Shown here in pieces: positions 1 through 64,000 of a stretch of DNA of 64,000 nucleotides (within the stretch, counting starts at the first letter, position 1; every line of letters begins with the position of its first letter). The notes under the pieces are model-generated. The model saw nothing but the letters and a program-made list of their open reading frames with translations. It made no database searches and was not told the DNA's origin. Origin of the DNA: Arabidopsis thaliana (lineage: Eukaryota; Streptophyta; Magnoliopsida; Brassicales; Brassicaceae); the NCBI RefSeq assembly GCF_000001735.4, contig NC_003070.9, positions 16,911,971-16,975,970 on the forward strand, in the 5' to 3' direction. The position numbers were made by a program, and so were the translations under genes.

Positions 1-432
1 CATCTAAATGACCAACGGGTCAAATTTTGAAACTGATGATCCTTGACTTTCTTTGCAGAAGAGGATGATGGTGGAGAAGAAAGCGATTGAATTAACGATT
101 ATCTCTGACTCAGTGATTGGTGGAGAAGAAAGCGAATGATTTAACCATTTTGTTCTTTTAGCCTTTCAAGATTAGGATGAATATTAAGCAGGTAATATGT
201 CAAACTTTTAACTATAGTGATAACTAAGTGGGAATCCCAGACTCTGGTTACAACTTGAGGAATCTTATGCCGAATCACTGAATGTTTTTGATACCCACTC
301 AATGATGTGATCAAATATGATAAAGAAGAGAGTTGATTGATAGTGATAACAGATTCAATTGGGGGATGCAAAATGCATCTCTTAAAAATTGGGTTTTGTT
401 CTTTTCGGATAAATCGAAAAGAAGCTGTGAAT

Positions 433-1612
433 CTAGACATTGTTGGCGGTGGCGGCGGTGGCATCAATGTCTAACTCTTCGGATTCTGAAAGAATGTGCC
501 TAACTTGGTTTGCAAGATCTGTGACATGTTTATCTTTAAACCCTGATTGGTATCAAAGAACAGAAAACAAGGTTTGGTACTTTGTAATCTGAAAGACTGA
601 AACCAAAGATTACTGAGTAATTGGTAAAAGTTAGTTTACCGAGTTGAGCAAGAGCCTCTTCGAGGTTGAAGAGATAGTCTCTGTTTGGCCCTGAAGGTCC
701 TTTCGCTTTAACTATCTGTCTGCGTAAACACAAGCAAAACGCAAGAAACGACTTGTCAAATGCAATCTTTGAAGAAGCTAAAAAAACAAAGCCACCTACT
801 TGGCAATATCTTCAAGAGGAGCTGGTCCTAAGTAGTTGTTGTTGCTCTTCTTGTCAGGTGAAGCTATGTACCTGAACAAATAAAGAAGATATATATCGAC
901 ATTGTTACTCGTTTACATATATACCGACGTGATGTAATCGTATGCGTTTCTTACACCATTACTCCTGCCACAGCCGGTTCCGAAGCATTAGAGTCCTGCT
1001 ACAAACAAAGTAACCATTGTCACACACACCCAAAGAAGAAAAAGAAACAGAGAACAAAATAGACTCACAGTGAAGAAATCAAGATACTCTTTCTGATCAT
1101 ATTGCTTCTCCCTCACTTCCAAATGCTGACAACACAAACAAACAACATAAATGTCTTTTTGGTCATGATTGCAACAAAAGAGAGTAATCACTTACCAATA
1201 AAGCATCTCTTTTATCTTCCTCTTTAGTTATCTTGTAAGCAACTCCACACTATGTGCTCTCCATTTGCAAACAACATAAACAAATTAAACCAAAGAAGTT
1301 GAATAGAGTACTTATCATCAATTGGATCATAAAGATACTTACACAAACTTCTTCATGAGCAGCTTCTAATGTCACTGTTCTTCCCGGAAAATCCGGAGTT
1401 CCTCTATGATCAGTACTACCTAAATTCCGTTTCCAACGTTACTATACAACTTAAGATCATAATCAAGATTATGTGATAAAGATGGAGAAAGATAGAGAGA
1501 GACCTTGATGGAAGACACGGCGATAGCCTTTAATGAAACCAGGGAGGCTTTCGTCGAAAGGAAAACCCGTTTTCCATATTAAAGATCCGTACCCGAATAC
1601 CCACATCGCCAT
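433..1612 (-). CDS. GGCT2;3: ChaC-type gamma-glutamylcyclotransferase (glutathione-degrading)
   Basis: ChaC-family enzymes cleave glutathione to 5-oxoproline and Cys-Gly in the cytosol. The first exon (about 1504-1612) encodes the N-terminus [17 protein letters not shown], whose GYGSLIW loop is the family's glutamyl-binding signature. Further exons near 1343-1419, 1196-1249, 1069-1125, 955-998, 800-871, 640-717 and 433-540 join in frame. The exon at 1069-1125 supplies [10 protein letters not shown], which fits the YLxxRE motif holding the catalytic glutamate. The stop is the TAG at 433-435, giving about 200 residues, usual for plant GGCT2 proteins. I chose the ATG at 1612 because an upstream in-frame ATG at 1681 only adds a low-complexity stretch not seen in the family. 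From memory this is At1g44790. Exon ends other than the first four are approximate. Confidence 0.93.
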
Positions 1613-1687
1613 TTTTACCGGTGATGTAGAGAAAGTGAGAGATCCGATTGGAGAAGAAAGAAAGAAGGATAAATGAACCAATTACCA

Positions 1688-2118
1688 CATGTTTCTCACG
1701 TGTCATTACTTTAACGAGTTATAGAACAAATCCCTCTATTTTGTTTAGCATCTAAATTTTGACCCTAAACTTTTGAGATTATAAATTTGACCATGGTGAG
1801 AGAAAGTGAGATCCATCATTAGGATACGACAAAGACAAGTGACCCAATTAATATATGTTTCTTGTTTTAACAAGTTACAAAACAAATATAAAACCCTTTT
1901 ATTTTGTGTAATATCCAAATTTAGACCCTAAGATTCTTGGATTAATTGTATTTTGACTATTTGTTGTTTGTTTTCGTAGGCGTAATTTTAAGAGATACGT
2001 TACACAATTAGTACATGTTTCTTATTTTAGCAAGTTATACACAACAAAAACTAACCTCTTTATTATGTATAACATCCAAATTTCGACCATAGTTTCTTGG
2101 AGTTATAAGAGTTACCCT
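1688..2118. repeat. Three diverged tandem copies of a ~105-bp block, period ~160-167 bp
   Basis: Blocks at about 1688-1792, 1855-1959 and 2014-2118 share the order ATGTTTCT, then AA(C/G)(A/T)AGTTAT-like text, CTATTTTGT-like text, ATCCAAATTT and GACC. They lie directly upstream of the GGCT2;3 start codon and downstream of UMAMIT18, so they form much of the GGCT2;3 promoter region. No coding potential is seen. The copies differ at many positions, so the duplication is old. Confidence 0.6.
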
Positions 2119-2371
2119 TTTTTTTGTTAAGTAGGCTCAAATTTTACCAAATGATGCATTCATCATTCGTTTTGGAAATTTCAAATACAAGAAAGTAGAA
2201 GCAGAAAATCATTACATAAGGTAAAAAGATACTAAAAGTTAAGCGTAGATCGATTAGAAAATGTAAAAGAAAAAACACAAAAACAACAAGAAAGATAATC
2301 AAAACTTCCACCTCCAATGCATGGAGATGAGATCTTTGTTTAAGTATCTTTCTTCTCTTTTGGGACTTGGA

Positions 2372-4888
2372 TCAGGTACTGGTAACCACACCGTTAGTCG
2401 GTGCTCCCGAGACATCGTGACCGTTCGTTTGTTTGACTACGTTAGTAATCGGAAGCTCTTGGGACTTGGCTACGATTTTCTCATCCAAAGGATTCACTTC
2501 GTCTTTACTTTTACCCCATACCACACTGTATAGTCCAAGCACTATGAAAACCGCCCCGATTATGCTGAAATTTACAATATTATACCATTCAAAACGTTAG
2601 TAATGTATCACTTAATTTAATCTTGAATTATGAAGATTTGGTTAATGTGACTTTTACTACCTTCCGAGATGGATTTTCTCAGCCAAAACCAATGCACCGA
2701 GGAAGGCAGTGATGATCATACACATAGGACTAAACGACGTCGTAAAAACCGGTCCACGTTGCTTAATCACAATGCTTTGTATGTAATAAGCTATTCCCGA
2801 ACAAACCACTCCCTAAAAATATACAACATAATAAGTTTCAGTGAACACATTAATTAGTGTTAGTGTTTATTAACTTGATTAGTATAGATGATTAACTTAC
2901 AGAGTAAACCGCGGCGAGTGTCCCTGAATCCATGCCGATTTTCCATGCACTCGGGTCACGAACCATTATTAGCGAAGCAATAGCGTTTAGGATCGTCCCT
3001 ATCCCACATATCAACGTTACTAGTGATAGCTCAGCTGGATAGACTTTTAATGTGTATGACTGCAAAAAATGGTTTTCTAATTTATCAATATAATTTTTCT
3101 CAAAATGTAAAAAATTTATGATTGATTAATTACCTGTAAAATGAAGAAAGCAGCCCATGTAGAGATACTGCCCATAATGGCTATGGTTCCAAGGACCCAA
3201 TGTTGGCCGGTGGGTGTGCTGCTCGAACCACCGTGGAAAGAATTATGTGCGGCCTTCACAATCTCAATGGCCGGACCTTTGTACAAAGTCATGATCATTG
3301 CTCCTCCAACCGTTATTACCGTTCCTACCACTTTTGCAACACTGTGGACCTTTCTAAAGTTCACCGTCTCAAGCCTAAATAATATGAGAAGTTGTGTTAG
3401 AACAACTACTAAATTGGTTGGTTCACTAATAGTAATGTTTTGGCCAACTAATCATTTTAAATAACTACGTATAAACATTTGAAAATAATATAAATTACTC
3501 GGGGATTAAATGGCAATTCATGTCTAGAAAGTCTTAAATAATCTGGTTAATAATTTACTAATGTCTAGCAATATTATGATTAAGTAAGTCATTAGAAGAA
3601 AATGTTTTTGAGTGAAAGTAAGTACCTGAAAATGAGGGCGAGAATGAAGGTGACGGCGGGAAGTGCATTGGTAAAGGCAGAAGTGTACGATGCTGATGTG
3701 TTTTTCAATCCTATGTAGTACAAATTCTGGTCCATGAGGGGCCTGAAATCATTCACAAATAAATACAAATTATTATTGTTGTTTTTTTAATTACATAGCC
3801 TTTTCACATCATCTTTTTGTTTGTGCAATAATAAGTAGATGCTTTTTCCAAAGATCAAAAGGTAAACGTGTACGTAGGATAACATGTAGGCCAAACATTC
3901 ACATTAAAGATGTTTGTTGTGGGTGCTGATCTCATTCCCAATCAATAATCAATACTATATTACCAATTTCATTCATTTGTTTCTACATTTTCACGGTAAA
4001 TTTTTTAATCAAAATAAATACTATGTGATAATAGATAATTATATATTTTACTTGTAAATCAATTTTTCAAACAAGAAAAAAAAATCTATTTTGTATGTTC
4101 AACTCTAGACGAATTTTGGTATATGTTTATCGTAATAGTAGAATTGTTTAAACGTTAAACAATCTCTGACTATAACTCTAATTATGACTGACGAATACCT
4201 AAACCAAAATCATATTTTATATGAGTTTAGTTTTTTTTTGGGTACGATATGTGAGTATGTATTCCATCTCCATAAGTAACGTACCCGAATTAGCATGATA
4301 AAGTAACGTACCCGAACACATGAATTTGCCATCACAACTATAAAAAGTAACTTTTGATTTTTACACCGTATTTATTATTAATTAGTTATAAGATTTCTTC
4401 ATGTACGAAAACAATGTTTTCTATATACAAAGCCTTACTATATCCAAATTTTTTTGTTTGATAAATATTACGAAAACCTTTAAAAGTTGTATGAACCGAA
4501 CTTTCTAATTGTAAAGCAGAAAAGATGGTTTTCTAATGAAAGAGACTTACTCTAATATTCCAAGAGCAAGAAGCCTCCAGAATATTGCTAGTGTCATCTT
4601 GGGCCTAATTTTCCTGCAAACATACAATTATTAAAATAAGTATTCTCATATCTATGCATGCATGTACATAGATGTGGATAATATGTGTTTGTAGTTGTAC
4701 CTCTCGAACATGAGAGCAAAGGGAGCCATGACAACCGTGGCTACGACATGACGGTATGTAGCAAGAACCCAATGGTCCATGCCATGTTTGAACGAGACCA
4801 TGGTGATGATGTACATGCCTGCATACCCAAATTGCAGTGAAATTATCGCCAATATCGGCTTAATTTTCTCCATGCTTCCACCTTTCAT
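2372..4888 (-). CDS. UMAMIT18: UMAMIT/WAT1 (nodulin MtN21-like) amino acid transporter, 7 exons
   Basis: This is a membrane transporter of the plant drug/metabolite exporter family (two EamA units, ten predicted membrane helices). From memory it corresponds to At1g44800, UMAMIT18/SIAR1, a bidirectional amino acid transporter. Exons by GT-AG and frame: 4701-4888, 4551-4613, 3626-3742, 3134-3374, 2901-3059, 2661-2812 and 2372-2564. They sum to 1113 nt, or 370 residues plus stop, the usual length. The start is the ATG at 4888 (MKGGSMEKIKPILAIISLQF). The first exon contains HWVLATYRHVVATVVMAPFA, a family hallmark. The last exon contains the final helix IIGAVFIVLGLYSVVWGK and a polar cytosolic tail ending at the TGA at 2372-2374. 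No broken codons were seen. Confidence 0.94.
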
Positions 4889-7580
4889 CTTTATTACTTA
4901 ATCAAGAATATAACACTACTATATCTAAGTTTATGTGTGTAATATATAACTCTACCACTCTCTTCTCTTTATATTGATGAGAGTTGTTTGGTGAGTGATG
5001 AGATAAGCTCTATTTGTTTGAGGCAGGCAAAACCTAATGGGAGATGACTCCTTTTTATAGTCGAGCAAAAGTTAGAATAAAAAAAATACACTCATTATTT
5101 TGTTAACTCAATAATACGTCTACGTATCTTTTGGAATATTTTAATGAACTAGTGTTTACACTTTAGAGATATGAATAAGTTAACAGAAAAATATGTCTTA
5201 CATAGTTATTTACTTTTACATATGCATGTCAGCATATCATTTATATAAGAATTCATTTTGGAATTTGTTATTAGCTTTTTCTTTTCCCTTTAGACGATTT
5301 CAAAGTAGAGAAATATAATCAAAATTGCAAATCTTGTATACATACATGGTGTGATTCTTTTATTTCAATGCGTAACACGTGTTCGCATTATATTAAAGTT
5401 GATATATCACATAGTTTTGTATGATATCAAGTAGTAGGTGGTAAGGTGATTGTGTGTGCATACACATTTGTAACTTTTTACAATATAGTACAAGAATATA
5501 TTTGTAACTCTCTCCACATTAATATATAATTAATTTCTGATCTTTTTTTTCAGAAACAAGTTACTTCTCATTTTCTCAGTTCTTTACGGAGTCAGGATGT
5601 TTTCTAACATAAGCGTGTAATTTAAATCATACCAAATAAAAATAACTAATGCTATAAGCAAAACTCGAAGAATGGTTGCATATTTTGCAGATCATCGAGT
5701 TTTTATAAATTACATGAATATTTGGTTTACTATCACATGCACATCATCATGGGTCGATTGTGGTGGAAACCAGACTTGTCTATGACTTTGGCGGAAGATC
5801 GGGAAACAATATTTTGTAGTTAAAGAGCTGGTTCTAAGATTTATGGGGCTTTGAAGGCCAAATGAATATATGTATATATATATGGTTCAAGGGCCAAATA
5901 ATTTCTACATAATAACTCGTTAAAATTTGGAATTTTTGGAAAATACTTTTTTTTGTAGAATCATGGATGGCCGTAAATTTATCACAACTTTAAATATGAC
6001 ATTATATATCATTGAATGATAGATAGGTCAGAGCAAAATTTGTGACTAGTTAGCAACACAATGACTACAAATCTATTTGTGGTTAGTTAGCTACCGACTG
6101 ACTACAAATTTACTTTGGATGTGTTTTACTTTCATTCGTGGACATGCAACTTTTTCCGCCGGCCACGAAAATTTATGGAATCACTCGTGGTTAAAATGAA
6201 AAGAAAATGACCTAATTGGAAAAGAAAACAAGAAAGTATTTCGTATTCGTATTATCGTATACGTATTTTTTTCAGGTTTATAGACATGACATTAACATTA
6301 CGTATAAACACACACAAAAGTATGATGCCTAAGTCAGGTGCCAAGAAATTAGAAGTTTGCTAGGTACTAGTATTAATTTTCCTAATCCTAACGGTCTCGT
6401 ATATTTCCTTTCAAGTTAATAAATAGGTACAACAATCATAAATATCTCTACACAAAGGTAAGCCGCGTAAGTCAAACCCTAAAGCAATTAGGATTTTGAT
6501 ATGTGTACTATAATTAGTTGTCTTAATCCGACTAGATTAAATATCACATCTTTAGACGCAAAATGCGTATTAATGCATGTCCAATTCGTAACGTTCAATA
6601 GTTTTTTTAGAATAAAATAGATAAAAGGAGATTCCCCTATTCATTGAAGACAAAATTATACCAACCCTTTATAATCTTATACTATTATGATTTGTTTGTT
6701 AAATACAAGTACACGACCATACATCTACCTCGTGTGAATTAGAATCCCTAATGTTTTGCTAGAACTAAATGATATAGATGAATAATGTTGCCTACATACA
6801 AAAAAAGAGGTTTAGACGTTAAAGTAGTTAATCATTGATTAATGTGTCTCCAATTCAACTTAGATTTATCATATGTATAGTCATGCATGTTTAAGAATTA
6901 GATAGACTCTTCTTCTATAAATGAATGGTTACGAAATAGAATAAAAATTTAAATTAAAGAGGGAGAAGAAAGAGAGAGAGGGGAAGTGTTTAACTCAAGT
7001 GGATCTCTTGCTAAACAATAATACAATGCCATTTAATTTTCAATTTTAAATTTGTTTTCCAAATTTTATTTGAATTTATGGAAATGTGTTTTGTTGTTAT
7101 TTTGCCCTTTTAAATATGTTTAATATTGAAGTGGGGTTTTGACACATTGACCACCAAATGCTTTATAGTCTTAGTGCTTCTCCGTGACGCAATTAATTTC
7201 CTTTTCATTCTCACATTCACTTTGGTTTGTTATTCCAACTTTTATTTTCCTAAAATCTCTTTTTAACCATTTAAAGAAAGTATTTGAATTGACATAAATA
7301 ACCAATAATCAAAAATTATCCTTTTATATTCGGGAGAAAACGTGTATATGTGATCCAAAATGTCTTTAGAAGGCTAGCTAACTGCAAAAAAAAAGAAATT
7401 AATTTTGTTAGATATATTCATAGTTAGATATTATTGATTTGGCAACTATAATTTTTTTTCTTTTAGGTTAAGCAAAAGACAAAATGGAAGAGTTCGTTCG
7501 GTGGTGGTGCGAGGAGTGGATTCCATACTGTCTAAATGATAAAGGGGTTTAATCATTGTTCCCTTGGATGATTTTTTAAT

Positions 7581-7931
7581 TTATTTCTTTGAGTCACTTT
7601 GATCTTTTGGGTTTAGTTTTAGTCACTTAAATTATTCATAAGATATTAGATACGAATACGACGACAAAAATTCATTAGATTTGCATATATGCTCCCTTAT
7701 AATTTCATAATTTGTGTAAATAATTCAGTAAAACATTTGTGTTTCATTTATTTATTTTAGTCACTTTGATCTTTTGGTTTTAGTTTTAGTCACATAATCA
7801 ACTATTCATAGATGTATTACTTTTTTGCTTACTAGATATGATTCGGACGAACAACATTTGTTAGATTTTCAGATATGCTCCCTTCTAATTTCATAATTTA
7901 TTTAAACAATTTGGTAGAAACATTTGTGTTA
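7581..7931. repeat. Diverged tandem duplication, period ~168 bp
   Basis: Two blocks, about 7581-7745 and 7749-7931, share ordered landmarks: GTCACTTTGATCTTTTGG, GTTTTAGTCAC, ATTCATA, ATATGCTCCCTT, TAATTTCATAATTT and ACATTTGTGTT. Gaps and substitutions between landmarks show an old duplication. No coding potential. Confidence 0.75.
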
Positions 7932-8063
7932 CTACCGTTGCTGCAATATCATCAAATTTTAAATCTGAATAAAATTGTTGTTGAAATTTTTTTATAGAGA
8001 AAATTCTTTAATAAATTTAGAGATTTGATATTATAATCAATTCTACAAGAAAAATGCTGATAC

Positions 8064-8066
<3 letters not shown>

Positions 8067-8098
<32 letters not shown>
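8067..8098. repeat. (TA)16 microsatellite
   Basis: An uninterrupted run of 16 TA dinucleotides. A second TA run of about 12 units lies at 21148-21171. Such tracts usually vary in length between accessions. Confidence 0.95.
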
Positions 8099-8104
<6 letters not shown>

Positions 8105-10503
8105 TTAAAAAAATCACTAAGTAACATTATACGTGATGCACATTATATGGGCTTGAATTCGTAGTGATATATACGACGATTCTGCTAACTACATGTACGA
8201 TCATATAAGAAACTGTTGAACGTTTATGTAATCAGGTTTGTATATATCAATGTTGATTATTGAGGAAAAAAAAAGAAGAACCAAGATTGATAAGAAAGTT
8301 ATGTTAACTCTATGTCGGCACCAGAGGCTTCTCTTGGGGACTTTGGGTGATATGTGATTCTCTGAGAGAGGAAAAGACAACGCGACTCCTACGTTGTCGT
8401 TTAAAAGATTCAGTGGAGTTATCGTCACTACGAACTATATCGGTCGTTCAAGGCTTATTTTCAAAAGAACATTTTAGTCTTTTGCATAATTTACGGTTTT
8501 ATTTTGGTTAAGTAAAAAACCAATGAAAGTCGATAGAAAGTTTCTTTGAAAAATGTAATTTTAACCGAAAATACTGGTTAAATATAGAATTCAGTGTTTG
8601 TGTGTGTATTCGCAAGTGACTAAAAAGATTGAAGTAAAATAAACAGGATCTATATCAAGCAAAAATTCAACAATAAAAAAAGGATATTGCATGTGAACAA
8701 AAAACGAAAAGAAAAGATTATGGATAATTAAAAGGGTTATTTATAAACGTAAAACCTTTTTTCTTTTATAAATGTGGCATATATATACACTGAGGGAACA
8801 TGATCTGGTGATAAAGATATTCAGCTTCGATATGTCTAGTTTTAGATACATGTGACCTAAGGATACGATACGATGGTTGCTATATGTAAGATGTGATATT
8901 TCACAAATTTTTTGTCAGCAATTATTCTTATTCATATTCTTATAGAAGATTTGATTGTTTTTTTTTTTCTGTTTTGTTCCCTCAATGTCAACTAAAATTC
9001 TTTCTGAATAAAGAAACAAATATACGGATTAACAAAATGCGATTAGAGTGGAAGTTTTGTTGTTCGTTCCTTAATTCCACACTATACATTTGCTTTTTAA
9101 GGAGTGAATGGGGTTAGACAACGTACGAATACATATAATATAGAATGACATGTATAACATCATATTTGACACACGTAGATAGTTCATATAGCTACTGAAC
9201 TAACATGGTCTATTATAGGTAAAATGAGTAAAGACATTATCAATTTTACGTTTGTAATTTTAATTAAAGATTCATAATCATTTCATATCTTGATATGTAG
9301 GAGTGTGGGACTCTTAAGTCTTAACTTCATCAAATCCTAACAATACCAATACTGAATTTTATAGTTATATAGTATCTAACACACTCTTGTATTTGCTCAA
9401 AGAATGTTCCAACTATTTAGATAAATTGAAAACAAAATATTTAGCTTTATTCCCTTAGAAAGTTTTTAGTAGAAGGAAACGTAAAATTTTTAAAAAGAGG
9501 GGCAATGGAGAATTATGTAGAAGGAGAAGCTGAGTGGGGGAAATAAGAGAAGTTAGAGAAGGTGGTGCTCTCGAATTAGGATTCCAACAGAGGTAAGTGG
9601 GATGCCCAAATTTGGGAACCATCTTGTTTCTTACTTTCTTTGTCTACTTTTCATAAAAATTATTATTCTCGGTTTATCTTGTTTTAATTACGTCAGTGAA
9701 ACTTTATTGTTTCTCTTAGTTGATTTCTATTAGTCTTTATTCACATGATGTTTGGCTTATCAATATACGCGTGTGAAGAATGAGGAAATTTTCGTTTTCG
9801 TCAAGAATTGGTATCCATTTCTAATGACCTTTAGCTTGGACATATTAATGTGATCAAATCTTTGTTACTACTAATTTAATGGATAAAAATGTATGGATTC
9901 AAGATTTGTTTTGATGATTGCTTAACGCTAATAACAAAATCGAGGTCAAAATCATCGTAAAAATAGAACGAATTTAAATTAGAGAAAGATTTTTTTTTTT
10001 TTTGCGAACCAAACTTTAGTTTTACATGAAAATGTTCAACTAAAAATTTTAAATTATAAATGATGTGTTCTTAAATATTGTAGCTAAGAGTATTTACTTA
10101 AATAAGATATATTAAAACGTAAAACAGAGAATAAAAAATTATATAATATTTGGCCCTCGTTTTTTTTTAACCACACCCATCTTCGAATTAGAGATACAAC
10201 ATACGCCTCAATTGTTTCATGATTTTTTTTTTTTGTTTTTTTGCACCATTTACATGTGAATGCTTTGTTTGACATAGAAACTATTTTTAACCTTTCCAAA
10301 AATATATTAAAGTGCAAACGCACACACACCAAAAGCAAACATTTACGTTTAGCATTTACATTTTTGATAAGCAAAATAATCTTGGTTAAGATGTTAAGAG
10401 TTGTATATGTTCATTTAAGATAGAAATATGTACTAGATCTAAGTGAAAACGAAAGTGCAAAAACTAAAAACCGAGGTTAATAACTCATGTTTTTTTTTTG
10501 TCT

Positions 10504-10612
10504 AAGAAAATGAACAATTTAGCTAGTAAAGTAAGATACTTGTTTAGTATCATTTGTTTGGTGTTGTGAATATGAACAAGAAAATGAACAATTTAGCTAG
10601 TAAAGTAAGATA
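10504..10612. repeat. Perfect 35-bp direct repeat, 74-bp offset
   Basis: The same 35 bases occur at 10504-10538 and 10578-10612. They begin AAGAAAATGAACAATTTAGC and end AAAGTAAGATA. The copies are identical although the surrounding spacer is AT-rich and unconstrained, so the duplication is recent compared with other repeats here. Confidence 0.9.
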
Positions 10613-11046
10613 ATTATAGATCTTAAGTTGAATAAACAATTGTGAGACAAGGATATGATTTGGTCAAAATAAATATACAAAATGAGAAAGTGAATGGTGA
10701 CGCAAGTTTCAATTATGGGAGAGAGTGGATAGATGCCTACTTGCATGAGTGTAATCTTTCAGGGCTCAACACAAATATTTGAAAGTGAGAGTGGAGTTCC
10801 ATGTGTTTGTTCCCATCTTCTTCTCTTTCTTTGTTACTCTTGAGGCTTCATCATACTCACCAACATTAGCCAAACATCTTCACTTTTCTTTCTTCATTTC
10901 TTTAAATATGGGGTCCGAGGAAAAAAAAGATTTCTTGAATTGTTATCATGTATCTTGAAAAATCATGACATTATCTTCACTAAGTTAGTAATTCATTTAC
11001 ATAAATTATTGAATGTGAAAAACTTTTATATCGTTTTTGATATATA

Positions 11047-11295
11047 CTCCCTTCAGTTTTCTTTTATTTTCTAGGAAAATTTGTTTCAAAAGGTTGATTT
11101 TTAGATTTTCAATGCAATATTTATTAGTTATTATTGATGAATTATAAACTTTAATAAAAATAATTGAAAATCATTAGTTTAAAGTTATAAGAAATTATAA
11201 AATACAAAAAATAAAACATTTAAAATCAACTTTAATATGATTACCTTAATATATGTGTTTTTCCTAAACAATCGAACAAAAATGAACAGAGGGAG
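11047..11295. mobile_element. Stowaway-type MITE (Tc1/mariner, TA target duplication)
   Basis: The element begins CTCCCTTCAGTTTTC and ends GAACAGAGGGAG, matching the CTCCCTCCGTTTC-type ends of plant Stowaway elements. It is flanked on both sides by TA (11045-11046 and 11296-11297), the expected target duplication. At 249 bp and AT-rich it has the typical size. It carries no gene and lies about 350 bp upstream of the GeBP-type gene. Confidence 0.82.
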
Positions 11296-11650
11296 TATAT
11301 ATATATACACATAACACATGCAATAATAATTTTTTCTTCTTCCTGTTTTCTTACACATGTTTTTAGTTTGTTATTTTATTAAATTAACTGAACCATAAGA
11401 AGACAATTTCAAGACAAAATTAAAGAAGAAGAAGTTATAGATAGCAATTTTACCCAAAAAAAAAAAAAAAAGAGTTATAGATTAGCAAACAAAATTTGGT
11501 TGGGCCTGACTTTAATACACAAAAGCCCAAACTCTTAAACCCAACTGTTGTTCTGTTCTTCACCTTCTTCCCATCTAGGGTTATTACGTAACTTCTCTGT
11601 TCTCTCTCACTCTCTCTGTTCTTCATCACACCGAGAATTCGAAAATTCCG

Positions 11651-12541
11651 ATGAACAAGAAACTTCTCAACCCTCTTGAAGATCCACCAACCGCTTCTTC
11701 AAGCGAAGACGTCGACGAAGAGATTTCATCAGGAGAAGATGAAAAAGAACATATCTCCAATTCTTCTTCTTCTGAAGAAGAAAACGAACTCAAAGATCTC
11801 TCCACTCAAACCCTAAATTCTCCTTCCACCGAGGCTCCAACTCTCGATTCTGGATCTGAGACAAATTCCGACTCAGATAAGCCAATCGTCTTAACCAGTC
11901 AGAAGAAGAAAGAAGGTACTGATTCATCAGGGACGAAGCGAGCTAGTGAAGGAACTAGCTCAAAGGACATCAAAAGAGCTAAGAAAGTTTCAGGAGATGA
12001 CGATAACAAAAAATTTCAGAGTTTATGGACTAAAGAAGATGAGATCTCTCTGTTACAAGGTATGATTGATTTCAAAGCTGAGACAGGTACAAGTGCTCAT
12101 GATGATATGAATGGGTTTTTTGATATTGCTAAGAGATACATAAGCTTTGATGTTAGTAAGATCCAATTCGGTGACAAGATTAGAGGTTTAAAGAAGAAGT
12201 ATTTTGGTGTAAGGAAGAAGAAAGGTTTAGACTTGGATCATGATAAGAAATGTTTGGGATTGGCTAAGTCTATTTGGGGACTTGATGGTAAGGAAGTGGT
12301 GGTTCTTGGAGGAGATTCGGAGACGTCGAATTGGTTTGAGAAGTCGTTTTTGGTTCGGGTTGTTGCGAGGCTTGGTGTGGATGAGTGTATTGTGAAGTGG
12401 AAATGGAGTAAGGTGTCTAAGGAGACTAAGAAGAGGATTGAAGAGAAGATGAAGATGGTGGAGGCTAAGGAACTTGAGTTGTTGTCGCAGAAGATAGATG
12501 TTTTGAAGGAGGTGGCTTCTGTGATTGCTGAAACTATCTAA
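11651..12541 (+). CDS. GeBP/storekeeper (DUF573) family DNA-binding protein
   Basis: This is an intronless gene for a 296-residue nuclear protein, a candidate transcription regulator of the plant-specific GeBP/STKL family. The first ~120 residues are Ser/Glu/Asp-rich with a basic cluster (KRAKK, near residues 108-112) that could serve in nuclear import. Residues ~120-215 form the DUF573 non-canonical Myb-like domain, with FQSLWTKEDEISLLQGMIDF at the start and KIRGLKKKYFGVRKKKG near the end. The C-terminus is charged and helical, compatible with the leucine-zipper-like dimerisation region of the family. The 5' leader is CT-rich, and TGGGCC/AAGCCCA and TAGGGTT motifs sit just upstream, as in many growth-related plant promoters. 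From memory this is At1g44810; I assign no symbol. Confidence 0.93.
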   Translation: MNKKLLNPLEDPPTASSSEDVDEEISSGEDEKEHISNSSSSEEENELKDLSTQTLNSPSTEAPTLDSGSETNSDSDKPIVLTSQKKKEGTDSSGTKRASEGTSSKDIKRAKKVSGDDDNKKFQSLWTKEDEISLLQGMIDFKAETGTSAHDDMNGFFDIAKRYISFDVSKIQFGDKIRGLKKKYFGVRKKKGLDLDHDKKCLGLAKSIWGLDGKEVVVLGGDSETSNWFEKSFLVRVVARLGVDECIVKWKWSKVSKETKKRIEEKMKMVEAKELELLSQKIDVLKEVASVIAETI

Positions 12542-13379
12542 GAAGAAGGACTTGGATTGTTTAGGTTTAATGGAGATGTAATGCCTCTTTTGTTATTTAT
12601 CGTAGGATATATGTTTCTCATCTATGTTTCTGGTTCTTATTAGTCTTCTTTTTTTGTTTCTTGTGTGAGAATTAGCTAAGGAACTTAAGAACTTTGGACT
12701 TTGTAAGCCTTTTGGTCGATGGTTGTAATGAACTTAAGACTTTGTAAGCTATGGCTCCGACTGGTAAAAGGTGTTTTCAAGGTTGAATTGCAGTCGAAGT
12801 TATAATTTGATGTAAATATTATGTGGTATAAACTGCAGTTTGATATTGCCCTATTCTTTTCGTTATCGTTGCGTCAGCGGTCCGCGGCCGAAAATTATAA
12901 CTTATTTGCATGTAATGTATATGGAAACTAACATAATCGTTCTTGTGAAAAGAGCCGCAACGTCTATAATGTATATGTTAGACTTTTGTCCGGTGACATT
13001 TTATCTTTTTGACAACGTAAGACTGGCCCTCGTTCTGACACTGCCCATTTCTCTTTACGGTGGTGGTCGGCTTGCGTCTAGATTTCGGTGGCTTCTATAG
13101 CAATGGTGGGCTAGCTAAGATCTAGAGTTTCACCGCTTATCTTCGGTGTCTCTTTTATTTTTGGCCGGATTGTTTTTCGGTTTAGATTTATGCTTTTTCC
13201 CTCGATTTCTTTATATTCGATGTGATTGGACTCTTTTGCGTTTCAATTTTTACATTTAGAATTGTAATTCCTTAACCCTCTTTTGTTTAAAAGCTCTAGC
13301 GGTTTCCGGTAGTTTTGAAGGTTCCTTAGGTCGCTTTCTACATCGACGATGACCGGCGTCGACATTTGATTCATCTACC

Positions 13380-13415
13380 CACGTGTCTCAACATTGGTTA
13401 ATAGCCTCACACGTG
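13380..13415 (+). promoter_or_regulatory. Pair of CACGTG (G-box/ABRE-type) motifs
   Basis: CACGTGTCTC occurs at 13380 and again at 13410, 30 bp apart. CACGTGTC is the core bound by bZIP factors of the ABF class. The pair lies ~970 bp upstream of the aminoacylase start codon, beyond a foldback element, so a role in that gene is uncertain. It could instead belong to an old transposon. Confidence 0.35.
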
Positions 13416-13983
13416 TCTCTTAGTCTCTGCATTGGATTTTTTCAGCTTATTTCCTCAAAGAGTAATAGTTTTCTGGATTGGGATTTCTTTACTTTGGGCC
13501 TAAGTTTATCAGATGGACTTGATGGTATCTTTTAGGCAATATTGGATGATTATATTGTTTAGAAATAGTTCAATATTGTGAAGTTAATGTGTCAAGCCCT
13601 GTTGGACCTCCTAGCGCAAGATATGAGGTGAGCCATTCATCCCTTATAACACTTCAGGCAATCTACCTAGCTAAAAAATTGGCTTTTGGTGAAGAGAGGT
13701 TGAAAATTACTTCCGCCAATTTTTTTTTTCCGGCCAAATAAATTCCCGCCAAAACTTGTATTTAAAATTTTTTGTAATTTTTGAAAAAACTCTTAAAAGT
13801 CCTTGTATAGTTTTTTCAAAGCATTTTAAAAGCTTTGTAAAGTTGTTAAAAACACTTGTAAATCATTTTAAAATCTATTAAAATCATTATAAAGTCTTTC
13901 AATACACATGTAAATACTTTCAAACCCCTTTTAAATCTTTCAAAAAATCCTTGTAAATATTTTTTAAAAGGGAAAAAACCTAA

Positions 13984-14227
13984 AAAAAACTCAACTAATT
14001 TTTATTTGAATATTTAATATCTAATTATTTTTGATTAAAAAAATACACGAAATAATAAAACTGTGCAATTTAATACCCAAATAATTAAATGCTTTTTTTT
14101 TGTTTTTTAATTAAAAATAACAATATTTAATTTTTTAAATTTTAAATTACATAATTTTATTATTTCGTGTATTTTTCTTTTAACCAAAATAATTGGATAT
14201 TAAAAATTCAAATAAAAATTAGTTTTT
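13984..14227. mobile_element. Foldback / inverted-repeat MITE-like element
   Basis: The left arm (about 13984-14071) and the reverse complement of the right arm (about 14143-14227) share ACTAATTTTTATTTGAAT, TTTAATATC(T/C)AATTATTTT and AATACACGAAATAATAAAA in the same order. The arms are ~85 bp with a ~70-bp loop. The transcript would fold into a long hairpin. The element ends ~150 bp before the aminoacylase start codon. Clear target duplications were not found. Confidence 0.75.
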
Positions 14228-14380
14228 TCCGTTAGACTGTAATTAAAAAAATATTCATTCCTCAAACATGTTACTTCATGTTTTAATTCATTTTAAATAC
14301 ATTTATATTACAAATTAAAACTTTCAGAAAAAAATTTGAACTTTGGTGTCACAGAAAAAAAAACCTTTCAACTTCCTTCC

Positions 14381-16384
14381 ATGGCGATATCTCCTCTTCT
14401 CTGGACTCTTATCATCTTCTCCATAATCTTCTCACTCCAATCCTCCTCCTCCGAAGAAGACACACCAATCACACGATTCCAACAATACTTAAGATTCAAC
14501 ACAGCTCATCCAAACCCTAACTACACCGCACCAATCTCCTTCCTCATTAACCAAGCTCAATCAATCGGTCTCACTACCAAAACAATCGAATTCATCTCTG
14601 GCAAACCAATTCTTCTCATCACATGGCTAGGCTCAAACCCTAACCTCCCATCAATTCTCTTCAACTCTCATCTCGATTCAGTCCCCGCCGAATCAGAGAA
14701 ATGGACATATCCACCGTTCTCAGCTCACAAAACCATCGACGGCCACATCTACGCTCGAGGAGCGCAAGACGACAAGTGTATCGGAGTTCAATATCTAGAA
14801 TCAATCAGAAACTTGAAATCGAGAGGCTTCTCACCTCTCCGTACGATTCATATCTCTTACGTTCCTGAAGAAGAGATCGGTGGATTCGACGGGATGATGA
14901 AATTCGCGGCGTCATCGGAGTTTAAGGATTTGAATTTGGGATTTGCTATGGATGAAGGACAAGCTAATCCTGGCGATGAATTTAGGGTTTTTTACGCTGA
15001 TCGAGTTCCATGGCATTTTGTTATTAAAGCTGAGGGGATTCCAGGTCATGGCGCTAAGCTTTATGATAATTCAGCTATGGAGAATTTGATGAAGAGTGTT
15101 GAGTTGATTTCTAGGTTTAGAGAGTCACAGTTTGATTTTGTTAAAGCTGGTAAAGCTGCGTATTCGGAGGTTATCTCTGTGAATCCAGTTTATCTTAAAG
15201 CTGGAACTCCTACTACTACTGTGAGTTTGATGAGTTTTTGTTTTGGTGTGGAGTTGTTGTTCAAGAGAATAAGAGTGTTTGTTTTTTCTTTTGCAGGGGT
15301 TTGTGATGAATATGCAGCCTTCAGAAGCAGAAGCTGGGTATGATTTAAGGTTGCCTCCAATGGCAGATCCTGATGTTATGAAGAAAAGAATTGCTGAAGA
15401 ATGGGCTCCTTCTATTAGGAACATGACCTACTCGGTAAGTAGATGTCGTTGTTTCTGTGTGTATTGCTATCTGAAATGTTAATATCAGCTAAAGTCCATA
15501 CTCTATAGTCTATAGCGTTATACAGAACTGTTTTTGTAGTTTTGTTTTGTGAAGAAGCATGGCTAAATAGAGTGAAAGAGCGCATTGACCATATACTTAG
15601 ATCAGAGATCGTATCAAAGTTCTTAACTTTTGCTTTCGTCATTAGTAAAATGTATGTTTGAGATTCCTTTCAGCTACTTTTATTAAGTCTCAATAGTTCC
15701 ACATTAGATTCCGTTTCTGTTTTGATTATAATGTTCATTATAGTTCTTGTTATTCTACTGCCATTAATCTGTCTATTAGGGTTATAGAGAAGCTGTTCGA
15801 GCCTGGTTTTGTGAAATATGACCTTAGATAGTTGGATGAATGAAGAAGCATGGTTTGATAGACTGAAAATCCCTTGATATAACACCATTGCTAGTGATCA
15901 CCTGTTGCAAGAGTTTTCGTTTTAGTCACATCCAGATGTTTTTTTTTCTTGCAACAGATACAAGAGAAAGGAAAGTTAAGAGATCATTTAGGGCGACCTA
16001 TAATGACTCCAGTAAATGATTCTAATCCTTGGTGGTCTATCTTCAAGCAAGCTGTTGAAGCAATGGGAGGAAAACTCGCAAAGCCTGAAATTTTGGCTTC
16101 AACTACAGATTCACGCTTTATTCGCACTTTGGGAATTCCAACTTTTGGGTTCTCTCCAATGACCAATACGCCTATTTTATTGCATGACCATAACGAGGTA
16201 TTCACATGATGATATTATCTATTGCCATCTTTGAGTCTATATATTTAATCACAGTACTGATATAAACACTTAATTGTGGCCTCAGTTCCTAAAGGATACT
16301 GTATTCATGAAAGGAATAGAAGTATATGAATCGGTTATCAGCGCTCTAAGTTCCTTTGAGGGAGAATCTGCTCAAGTGATTTGA
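14381..16384 (+). CDS. Aminoacylase-1-like M20 metallopeptidase, 4 exons
   Basis: M20-family aminoacylases hydrolyse N-acyl amino acids using two zinc ions. Exons are 14381-15220, 15297-15434, 15958-16197 and 16286-16384, all phase 0, 1317 nt, 438 residues. A hydrophobic N-terminal segment (LLWTLIIFSIIFSLQ) predicts a signal peptide and secretory-pathway targeting. The M20 signature is complete: metal-ligand His in NSHLDSVP, bridging Asp in YARGAQDDK, catalytic and ligand Glu pair in PEEEIGG, Asp/Glu in AMDEGQ, and the last His in LLHDHNE. The dimerisation-domain motif GIPGHGAKLYDNSA is also present. The start is the ATG at 14381, since upstream in-frame codons are not preceded by another ATG. 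From memory this is At1g44820. No defects were seen. The physiological substrate cannot be read from sequence. Confidence 0.93.
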
Positions 16385-17719
16385 AGCATGTATATATGCA
16401 AACAATTGTGACACACTGCTTATGGTCAAGGCTCACATTGCTATGACCAAGAAAAGTAGTAGCTGTTTCATCTGTAAGTTATTTTTATCAACACTTACTC
16501 TTGCTTTAACACCCTTAAGTGGTTGGTAATAATCCTTTGTATATATATCAGACATTTGATTTGCCTGCATAATTCTCTAACTCTGAAGAGAAAATGTCAT
16601 TGGTGCTTGGAGCATGATTTCACAAAGTGTTGATCTTTTTAGCTCTCAATGTTCTAATTTTCAGGAGTTGTTGTAACATATCACTTGCATAGCATCAGAG
16701 ATTATTTCATATCACTTGATTTAGTTATTGACTTTACGGCTCTGAAAATAAACAAACCATTCGTGTGGGTCTTCTCTCCCCGAGTCTCGACCCTTCCGGT
16801 CTTTGTTTTCGCAGTTGTGCAACTTATGGTTCCGGTTTAGTTTCAACTTTCTTTCAGCTATTTTGCTTTGAAGATGGTTTTAAGACAACTTGAGCTTCAT
16901 TTTTCCTGGCATGCGTTGTGGTTTATTCAGATCTACTTCATCTTCTATTTACTTGTGTTGGACTAAAAATTATTGGTGATTCTGTTCATGATGGTATCTT
17001 GAGCTGGAGATAAATTCTTCCTTTGGCGGCAATTTTGTTGTGGACCTTTCTCTCGTCGTGGACTTTAGTTTCTTCTTGTAAGCCCAAATGTTAGAAGAGT
17101 TTGTGCTGTTTTTCTCGGGAAAACGGGGAAAAAGTGTATTTCTACCATTTGTGAAAAGAGAATCTCTAAAATCACATAGTACTTGATCATCTAGTTTGAA
17201 ACTTAATGTCTCAAAGTCAAATAAACCTTAATGTGTCATATGAACTACCATTATAGATCTATGTTCTCTATTAGTATGTGAGTCTCATTCTCGTTCGATA
17301 GTCGGCATGCTATCCTAGGAGATTAAAAAAAAAACTTATTTACCGATCCTATAAATTATCATGAGATCTTTTTATGTGTTTTATCCTCTGTTTCATTGTA
17401 CTGGAAATCAGTTTCCAATAGATCACCAATAATTCAAGCATGATAAACTCTAGAGTTTAGTCGGTAAGTGTTACGAAAACGATAAGTACACCAGGCTTGG
17501 CCCAAATAGGTAGAGAAAGAGGCAGCGGTCTAGAGGCCTAGTCACATTTTTTCCTAAAAAATCTTATGTTTCAAAGCCCATTTTAATAAAAATATTTAGA
17601 CTATAGCCCAGTCTTTTAATATTTAGATCCGCTTTTAAAAAATATTAGCAAAGGTCCAACATTTTTTTGTGTATAAATTTGCTCAAAAATATGAAAATTT
17701 TAGTTTAAATATATAGTAA
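16385..17719. other. Downstream flank of aminoacylase, no gene seen
   Basis: The first few hundred bases are the probable 3' UTR. From about 16745 to 17090 the sequence is less AT-rich and lacks long open frames. It resembles non-coding transposon sequence but shows no end or family motif I can identify. Confidence 0.4.
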
Positions 17720-17933
17720 GACCATCTTCAATGGTTAAGGTTCTTAACCTTGCATCTTAACAATTATTAAAATTAAAATTTTGGAACATGACACATAATT
17801 GTATTTATCACTCATAAAAAACTTTAAGCTAAGAAGTGAATTTTAGTTTTTAATCTGTTTTGAATTATTTTTCAGAATTTAATTCTAAGATATTAGCCTA
17901 AGATACACCTAAGATATACCATTGGAGGTGCTC
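17720..17933. mobile_element. PIF/Harbinger-type MITE with TAA target duplication
   Basis: The element starts GACCATCTTCAATGG and ends CCATTGGAGGTGCTC, an imperfect 15-bp inverted repeat. It is flanked by TAA at 17717-17719 and 17934-17936, the three-base duplication of PIF/Harbinger elements. At 214 bp it is non-autonomous. Confidence 0.8.
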
Positions 17934-18046
17934 TAAGGATCCAAAAAAGAAAGATTACCCTAAAACTCTAATTATTGTTGAGTCGAGGCTACTTAGTGAC
18001 ATAGGTAAACAAATCAATTTCCTTAAGCGCTTTTCATGTACAACTA

Positions 18047-18578
18047 CAGTATAACCTCTATAAATTAATACTCGATAAATTAATAATCTCTATAAATTAA
18101 TAAATTCTTCCGGTTCCGAGTTGGGACCAGTGTAAAAAGTAACACAAATCGATAAATTAATAAGATAATAATTTTTTTTAAAGTCTTATGTAAATATATG
18201 GTCCCATCAATATTATAAATTAATAATTGCATAAATATATCAATTATATATATACATTATATGTAAGAAATTTCTTTGAAACATATTTCTAATATTGTTT
18301 TGCTTAAATTTGTATTTATTCTTATTTGAAATTTAATTCTAATATGTTACTGTATCAAAAACTTTTACTGTTGTTTTCTATACATGATATTATTTTTAAC
18401 TTGTAATTGATTCTACAAAGATATTTTCTAGAAAAAAGAATCTTATAGAAATGTTTTAAAAGTTACTAAATTAGGAAAGTCTCTCTATAAAATTTATTAA
18501 TTTATCGATAAATTAAAACCTCTCTAAATTAATAAAATTTTACAATCCCAACATTATTAATTTATAGAGGTTTTACTG
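18047..18578. mobile_element. Emigrant-like (pogo/Tc1-mariner) MITE, copy 1
   Basis: The left end CAGTATAACCTCTATAAATT and the right end AATTTATAGAGGTTTTACTG are inverted copies matching the published Emigrant/Lemi1 end CAGTAAAACCTCTATAAATT. TA dinucleotides flank both sides (18045-18046, 18579-18580). The 532-bp body contains repeated CGATAAATTAATAA motifs and no gene. A diverged copy of the same subfamily is at 50512-51048. Confidence 0.88.
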
Positions 18579-21500
18579 TATATTTCTAAAAATCAAGGTA
18601 TATATTACCATCACCCTTACCAATCAAGCACAATGTCCTTGTTGCGTATCAGGGCCGTCATTTTCGATGGTGGGAGGTCACATGACTCCACACTCATCTA
18701 GGTTCAACTTTGATACCATTTATAGCGCCTCGAGTACCATTATCTAGGCCTTCATATCCACTCTCAACCTAAGGACCCTAACATCAAGTGATAGCTAGTG
18801 CACACCTATCATTTCTATAACTCATGGACCCCAAAAGCAATATTTTTTGTACCTCGTCCTAAAAAATATTTAGAGCTAAATTAAGCGTGTTTGAACTAAA
18901 ATCATTGTTTTCAATGCATTGAAAAAAGGATTCAAAGATGAACGCACGACGAGATATCCCAACAAATTACAGATGTGGAAATGGGCTATTTAAACATTAG
19001 GACAAAGCTTTTGCCAAGATCGGACATCATTTGAAGACGTCAATGATGTCCATATGTTGTTCTAAGATAGGCTTCTTGACCATATGTTGATTCACAAACG
19101 CACTCAAATAGATTTAGACGATTGACTCTATATCTAACTAGGCAATATTAATCTCCTGCAGTGAACTTTGATGTAGCTCCTACAATTTGGAGCCAAGGTG
19201 GGAAAAACGAACCAGGCTTGAATCAATTTTACAGTATCAAAGAAAAAATATGTAAATTTTGGAGTATTGTCTCCTACTGAATTCACTCAACAACCACAAC
19301 TAAAATCTTGAAATCTCTATTGTCATAAATCTTTTCTGCTTCTAGGAAATTTCTCAATCTAATGAAATCAAAAACAAAGGATTTGATTCTGTTCTGTCAC
19401 AATCCACACATGTGCATTTGCCTCTACACCATCCAACACACTCTTCAATCCTAATGAGAAACTTCTCCGTACGTTCCTCTTAAGTTTCCACCACACGAAT
19501 TTATTTCCACTCTGGCTTAACTCGTTACCATTAAATGTTTCTTTCTAATTTATTTCTTGTAACCACAAAACTTTGTTAAATATTTCTTGTAAGAAAAATA
19601 TTGATTGATTGATAAGAAAGGTACGGAAGGTCATATATTGAGTACGGTGCCAGGTAAGATTGTCCAAACTACGAATAGGATATTTTTAGTGCAAAAGTAC
19701 ATGCATTATGCATGAATCTTCATTTATGATTCTATTTGTCTATTTCCTCAGGTAGGGTTCGCTCACTATTCTTCGTTAGGTAGCTAGCTTAATTGCTTTA
19801 GCTTCTCGGATTTTACCCGATCCGATCACTCAAGCTTTATGACACAATGTAACTCATCTTCTTCTTGTTCTTACACAGTTACACGTATAGCTTCAGACTG
19901 TCGAGCTCTAGACACTAAAACAATCAACAAAGAATGTGATTGGGTGAATATGGTGACATTGTGGTGAAAAGAAAATATTTATTGGTAAATAAAAATAAAT
20001 GTAAAATAGTGAATTAGTTAAATGGTATGAAATGGAGATATCTTTCGGTGAATGAGAATGTTATAGTTGTTTTTAGAAAATAGCAAAGTCATATTGGTAA
20101 AATATTGAGAGAAAATGTAAAATGTTTTTTTTCCGTAAATGACTTTGAAAAGTATAATTTATTTGATAAGCTTGGATATACAAATATTTTAACCCGCTAA
20201 ATAATATAGATATATCCAAAAACATAGATAACATGATTATATGACAAAAACATAAATATGTTTTATAAATTAGATGTCTACATAACGAAAATAATGTAGT
20301 AGAGGAAATGTGTTCTACAAGTTGTAGATATAAGAGCCAAAACATATAAAAACTTCATTTTGATAAATTAGATGTGCACATAGAATACTAATGTTAAAGA
20401 ATTCGTCACGTAAGATTTAGTTATAACTATTATTTTTCTTAAAAGAAAGTAAAATAGTCAAAATTTGAATCATTCTCTTTAGATGGAATTAATTTGATTA
20501 TTTATTCAAATACCACGTTTGTAATTACAGTCATTGAGTGCAAATATTAATATAAAAATGGTAGAACATTGTTGGTTTTGTTTTATCATAAACTTTTGTA
20601 AAATGTTGCCTGCATTTTCCAACGAACAATTCTGTTGATTCGTTTCTTGATATGAATAAAAAACCTTCATTATTGTTATATTATAGTACCCCAAAAGAGA
20701 AAAAAGAAATAGAGTCGTCTGGCTAGAACGTGAACACGAATAGATTAGTTTAGTAGTACTCTTACGCGTCTTAATTTAATTCTAGTGCCGACTAAATATA
20801 ACCGCAGATTAGTTTAGTTAATAAACAGTGCAAGACTATTATGAGGTTTGACGATTTTACTTTAGTTTATTTAGTTAGTAGTACAATATTATTTAATATT
20901 ACAATGCAGTTTGACAAAAGAATCTGAATTTAATTAATTTAGTAAAAGCCTTTTTACAGAGAGAATTTTACGTGTGACAAGGAGACACAAAGAGCTAGTT
21001 AACGCGGTTTTAAAAGTCCCATTAAGACAGAAGAGCACCAGCTCTTGTGCATTACCTTGGTAAACATGACTTCAGCTACTTTAACGTTTAAGATTCTGAA
21101 TTATGTTTAGGCCTTTTAACCAAAAAAAAAAACTTGTAATTTTTGTATTATATATATATATATATATATATCTATAATCATGCATGTGATTTCATTTTGC
21201 ATCTCATTTATCAAAATAATTCGATAGTTAAATTATTCTTATGATTAACTTTGTCTTTTGTTTGTACCTTAAAAAATCACATGCTCTTAGCTCCTAGAAG
21301 TTGCCTCTAAAAATAGAATCCAATGTTTCCTCTTATAATGTTTTATAACTTTCTGTCGTATCTTGATATTAATATTCTCATATGAGTACTGATTTTTGTT
21401 ATTTACATTTTTATTCAAGATTCTGAGGCTCAAGAAGTAGTAACTTTTAGTTGTAAACAATAGTGTACTTTTGTGGAACTAAAGAATTAGCTTGGAGCCT

Positions 21501-21763
21501 TGGAGGTCAAATCAATAAATATGCATTTTTGAAAATAAAAAATAGGGATTCTCTTATTAGTGATCTGTGATTGGGTGTAGCATATGGGATTGTGATTAAG
21601 GAAAATCTTTTTTATAAATAAATTAAAAACACCTGTCTCTTACATTATTTAAAAGAAAAGTATTAATCTCTTTGTGTGTGCCCCATGCTACTTTCTTTGA
21701 CTATGTTCATAGTATTTTTTTTTCTTTTGAGTTCTTTATGTTTCTCTTTCCATTTTTGTTCTC
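18579..21763. other. 3.2-kb spacer upstream of ERF014
   Basis: No gene is supported. The part at 18600-19500 is less AT-rich than its surroundings (for example around 18650-18830) and may be degraded retrotransposon sequence, but no LTR pair, primer site or coding domain was recognised. The stretch at 19900-21150 is AT-rich with only short spurious frames. The last ~600 bp is the likely ERF014 promoter. Confidence 0.4.
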
Positions 21764-21771
21764 TATAAATA
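21764..21771 (+). promoter_or_regulatory. TATA box of ERF014
   Basis: TATAAATA sits 51 bp upstream of the ERF014 start codon, preceded by a CT-rich tract. The spacing allows a transcription start about 25-30 bp downstream and a very short 5' leader. Confidence 0.7.
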
Positions 21772-21821
21772 GAAACACACCATTCTTCTCCTCCAACTTC
21801 CTCCCTTAATTAGTATCAAAA

Positions 21822-22457
21822 ATGGTGAAAACACTTCAAAAGACACCAAAGAGAATGTCATCTCCATCATCATCATCTTCATCATCCTCATCAACATCAT
21901 CATCATCCATAAGGATGAAGAAGTACAAGGGAGTGAGAATGAGAAGTTGGGGTTCATGGGTTTCAGAGATCAGAGCTCCTAATCAAAAGACAAGGATCTG
22001 GCTTGGTTCTTACTCAACTGCTGAAGCCGCGGCTAGAGCCTACGACGCAGCACTCCTATGTCTTAAAGGATCCTCAGCTAATAATCTCAACTTCCCAGAG
22101 ATCTCAACTTCTCTCTACCATATTATCAACAATGGTGATAACAACAATGACATGTCCCCTAAGTCTATACAAAGAGTAGCAGCTGCAGCTGCTGCTGCCA
22201 ACACAGATCCTTCCTCATCATCAGTCTCTACTTCATCTCCATTGCTTTCCTCTCCATCTGAAGATCTCTATGATGTTGTCTCCATGTCACAGTATGACCA
22301 ACAAGTCTCCTTGTCTGAATCATCATCATGGTACAACTGCTTTGATGGTGATGATCAGTTCATGTTCATTAATGGAGTCTCCGCGCCGTATTTGACAACA
22401 TCACTTTCTGATGATTTCTTTGAGGAAGGAGATATCAGATTATGGAACTTCTGCTGA
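21822..22457 (+). CDS. ERF014: AP2/ERF transcription factor (DREB-type group II)
   Basis: This is an intronless gene for a 211-residue nuclear DNA-binding protein with one AP2/ERF domain. The N-terminus has a poly-Ser run (residues ~13-29) encoded by TCA/TCC repeats. The AP2 domain spans residues ~35-92: [19 protein letters not shown] provides the beta-sheet GCC/DRE-contacting strands and [18 protein letters not shown] the helix. A Val at the position typical of DREB proteins (WVSEIRAP) supports DREB-subfamily membership. The C-terminal half is Ser-rich and acidic, ending [11 protein letters not shown], and may activate transcription. From memory this is At1g44830, ERF014. A TATA box lies 51 bp upstream, as expected for an inducible single-exon gene. 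Confidence 0.93.
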
Positions 22458-24822
22458 TTCTACTTTCATTATACCTTATTCTTTGTTTCAATATATATAC
22501 TTGAGTTATGTAACTTATACAATGTGTTATACATTTTTTTCTTCCCTTTTCTATCAATTCTCACAATGTATGGAACATTTGGGGATCTTTGTACCAATAT
22601 CTAAATTATTTTTGAAATTAGATATTTTTCATGTTAAGAGTTCACTAAATCTAGTAGTAGTGGTTAAGTATGGAAATAGATTTATAGCTTTTGAACAAAG
22701 AACTTCGAATGATAACAAGTTAAAAGGTAAAAACGAAAAAGTACAGAATCATATTGTTGTTGATTAAATTCTGAAACCTAAAAGTTAAGAGTTAGTGTTG
22801 AAAACAATCATTTCAGATTTTATAGTATGAATGCAAAATTTGGCGTTACTGACTTTAACACTAACACTGTTTGATGTAAATGTGTACATGATACAAAATA
22901 AGTGGTGGTAAGATGACTATGCGATATAAGTACTGTATATATGATTTTTCTTTATTAAGGATATAAAAGTATTAGCTAATGAGTTAAACAGAAAGCAGAT
23001 TTTTCATGTGAAAAGTTTTGCAAAGTCAAAGAGTAAGAAGCAAGTTTCATGAGGCTTGTCATAGAAGGCGATGATTAATCCTACTTAATTATTGTTGAAT
23101 AGAGTAAGTGTATAAATATTATTTATTTAGAAGAAAGATAAGGAAAAAGAGAGAAGAGACAAGAGATGCAGAATGGTTTTGTGTGGTGACTGGTTAGAAT
23201 TGGTAAAACCAAAGAGAAAGAGTTAACGTACGTGGAAAACTGTGTACGTTTGTGCTTAGATATCGTAAAAAAATTGACATCCATTTTACTCCAACATTGG
23301 TCTGAAGAAAAATCTAACAGTAGATTTGAGCAGAAAGCCACATGAGTTGTTTTGGTTTCTTGTTATGTGTGTGTTCTTTGTGAGATGGGGTCCCATGATT
23401 CACTCTCTTACCCTTGCTCCTCAGAAACTCCATCTCTATTTTTTTAGGTATGATTTGTTTTTCTTTAGATAAGTTCCCCCCCCCCCCCCTCAAATATACA
23501 TTAATACCATTGGTGATACAAAACCATACAAGTTTGTTATAGGTAAAAGAAGGTATAAGCAATATCGGAATAGTTAAAGGCGGTGAAAATTAACTTTGAA
23601 AATAAAGACTAAGAATGATGCTTTTGGTAAAACTTTTGTGATTGGTAATTACTTTTAAGACTCCGATTGGTGATAAACAAAAGAAACGATAGGAATATGA
23701 ATGAAAAATAACAAAAAGAAACAAGAAAAAAAGAAAAATGGTCATAAGTAGGAACCAAGAGGAACATAGGAATTGAACAAAATGATTATGGTAAATGGTA
23801 ACCAGAAAGGTGAATTAATATTTAACATAATAATTACTAAAAAATTATTTATTGAATTTTGTTTATTAATTTCTTTTAAAATTAAAGTTTTGTATAAATT
23901 TAAAATAAATTATATTATAAATTTCTCTTCAAAACATTTATTTATTTTATAGTAAAAAATTCACTTTAAAACATTTATTTATACTAATTTAAAATAAATT
24001 CATAACATTCATTAAATTGAAAGTTTGATAAAAAACAATTTATATATCAATATATACTAAATATATGGAAAATTTTATATATATAATTATAAATATTATC
24101 ATAAAAGCTATTTTAAATTTATTTAATAAATAAAAACGAATTTTATTTTTTTTGTTTCTCTTGGTTCCTCTACAATTTTGGAGTGGAACAATTTTGTTCT
24201 ACCATTCTTTTTTTTTAGGAATGATAAGAAAAAATGTAGGACCCATATGTCTGAAAATGAAACAAATATACCTTGCAAATGATAAAAAAAAAACTGAGGA
24301 ACAAAGATGAACACGACTTTCGTACTCATTTTTTTCCTCAAAAATGGTTAATAATCGGAGCCTAAGACATTTATTTTTGTAATCCACTTGTAGGGCCATT
24401 TATGGGAAAATCTTACAACTAAACATGTTTGATACAAAATAATCAAAGGATTGTCTATTATTCTGCTGAATTTGTTGTTTTCAATACACATGTGAGTCAT
24501 GCAAAATCAAGTGGTAAAGAGTAACTGTCAGTCAAACCAAACCTTCGAGATCTCCATATGAACGTTTGTATTGCCAGAATAAAACGTTTTTAAGGTATTT
24601 TGTTTAATTATAAACGTGATTATGTTGACAAAAAAACGATGACAAAGTCACTCTACCAATTCAATTTTTTTTTTTGTCTCACGTTAAATAAGATATTAAA
24701 ATGAAAGATGACAGTTTTCTGTGTTTGATTATTGAACGTTCAAAAACAGTGAAATGAGTAGGATCAAAATGATAATGAACAATGTTGATTGCTGAATAAT
24801 GTGTTCGAGTATCTTTATTTTT
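22458..24822. other. Spacer downstream of ERF014 with poly-C tract
   Basis: No gene is supported. A homopolymer of 14 C lies at 23476-23489. The interval 23820-24130 is extremely AT-rich. Short matching words near 23667 (TCCGATTGGTGATAA) and 24350 (reverse complement GGCTCCGATTATTAACC), each with a nearby TAAGAC, hint at a decayed inverted-repeat element, but the match is too short to annotate. Confidence 0.4.
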
Positions 24823-24972
24823 CCTTTTTTTAGGGAGGTTTTGGGGAAAACCTGTAATTCTCTAGACCCAAAAACAAAATATATAATATTAGTTTTGTCC
24901 CTATCGTCATTCGAACCGGTGACCTTAAGTTTTGTCTAGCATCTTTACTAATTGAGCTAATGAGACTTGGTT
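24823..24972 (-). mobile_element. tRNA-derived SINE, minus-strand copy
   Basis: On the minus strand the element begins AACCAAGTCTCATTAGCTCA. Box A is TTAGCTCAATTAGTAAAG and box B is GGTTCGAATGAC, the internal RNA polymerase III promoter of tRNA-like genes. It ends with an A-rich tail at the low-coordinate side. It aligns along its whole length with the plus-strand SINE at 27299-27467. AAAGATA occurs at both flanks as a possible target duplication. No acceptor stem pairs, so it is not a functional tRNA. Confidence 0.8.
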
Positions 24973-25997
24973 AATTATCTTTCTAATTTTATTTTTATTT
25001 TTGTTTTTTGCAAAATCTTTGACCCATTAACAAAAGAAATTGATAGATACTAGTATACTCAACTAATGCCATAAAAAAAAAATCATTGCAATTTGTATAT
25101 ATACAAACAAGTTGTAAATTGACCATGCCTATATGTTTTCTTTGCCGTCATTTGATTGTCTTCGAGCAGATAAATATCACTGAAAAAAACTTACTAAAAA
25201 TACTGTAATTAGAAATTTGGGTCTGAGTTTCTGACATGGGCTTGTGGTTATAGTTGGTCCCATGAAAAGTGCCTTACATTCATTTTTCTTTCACCTTTCA
25301 CATGACATATTCTCCGGATCGAGACGAGTTTTTTCTTTTCAGGGGATATCTTAATGATCTCCCAAAACACATAACATGGCATTATTTTTCTCAATGATTT
25401 ATGTTTAAAAGTTTTAGAGAACATTCATAGAACAATATTTATAATTTTGATTCGGAAAAGGAAAACCAAACACTTTTTGGTGTTATGTAGCTAAATACAA
25501 AAGACAAAGAAACTTGGTGTTGCTAAATCACTAGGCAGTATTTGAAATAGATCCAACATTGGTCGTGAAATCATGATCTCAATTATATGTTTATGTTGTC
25601 TCATTATAACGAATATTAAATCGTGTAATGTTAATTGATTTGTCATTTGTCAATTATACTAAGATTGCGATTTCACGATGGCTAGACAATCCATTATACG
25701 CCTATTTTAGTTATTGTAAGTATTTTATGGTTCCAATATGCGAACCGGGGGTTGTTAATTGTTTAACATACTCGGACTAATGAACTCTATAAATTCTTTT
25801 TTCCTATACTAATTACTTTAGCGGTTTAGCCTAGTAAATACATACACGAACTTTTCAAAATGACCATAAGCTAAATGCTACTAGTCTATCTCATTATCGA
25901 CTTAGCAGGAGAAAGCAATCTTAATTTTCCTCTCTTCCTGTTTGTTTCTCATAATTAGGGTTTCGTTTTGCGGACACTTTACCTCTAAAATGGCTTA
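24973..25997. other. AT-rich spacer, nothing identified
   Basis: There is no convincing open frame, RNA gene or repeat end. It lies between a SINE and a MITE. Confidence 0.4.
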
Positions 25998-26695
25998 TAG
26001 CATCTCCAACCCTACTCTATTTTAGAGTCAAAATGCAAAATTCTTCTCCAACCCTACTCTATAATTGACTCAAAAATAGAGATTTCTACAGATTGACTCT
26101 ATATATAGAACAACTCTATCCTCAACTCTATTTTTGAGTTCAATTTTTTTATTTATACTTTAGTCCCTCAAATTTAAACTTTTTTTATTTAATGCATATA
26201 ATCATTTTACAAACAACAATTACAACACATAGTTTTATAAACTTAACAAACAAACAAATACTAATTTTAATAGTTTTATAAACTTAACAAGAAGCAAACA
26301 AGTACTAAATTTAAAATAAACAACATAAAAAACTAAAACAAATATTCTAATGGTGTTAACCGTGTTATTTATAATAAATATTCTAATGGTGTTAATTAAA
26401 ATAAAATTTGTAATGTTTTATTATTTTTATATGATGTAATGATTTTTAATAAATAATAAGTGTTTAATTTAAATAATTTCATATTTTATACGAATTTTGC
26501 AAATCTATAATATATGGGGTCAAATTTTAAATTATATAATTAAAAAGTATTAGTATATAAAATAGAAATAGAATATTTCTAAGAATATTCTTTTTTAGAG
26601 TAGAAAATAGAGATATACATTGGAGAAAAACTCATCTCTAAAATTGAGTTACTCTATTTTAGAACAAGATATAGAGCTATACATTGGAGATGGTC
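25998..26695. mobile_element. Harbinger-like MITE, ~700 bp
   Basis: The left end TAGCATCTCCAACCCTACTC and the right end, read in reverse, GACCATCTCCAATGTATAGC share the CATCTCCAA core. Internal ACTCTATTTTAGA motifs recur near both ends in inverted orientation (26019 and 26651). TTA flanks both sides (25995-25997, 26696-26698). The end motif resembles that of the MITE at 17720-17933. No transposase remains. Confidence 0.7.
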
Positions 26696-27298
26696 TTAAT
26701 ACATAGTCAAAATTGATTACTTATTTGATGAAAAAATATGGATTTCTTATTTTATTTTCTCATACCAGTGATTGTTTTGTTGTATTGGGGCTGAAAAGTG
26801 TTCTTTCAGCACATCAGAGAAAAAAGTTAAGAATAGTGTGTTAAGCAGTAACCATACTCTTTAAAGCCGTAGATTAATTATTCAAGAAATTAAAACAACT
26901 AATTAAACAAAAATCCTAGCAAAATCTATTTGAATGAACCATATCCAAATCCACAAAGTCAGTCCCCCAAATGTTGAAACACGTAAATTAAACACACAAC
27001 AACAAAAATATAATTAATTAAACATAACTAATGATTTTTATAATTTACACAAAAATCAATCAATATTTTTTTAACTATTTTATATTCATTTCTAACTACT
27101 TTTATATTTATATGTTATTAGAAAATATTAATATATATATATTTTTTATCAACCACACATATATTAAAATATAACTCTATGATCGGCTGCCCAATTTAGA
27201 GGAGAAGAGTTTACAAAAATAACATCAGACAACAATAAACGAGAAAAACAGGTTAAACAATATGCTTTAGAATTACATAAACGGTAAAAATAAGAAAT

Positions 27299-27467
27299 CG
27301 AACCAAGCGTCGTTAGCTCAATTGGTAAAGACCCTAGACGAACCTTAGAGGTCGCCGATTCGAGTGACGTTTGGGACGAAACTAATATTACATGCTGTGG
27401 TTTCGGGTCTGAGAGATTACGGGATTCGGTCCAGAACCTCCTAATATTTATAAAAAAAAAAATTTTT
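27299..27467 (+). mobile_element. tRNA-derived SINE with 12-bp target duplication
   Basis: The element starts GAACCAAGCGTCGTTAGCTC. Box A is TTAGCTCAATTGGTAAAG, box B is GATTCGAGTGAC, and there is a 3' A-rich tail near 27451. The perfect direct repeat AAAATAAGAAAT at 27287-27298 and 27468-27479 is the target-site duplication of LINE-mediated insertion. Its body matches the minus-strand SINE at 24823-24972. The tRNA-like head could be mistaken for a tRNA gene, but it has no acceptor stem. I do not assign the family (the Arabidopsis RathE/AtSINE group is likely). Confidence 0.88.
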
Positions 27468-27938
27468 AAAATAAGAAATTAAAGCTCGGAACATTCAAAC
27501 TCGTCTAATAGGTTGGAGAAAGCTGGTCAATCATCAGGCGAATACGCCACCGAGACTAAACTCTACACAATCAGTTTCAAATATCTACAATCAATCCTTC
27601 TTGTAAAGATATTTTTCGTAGCCCAAATTTATGATGACTTTTTTTTATTTGTGGTGCACCATTTATGACAACTTAAAACAGTTTAATTTTAAATTAAAAA
27701 TTTGTATTTTCTTATGACCTGTGGTTATATGTTGGGCCTTTTAGGCATTTGCAAGTTAAGTATGGTCGTGGATTGAAAAGCCCAATGTGTAATCCTCTAG
27801 TTTACTAAGAAGGTTTAATGTTTTTCAATCCAGTACTGCAAAATCTGCAAAACCTAAACTTTCGTCTTCTCAACAAAATCTGCAGTTCCTTGCTCCTTTC
27901 TCAGTCCAAATTCTCTGATTTTTGATTTTTTCGATTCA

Positions 27939-30367
27939 ATGGGTTTCACCAAAGATCAGTTGCTTGATCGACTTCAGGTTTCCATTTTCACCTTTAAACT
28001 CAATTACATCATTTTCATTTCGCATTGCTTTTGTTGGAATTTGTCAGATAAGATTAGATAAATCATTAGCAGAGAACGGAAAATGTTACTTCGTTTTATG
28101 CTTGATTCTATTTGAAGAAGTTATGTGTATTAATGGATTTGGATGTGTATCTATGGATTCCAAGTTATGTGTATAGTCGTCTTGAACTCAGAAGTTTTTC
28201 AATGTCTACTTTTAGATTCTAACCCTTAGGTCAAGAATTTTGGTGTTACACGTTTTGTTAGTGTCAATGTTAAAAAAATGTGGCAATGTGAATTGATGAT
28301 TAAGGATTTGTATCTATCTTTCAGGAACTTGAGATTGATTATTCCAAGTATGAACATCCGCCTGTACTAACCGTCGAAGAACAGGTGAATATACCTTAAA
28401 ATGTTTTAGATTTTTAAAACTTAAGTGTATGATGTTTAAAGATGGATTTATAAGGCTTTGTTTTGTGTATTTAAATCTTCAGGCCAAGTATGTTAGCAGT
28501 AGTAAGGGTGCACTGAGTAAGAATCTCTTCTTGAAGGTAGTCTTTCAAAGCGGTACACCATTAAAGGCATTATCAAGTTAGAGTATTAGTTGATTGTTAA
28601 TGGTGCATATGCCTCTATTTTGTTTTTGCAGGACAAGAAACATCGGTATTATATTGTTTCAGCGATGGTGGATACGAAAGTTGACATGAAAGGTAACATA
28701 TGTTTTCTCCTTTTTTCGTTTGTGGATATTGGCATAGAAGAAGTCTCTGGGCTTTGTGAAGTTTGAATGTTTTTTTTTTTGGATGTTAATGTGTGTTCCC
28801 TGTGACTTCTAATTTAAACAGTTTTATCTCAGAGACTTGGTCTTGGAAAAGGAGGGATTAGAATGGCTCCAGAAGAAGCACTTGGTGAGCTTTTGCAGGT
28901 ATTTTTCATAGTCTTTTCCTCTGCTACTGTGTTTTGTTATATATATCTGGAAAGAGTTTTATTAAATGATTGTGCTGTAACATGGGAACCATGGTAGCGA
29001 TAGTTTTTTTGACAATTGATAAGAAAAGTTTCTCCAAACCAAATTGCTTTAAATGATCTATTTATGCATGGTGATATGTTTGTTTTGCTTATCGCAGTTT
29101 ACAACAAATCCACACGAATATATTGAACTTATTGTCATTCATGTTTACAATTTTTGACACTCGTGCTACTCTCTTTTTTCGTTAAAGGTATCCCTCGGAT
29201 GTGTTACCCCGTTTGCAGTTGTAAATGAATCAGCAAGGTATTGTTTGCCTTACGGTATTGGTTCATATGGTGTTTTCCCTTCCAAGTTCCTAATTATTTC
29301 CATTGACTGACATTCTTTATTAAAACTTTCCATGTTAAAGAGACGTGTCTCTCTTGTTAGACCAAAAATTCAAGAACCAAACGCGTTGCATCTTCCACCC
29401 ATTGTCTAACGATGTCTCAGTCTGTAAGTTCTTTCATTACAGACTTTTCTTTTATGGTTCAAAATAGTTCATAACATCAGATTTTAGCTTATATCTAATT
29501 TGGTTGGTTCCTATCATTTCCAGCTCTGAACACATTGGGTCTGGACAAGTTTCTGAAGTCGATTGGGAGAGATCCCGTATACGTTGACCTTGAGGCAAAT
29601 ACTCTAAACCTTTAACTTGAGAACTCATGTTCCACAGTTCCTTTCCTCAGGGTTAACCTTTTGAACCTTTTGCTGTTTCAGGCTAACCCGGTAGTTGGTA
29701 AAGACCAGGCTCCAGATCTAGCTGTTTGTGTTCCGTCTAATTCAGTTATTGTTCCCGAGATTCCTAATCAAACATCTTCTACACAAATTCCTCTTCCAAA
29801 AAGTGTGTCAGCAGAGGTCAAGCCTGTGGCTTCAGGTATGCCTGATTTATCAGTTTCTTAACCATGCGCTCCAAGTCTTGTTAAACCGTGAAGGATTGGT
29901 TTATATAACTCGGTTTTCTTCAACGGTGCAGCCAAAACGAGCAAGCCAGCTTGTAAGGTGAAGAGCGTCGCTGAAAATTCAGCTCCATCAGCTTACAAGA
30001 ACCCGGAGAAATTTGTGCAGGAGATTTTGGACAAAACTTCGGCTCTATTATTGTCCGAGGTAGTAAACTCAATCCCGAAACTAAAGTCGATTTCGTAACA
30101 TTTATAGATCAACTCTGAACCGGTTTTATATACAGGCTAAGGGAGAGTGCGTGGAGGCTTTGGCAGAAACACTAAGAAAACGACTTACCTCAGAGTTGAC
30201 CCACCTCTCTGTGAGTACATTTCGATATACATGGTTCGCATCGGGTAAGACTAAGCCGTTTGTACTAATCTTGGTTCTATGTAAATTGATTGCAGATTAT
30301 GTACAAGAACTCAGCGTACGCAGAAGGTTTTTATGCTGGTACACGCCACCAGCCGAAGCGATTGTAA
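27939..30367 (+). CDS. YbaK/ProXp-ala-like aminoacyl-tRNA deacylase
   Basis: This is a freestanding INS/YbaK-domain protein of the type that hydrolyses mischarged tRNA (ProXp-ala clears Ala-tRNAPro). Exons are 27939-27977, 28325-28384, 28483-28536, 28632-28692, 28822-28898, 29188-29237, 29341-29423, 29524-29594, 29682-29835, 29932-30059, 30136-30210 and 30296-30367. They sum to 307 residues. The editing domain covers residues ~1-175: KNLFLKDKKHRYYIVSAM has the conserved Lys-containing strand, RLGLGKGGIRMAPEEALGEL follows, then LGCVTPFAVVNE and VYVDLEANPVVGKDQ, all family hallmarks. Residues ~230-307 are a plant-specific extension ending YAGTRHQPKRL. The intron after 29594 uses a GC donor (GAG/GCAAAT). 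TGGGCC and GCCCA motifs precede the gene. From memory this is At1g44835. Confidence 0.9.
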
Positions 30368-30665
30368 GAGGTTTGGTTTACATGTTGAACCGGAGATATT
30401 TGGGAGAGAAACATTACCGGTTCAGCAATATATTTTCCTTCGTTGGACAGCAAATTTTAGATAAGACTGAAAATGATTACATTTACATGAAAGCTCGAAC
30501 CATTTATTCACTTATTGTTGCTTTGTTTGTTCAATCAAAGATAAACCTTTTCTATATCCGAAAACTGAATTTGAAATTCGAACAAAACGTAAGAAAAACA
30601 TTCATCTAAAACTTACGATTTTCTGGAATAAAAGAAATATTCGGATATTTCATATACTAAAATAA

Positions 30666-30847
30666 AAGGTTTTGTGTAAAAAACTCTAACTCATTCATTT
30701 TTGCAATTTTACCCTCTATCTCCAACAAATGCAAATTAATCATACATAGTCTAAAATAATAGGAAATATGACTTTTATATGTATATTGCAAACGTTTTTA
30801 TACTCACCTATATTAGGTTTTAGAAAATTTGAAAATATAGTTGAACT
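30666..30847. mobile_element. Left half of a MITE split by the 19.4-kb MULE
   Basis: It begins GGTTTTGTGTAAAAAACTC and matches, in order, the left half of the intact MITE at 57394-57754 (TTTTTGCAA, CCTC, AAATAAT, ATATTG, AAACGTTTT, ATA(G/A)TTGAACT). The other half is at 50238-50441. The outer flanks CTAAAATAA (30657-30665) and CTAACATAA (50442-50450) match at 8 of 9 bases, fitting a 9-bp target duplication that has since mutated. Confidence 0.85.
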
Positions 30848-30866
30848 TGGTTTTAGATTTTTTGAA

Positions 30867-30945
30867 GGAATGTTACACATAGAGGCACTTTCGGAGAAAC
30901 TTAATTCACTTTATACACTTTAAAAACTAGAGGCACTTTGCCTTG
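30867..30945 (+). repeat. MULE left terminal inverted repeat
   Basis: These 79 bases run from GGAATGTTACACATAG to AGGCACTTTGCCTTG. They pair with the reverse complement of 50147-50225. Identity is clearest at both ends of the repeat and weaker in the middle, as in diverged MULE ends. Confidence 0.82.
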
Positions 30946-31359
30946 CTTTTGGAGTGAAATAAGACATATTTACCCCCACTAATTGGTAAGAGATATTACT
31001 ACAAACCGGTTTGTGGTTTCGTTTGGTTTTGGTCTAAAATATACGGTTAAAATGGTCGGTTTAGAAAAAACAGTTTCCACGTTATGACGATCGTCGGATT
31101 TCATTTAATTAAACGGCCGTGATTAATCATTGTAACTTCCCTTGCTTTTCGACTAAATTCAAACTGACACACGAGATCCATTGAAACACATAAGATTCTG
31201 GGTTTCGATCATCGAACTTTGGCCAACTGTCGTTTCCAAGGAGGTACGATTGTAGAAAACTGATATCATGATATTAAAACGCAATTTCGTGCTTTCTATT
31301 TGTTACGGGAATCAGAATATAACCAATTTTTATTTTATCGTTTATATGTACAGGGATCG
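30946..31359 (+). promoter_or_regulatory. mudrA promoter/5' leader region
   Basis: This is the interval between the left inverted repeat and the transposase start codon. TGTACAG at 31347-31353 is a plausible splice acceptor directly before the start, so a 5' UTR intron is possible. MULE transposase genes are usually transcribed inward from a terminal repeat, which fits this arrangement. Confidence 0.4.
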
Positions 31360-34295
31360 ATGGACGACTATATCATGGTTATATGTGGAGAGTGGTTTTG
31401 TTCTTCGACTGGAGAGTGGAAATTGGAGATATGTAACCAACTTTTCTCAAGGGTTGTCCCAATTCATGAGAGGATAACATTGGATGCGTTGAACGAAGCA
31501 ATTCTGCAGGAGTTTGGCGTCAAGGGTTTAAATCCTCTGTTAAGTTACTCTGTACCGAATAAGAACATGTTTGCAACAAAGGATAAGACTCCACCGGTTC
31601 TGGTTACAAGCGAGATTGGACTTCAATACTATCTAAAGACCCTTAGAGAAAACAGGGGTCTAAACTTGTTTGTGAAGTTTGAAGATAAGGTTGATACAGC
31701 AAATTTGAGTTGTGAAACGCCAGGAAGTAGTTCAAAACGGAAAGTTGACAGTTTGTATGATACAACAAGTGGTTCGAGAAATGCTGACACAGGTTCTGGG
31801 GATATATCTTCTGGTGTTTCAAAATCTCCTAATGTTCTGGTGACCCCTGTAGATGACGAATTCATGGATGCATTACACGATGCAGAAGAAAAAATAGCAA
31901 GAAGTGGTGGGCTGAAATCTAACGAAGAAGTAATTGTTGATGATGAAGATGACATATTCGTGGATGACTTATTTGTGGACAACAAAACAGAGGAAACAGA
32001 AGACGGGATAGATATTTCTGATGATACTATGCCCTGTGGCGGATATGATAAAGAGTTCTGGGGTAATTTTCTGTCGGATGATTATGGTGGCTCAAATGCT
32101 GAAGAGTTGATGTCTAAGGGTGGAGTAGATGCAAGGTACAAGGGAAAAAATAATAAAGACGGGAGTTTTGAGGGTTTAAATGATAAGGTAGGCACCAGTG
32201 AGGATAAAGTTGTTCAGTGCACAGGTAGTGGTGTCTTTGACCACGCTGTGTTTGTGAGTGGTGGAGGTTCAGGTGTAAACGCAGAGAAGGTTAAAAAGGA
32301 ATGGGCTGCGAAAACTAAGGTTGGTTGTAAAGCTGGGAGCTCTCACGGATTGAGAGGTGATGCAAGGAAGTTGGAGGAAATTGATGATGAGGAGTTTGAT
32401 ACCCCACCATTGTTTGAAGACATCGAGTATGAGGTAGAGAACATACCGGATTTGGATATAGAGGATGATGGCAAAGGGATATACAAGGGAAAAGTGTATG
32501 CAAGCAAAGAAGATTGCCAAATCGGTTTGGCTATATATGCGATCAAGAACATGTTTCATTTCAAGCAAACAAGAACAAAGTGGAATTATTTTGTTCTTAG
32601 TTGTTCAGATGAGAAATGTGATTGGAGAATTTTGGCGACACTCATGAAAGGTACTGGCTACTATGAAATTAAGAAAGCAAGTCTGGATCACACATGTTCG
32701 TTAGATACTAGAGGACAGTTCATGCAGAAGGCAACATCTAAAGTTATTGCATCCGTCTTTAAGGCTAAGTACAGTGATCCTACGTCCGGTCCTGTCCCGA
32801 TGGATCTACAACAACTAGTTCTAGAAGATTTGAGAGTCTCAGTGTCATACAGCAAGTGTTGGAGAGCTAGGGAATCAGCTTTAACTAGTGTTGCCGGGAG
32901 TGACGAAGAATCATACTGCTATCTGGCAGAATATTTGCATCTACTGAAGCTAACTAATCCTGGAACAATAACACATATAGAAACCGAAAGAGATGTTGAA
33001 GATGAGAGCAAAGAGAGGTTTTTGTATATGTTTTTAGCTTTTGGTGCCTCGATAGCAGGATTTAGGCATCTGAGAAGGATATTGGTTGTTGATGGAACAC
33101 ATTTGAAAGGAAAGTACAAAGGGGTTTTACTAACATCGAGTGGTCAGGATGCAAACTTCCAAGTCTATCCACTTGGATTTGCTGTTGTGGACAGTGAGAA
33201 TGACGAGTCTTGGACTTGGTTCTTTACGAAGTTGGAGCGTATCATTGCAGACAGCAAAACTCTGACTATATTATCAGATAGACACTCGTCAATCCTTGTT
33301 GCTGTTAAGAGAGTTTTTCCGCAAGCAAATCATGGGGCTTGTATTATTCACCTTTGTAGGAATATCCAGACTAAGTACAAGAACAAAGCTTTGACGCAGT
33401 TAGTAAAAAATGCAGGATATGCGTTTACCGGTACAAAGTTTAAAGAGTTTTATGGTCAGATTGAAACCACGAACCAGAATTGCGGTAAGTATCTACATGA
33501 TATAGGGATGGCTAATTGGACAAGGCATTATTTCAGGGGACAACGTTTCAATCTGATGACTAGCAATATAGCGGAGACCTTAAACAAGGCATTAAACAAA
33601 GGTCGATCGTCACATATTGTGGAGTTGATAAGATTTATCAGGTCTATGTTAACTAGATGGTTTAATGCGCGTCGGAAGAAGTCTCTCAAACATAAAGGTC
33701 CCGTTCCTCCGGAAGTTGACAAGCAAATAACAAAAACCATGTTAACAACTAATGGGAGCAAGGTTGGGAGGATCACCAACTGGAGCTACGAGATAAATGG
33801 AATGTTAGGTGGAAGAAATGTTGTTGATCTTGAGAAGAAGCAATGTACTTGCAAGAGGTATGATAAACTCAAGATCCCTTGCAGTCATGCTTTGGTGGCT
33901 GCGAATAGTTTTAAAATTTCCTACAAGGCTTTAGTTGATGACTGCTTCAAGCCTCACGCATGGGTTTCGAGTTACCCGGGAGCAGTATTCCCTGAAGCTA
34001 TTGGAAGAGACGAAAAAATACTAGAAGAGCTTGAACACCGATCGATGTTGCCACCATATACAAGGAGACCATCAGGGAGGCCAAAGGTAGCCAGAATTCC
34101 ATCAACAGGAGAATACAAGGTACGGATTTTTTTTTGCTAAAGTAGTACTTTCTATTTGATTGTTAAAACCTAATGCATAATGTGGTTTGTACATGGTAAA
34201 TGTAGAAACCTAAGACAGGAAGGACGGAGCAGAACCGGTGCTCGAGGTGCAAAGGCACTGGTCATAACAGGACAAGTTGTACAAATCCAATTTGA
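31360..34295 (+). CDS. mudrA-type MULE transposase, apparently intact
   Basis: This is the transposase of the surrounding element: a nuclear DNA-binding DDE integrase-like enzyme. Exons 31360-34119 and 34206-34295 give 949 residues without stop or frameshift. The first ~100 residues resemble the N-terminal module common in plant mudrA proteins. A long acidic linker follows to ~residue 370. The MuDR DNA-binding domain is ~375-450 (GKVYASKEDCQIGLAIYAIK, then SCSDEKCDWR and DHTC). The MULE core has Asp ~578 in VDGTHLKG, Asp ~640 in LSDRHSS and Glu ~739 in SNIAETLNKAL, a complete DDE triad. A SWIM zinc finger (CTCKRYDKLKIPCSHAL) starts ~829. The second exon adds a CCHC knuckle (CSRCKGTGHNRTSC). 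The start is the ATG at 31360; upstream in-frame codons lack an ATG. The element may thus be autonomous. Confidence 0.9.
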
Positions 34296-35269
34296 ACAAG
34301 TTCTTACGGTGGATGACTTTGAGATTGCAATTTAGGATATTAATTGTTTTTCTTTTGTAATGTAATTCGTAGGTGTAAAACATATAAATATTTATTGAGT
34401 ATTGGATGCTAATTAAGTTTTTCATTTATACTGCTTATGTTACACCAGGGACACGCAAGAATGTCTGAGAAAAGGGACAAGTACATGAAAATCAAATATT
34501 TCTTTTTTCTATACAAGTATAGTTGACCATCAGATCATATCCAATCGTTTGATTTAAATAGATCTATTTGTAAGATTAGTTCGATTTACATGTTTAAATA
34601 TTGTAAGATACCCCAATCAGTTATATGTTGAAAAATTGGTAATTGTGAGCAAATTATTTTCAGATCATGTCAGATTTTAAAAATGGATTTAGAACCTATC
34701 AGGCATGTAAACAAACATCTTTTCCCATTATATATTTTTTTAAAACTTATGCAAATGCCAAATTTCTGCTAAAAAACATTGTAATGTACAAAGTGCATGT
34801 AAGGTTAGAAGTTTGTTGATTCTGAATAAAAAATGTGGACATTTATTGAATCGGATAATATAGAATAGAGGATATCGACTAATACATGTAATTTCATATT
34901 ATATAGCTTATTTTTTAATATTAAAAAACTTTAAAAAATTTGGTAATGAAATGGATGTCTCTGAATATTTACATGTAGATAGGAAATAAATATTTATATG
35001 TCTATCCACACACCCCAGACCAATCAGATATAACCAATCTTTAGTATTTTTGGAATTAGTATTGTCGGAAAAAATTGCTATGCATGCTCCAAAAACGAAA
35101 GAGTCCCTATAAGTCAATGATAAACGAGAAAGATGTTCACTAGTTTAAACGTTAAATACAAGAGAGAAATACAACTTCATAATAAGATTACATTAATAAA
35201 CTAGATAAAAGAGGGAAACATAAGAGATAGTTATATTCTGAAAGTGGGTAACTGATGTTTTTAAATAAA
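34296..35269. other. Spacer inside the MULE, between transposase and first F-box-like gene
   Basis: It is AT-rich, with no supported gene. It contains the 3' flanks of both convergent neighbours. Confidence 0.5.
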
Positions 35270-36057
35270 CTAGGAAAGCAAAAGGATGTCTCTGAAGAGG
35301 AAGAAGTAGACGCAATGTGAACATCTCTCACCATTATATTTGTTGTAAAATTCATGGATGAGCCAACAGTCTGGATAATCCTCATAATGAAAGAGCTCAG
35401 CGTAAGATCCGAATCGTTTTGGTTCCAAATCAGAAATGTGGTCAATTAGTGTCTTGGCCATGATATCTACATCTGTAAAACACTTGTTCTCTCGTTTGAA
35501 AGTATTAAACTCGTCTAATACTTCATTACCTGCGCAGCGGTTTAGAGCAATGTAAAGAAGTTTGGCTATAGGAATGACATCTTTACAATCATTCAATAAT
35601 GAAATGGCGCCTTTCAGGTCGAGAGAACAGAACCCTAGCCTCAAGCTCTGGAGATACATAGCGTAAGGGTTTCGTTTTGCAAGACATTTGGAGTAGAATG
35701 AGAAGTGAACAGAGTCGGGCGAAGACATGTTGATGAAGTCAGGGCTTTTATCTAAACGAACTCGGGATAGTGTCTCGACAGAGAAAGCTGCAGATTTCCC
35801 TTCATGACCAGATTTAATCCAGTTTTTCAGAGCCTCAATTCCTTCTTCTGAAACGTGGCTAACAATTAGTGCGAGAATTGGTTCCGGAATGTATAATCTT
35901 GCAATCTTCCTCTGTTGACAACGAAGACGAAAGGTTATAGAAGTTACATATACTTTGTGGAATGAATGTAAACTATATTTTTCTTAAAAATGAAAAATTT
36001 AACCTGTGTGTCGCTAGATTGTGTGATAGAGTGTAGACATTTGGATGATGTACTCAT
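35270..36057 (-). CDS. F-box-like (At2g35280-type) protein carried by the MULE, intact
   Basis: Exons 36004-36057 and 35270-35911 encode 231 residues without interruption. After a Ser-rich 18-residue start the protein reads YIPEPILALIVSHVSEEGIE, a helix resembling the degenerate F-box of At2g35280-like proteins. Next come AFSVETLSRVRLDKSP, FYSKCLAKRNPYAMYLQSLR and a Sel1-like region (CAGNEVLDEF), then a C-terminal Cys-Trp motif (DCW...ERCSHC) seen in that family. A true F-box would link targets to SCF ubiquitin ligases; here the motif is weak, so function is not assigned. It is the best preserved of four related copies in this element. The family assignment comes from pattern memory and is moderate. 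Confidence 0.7.
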
Positions 36058-36513
36058 TTTGTCTATTTGTTGCGAATAACGAAAGAGTAAAATGTGATGG
36101 AGAGAGAAGTTTTAGTACTGATCAAAACGGTTTAGAAATGAGTAATAAAAACAGAGTAATTAATTTGAAGTTTCTCTGAATAGGTCACAAACGTGAGGGA
36201 TGAAGCTTAGAGGGGAGTACGGGTTCAGTTATATATTAACTCTAAATATAAAAGATACCACTTGAATTCCATTAAAGCAATTTCATATACAAAAATGTAA
36301 GTCATAGTTCTGAAACAACTCAAATCATTTGTATAATAATTGTGACACCTTATAGTTGAAGACTCGAACAATATATAAATAAAGTTGGCGAAATATGCAA
36401 AATAAATTAAAACATAAAATAAAGAATAAAAACTTAGTTTCAAATATGTTTTCTGCAATCGAGAAGAACGATAAGATGAACATAAATAAAATTGGTACTT
36501 CTGATAGTATTAC

Positions 36514-37447
36514 TTATGAAATGTGTGCAATTTCCTGGGACAGGTAATAGTAAATACATGTGTTACACCACTGTCCCTCGTACTCATTCAGGTTCTGATG
36601 GTCAGACCAACACTCACCATAATCCTCGAACTCCCAGGATTTTTTGTATGTCCCTTGGCGACGTGGGCCAACCTCGTTGATATGGAACATTAATCTATCT
36701 GCAAATAAGTCGACTTCACTAAATTTGTAGTACCTTCACTTGTACTGAATATAAAATTCCCACGGAATTGATCCAGCGCAACTATAGAGCATGATGTAAA
36801 GTAGACCAGCATGTGGGAAAACGTCCTTTATGCCATCCAATATAGCAATTGACTCCTGGAGCTCAAACGTATGAAATGCCAGAACTAAACTATGAAGATA
36901 TAGGGCGTACGGATTTTTGGCGTTGAGGCATTTGGTGTAAAACATGTGAAAACTAGACGATTCTTCAGCCATATGAATAAAAAAAGGAGACTTATCTATT
37001 CGAACAGAATAAAGTGTTTCACTTGAAAAAACAGCGGCTTTTCCATCTGGACCTGATTAAATCCAAGCCTTTAACATATCTACACCGTCCTCAGAAACTA
37101 AGCTGACTATTTTAGCTGCTACATGATCAGGCATGTGGAAATCAGGGAACGGAGGAGGCTGAAAGAAAATGCGTACCAACGTTAACACCAAATTTTTGAG
37201 GCTATATACTAGTTCAAAACAAAAATTCTCATTTTTTGGATCAATTTCAGCCTCAATTCGATTGAAATTTGTTTTGAGTAAACATTACCTGTAGGTTAAA
37301 ATGAACCAAAGGTTGACGAAGAGGCTGCACGGCAAATTGATTTCCCCTAACAGGGGCAAGGGCGCTTGGGGGTCGCCAGTAATGTCTAGTAGGGGACATT
37401 GGTCGAGGGTGGATACATTTTCCTTTCTCGCAGACGATTTTTGGCAT
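36514..37447 (-). pseudogene. F-box-like (At2g35280-type) relic with two nonsense codons
   Basis: Exon 1 (37289-37447) encodes a basic, Pro-rich start, MPKIVCEKGKCIHPRPMSP. Exon 2 (36514-37158) continues with FHMPDHVAAKIVSLVSEDGV, homologous to the intact gene at 35270-36057. The reading frame is interrupted by TAA at 37057-37059, where the paralogues have Lys (WI-stop-SGPDGK versus WIKSGHEGK), and by TGA at 36736-36738. Beyond the second stop the same frame continues with KFSEVDLFADR, ECW and QWCNTCIYYY to a TAA at 36514. Only point mutations are seen, no frameshift, so the loss is fairly recent. It lies in tandem with the intact copy, same strand. Confidence 0.75.
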
Positions 37448-38333
37448 TTTGGATTATCAAATTAGTATAATACTGAAAGTGAACAAATAATGATCTAAGG
37501 AATTTGAAGAATCACTGATAATTAAAGAGGGCCGAACTAGGCTGAAGGGAAACAGATTTGAGATCGTGATGAAATGGGAACCCTAATTCTCTGGATAAAT
37601 GAATAGGGAGTGGTTTGGTGGAGCGATGGTTTACTGAATATAATTAGTGGATCCTACAAATATTCCAAAAAATTATACGTGATAGTAAAGTAGATATGTC
37701 CATATTCTCACGTCCATGAATATATATACGCATGGTTTACAATATATTATATAGACGTGCTACAGTGATTTGTTACAGCCAATTTAGCTGAATCTTATTT
37801 ATGGGGATTTAGGTATTTTTTTTTTTTTTTCTAAAGTTTTTCGTAAATATGAGAAGAGATTAGGTTTTACATTCATAGACCGATGTCATTAAAGACCAAA
37901 AACAATTGTTAAAATGAAAAGACTTCACTTATATAGAAATGTAGATAAAATGTAAACAAGAATTAACATAACAACAAAACAGCAGAAACAGATGTTTAAA
38001 CAGTTTGAGAAAGTTATTATGGTTTGACGTTTTACAAACAGTTGTAATCATGTATGTGGGTAATTCTACAGTTTTAAAACAGTTCAACAATGTTCCATAG
38101 GTGAACTTAATTCAGACACTTGATTAATAATCTTCTGCTTAATCTAAGTTTTTGTTGCAATAAATAAAATGGACAAAATTTGAATAAGTCAAAAACTTTT
38201 TATTAATATATAATAACATTTATAAAAATATTAAAACATTGTTGGAGGTAAACATAAGATGTGAAAAAAAAGAAAAGAAGATGAGATAACAATTGTAAGC
38301 AATAAACACTTTGATAGTTCTAAGCATCTTCCA
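37448..38333. other. Spacer inside the MULE
   Basis: AT-rich, with no gene supported. It separates the F-box-like relic from the RPA-like gene. Confidence 0.45.
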
Positions 38334-39348
38334 TTAGTCGACAACCATCTTGATTTCTTCAATTTCCTCAACATCAGGTTCGGGATACATGGTTGATATT
38401 GGCGCATGGCTAACAATCTTAAACCAGTTACAACCTGGATAATATCTAACCACCTTCCACCAAGCAAGTGCAATAACAACATTGTTCTTGCAAAATGCTC
38501 GAAATCTTTTCTCCAAATCCACTGCAATTTGTCCATTCGCCTCGCATTCCAATGTATCTTTGCTGAAAATCAGTAAGTATATGAGATTATACACTAACCT
38601 TACTACAAAAATGTATAAACATGATATGTTTGGAAAAAAACTGAAAATGGATGTTGAAGAAAAGTACTTTTTATCCATGATCATGAACGGCAGTTTAAAT
38701 CCAGCCGTATCTTTCCCGTTACTTGCGGTATTAGTGAGAATCCCAACATTCACAAGTGCACCAATAACATCTATAAAAAATATGTCGGAGATATGTGTTT
38801 AAAAAAATAAATTTTTTGAAAAAAGTGAATGGAATTTATGAATATGCCATTACTTACCAACCAAGGTATGTTTGCCAACAACATCATCCACAATGTAGTC
38901 AAATGGAGTGAACTTGTTGAGTAAACCGGTTGCTAAAGGTGTGGAAGAAGTGATAATTGTGTGATCCATGAATAGAATGCGAAACTCATGAGGAGTTGTT
39001 CTTATTGGTTCGCAGTTAGGTCGAACGAGAAACGTACTTATCTTTTTCCATTGATTCTCTTGGATCCTGTCAAAGTAGAAGGCAGAGAAATGAGGTCCGA
39101 TGGTTGCTTCTATTTGGGTGCCCTGTTACAAACAACAATTTATGGGTGAGGGATACATGGGTTAATAAAAATTCCGCAAATTGCAAAATAAATTGAAGAA
39201 AATTGTTTACCCATTCATCGGCCAAGACAAGACGTAGTTCGAAAGCGTTCGTGTTGAGAAATTTTTTGTAAATTCTCAAAACAATGACACAGATGGTCCA
39301 GCCAGTAACCATCGGAGACAACTCGTAAAGATTGTGATGTTGAACCAT
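38334..39348 (-). CDS. RPA70-like OB-fold (DUF223) single-stranded DNA-binding protein
   Basis: Exons 39211-39348, 38858-39122, 38668-38770 and 38334-38562 encode 244 residues with no stop. The first OB fold starts LYELSPMVTGWTICVIVLRI and continues ELRLVLADE and GTQIEATI, then FEFDRI-like and HEFRILFMDHTII, as in RPA1-like proteins with DUF223. The exon junction to DVIGALVNVGIL marks the linker to a second OB fold. Such proteins bind single-stranded DNA in replication and repair, and plant transposons (Helitrons especially) often carry copies. Here it sits inside the MULE in the same orientation as the F-box-like genes. An intact frame in a transposon suggests either recent capture or selection. 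It lacks the zinc-binding C-terminal domain of full-length RPA70. Confidence 0.75.
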
Positions 39349-39981
39349 CGTGAACAGGAGAATTAAAGAGTAACGAAAACTGAGAAATATGGTAAGCTTT
39401 AGTTTTGTTTTTCGTTTGTGATGTGGTTGTCTTGATGAAATCGTGAGTAGAAGTTGAATTTATAGAAACTGAAACGATGTAAACTGTAATAACGACGTGA
39501 TGATTCGTCGAAGGAATTAAACGTTGTAACTTTTAATTAAAAAACGTTGGTTCTATTAAAGTTTAATAAAGTAAAATAGAATTTGAAATACGGTATGGGG
39601 ATTTAATGTGTCTTGTAATAAGCAGAAATACGGCTTGACCTCGGAAATTCATCTTGAAGCAGGTTGCGGATATCATCAATTTATATGTGTTCATAATCTT
39701 TTTCTGTCCAAAATAACTTATCCACCGATAACCGTCCTTTTGGATGTAATATACATTCTTGATCTGAGTTATATGACCCAGAAGAGTTAGCATTTGAGAT
39801 TATTTTCTGGGGGATTTAACTTATTAAAACTTGCTCAGCACATTCATGTCAACCAATAAAATTAGTTGGATGAATGAATGAATTTACTTAGGATTAAACT
39901 TGAAAAGATAAAAGATAAATCAAGTATAGCAATGTACTTGACAAGATAACAATGGAAATAACATTATGAACATATTGATTT

Positions 39982-40467
39982 CTATGCTTCATACTCTCCG
40001 TAATGCTCCGCCCATACGGTAGCTCTATGGCATTCTGCTGCAAAATTCTCATATGCTATTGGTTTGTAAAATAGAGCATTCAAAGCATGTGGATTTTTGG
40101 CTTCAAGACATTTTGTGAAGAAATGATAATAGATGGAGTGCGTCATGGACCACCACATGTAATAACGAGATTTGTCAAGGCGGACACAACTTAGAGTTTC
40201 CTTTGAATACACAGCCGATTTAAATAGTGGTCCAGCTTTCACAAAGGGTTTCAAAGCATCCACGCCTTCTTCAGCAACGTAGCTAACAATTTTAGCAAGT
40301 ACTGGTGCCGGTATGTGAATTTCAGGCATAATAGCAACCTGCGTTAAAAAAAAAAAATTGGAAACAATTGGTTTTTTGTTTATGTTGGATGTAAAACGTA
40401 TAAGAATTTAGCTTATGATACGCTGCCCTACCTTTTTGACACCTGAAACAGATGATGGTTCACTCAT
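39982..40467 (-). CDS. Short F-box-like (At2g35280-type) protein, minus copy of a divergent pair
   Basis: Exons 40432-40467 (MSEPSSVSGVKK) and 39982-40338 encode 130 residues. The core reads IHIPAPVLAKIVSYVAEEGV, VYSKETLSCVRLDKSRYY and YYHFFTKCLEAKNPHALNAL, closely matching the divergent copy at 41008-41504. Both second exons are exactly 357 nt. It stops at TAG after YGEYEA and lacks the Cys-Trp C-terminus of the 231-residue relative, so it is a shortened form. Coding potential is intact; function is unknown. Confidence 0.65.
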
Positions 40468-41007
40468 GTCGACCTTCGTTAACTCCTTTTTATTTCTATG
40501 TTTTGAAGTTGAAACTGATTGAATGGGTATGAAAGAAACTTAAACGAATCGTGGGAGGTTTTCTTAACTAGAGATTACTATGGTTATATTTATTTTTATA
40601 TTTTTCCGGTTTATTAAATGTTGTAGTTGGGAAGGTGGGAATATTCCCGTAATAACGAAGTTTATCAATGTTATGGAGGGAAATAAATTTAGATTGTTCT
40701 TTCAAGCTAATAGAGATATAACTACCACATGATATACATACCCACATTTTTTATTTTTTTTTTAGTTACCTAAATTAGGAATATTTACTTTTACAGGGTC
40801 GCTCCAAATGAAAACTTATCTCCGTAAAACTTGCGTAATGGTTAAGATAGGGAATATTCTGCATTTGAAATTTCAGTTTGTGGTGCGAAATTAAAGGAAG
40901 TAGAAGAATAGGAGAATATAAACCATAATCTTTTTTAAATAAGTATCCACGATTTCTCCCCAGTTTATAAATTATTTCTTATTTGATTTCTTGCGAGCAT
41001 ATCAATT
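40468..41007. other. Shared intergenic region of the divergent F-box-like pair
   Basis: This 540-bp AT-rich stretch would have to hold promoters for both divergent genes. I see no inverted symmetry across it, so the pair did not arise by a simple palindromic duplication that included the promoter. Confidence 0.4.
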
Positions 41008-41504
41008 ATGAGAAGACAGAGACGCAGGAGTGAACCATCCGCCGGCTGTAGTGTAAAAATGGTTTTACAAACATTACAAAAATCATAAACTCTCCTACTT
41101 TATACTTTTATTTATATTGTCTTATTAAGTTATTATTTTTTGGCCAGGAAACCACCATTCAAGAATTTCACATTCCCCCTCCATTGCTTGCTAAAATTGT
41201 TAACTACCTGGCTGAGGATGGCGTGGATGCATTGAAAAATTTGATTAAAGCAGGTCCGGTATTTAAGGAGGCTGTGTATTCAGAGAAAACCCTACGTTGT
41301 GTCCGACTTGACAGATCTCGGAATTTCATGTGGTGGTCAATGCCACACTCGATCTATTATCATTTCTTCAATAAATGTCTTCAAGCAAACAATCCCCATG
41401 CTTTGACTGCTGTATTGTACAAAGGAATAGCATATGAGAATTTCGTTGAAGAATGCTACATGGCACCTTTATGGGTGGAGCCTTATGGAGAGGACGGAGG
41501 ATAG
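41008..41504 (+). CDS. Short F-box-like (At2g35280-type) protein, plus copy of a divergent pair
   Basis: Exons 41008-41061 (MRRQRRRSEPSAGCSVKM, basic) and 41148-41504 encode 136 residues. The core IPPPLLAKIVNYLAEDGVDA, VYSEKTLRCVRLDRSRNF and YYHFFNKCLQANNPHALTAV aligns residue for residue with the minus copy at 39982-40467. It ends at TAG after EPYGEDGG, the same position as in its partner. After that TAG the same frame stays open for 34 more codons (to TGA at 41607-41609) and encodes AYWAQ then CCRCKSAAHKTC, like the Cys-Trp tail of the longer relatives, so the short form probably derives from a longer one. Confidence 0.65.
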
Positions 41505-41636
41505 GTACAAATCGATGGAGCTTACTGGGCTCAGCCCCGAGTGCGAGCAATGAATGCAAGGTGCTGTCGATGCAAAAGTGCAGCACACAAAACTTGTCCA
41601 AATATGTGAAGTTCGATTTTAATGTTGTCTTTTTTT

Positions 41637-42259
41637 TTGAACCATTAAGAACCTTTGTTTTCATGTATTAGCTCCTTTCTTTTTTCTGGTTATAGTTTTC
41701 CAATTATGCTACATTACCATTTAAGATTTGGACCTTTCTAATAAGTAAGTAACAAACCTTTATTTATAATTAGTATATAATAATAATCCACATATCGTGT
41801 ACCTTATGAATATACGAATATGGATGGAACACAATAATATACCGCATATCACATTAAATACATGGATAACATATAAAATAGAGATTGTTCGTTTTGGGAG
41901 TAATGAAAAAAAAGGGTAGACATAATTCATACAACAACAATTCCTTGTTTTTTGAACCATTAAAAACCTTTGTTTTTCATGTATTAGCTCCTTTATTTTT
42001 TCTGGTTTTAGTTTTCCAATTATGCTACATTACCATTTAAGATTTGGACCTTTCTAGTAAGTAACAAACATTTATTTTATAATTAGTATAGAATAATAAT
42101 CCACATATCGTATACCTTATGGATATAAAAATATGGATGGAACACAATAATATACCGCATATCACATTAAATCCATCCATGTATAACATATAAAATAGAG
42201 ATTGTTCCTTTTGGGAGTAATGAAAAAAAAGGATAGACATAATTCATACAACAACAATT
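41637..42259. repeat. Tandem duplication of ~306 bp, period 315 bp
   Basis: Copies at 41637-41942 and 41952-42259 share TTGAACCATTAA, CATGTATTAGCTCCTTT, CAATTATGCTACATTACC, ATGGATGGAACACAATAATA and CATAATTCATACAACAACAA. They are ~90% identical by eye. The unit is non-coding and covers the 3' flank of the plus-strand F-box-like gene. Confidence 0.9.
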
Positions 42260-42415
42260 AGATTATGTTTACTATTCAACAAACCAAAATAGAACACACA
42301 CGTTCAGAAAATAGCTTACGGAGTGATAATATTCAAAAGGAAAATTTAGATGGTTAATATTACAAAAAGCAGAGATGGTTAAGATGGTTAATATTACAAA
42401 AAGCAGAGAAAGTGA

Positions 42416-45400
42416 TCACTTGTTACTAAAGTCAGATGCATAGAGTGGGCAGACAAACTCCTCATAAATGTCCATGGCATATTTACGACTAAAAGAGTCT
42501 ACGTGTTTATCTGTTATTTTCGCCATGTTCTCTGGGGGATTATCACTTGCCAGAATCTCAAGAAACTTCATTGTCACCGGGCCACAGTCACCATATCGCA
42601 AATTCTTATATAAGCCATCTAATCGCTTCCAATAAAAAGGCTGAAGACCATGATTCTAAGAACATTCAGGCTTACAGTACCTTTGGATGAGGTATGGCAA
42701 GATTGTAACAACAGGTTCAATGAAACGTCAAACCTCGTCTTCCTCGTAAAGATCTGTATTTGGATCGAGAATTTCAACGGACCAGACTCCCAGATTTATT
42801 GCAAGTCCTACCCAGTGTTTTGAATCCCATATCATGGGCAAGTAAATGGTATCAATGTCTGCGAACCATTCAGTGTTGGGCCCTACGATGAACTGTTTCA
42901 TTGGTTCAGACCACTTGACGCGTGACTTCATTTTGGCAGCTTTGAAGCTTTTTAATTTTCCTTGTAGATGGTTTGCGAACCATGGTTGAACAAAAGCCGC
43001 TCGCTGGTTTGTAAGTGTGGTCGCAAGCTTTTGAGAAAGCAAGGACACCAACACCTCCATATGCTAGGTAAACAAACAATAAGAATTAGACTTTCTCACT
43101 AAAGATTATAAAGGTAATATTTGTTAAAAAATTGTTGATTTTATACCAGAGTTGAAACCCAGTTTGTAGGCTTGGAAAGTGATAGAAGGAATTTGTTTGA
43201 AATTAAGTATCCATACGAAATGAGATGTTCACTGCGAGGAAAAAAAAAAGCATAAGCTTATAACAAGATCATAACTGTATTGGGGATAAATAAAATGAAT
43301 GTATAACCATACGTATTCGTTGCAGCGTAGAGGGTATTGCGAAAGAGTGCAAACTCAGATTTACTCATTGAAGGCAGAAGTTCATATGAGCCCCTTTTTT
43401 ATTTTGATAACAACTCTGCTACAAGAAAAACTTCAGCTTCAGACAGAGTTGGTTTCCCTCTTTCTCGCGCTGGAGATGAATCTGAAACATCAACATAACC
43501 TTCTTCCTGTACATTATAATGTAATATTAGAGCAAAGAAGAAAACCATCATCTAGTTTGAAAGTAGGAACATTAGTTTATAGTATTAAAGATGTTGTGTT
43601 TATCTTGTTTAGAGCATACCTGGTTTTCATCCAGATCATGTGCACCAATGTCTCGAGAATCATTGATTTGATCCTGATAGAATATGTCAAAAAGGATAAG
43701 TAAGTATTTGTATGAAAAAATTATTGAAACTGATATGTAAAAAACATAAATTTTTGCAGAGATGGACATAATTATAATATTACATATATTTGAAAAAACC
43801 TCAGTTGGAGTGGGAGAAGATTCTGATTGTTTGTCAGGTTTGGAATTTGTATCATAAATTGGATGGGAATATATTACCATAGCCTGCAATTATGAGATTG
43901 GTTTTGGAAATATATTAGACTATCTTTCGCAAATATAAAATGAGGAGACCTATTATAAGTGATATATCCTGCAAATTATTTAGTAACCAAATAATCATGT
44001 CAACTGTTTACCTTCATGGGGTCACCATCGAAGTTGACTTCTGGTGGCGACTGTGACAATACCTGAGATACTGCAGCCGACTCCAAAGTGACCTAAATGT
44101 AGAAGTATCAATAAGATGGTGAGAAAAACATAAGAAAATATTATAGCGTATCCACAAACTCCTGTCCAATTTAAAGAGAACAAGAGAGCCTAATTAAGTA
44201 TAGACATAAGGTTGACCTTCTTATTTGCGAACTTTGCAAACCCTAACAACGAATGAGATGCTGCAGCCGCCTCCATGGTGTCCTGAATGTTGTAGTAACC
44301 AAAAAATATGGTGAGTAAAATATTAGTAAATGTTATCTGCAAATTAACTAGCATCCACAAGGTTCTGTCCAATATAAATAATTAACTTACTGCAGCAAAA
44401 TTTATTTCAAACATAAGGTTGACATCCTTTTTAAAGACCATAATTAGTTCACACATAATCTTGACTTCTTTAAGAACATAATTAGTTCACTAATAGTTCA
44501 GACATAATCTTAAAGAAATACTTTCGCCTGCTGTTCTTCAAAGCTCTGATCTATTGGCAGATCTATATCAGAATGTGATGCAGTCTCCCTGTCCAATGAG
44601 TCCTGAAAGTAATTGTAGAATGAAATTGTTGTGTTAAATATACAGAGATGAAAATAGAATATGTATTTTCGATGGTTAAAGAAAGGCTTTGGCTTTGATT
44701 TGTTGTGTCTATGCAATATTCTCTTTATAAAAGTACCTGCATTTTGCCATCAACATCTGTTTCATTGGCATTTGTTTGCATTTCTTCGGAGTTGTGTTCT
44801 TTTGGTAGATCTAAACCAGAATGTGTGGCAGGAACTCTATCCGATGCGTCCTGCAAGTAATTGTAGAATGGATTTGGTTTAAAAAAAACATAACCATTGG
44901 TCTTCGCGGTAGGTCCAACAAATACTATATTATCTTACATCAATAATGTGATCTTGGTTGATAGGGAGTAGTTTTTCGACGCTAGGGACTGACCTTGGAT
45001 CAACCTGTTTTGAAATTACAATAGTCAATGTCTCTTATATATAAGTCATTATGGGTGTCCAAGAGAACATGTCCACCCAGGATAAATATTAAAGACAGCA
45101 TAAAACAAAATGTAGTTTTGATGGTTACAGAAAGGCTTTGATTTGTTGTGTTTGTATTTATAGAAGATAAAAGTACCTTCATTTGGCTATCAGCATCTTC
45201 CTCATTGGCATTCGATTCCTGTTCTGCAGAGTTGTGTTCTTTTGACAGATCTAAACCAGAAGGTATTGCAGGAACTCTCTCCGATGCGTCCTGCAAGTAA
45301 TTGTTGAATGGATTTGATAAAAAAAACAAATATAAACATTGGTCTGCGCAGTATGTTCAACAAAATACTATATTATCTTACATCAATAATATGATTTTGG

Positions 45401-48072
45401 TTGATAGGGAGTAGTTTTTCGACGCTAGGGACTGACCTTGGATCAACCTGTTTTGAAATTACAATAGTCAATGTCTCTTATATATAAGTCATTATGGGTG
45501 TCCAAGAGAACCTGTCCACCCAGGATAAATATTAAAGACAGCATAAAACAAAATGTAGTTTTGATGGTTAAAGAAAGGCTTTGATTTGTTGTGTTTGTAT
45601 TTATAAAAGATAAAAGTACCTTCATTTGGCTACCAGCATCTTCCTCATTGGCATTCGATTCCTGTTCTGTAGAGTTGTGTTCTTTTGACAGATCTAAACC
45701 AGAAGGTATTGCAGGAACTCTCTCCGATGCGTCCTGCAAGTAATTGTTGAATGGATTTGGTAAAAAAAACAAATATAAACATTGGTCTGCGCAGTAGGTT
45801 CAACAAAATACTATGTTATCTTACATCACTAATATGATCTTGGTTGAGAGGAAGTAGTTTTTCAACGCTTTGGTTTGAACTTGCATCAACCTGATTGGAA
45901 ATTACAATAGTCAATGTCTCTTATATATAGAGAGAATAGAGAATATTATGGGTGAGCAAGAAAACCTGTCAACCCAGAATAAACATTAAAGACAGCAGAA
46001 AAGAAAATTTTGTTTTGATGGTTAAAGAAAGGCTTTGATATGTTGTGTTTGTAGTTATAAAAGTACCTGCATTTGGCTATCAACATCTTCCTCATTGGCA
46101 TTTTGATCTTTGACATCAGTGTCATAAACAGGATTGCCTTCATTTGCATCATCCTTATTAGAGTGCTCTGATTATAGTGGAGTAACAAATACATCCATGG
46201 GGTCATCACTAATCTCCTGCAATAAGATGCGTTGTAGTCGTTAATTCAACCAATTTTGTAAATAGTTGAAGTTAACAATTACACTAACCGTGTTTATCAA
46301 TGGGGTACTATCACTGGAGTCTTGACTTTTATCTAAATGATCATCTGGGACTTGCTGTGCAACTTCAGGCTGTCCAATTACATGCTCAGACAGCGTGTGT
46401 GACTGAGATGAAGTCTATGAGAAAATTAAAAGATTTATTAAAACAGCCTGAAGTTGAAGTCTATGATAATGTTCAAATATTTAAAACAGTTTGAAATCTT
46501 GAATACCTGAGGGGTTTGAGATTGGATAGGGACCTCCATTGTCTTCTTGCGCTTTGGTCTAGATGAACATGCAACAAAACTGGAGGAGAGTTTTGTGGAC
46601 CGCTTGAATCTTACAGCTTTTTTTGCTTTTTCAAGCTTCATTACACGGTTCGATAGCTCTTCAACCTTAGTTTGTAGTTCACTGATGAGCCTAGACTTCT
46701 CATCATCAGAGAGATTGAGTTCCGGTTTACTACGAGTTGAATACCTTCGCTTGGATTTGGGAGCCACAGACTTTACACCTAATTTCTTCTTACGGTCCAC
46801 AATGTGCTTTTTATGAACACCAGAATTCTTCTTCTTTGGGACTGAGATTGGAGGCAATGTGGCATCACCTCCTGGCCAATCGGTTTTTTGGAATTGATGA
46901 GATGACCATATCAAATTATACATGTGTGCAACTTTCTTATCTTTCACCTCATCGTCCCACTCTGCCCAACTTTGGTCAGCATTAAGGTCTCCAACTATAA
47001 GCGGATCCACTGGCAGCTGTTCAAAAATAGAAGGATAGTAATAGTATATAAGACTGGATTTATAGAAAGAGAATATTATAGACACAATATAGATAATTGA
47101 GGTGAAAAAGAATACCTTAAGGTTGCTTTCCAAAGCATGAATCTGAGGATGCGATATAACTTGTTTTGGATGAGTTAATCGTTTCCAAAGTAGGATTGTC
47201 TTAGAGGTTGAGTCATCTAACACCAAATCTAACAGTCCAGGTATGTTTCGGAATGCTATGAGCTGCAAGGCTAGGGGGAAACCTTTCAAACGGAATGTTT
47301 TCTGCTGAAGTTGACTCACCAAACTCTTTATAGGGTCAGTTGTCAGCTGTCTTTTACCAGTGGACTTACCGAGATTTCGTTTGTCGGGTCTCATTCCTAC
47401 TACAGTCTTCAGAAAAGACTCTCTACCCCAAGGAAATGAAAGGAATTTATCCAAATCTGCCAACATCTCTACATATTTAAATGTAGGCCTACCGATTTGG
47501 TTCGATGCTATGAGTACACCATCTACAATAAGTAGAAACGCGAGCTTAAGTCTGTGGTCAGATGACAATGTCTTGCGTTTGTTGGTTAGCATGTCAGAAA
47601 CATCCCCTAAGGTAACAGTCTTGTCTGGACCAATTAACTCGTCCCAGTAACTCTTCATGCCATCAACATAAACCGGATCATCATCTGGATCATAATCCTC
47701 AGAAAACTCCCCACAGGGCAATCCAGTCACGCAAGCAAATTCAGGTAATGCAAATCTCAGGGGGTATCCACCAAATACTGTCCACAGCTCGTACTTTTTC
47801 TTCGTTACCAGCTGCGTACATAGCAACGCATGCATAAGCTTTCCAGACATCGCACACTTACTAACCGGCAGATGGAATAGAGGTCCAAAGCAAGATTGTA
47901 GAATGAAATCCAATTCCTTTGTCCCCTGAAAAACCTTCCGGATAAAGGATAGAATATCTGGTCTTGAGTATATATTTAGCCTTCCCCTCGGATATTGATC
48001 GGTGGCGAAAAGTCTATTAGGAAGATTTGAATCACACTGAGAAGATGGTTCCTGAGAGGTTGACCCTGTCAT
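42416..48072 (-). pseudogene. DUF1985 / Ulp1-like SUMO protease gene (Kaonashi type), broken
   Basis: The 5' large exon (~47117-48072) encodes a DUF1985 domain: SFIRKVFQGTKELDFILQSC, YELWTVFGGYPLRFALPEFA and VTGLPCGE. The next exon (~46507-47017) encodes a basic region and coiled coil (LISELQTKVEELSNRVMKLE). Small acidic exons follow, including the tandem array at 44640-46085. The 3' end encodes a C48/Ulp1 peptidase: His in WDSKHWVGLA, Asp in VEILDPNTD and Cys in YGDCGPVTMK, the cysteine-protease triad. In-frame stops lie at 46172-46174 (TAA), 43399-43401 (TAA), 42728-42730 (TGA) and 42656-42658 (TAG), so no intact protease can be made. The start may be the ATG at 48072 or a short upstream exon with ATG at 48199 (ATGGAAG/GT joined to 48064). 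Ulp1 proteases mature or remove SUMO; this copy is a transposon passenger. From memory the locus is near At1g44880. Confidence 0.82.
44640..46085 (-). repeat. Tandem exon array, ~443-bp units, inside the Ulp1-like gene
   Basis: Complete units run 45004-45446 and 45447-45890 (periods 443 and 444 bp, very high identity). Partial or diverged units lie on both sides (~44640-45003 and 45891-46085). Each unit carries two small exons on the minus strand, one coding DASERVPAIPSGLDLSKEHN followed by an acidic stretch ending SQMK, and one coding SVEKLLPIN. Splice sites are duplicated with the unit, so each copy can add residues without breaking the frame. Confidence 0.88.
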
Positions 48073-50146
48073 TAGCAAGAAACAAGTTTCAGAAGATTAA
48101 GATTAGATTAACAGATAATATGACCAAATGAAAACGAGTTCACAAACGTCTGTCTATTGCTTGCTTAGATTAGATTAACAGTGTAAGAGTACCTTCCATA
48201 GTGTAACAGAATAAACTTGTCTGCCAATGCTATCGATTTAGATGTTATACTGTCTTCCAAATCCTGTAACACAAACAGATAAACTCATCTTAGATATGGC
48301 AGCAATAGATATAGGAAAAGGAAATTATAACTATATGCAGATATTATTTTGTTTTAAACAAGTCAAAATCTGAAGTATATTTTTCATCTCCACAAAAGAA
48401 AATCAAGTTGCAAATGAAACTGACAAAAAAACAGAGAGTGAACAAAACAAAGTTCACAAACCAGCAGAAGATTAGGTGTAACCACTAAACTACAGCTAAA
48501 ATAAAATAGAACTGATTAGAAAAGGATCACTCTGAAGAACCAGGAGAAAGACAACTCTAAGAACCTAACAAAGCCTAGTTAGTGAAAGAAACAAAAAATA
48601 ATTCCGGCTACTTCAGAAATGAGAACAAGAGTTACCAAAATTCAGCAACAGATCATATGGTTTTGTCAATCAAACGAGTTTGTTACAAATGAATTACGTT
48701 TCCAAAACAAGAAATTCTCTTGTTTATAACTGAAATACGAAAAGAAAACTAAACAATGAAACAATTCACATAAAGATATATTACTTATGTGATTGTACAA
48801 TTACTCTATTATTGTTTTTTGCTAACATATAACTTAGAAGCACCACTAAAATACATATCAAATGAATAAAGATTTTAGTTCTGAAGCAAGAAACGAAAGA
48901 AACTCTAATTAGAAAATCTTATGATGAAAGAAAGAAACTCTAATTATAACAGTATGGCTCACCTCTAGCACAGTCAAATATGGACTAAGCTAGTGACGCT
49001 CTGCGAGTAAGTCAGAAAGGTACCTAAAAATGCCAAAATATCAGAGAGTAAACAAAACAAATTTAACAAACCAACTGAAGATTAGTTACTGAAAAATCAA
49101 AACACAATCTGAATTGATGTAATCCAAATATAGATGACCATCAGACCATATCCAACATGTTCAAGATAACAGCCAAAGTTGATAATGCCAAACAATCAGT
49201 GAGTAAACTAAGATTAGTTACTGTAAAATCATAACACAATGTGAATTGATTCAGTGCCCTGTCCACAAAAAGGGCGAGTGCTAATTAACTGTAAGATCAT
49301 AACACACTGAGTCATCTTGGTGCTAGCTTACCTGAACTTGGAGAAGGTGAGTATTTAGGCCCGTAAATGAACCTAAAAGCCAAAAAAAAACAGACAGAGA
49401 CAACCAGTATAAGTAAAAAGCTAAACATGAGAGAATAATCATAGGATCAAGGTGAAGTGGAATAACCTAACAAATACTAGTAAGTGAAAGAAAACCAAAA
49501 AGGTTAAGGCTTTACGAGTAATTGCAACAAGAGTGAGCAAAATTCATAAACAGAGTATATGGTTTTGTCAATCAAATGAGTTTGTAACTTAAATACTAAA
49601 AACGAGAAGCGAAAACCGAAGATAGAAACTAGAAAATAATAATCAAAGAGCCTAGAATAACTGTTTTAAGGGTTTCGACAATTCAAAATTTACATGAATC
49701 ATAAATCCAATTCGATATAAGAACAAGGAGAAATTTGGGGGAAATACCAGTGGAGTCTTCAGAAGAAAGAAAGTCGTGTGCAGCAATGGTGGTGGACAGT
49801 GACGGAGAAGTTGGAGAGAATTTAGGGTTTGTGAGCGAAATTAGAAGTCGTCGTCGTCTGTGTCTTCGTCTGAGCGAACAGGTTCACCGGAAAATCATCT
49901 GCGTCGACGTCTGAGCGAACAGAGTCACCGGAAAATCTGAAGAGGATGATGTCGCCGGATTCGTCTTCTACAACAACCAGTAATTAGCAGTTTTTTAGTG
50001 GATTAGGTTTTTACGCGAAAGGAAAAGTCTTCAAAAGTCAAAAAGGTAAAGAAACTGCAAATTCGAGGAGTGGTTTGGTTGGGATCTCTTTGGTTAATTC
50101 GGGTTTGGTTTAAAGAAAACCGGTTAGGGTAATAGAGTAACTTTGC
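48073..50146 (-). promoter_or_regulatory. 5' region of the Ulp1-like gene up to the right inverted repeat
   Basis: No long open frame. The stretch 48197-48290 has splice-like borders and may be a 5' exon. Words recur between ~48430-48670 and ~49040-49580 (for example TATGGTTTTGTCAATCAAA near 48658 and 49559), indicating an old internal duplication. The GC-rich part 49780-49990 holds a 29-bp unit repeated with small changes (GTCTGAGCGAACAG at ~49869 and ~49910) and is a likely 5' leader close to the inverted repeat. Confidence 0.45.
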
Positions 50147-50225
50147 CAAGGCAAAGTGCCTGATGATTTTAAAGTGTCGAAACACGTCTAAACTTATGAA
50201 AAAGTGTTTGTCTATGCAATATTCT
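50147..50225 (-). repeat. MULE right terminal inverted repeat
   Basis: In reverse complement it reads from AGAATATTGCATAGAC to CAGGCACTTTGCCTTG. It matches the left repeat at 30867-30945, including the inner CACTTTAAAA and GGCACTTTGCCTTG words. Confidence 0.82.
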
Positions 50226-50237
50226 CTTTTTTGAAAG

Positions 50238-50441
50238 TATAGTTGAACTCTTAGTCGCGAGAATTTCAATTTAACATATTGTATATGTAAATATTTTATA
50301 AAATTGATAGTAGCAAAAACAGACAAAAACTGGTTATAATGTGTATTATTTTAAACTTCACAAGATGAATTGCATTTGTTGGAAGTAAAAGGTAAAATTG
50401 TAAAAAATGGAAGAATGAGAGGATTTTTTTTGCACAAAACG
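50238..50441. mobile_element. Right half of the MITE split by the MULE
   Basis: It begins with the MULE target duplication TATAGTTGAACT, continues with sequence matching the right half of the intact MITE at 57394-57754 (CGAGAA/CGAAAG, GGTTAT, GAAGTAAAAGGTAAA, TTTTTTTGCACAAA), and ends at the inverted terminus. Joined conceptually to 30666-30847 it gives an element of about 370 bp. Confidence 0.85.
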
Positions 50442-50511
50442 CTAACATAAATAAAGTTAATTTCTGTTTTAAAAAGGATATTACATAAACTTAGTCGGTA
50501 ATATACTAATA

Positions 50512-51048
50512 CAATAAAACCTCTATAAATTAATACTCGATAAATTAATAATCTCTATAAATTAATAAATTCTTCCAGTCCCGAGTTGGGACAAGTGTAA
50601 AAAGTAATACAAATCGATAAATTAATAAGATAATAATTTTTTAAAAAATCCTATGTAAATATATGATCTCATTAATATTATAAATTAATAATTATATAAA
50701 TATATCAACTATATATATATATATTATATGTAAAAAAATTTCTTTAAAATATATTTATAATATTTTTTTGTTTAAATTCGTAATTGTTTTTAGTTTAATT
50801 CAGTTCTTATATTTTAGTGTATCAAAAACTATTGGTTTTGGTTTCTAGACATGAGAATCATGTTTTGATTGTAATTGACCGTAGAAAGATATTTTCAATA
50901 ATGAAAGAAATTTTATAGAAGTTTTTATAAAATTTCGAAATTATGAATTTTTTTATAATTTAATAAATATTAATTTATTGATAAATTAAATTCTTTCTAA
51001 ATTAAAATTTTTGCAGTCCTGATATAATTAATTTATAGATGTTTTATG
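50512..51048. mobile_element. Emigrant-like MITE, copy 2 (diverged)
   Basis: The left end CAATAAAACCTCTATAAATT and the right end AATTTATAGATGTTTTATG correspond to the ends of copy 1 at 18047-18578. The interior matches along its length (CTCGATAAATTAATAATCTC, CGAGTTGGGAC, AAATCGATAAATTAATAAG). TA precedes the left end. Both termini carry mutations relative to copy 1. It ends ~340 bp before the start codon of the OXA1-like gene. Confidence 0.85.
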
Positions 51049-51387
51049 AGTTTGTTAAAAAAAAAATCGTTGTACTTTTTTGTGAGGTCGGAGATATTAT
51101 TCGAAAAAGACGGGATTTTTAACACTATATTAGTCTTTATTTTTCTACTTAATTAATAGTATAGATTTCATTAGAAACATGCAAAATTCAAACTAATCTT
51201 CTTCGTCTCTTAAAACCTAAACCCTAATTGTCTTCTCCGGCGAATTCAATTTCCCGGGGCCACCGAGGTTCGTCGGAATTCTCTGTTTTCATAGTTTTCG
51301 ATGTCGCAATTGATATTAATGTTCCAATTTAACTGTCAATTTCCCGTTTCAGGCTATTTCCGGTTTGTCGTTAGAATTCACCGATCG

Positions 51388-52848
51388 ATGTCGCTCGTCC
51401 GTTGTTTATCCCTCAGATCGGTTCTCAATCCTCAACGTTACCGATCATCTTACTCCTTTCTCATCCATCTTCAGAATCCTCGTGAAGAAGAAGAACCTAC
51501 ACACAAAACTCGAAGTTACCACAGTATCATTCACCAGAACTCGTTAATCGGTGCCTCCTCGACGGCTTTCTCTCGCTATCGCTCTGTTTTCCAATCTCCT
51601 GCGACGATTTCATCGGATCGATTCATTTCGACTTTCAATTTCTCTGGTTCCGGTGACGCTGTCATCGATTGGTTGTTGCAATCTGTGGTTTCGAGGAGTT
51701 ATGAGTTACATAATGTTGCTGATGTTCTTGTTTCTCTTAACCATTTGCTTGCATTGTTGAATTCTTTCACATTTTCTCAATGGTAAGGTTTCACAATATT
51801 ACGTAGATGATTCATAAGAAACATGTTTGATACGCTTAGATTGAGTATCCTTGCTTTGTTCTTGCAGGTGGGTGTTTATCATCGTAGCATCGCTTTTGAT
51901 TCGAGGAATCACAGTTCCGGTTATGGTTGATATGCTTAACAACATTGCAAAGTTTTTTAAGGTAAAGTTTCTTCCTTTATGTAATGCTTCAAAGAGATAG
52001 ATGATGAAAGCTTTTGGTTTGAGTAATTAGTATTGCTTGTTCTGTTGATGGAAAGTTATTAGCTATATGCTCTCTCACAGATCTTTATGTACTCAAAGAG
52101 ATAGATAGAGCAAAGTTTTGGGTTGAGTAATTAGTAATGCTTGTTCTTGTTGATGGAAGTTATTAGATGTGATCTCTCTTTAGGATGTAATGATAACTAC
52201 TTAGCCAAACATTTCTAGTATATTTATCTGTTTGGAGAATTGAATTCATTGTATGAGAAATTTATATGGTGAAATTCTTTTTATACAGAGTCTACGCTCG
52301 AACCAAGGAGAGGTTCTAGACAAGGTAAATCTCGTAACTTTGCTATGAGGTTTCTTTAAAGTTTTGTGGTGAGAACTGCAATGTGATTTGAGTTAATACT
52401 TTTGAGGCTTTTTGTATCATTCAGGTATCATTTCTTAATAAAAGTCGAGGAGTAATGTACACCATGTTGGAGAAGGAGTAAGTAGCTTTATGATTACATT
52501 TTTCTCTAAGACTTAAAAGCTTAAGAAGCTGATCTTTTCGTTGAGGATATTTAGTTGTTTACTTTTGTATTATGATACAGGTTTTTTGGAGTTAAAGGAT
52601 CAGTCATTGGTCAGGGTATTCAAGTTCCTATCTTCTGGTTCTCAATGGGAGAGTTGAAACAAAACATGGTTGAGATTCTTATGTCACGTCTTCGGGGTAA
52701 GATTTTGTCGGCGGAATTGATCAAGAACGGAGTCTTAAGCAGAGGACGCTTAGTGGTGGTCGTTGGCGATGGATTCGGGATTGAAATCCAAATGTTCGAT
52801 CTTGATTTCTCTCTTATCTTGAGGCGTCGTCAAGTCTCGCAAAGCTAA
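51388..52848 (+). CDS. Truncated mitochondrial OXA1/YidC-like membrane insertase
   Basis: OXA1/YidC proteins insert proteins into the inner mitochondrial membrane. Exons 51388-51782, 51868-51961, 52289-52324, 52425-52477 and 52581-52848 encode 281 residues. The N-terminus MSLVRCLSLRSVLNPQRYRS is Arg/Ser/Leu-rich without acidic residues, a typical mitochondrial presequence, which is why I prefer the ATG at 51388 to 51301. An Oxa1-like first helix follows (WWVFIIVASLLIRGITVPVM) with a hydrophilic loop. The region GVKGSVIGQGIQVPIFWFSM resembles the second conserved helix. The last ~60 residues do not match the remaining Oxa1 helices, so the insertase fold is incomplete (full OXA1 has five helices and 400+ residues). 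It may be a degenerate but still spliced paralogue of the OXA2 type. Locus probably At1g44890. Confidence 0.72.
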
Positions 52849-53085
52849 TAAGTTTCGATTTCATTCAATAATTGGAGCGTTTTGCTTTTAGTGGCTCAAT
52901 GGTGTTTATTTGATGATAGAGCCAGCACAAAATGTGAATAAAGCGTGTTTGGCTGGATTCTTTTTTATTTAGGCAAACTAAGTTTTCATTCATTCGAAAT
53001 AAAAGATTCAAAAAGCTACTATGAAACAAAACCAATAGAGCATTTTACCCAAAAAAAAGACCAATAGAGCAAATACAATTTATTT

Positions 53086-53210
53086 GGGCCGAAATTTGAT
53101 GAAAGCCCAGATAATAAATGGGTCACTAGTAGGCTCAATAATACATAAAACAGAATTATAGAGTTGGCCCAGTTACATGCTAATTTGGCGTTAATAATAT
53201 TCCTCGCCTT
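53086..53210 (+). promoter_or_regulatory. Decayed duplicate of the MCM2 promoter
   Basis: TTGGGCCGAAATTTGATGAAAGCCCAG (53083-53109; first 20 bases TTGGGCCGAAATTTGATGAA) parallels TTGGGCCGAATTAGTGAAAG at 58177-58196. Further on, TTGGCGTTAA at 53185 and TTCCTCGCC at 53200 correspond to TTGGCGCCAA and TTTCCCGCC at the real promoter. Both E2F-type sites are mutated here. Confidence 0.65.
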
Positions 53211-53668
53211 ATGGAACGTGACAATCTATATAACAGTGTGTTCGAGAACAATCAGCCCTCAGTGATAAATATTGATGATGAGGAAGAAGGAGAAGATCTC
53301 TTCAACGATAATTATATGAAAGATTATAAGCTAATGGATGGGAATGGTCAGTATGATGATGATCAATATGACTTAGACTTAGATCAGATTCTACGAGACC
53401 GTTCTGCTGCTGATGCTGTACTTAGTGCTCGAGAAAATCGTAACCACAATCTTTTTCACGATAACGATAACTTCTAGGGATGCAGATGCAGCCGAAGAAG
53501 AAGAAGTTGTTCTGCAAATCACTGGGGATGAGCATGATGAAAAGGAGGAAGACGGAGAAGATCTCTTCAACGATAACTTTCTTGATGATTATCGGCATAT
53601 GGATGGGCATGAATGATGAGGTAGAGTTTAATGGATCTGATGAGTCAGTTGATGTTGAATGTGATTAA
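53211..53668 (+). pseudogene. Partial MCM2 duplicate with two copies of the acidic N-terminal module
   Basis: The first frame (53211-53477, 88 residues) contains EEEGEDLFNDNYMKDYKLMD, then RDRSAADAVLSARENR and HDNDNF. These match MCM2 exon 1 EEGEDLFNDTFMNDYRKMD, LDRRAADADLDARENR and HDNGNY. After its TAG, a second module follows (about 53480-53668): EEDGEDLFNDNFLDDYRHMD, then a frameshift, then EVEFNGSDESVDVECD, matching MCM2's SNGIDDSVDDERD. No zinc, OB or AAA+ region is present, so no helicase function is possible. It lies ~5.1 kb upstream of MCM2 in the same orientation. Confidence 0.82.
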
Positions 53669-53868
53669 GTCATTTAGATCAGATTATGAAAAGTTTGTTC
53701 TCCATGGTGTTTTTTTTCCGATAAGGTTGAATTGTTATAAGTTTGTTTTGATTGCAATAAATCAACATTAATTCATCAAATTTAGTTTTTGATTAGTGGA
53801 CGAGTAACAATCCTAAATTATTTTTATTTTTACAGAACCTGAATTTTAAATTTTATGACGTAGTATTA

Positions 53869-54275
53869 TTTGTTTAACTAGATTTTAACCCGCGGTATAC
53901 CGTAGATCTATATTTTATTTTAGTGTTGACACTAATTACTTTCGTAATATATAATTCACAGTTTTATAATTATTTGTTATTTTTTATATTTTGTATATTT
54001 AGATATATTATTTAGTATGTTTATAGAATTGAAATTTAATTATTTTTTTGTATCTAGATATTAACCTGCGGTATACCGCGGGCCTATATTTTCATTAATT
54101 AGGAAATAACTGAATATTTTTTAGAATGATTTAATAAATTTATGCTATTGTTTGATTTAAATGTATAATTCACCGCGAGACGAAATTTTATAACTCAAAT
54201 TTTAAAGTTTTAAGTTGTATTTGTTTATTTTGTTAAATGTTTAATATTGTATAATTGTATTTTGATTGTTGTTTC
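53869..54275. mobile_element. Possible Helitron-derived segment with GC-palindromic motifs
   Basis: AACCCGCGGTATACCGTAG near 53888 and AACCTGCGGTATACCGCGGG near 54064 are near-palindromes standing out in very AT-rich DNA. Comparable CCGCGGTATACCGCGG text occurs at ends of Arabidopsis Helitron-family repeats, as I recall. I could not define a TC start or CTRR end, so borders are nominal. Confidence 0.35.
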
Positions 54276-54705
54276 TCGGATTTCACCCGTAGTACACCAT
54301 CCCATATTAATATTGAATCAAACCCGTCAATTCTAAGATTTCACTCTTGGTAGTATTTAATTGTATAATAATAATTTGATTGTCATTCTAAGATTTCACT
54401 CCTAGTTCTATCGCAAATTATTATCAACCCAAACCAGTCAATTCTAAAATTTCACCCGTAGTACACCATCCCATATTAATATCGAATCAAGCCCGTCAAT
54501 CCTACGATTTCACCCGTGGTAGTATTTAATTGTATAATTATATTTTAATTGTCATTCTAGGATTCCACTCCTAATTCTATCGCAAATTATTATCAACCTA
54601 AACCAGTCAATTCTAAAATATCACCCGTAGTACACCATCCCATATTAATATCGATTCAAACCCGTCAATTCTAGGATTTCACCCGTGGTAGTACTGCGAG
54701 AGAAA
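54275..54705. repeat. 169-bp tandem repeat, about 2.5 units
   Basis: The landmark CACCCGTAGTACACCATCCC occurs at 54284, 54453 and 54622, exactly 169 bp apart each time. Within each unit TAATAT, AAACCCGTCAATTCTA and GTAGTATTTAATTGTATAA recur. Weaker related words (CATACCATCCCATG near 54840, ATATCGTCTC near 55030 and 55440) extend the family downstream. Confidence 0.88.
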
Positions 54706-54884
54706 TCTTATAAAAGAATCGAAATGTGTTTTTAAAAAATTAAAGTTTTAAGTGTTTTTTTTTTAATATTGTTAATTTTGTTTAGTGTTTAAGATTATAT
54801 AATTATATTATGATTGTTAATTATAGGTTTTTTTCCATAGCATACCATCCCATGTTATAATCCACTCAAACCCGTCACACCATA

Positions 54885-55797
54885 TAACCCCGTCCCGTGA
54901 AACTAAACACAAATTTATCATTTTATTATAAATTTCAAATATTTATAAAATTATAAACTTCAAAAAAGATTAATATTGACCCAAACTTCATCATTGAATT
55001 TTGAGTGTTATATCTAAGATTTCTCTCGCAGTATATCGTCTCATATTAATATCTTTTATATTGTTTAAATTTCTTGTAAAATTTAATTTATAATTTTTTG
55101 AAACTTTTTAAAGTTTCAATTCTTTAAAATAAATAACCCTAGTAAACAAACCATTTTAATTTTGGACACCTCATAAATCAAGTTTCATGCTCATTCGTAA
55201 TCGAAATCATTTTGGTCCTTTTTATAGTATGGCTCTTAACCATTATCCAATTTTTTTAAGCGATGTTGGACATTGTACAATCGTAATTATTATCCACCCA
55301 AACCCGTCCTACTATATAACCCAGTCCCGTGAAATTAAACATAATTTTGTCATTTTCTTATAAATTTCAATATTATAAAATTTGAAACTTAAAAAAAATA
55401 CAATATCGACCTTGATTATATTTAAGATTTTTCATGTAATATATCGTCTCGTATTAATATATTTTATATATATTTATAATGTTTAAATTTCTTGTAAAAT
55501 TCAATTTATAATTTTTAAAACTTTATAAGTTTTAAAATTATAAATATTTTAAAGCATTTTTTAAAATTATAATATTTAAATTTTGATAAAGTTATAATAT
55601 TTATAATTTCTTGAAACATTTTAAAGTTTCAATTCTTTAAAATAAAAAAACCCGAGTAAATCGGATAACTATTTTAATTTTGGACGCCTGATAAATCAAG
55701 CTTCCTGCTCATTCGTAATCAGAATCATTTTGGTCCTTTTATAATATGGATCTGAACCATTATCCAATTTTTCTAAGCGATGTGGGACATTGTACAC
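54885..55797. repeat. Diverged tandem duplication of ~400-490 bp
   Basis: Blocks at about 54885-55290 and 55308-55797 share CCCGTCCCGTGAAACTAAAC / CCAGTCCCGTGAAATTAAAC, ATATCGTCTC, TTTCAATTCTTTAAAATAAA, TTTTAATTTTGGAC, CTCATTCGTAATC and AACCATTATCCAATTTTT. The second block is longer through AT-rich insertions. Non-coding. Confidence 0.8.
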
Positions 55798-56769
55798 ATA
55801 TTATTTCTTCATAGGTTGAATAATATATGCCCGTTTTAAAAAAATTGAATTACATCATATGCAGAAAAAATATAATATTTTATTAACTATATATATTTTA
55901 TATAAATTCAAAATAAATAAAGTATAAGATCAAATAAAAGTGAAAGAAGAATTATATATTTATGTTTAAATTAGGTAGAAATATTTTAGGAAATTAGTTA
56001 AGGTAAATAACAAATATGGTTAGTTTAGAGATATTGTTTATATTAAATTTGGTAATTAAATCATTAATTTTCGTTTTAAATTATTAGGTTTTAGGTAACT
56101 TTTCCAAAAATTAATGTTATCTAAGATGAGAACAGAATTAAACATGTTATCCAAGATCCGAACAGAGTTAAACCGGGTAAAACCCACCCATTTGAATTAA
56201 TTGTTAAATTATGGCTCAAATCTTTAACATTATCTTCAAAAAACGTCTACAAAAATGTATATATAGATTATTTTAAAGAAGATTTTTGATCCTATTGCTA
56301 GTTATCTAAGTTTATTACCTTTTTAGAAATTTCACGAAATCTTATTATAACCATTTTGGAAGTTTTAAAAACCATGTTGATTGATAGGTGATATATGAAC
56401 AATCTATCATCTTTATGTTTAAAGAGATAGAAAGAGAAAACTTTTGAGTTGAGAATAAAGTAAAAGCTATAAGGATTTTTATTGTATTTCAGGTTGGGGA
56501 AGATCTCAAAAAAGATTGGCAACTATTCAAATTGATCAGATGCATGGAGACTAACTCATAGACGGGACATGTAACCAAACTGAGGCAGCGGTTCTAACAT
56601 TGAGTATTGATAGATGAGTTGGAACCATAGGGAAAAGAATGTGGGACGTTCAAAAATTTCATGGAAGAAAATGTGCATGTACAATACTAGAACTAGCGTA
56701 TATACCTCTCGAGTGTCTGTGCATATTCTCATATCCCTGACCCTCGAAACCCGGGGAAGAAAGGTGTGG
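55798..56769. other. AT-rich spacer
   Basis: No gene or recognisable repeat end, apart from a possible 3' tail of the F-box/FBD relic from about 56540. Confidence 0.4.
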
Positions 56770-57294
56770 ATTGTACTTCTCCTTGCTTCATAAAAACTAC
56801 CAAGCCAAATTATAGAGAAATATATAATTTGGTGTTAGACTCGAGATTGTTTACTATAAAGCTTTTTGATACACGATCATTGACTCTACAAAAACAAAAA
56901 CAAAGTAGAGGAGCATCAATCACAATCCCCATGACAAATACAAACGCGAAAGAAGGCTTTTGTATTAGTGTGAGCCTTTTTCATGACCGAGAGTGCATGC
57001 ACCTGATAGACTTTTGCATCATTCCAAAGTTACAACAATATTTAACACTTCCAAAACTGGACAACATGAGACAAGTGTGTAGATAGTAGATTCATCAGGA
57101 TACGAATTGTTGTGTAAATGCGTAGTCTTCAAACAAGGTAATGAAACAAACTTAGGATTAACCAAGGCCAACCAAGAGAGTTTTAAGTATACCAGTGTCG
57201 CACAGACGTAAAACCTTTGGGGCATCTTATAATAAGAAGTCATTTGAGGACACAAAACAACATCTAGATGTTGGACGCTTAACCGCAACATCAA
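56770..57294 (-). pseudogene. F-box/LRR/FBD protein fragment
   Basis: On the minus strand the frame at 57019-57294 reads YVCATLVYLKLSWLALVNPK, FVSLPCLKTTHLHNNSYPDE and LVSCCPVLEVL. These are the leucine-rich repeats of Arabidopsis F-box/FBD proteins. Downstream, VIDAPLLCF and [18 protein letters not shown] continue the same protein type, interrupted by frame changes and a stop. There is no F-box at the N-terminus and no complete FBD domain, so this is a relic. Family identity is from pattern memory. Confidence 0.72.
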
Positions 57295-57393
57295 TCCACA
57301 ACGTTAGATAAGACCATTATCTACACTATACTTTTATAATAAGAAAATTTCACTCAAGTCTAACCAAAAAAATCATATTTTTAGTTCTTTTTA

Positions 57394-57754
57394 GGGTTTT
57401 GTGCAAAAAAAACTCAAAGTCGCCCATTTTTGCAACTATATCCTCCACGTCCAAAAATATAAAATAATCCTATGAAGTCCAAAACAATACGTAATATAAC
57501 CCTTTTTGCAATTTTACATATATTGTAAACGTTTTCACGATCATATACATTTGTTTAAAATATATAATTGAACTCCTCATCTCGAAAGCTTTGATTTGAT
57601 ATATTATTTATCAAAATTTTAAAATTTTGACAATAACGAAAAAATGGTTATTTTGCTTATTATTTTGGATTTCATCGGATTATTTTGCATTTTTGGATGT
57701 AAAAGGTAAAGTTGCAAAAATGGACGACTATGAGTTTTTTTTTGCACAAACCCC
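57394..57754. mobile_element. MULE-derived MITE, intact, 9-bp target duplication
   Basis: The left end GGGTTTTGTGCAAAAAAAAC and the right end in reverse complement GGGGTTTGTGCAAAAAAAAA start a ~78-bp inverted repeat (through CCATTTTTGCAAC and CAAAATAATCC-like text). The perfect direct repeat TTCTTTTTA at 57385-57393 and 57755-57763 is a 9-bp target duplication, typical of Mutator-type elements. No coding sequence. It is the same family as the element split by the 19.4-kb MULE. Confidence 0.88.
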
Positions 57755-58217
57755 TTCTTTTTATTGGTTTTAGGTATTTCCCGCTATTCGTTTAATTATT
57801 TAATTATGTAGTTTCTCTCAAAATTTTGTTAATGGTATAACTATTTGATACAAAGATAAAATAAAAATCAAACTCAAATAGAATTATTATTATTTTTTGT
57901 TGCTAGAAAAGACAAAACAAAAACTATTTGACATGTTATGCAATTTATACAAGTTATGAAATGTTATTTTTTGTCGGTCAAATTTTTATTAATTTAGCAT
58001 GTTGACCCAAAAAAAACTCTTTGACATCCTATAGCAATGTCAAACTAAAATAAAATTGCATAACTTTCAGAAGTATATTATTTTGGCTTAAAACATTAAA
58101 CAGGAATAAAATTTGATAAAATATGTCTATGGGCCATAAAACTATTATAAGAGATAATTGCGTTGATTTAAACACTTGGGCCGAATTAGTGAAAGCCCAT
58201 ACGATGCATATGCCAAA

Positions 58218-58238
58218 TTGGCGCCAATATTTCCCGCC
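58218..58238 (+). promoter_or_regulatory. E2F-type sites of the MCM2 promoter
   Basis: TTGGCGCCAA (58218-58227, palindromic) and TTTCCCGCC (58230-58238) match the E2F/DP consensus. They sit 83-103 bp before the MCM2 start codon. TGGGCC and AAGCCCA (site II-type) elements lie just upstream. This arrangement fits G1/S-phase transcription of MCM genes. Confidence 0.85.
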
Positions 58239-58320
58239 TAATCGACGAGAGAACCCAATAAACGAGTGTATTGTGCCCTGATTCTGTCGCCGGAAACAAT
58301 ACACAGATAGAGCGAGAGAA

Positions 58321-62487
<4,167 letters not shown>

Positions 62488-62803
62488 AACAAGAAGACGA
62501 GCTTCAAGTTACTATCAACTTAGGTTTATTTATCATTGCATGAAAAAAATGTTGGATATTTAGGAAGATAGTTTCGTTTTGTGTTAAGATTATTAAAGAG
62601 CTGCTCAAAGATTTGCTGTTAGGATTATGCAATACTCATCTTAAGATATTAACGAAGCATTCCTCTTCCTCAATACTTTGACCGTTGAATCTGAGTAAAA
62701 CTCAGGTGGCGATTTTTCAATCGGTATGTGAGAAAGAATTTCGGATGCTAGCTTTTGATACCGCAAGTTGTTACCAATCAAAGTGGCAGTGTGAAAAACA
62801 ATG
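62488..62803 (+). other. MCM2 3' flank
   Basis: This is the likely 3' UTR and downstream flank of MCM2, with no other feature. It ends at the target duplication of the next MITE. Confidence 0.5.
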
Positions 62804-63458
62804 GAAAAATGTCATTAAAATCCTTCTCTTATGTTGACTTTTCAAAAAATAACCAACTTTTGTTGACATGACCATATTGAGCATTCTGTTATGTAGATTA
62901 ATAGATTCCGATAAATGAGAGTAATTTTTTGTTAACAGTGACACCTGTTAATTCAAAACGTTATCATTTTCAACAACAGAACGACGTCGTTTTGTTGTAA
63001 TGACTGAACTAAAATCCCAAATTTAATATACGATTCCTAAATCGAGCAAAATCCCTAATCCTAAATCCCCATACGATTTGAAATCCTTATCCCAAAGTTA
63101 ATATACGATTCCTAAATCGAACAAAATTCCTAATCCTAAATCTCCATACGATTTGAAACTAAGGATTTCATTGAGCCGTTATGACAAACGATGACGTTTT
63201 ATTGTTAGAGGGAACGTTGTCATTTTCAAATAACGAGTCTATTAACACACAATAAATTTATGATAACATGGTCTAACCTACTTAATGTTATGCCTGATAT
63301 GACCAGGTCAACGAAAATTTGGTATTTATTTAAAAAATCAACAAAAATTGAATATTTATTTGGAAAATAATCCTAAGTTTGATATTTATTTCGTTTCGAG
63401 AATTGAAGATTTAAATCAACGTTTTCAATAGGTCGAAGATTTTAGTGACATTTTTCTC
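62804..63458. mobile_element. MULE-type MITE between MCM2 and PRP40A
   Basis: The left end GAAAAATGTCATTAAAATC and the right end in reverse complement GAGAAAAATGTCACTAAAAT are inverted copies. Weaker matching continues inward (ACCAACTTTTGTTGAC versus CCAAATTTTCGTTGAC). The direct repeat GAAAAACAATG at 62793-62803 and 63459-63469 is an 11-bp target duplication. No coding sequence. An internal 75-bp tandem repeat is listed separately. Confidence 0.8.
63016..63162. repeat. Two tandem copies of a 75-bp unit
   Basis: Copies start at 63016 and 63091 with CCCAAA(T/G)TTAATATACGATT, followed by CCTAAATCGA and CCCATACGATTTGAAA-like text. They lie inside the MITE at 62804-63458 and differ at a handful of positions. 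Confidence 0.88.
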
Positions 63459-63959
63459 GAAAAACAATGTAATACTTGTTGATCTGGCTTTATCATCACC
63501 ATTGTACTAAGTATTCTAACATTTGAAAGTTAATGAAAAATATTTGGATACATAAGAACTACATGCCGTTTTTACTTTGACAATGTGAACTCCTTGCTGT
63601 TTAAAATACCAAGGCACATTTGTCGACTGATTCGTGTGTTCGTCGAGATTTTTTTTTGTTTATTGCAATTCGGAGAAGTTTGGGTCGTTAAAGTTCGAGT
63701 AGGGTTCATAAATATAGTGAAAACCACCGTTTGGTGATACTTCGTCGTCCTCGACACTCTCAGATTCATCATCGAACCTGGTATGAGCTCTCTTTCGTCT
63801 TTGGTGCTCTACTAGTTAGGGTTTCGCCATTACTATCTCCATCCTCTGTTCCCAGAGTTAGAATTTTTCTTCTGAAAACGCGAATTAAGCTCGACGTTGA
63901 AATGTTTTGCTCTTCAGATTAAGACGCGAATTTGAGAGGAAGCTTTATTTTGTGTGTAG

Positions 63960-64000
63960 ATGGCGAATAATCCTCCGCAGTCTTCTGGTACCCAGGTTTG
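63960..64000 (+). CDS. PRP40A: PRP40A, U1 snRNP-associated splicing factor (5' end only)
   Basis: The window ends 41 bases into this gene. The start MANNPPQSSGTQ matches the N-terminus of Arabidopsis PRP40A (At1g44910) as I recall it, a WW/FF-domain protein that bridges U1 snRNP and RNA polymerase II. CAG/GTTTG near 63995 may be the first splice donor. The stretch ~63680-63959 is the likely promoter and 5' leader. With so few codons the call leans on gene order. Confidence 0.75.
   Translation, partial: MANNPPQSSGTQV

Follow-up and report, generated by a model that had tools for sequence, protein, structure and literature searches.

A probable full-length Kaonashi-type Mutator-like transposon of Arabidopsis thaliana and the F-box-like and RPA-like genes that recur in its branch

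Gene-like sequences inside a Mutator-like element (MULE) are known from Pack-MULEs, which have no transposase of their own. The element described here likewise holds gene-like sequences inside, but differs from a Pack-MULE in its own 929-aa transposase frame. Closer to it is the KI-MULE (Kaonashi MULE) with its KIU genes, credited to Hoen (2006) in PMC2528002, PMC6117577 and PMC13317346. KI-MULEs are described as non-TIR elements. In the available parts of these sources, their Ulp1 gene is antisense to the transposase (PMC2528002), and they have three coding genes, one of them KIU, the name used for Ulp1-bearing VANC genes (PMC13317346). Transposons that actively undo host silencing are rare, and VANC proteins provide one such case. 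For VANC, PMC5735166 describes DUF1985, introns with tandem repeats, and peptide motifs arranged in tandem.

We analyzed a stretch of 64,000 nucleotides of A. thaliana DNA (the window; C1:16911971-16975970). Its positions 30867-50226 (19,360 bp, forward strand by the orientation of the transposase) probably represent a large Mutator-like transposon of the Kaonashi type (VANDAL group) in a copy that is full-length but partly decayed, on account of the shared ends and five 9-bp duplications, the colinear sisters (88–96%) and the same gene set in distant families. With KI-MULEs it shares a Mutator transposase, a reverse-oriented Ulp1 gene and a high copy number. It differs in the F-box-like and DUF223 genes, which come in addition to the three coding genes described in the available text, and in having weak inverted ends where KI-MULEs are described as non-TIR. 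The locus itself is of a known kind (KI-MULE/VANDAL), and the recurring F-box-like and RPA-like set is the finding worth keeping.

A search of the genome (119.66 Mb, 7 contigs) with the element ends gave seven left-end and ten right-end matches. Five of each pair 18–22 kb apart in the same orientation, which argues against the ends being a cloud of solo MITEs. The paired copies are the window element and its four sisters at C4:1.89-1.91 Mb, C3:14.62-14.64 Mb, C2:3.99-4.01 Mb and C1:15.86-15.88 Mb, with sizes of 18,492, 18,123, 18,628 and 22,017 bp and identities to the window copy over aligned columns of 96.2, 94.5, 93.9 and 88.1%, respectively. MULEs make a 9-bp target-site duplication, and we found one at all five copies, with a different sequence at each; in the window it is TTTTTTGAA (left, 30858-30866; right, 50227-50235). 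The termini at 30867 and 50226 were taken from the alignment of the five copies, as their ends, each with its own 9-bp duplication, were printed side by side. The degenerate terminal inverted repeats, for which 100 bases were tested at either end (30867-30966 on the forward and 50127-50226 on the reverse strand), align with a score of 19.5, against a maximum of 10.5 among 500 random internal pairs. This bears out the diverged inverted repeats about 19 kb apart that had been reported in the initial annotation of the sequence.

The four other genomic copies are colinear with the window element between the same ends, in agreement with the earlier statement that no internal boundary is present. 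The search with the terminal repeats for full-length copies, proposed at that time, thus yielded four sisters of 18.1–22.0 kb with the same genes. Since the family copies carry the same gene set, the unusual cargo characterizes the family as a whole and is not peculiar to this copy, and the notion of a larger, special copy with added cargo does not hold, as distant families have this set as well. The unit had also been called composite. A patchwork of separate insertions, with outer repeats that match by chance, might be suspected from the large size and the several internal repeats, but four places that are colinear between the same ends at 88–96% identity, each with its own 9-bp duplication, make such an origin highly improbable. 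The stretch is a single element with a single pair of ends. One extra left end lies at C3:15.07 Mb; within the part that was fetched, the copy to which it belongs has the left 7.1 kb in common with the window element, at 90% identity. At C4:7561329-7564130 a left and a right family end lie only about 2.8 kb apart with little interior, and this pair is probably a small non-autonomous derivative.

The element is flanked by the two parts of a MITE-like target repeat (left, 30662-30857, with one unit of the repeat's own short duplication; right, 50236-50452). When joined, these flanks match a repeat of approximately 400 bp, itself bounded by inverted ends, at 38 other places (with 40 of 99 candidates scored), of which about 31 lie in one array at C5:14.32-14.45 Mb. 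In all 18 relatives that were fetched (13 from one C5 tandem array and five dispersed), the alignment continues through the insertion point and is gapped at the position of one of the two window units. These paralogous empty sites support the earlier proposal of an insertion within a MITE. The window contains TATAGTTGAACT exactly two times (30836 and 50238), i.e., 10 bp outside the left 9-bp duplication and 2 bp outside the right one. It is indeed a direct repeat shared outside the ends, as initially noted, but it is not the insertion duplication, which is TTTTTTGAA: each of the five copies has its own 9-bp duplication, and TATAGTTGAACT belongs to a roughly 33-bp duplication inside the target repeat. 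As all 18 relatives align across the insertion point, this short tandem duplication was already present in the target repeat, and the MULE landed in its second unit. In the array on C5 (e.g., L045-L057), the target repeat is arranged in tandem with a spacing of about 2.2 kb.

The Mutator (MURA) transposase is encoded on the forward strand (31351-34140) by a frame that matches the Pfam family MULE (E=2.2e-23) as well as SWIM and DBD_Tnp_Mut. The frame is open across 929 codons in the window copy, and shifted or stopped in all four sisters. Antisense to it lies the Ulp1 gene. Its DUF1985 exon (46438-48096, reverse strand; E=2.9e-37) is an open frame of 552 codons that probably contains a read-through intron, and the SUMO-protease-like Ulp1 (Peptidase_C48) domain (42419-43063, reverse strand; E=9.6e-29 for the first piece) has two in-frame stops in the window copy. 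The C2 sister has an open frame of 215 aa through the latter region, and the C3 sister has lost most of the Ulp1 exon. Between the two exons are 3.1 copies of a 443-bp tandem repeat (44727-46102, reverse strand), several units of which contain a similar open segment of about 40 aa.

The first account of the locus, which was correct in proposing a Kaonashi-type MULE with an Ulp1 gene, did not include the DUF1985 exon and the 443-bp repeats, by which the Ulp1 gene can be assigned to the VANC/KIU type known from the literature. The available text on VANC-bearing VANDAL elements (PMC5735166, PMC10398659) describes the same combination of an antisense DUF1985 gene, non-coding tandem repeats and repeated peptide segments. 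A difference is that the window family shows no enrichment of the VANC21 and VANC6 motifs that have been published, with 0–2 matches per copy over both strands, although family-specific motifs may differ. K-mer counts on the element copies added nothing to this.

Four F-box-like frames are present in the element. Gene 1 (35270-35983, reverse strand) is open and matches the TPR_27 profile with 19.8 bits, below the cut-off of 27 bits. Gene 2 (36736-37284, reverse strand; 16.7 bits for its second piece) consists of two frames in the same register, split by one in-frame stop in the window copy. Gene 3 (39982-40407, reverse strand) is an inverted copy of gene 4 (41052-41504, forward strand). No F-box domain model matched the four frames at E up to 0.1, or three frames at E up to 10. 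An AlphaFold model of gene 1 (mean pLDDT 59.7) was too poor to decide on an F-box, and a Foldseek search with this poor model gave no match at E 0.001 or better. Relatives among database proteins include some of Arabidopsis halleri and A. suecica. In a genome search with TPR_27 (47 rows, of which one was omitted as the second piece of one locus), 25 of 46 rows have a transposase match no more than 20 kb away, and nine of these are over the cut-off. C2:14859763, which we take to be the At2g35280 locus, is over the cut-off too. The link to At2g35280 made in the earlier designation is thus an indirect one, through the TPR_27 rows near transposases; the window genes themselves remain below 27 bits and lack an F-box match. 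The F-box-like gene was also considered, and rejected, as the VANB of VANDAL21. In a 2-kb stretch that is presumably VANDAL21, judging by gene positions, no frame gave better than E=0.9 with the F-box-like profile, which sets the window element apart from VANDAL21 in this respect, and a 62-aa frame that was taken for VANB had no Pfam match.

The RPA-like gene on the reverse strand has two DUF223 exons, at 39211-39342 (profile positions 1–44; C1:16951181-16951312) and 38853-39125 (profile positions 44–103; E=2.4e-22 alone). Joined by hand, they match profile positions 1–103 of 104 with E=2e-44. Further exons probably lie at 38334-38798, an open frame in a region covered by homologues, in which a second OB-like region can be recognized by eye; this frame had no Pfam match of its own. 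The MULE transposase, RPA-like and Ulp1-like gene types of the initial annotation are therefore correct by Pfam (MULE, DUF223 and Peptidase_C48). The protein resembles a database protein named putative replication protein A1 and has the DUF223/OB-type domain in common with RPA70-like protein, and no PDB chain, a solved RPA structure included, matched it by sequence at E up to 1. Loci that we take to be the host RPA70 genes were absent from the genome matches of the DUF223 protein query. The gene looks like a member of a transposon-borne RPA family.

Helitron-borne RPA-like genes belong to the same DUF223 domain family and have a similar exon junction, but are combined with another transposase and other ends. 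That the DUF223 gene entered MULEs from Helitrons, or the reverse, and not from host RPA70, has in our view not quite an even chance. Among the matches listed (150 of 162, giving 101 loci when merged within 0.6 kb), 53 loci have MULE genes as nearest neighbors, 16 a Helitron N domain, and 32 neither. Within 15 kb of a Helitron domain there are 18 of these listed loci, compared with a mean of 5.0 and a maximum of 12 for shifted positions, and an exon junction near profile position 44 is common to the loci on the MULE side and on the Helitron side. These observations favor an exchange between the two groups. The 32 loci near neither group count against it, as does a narrower search with the DUF223 exon of the window itself, in which only one of 70 loci (merged within 0.5 kb) lies within 10 kb of a Helitron domain; within the stretch occupied by the window element, no match to the Helitron N domain was found.

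Purifying selection is clear for the transposase, DUF1985 and Ulp1. The whole transposase frame has dN/dS values of 0.35–0.47 in five comparisons with all intervals below 1, although two of the five intervals include 1 when the shorter catalytic part is used. For the DUF1985 exon, dN/dS is 0.14–0.32 in four comparisons (all intervals below 1), and for Ulp1 it is 0.11 in the comparison with C2 and 0.13 in that with C1b; the comparison with C4 showed no nonsynonymous difference. The rows of RPAex3 and the Ulp1 row against C3, where the domain is largely deleted, are omitted from these counts. F-box-like gene 2 gave 0.29–0.67, with one of five intervals below 1, and for DUF223 pooling of the five copies resulted in 0.96. 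Controls in wrong frames fell between 0.31 and 2.06, and one of those for F-box-like gene 1 was 0.48 where the true frame gave 0.46. Because the intervals mostly include 1 and the controls overlap, selection on the F-box-like and DUF223 genes is unproven.

These values bear on the possibility that the F-box-like and RPA-like genes are functionless passengers, caught once or repeatedly by MULEs (transduplication). It would agree with intervals that include 1 for F-box-like gene 1 (0.45–0.97, 5/5), for genes 3 and 4 (0.71–1.66, near 1 in gene 3) and for DUF223 against two further loci (0.45 and 0.48; a third pair had no synonymous difference), and also with frames that are broken in several copies and with an orientation of the F-box-like gene that varies between families. 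The one interval below 1 for F-box-like gene 2 speaks against it, and so do many open F-box-like frames of 236–272 aa and the recurrence of the set across the genome, which includes families with a transposase identity of 41–46%. With both sides weighed, we consider passengers an appreciable possibility, though the less probable one.

This recurrence was determined with five protein queries against the whole genome; F-box-like gene 4, a sixth query, was left out of the co-occurrence count. The transposase query gave 153 matches, from which three unlisted ones were omitted, and merging within 2.5 kb on the same strand resulted in 137 loci (F-box-like rows were merged within 0.7 kb). Partners were counted from 3 kb before to 20 kb downstream of the transposase match, and positions were shifted by 60–600 kb 1000 times as a control. 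DUF223 was found at at least 48, F-box-like at at least 44, Ulp1 at at least 42 and DUF1985 at at least 84 of the 137 loci, compared with shifted means of 5.9, 4.8, 4.7 and 10.8 (maxima 12, 13, 12 and 20), respectively. All four partner types are present at at least 16 loci, against a shifted mean of 0.94 and a maximum of 5. The counts are lower bounds, as the search scores the best candidates only.

Half of these 16 loci belong to the families with 41–46% transposase identity. At these eight distant loci, DUF223 shares the strand of the transposase match, at a distance of 1.3–2.0 kb, and is followed by F-box-like, Ulp1 and DUF1985 matches on the opposite strand. The F-box-like matches in the distant families are weak (approximately 24–28% identity) and are supported by the independent TPR_27 search. 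At the other eight, which are from the branch of the window element, DUF223 is on the opposite strand and there are more F-box-like matches. Among the matches listed, all four partners are missing at 31 of the 137 transposase loci, and DUF1985 is the sole partner at another 31, so that the gene kit is characteristic of one branch rather than of MULEs in general. Within this branch, F-box-like and DUF223 genes thus form part of a recurring gene set rather than private cargo, which is new here. A connection of F-box or DUF223 genes with KI-MULEs was not found in the literature searched, which comprised sources other than Hoen (2006) and Sasaki (2022), the likeliest ones. By the co-occurrence count, what began as one odd locus becomes a question about the whole family.

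Judging from related families, the transposase would cut and paste the unit by way of its degenerate ends, and the DUF1985-repeat-Ulp1 gene would be the VANC/KIU-type anti-silencing factor of the element. More speculatively, the DUF223 protein might bind ssDNA and in this way assist transposition or gap repair, and the F-box-like proteins might have an accessory role, perhaps as adaptors in the removal of a host protein involved in silencing. A wider reading, which we put forward tentatively and think rather unlikely in its entirety, is that this MULE branch runs a conserved kit of transposase, VANC/Ulp1 anti-silencing factor, RPA-like ssDNA binder and F-box-like adaptor. The element would then carry its own ubiquitin and SUMO tools and an ssDNA helper, to counter host silencing and to transpose, and would have its RPA-like gene in common with Helitrons. 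If F-box-like and RPA-like genes regularly belong to such a kit in divergent families, they would have testable roles, in protein removal and ssDNA binding, in the escape from silencing and in movement.

Some further features of the F-box-like genes were observed. Segments of genes 3 and 4 (39982-40359 and 41127-41504) are the 378-bp arms of an inverted repeat; they are 78% complementary and 767 bp apart, and a transcript spanning both could fold into a hairpin and be a source of siRNA. In the MULE family of L061 (C1:2794401-2795400), with related copies at C1:7.36, C3:9.73 and C5:18.12 Mb, the F-box-like relative is on the transposase strand (profile E=3.5e-12). At C1:12830629 and C5:14166596 there are copies 97% identical to F-box-like gene 1, in elements of which the transposase is only 81% identical. 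These copies have another position and orientation, and a copy of 67–70% identity occupies the usual place; on the sequence comparison, we interpret this as gene exchange between subfamilies.
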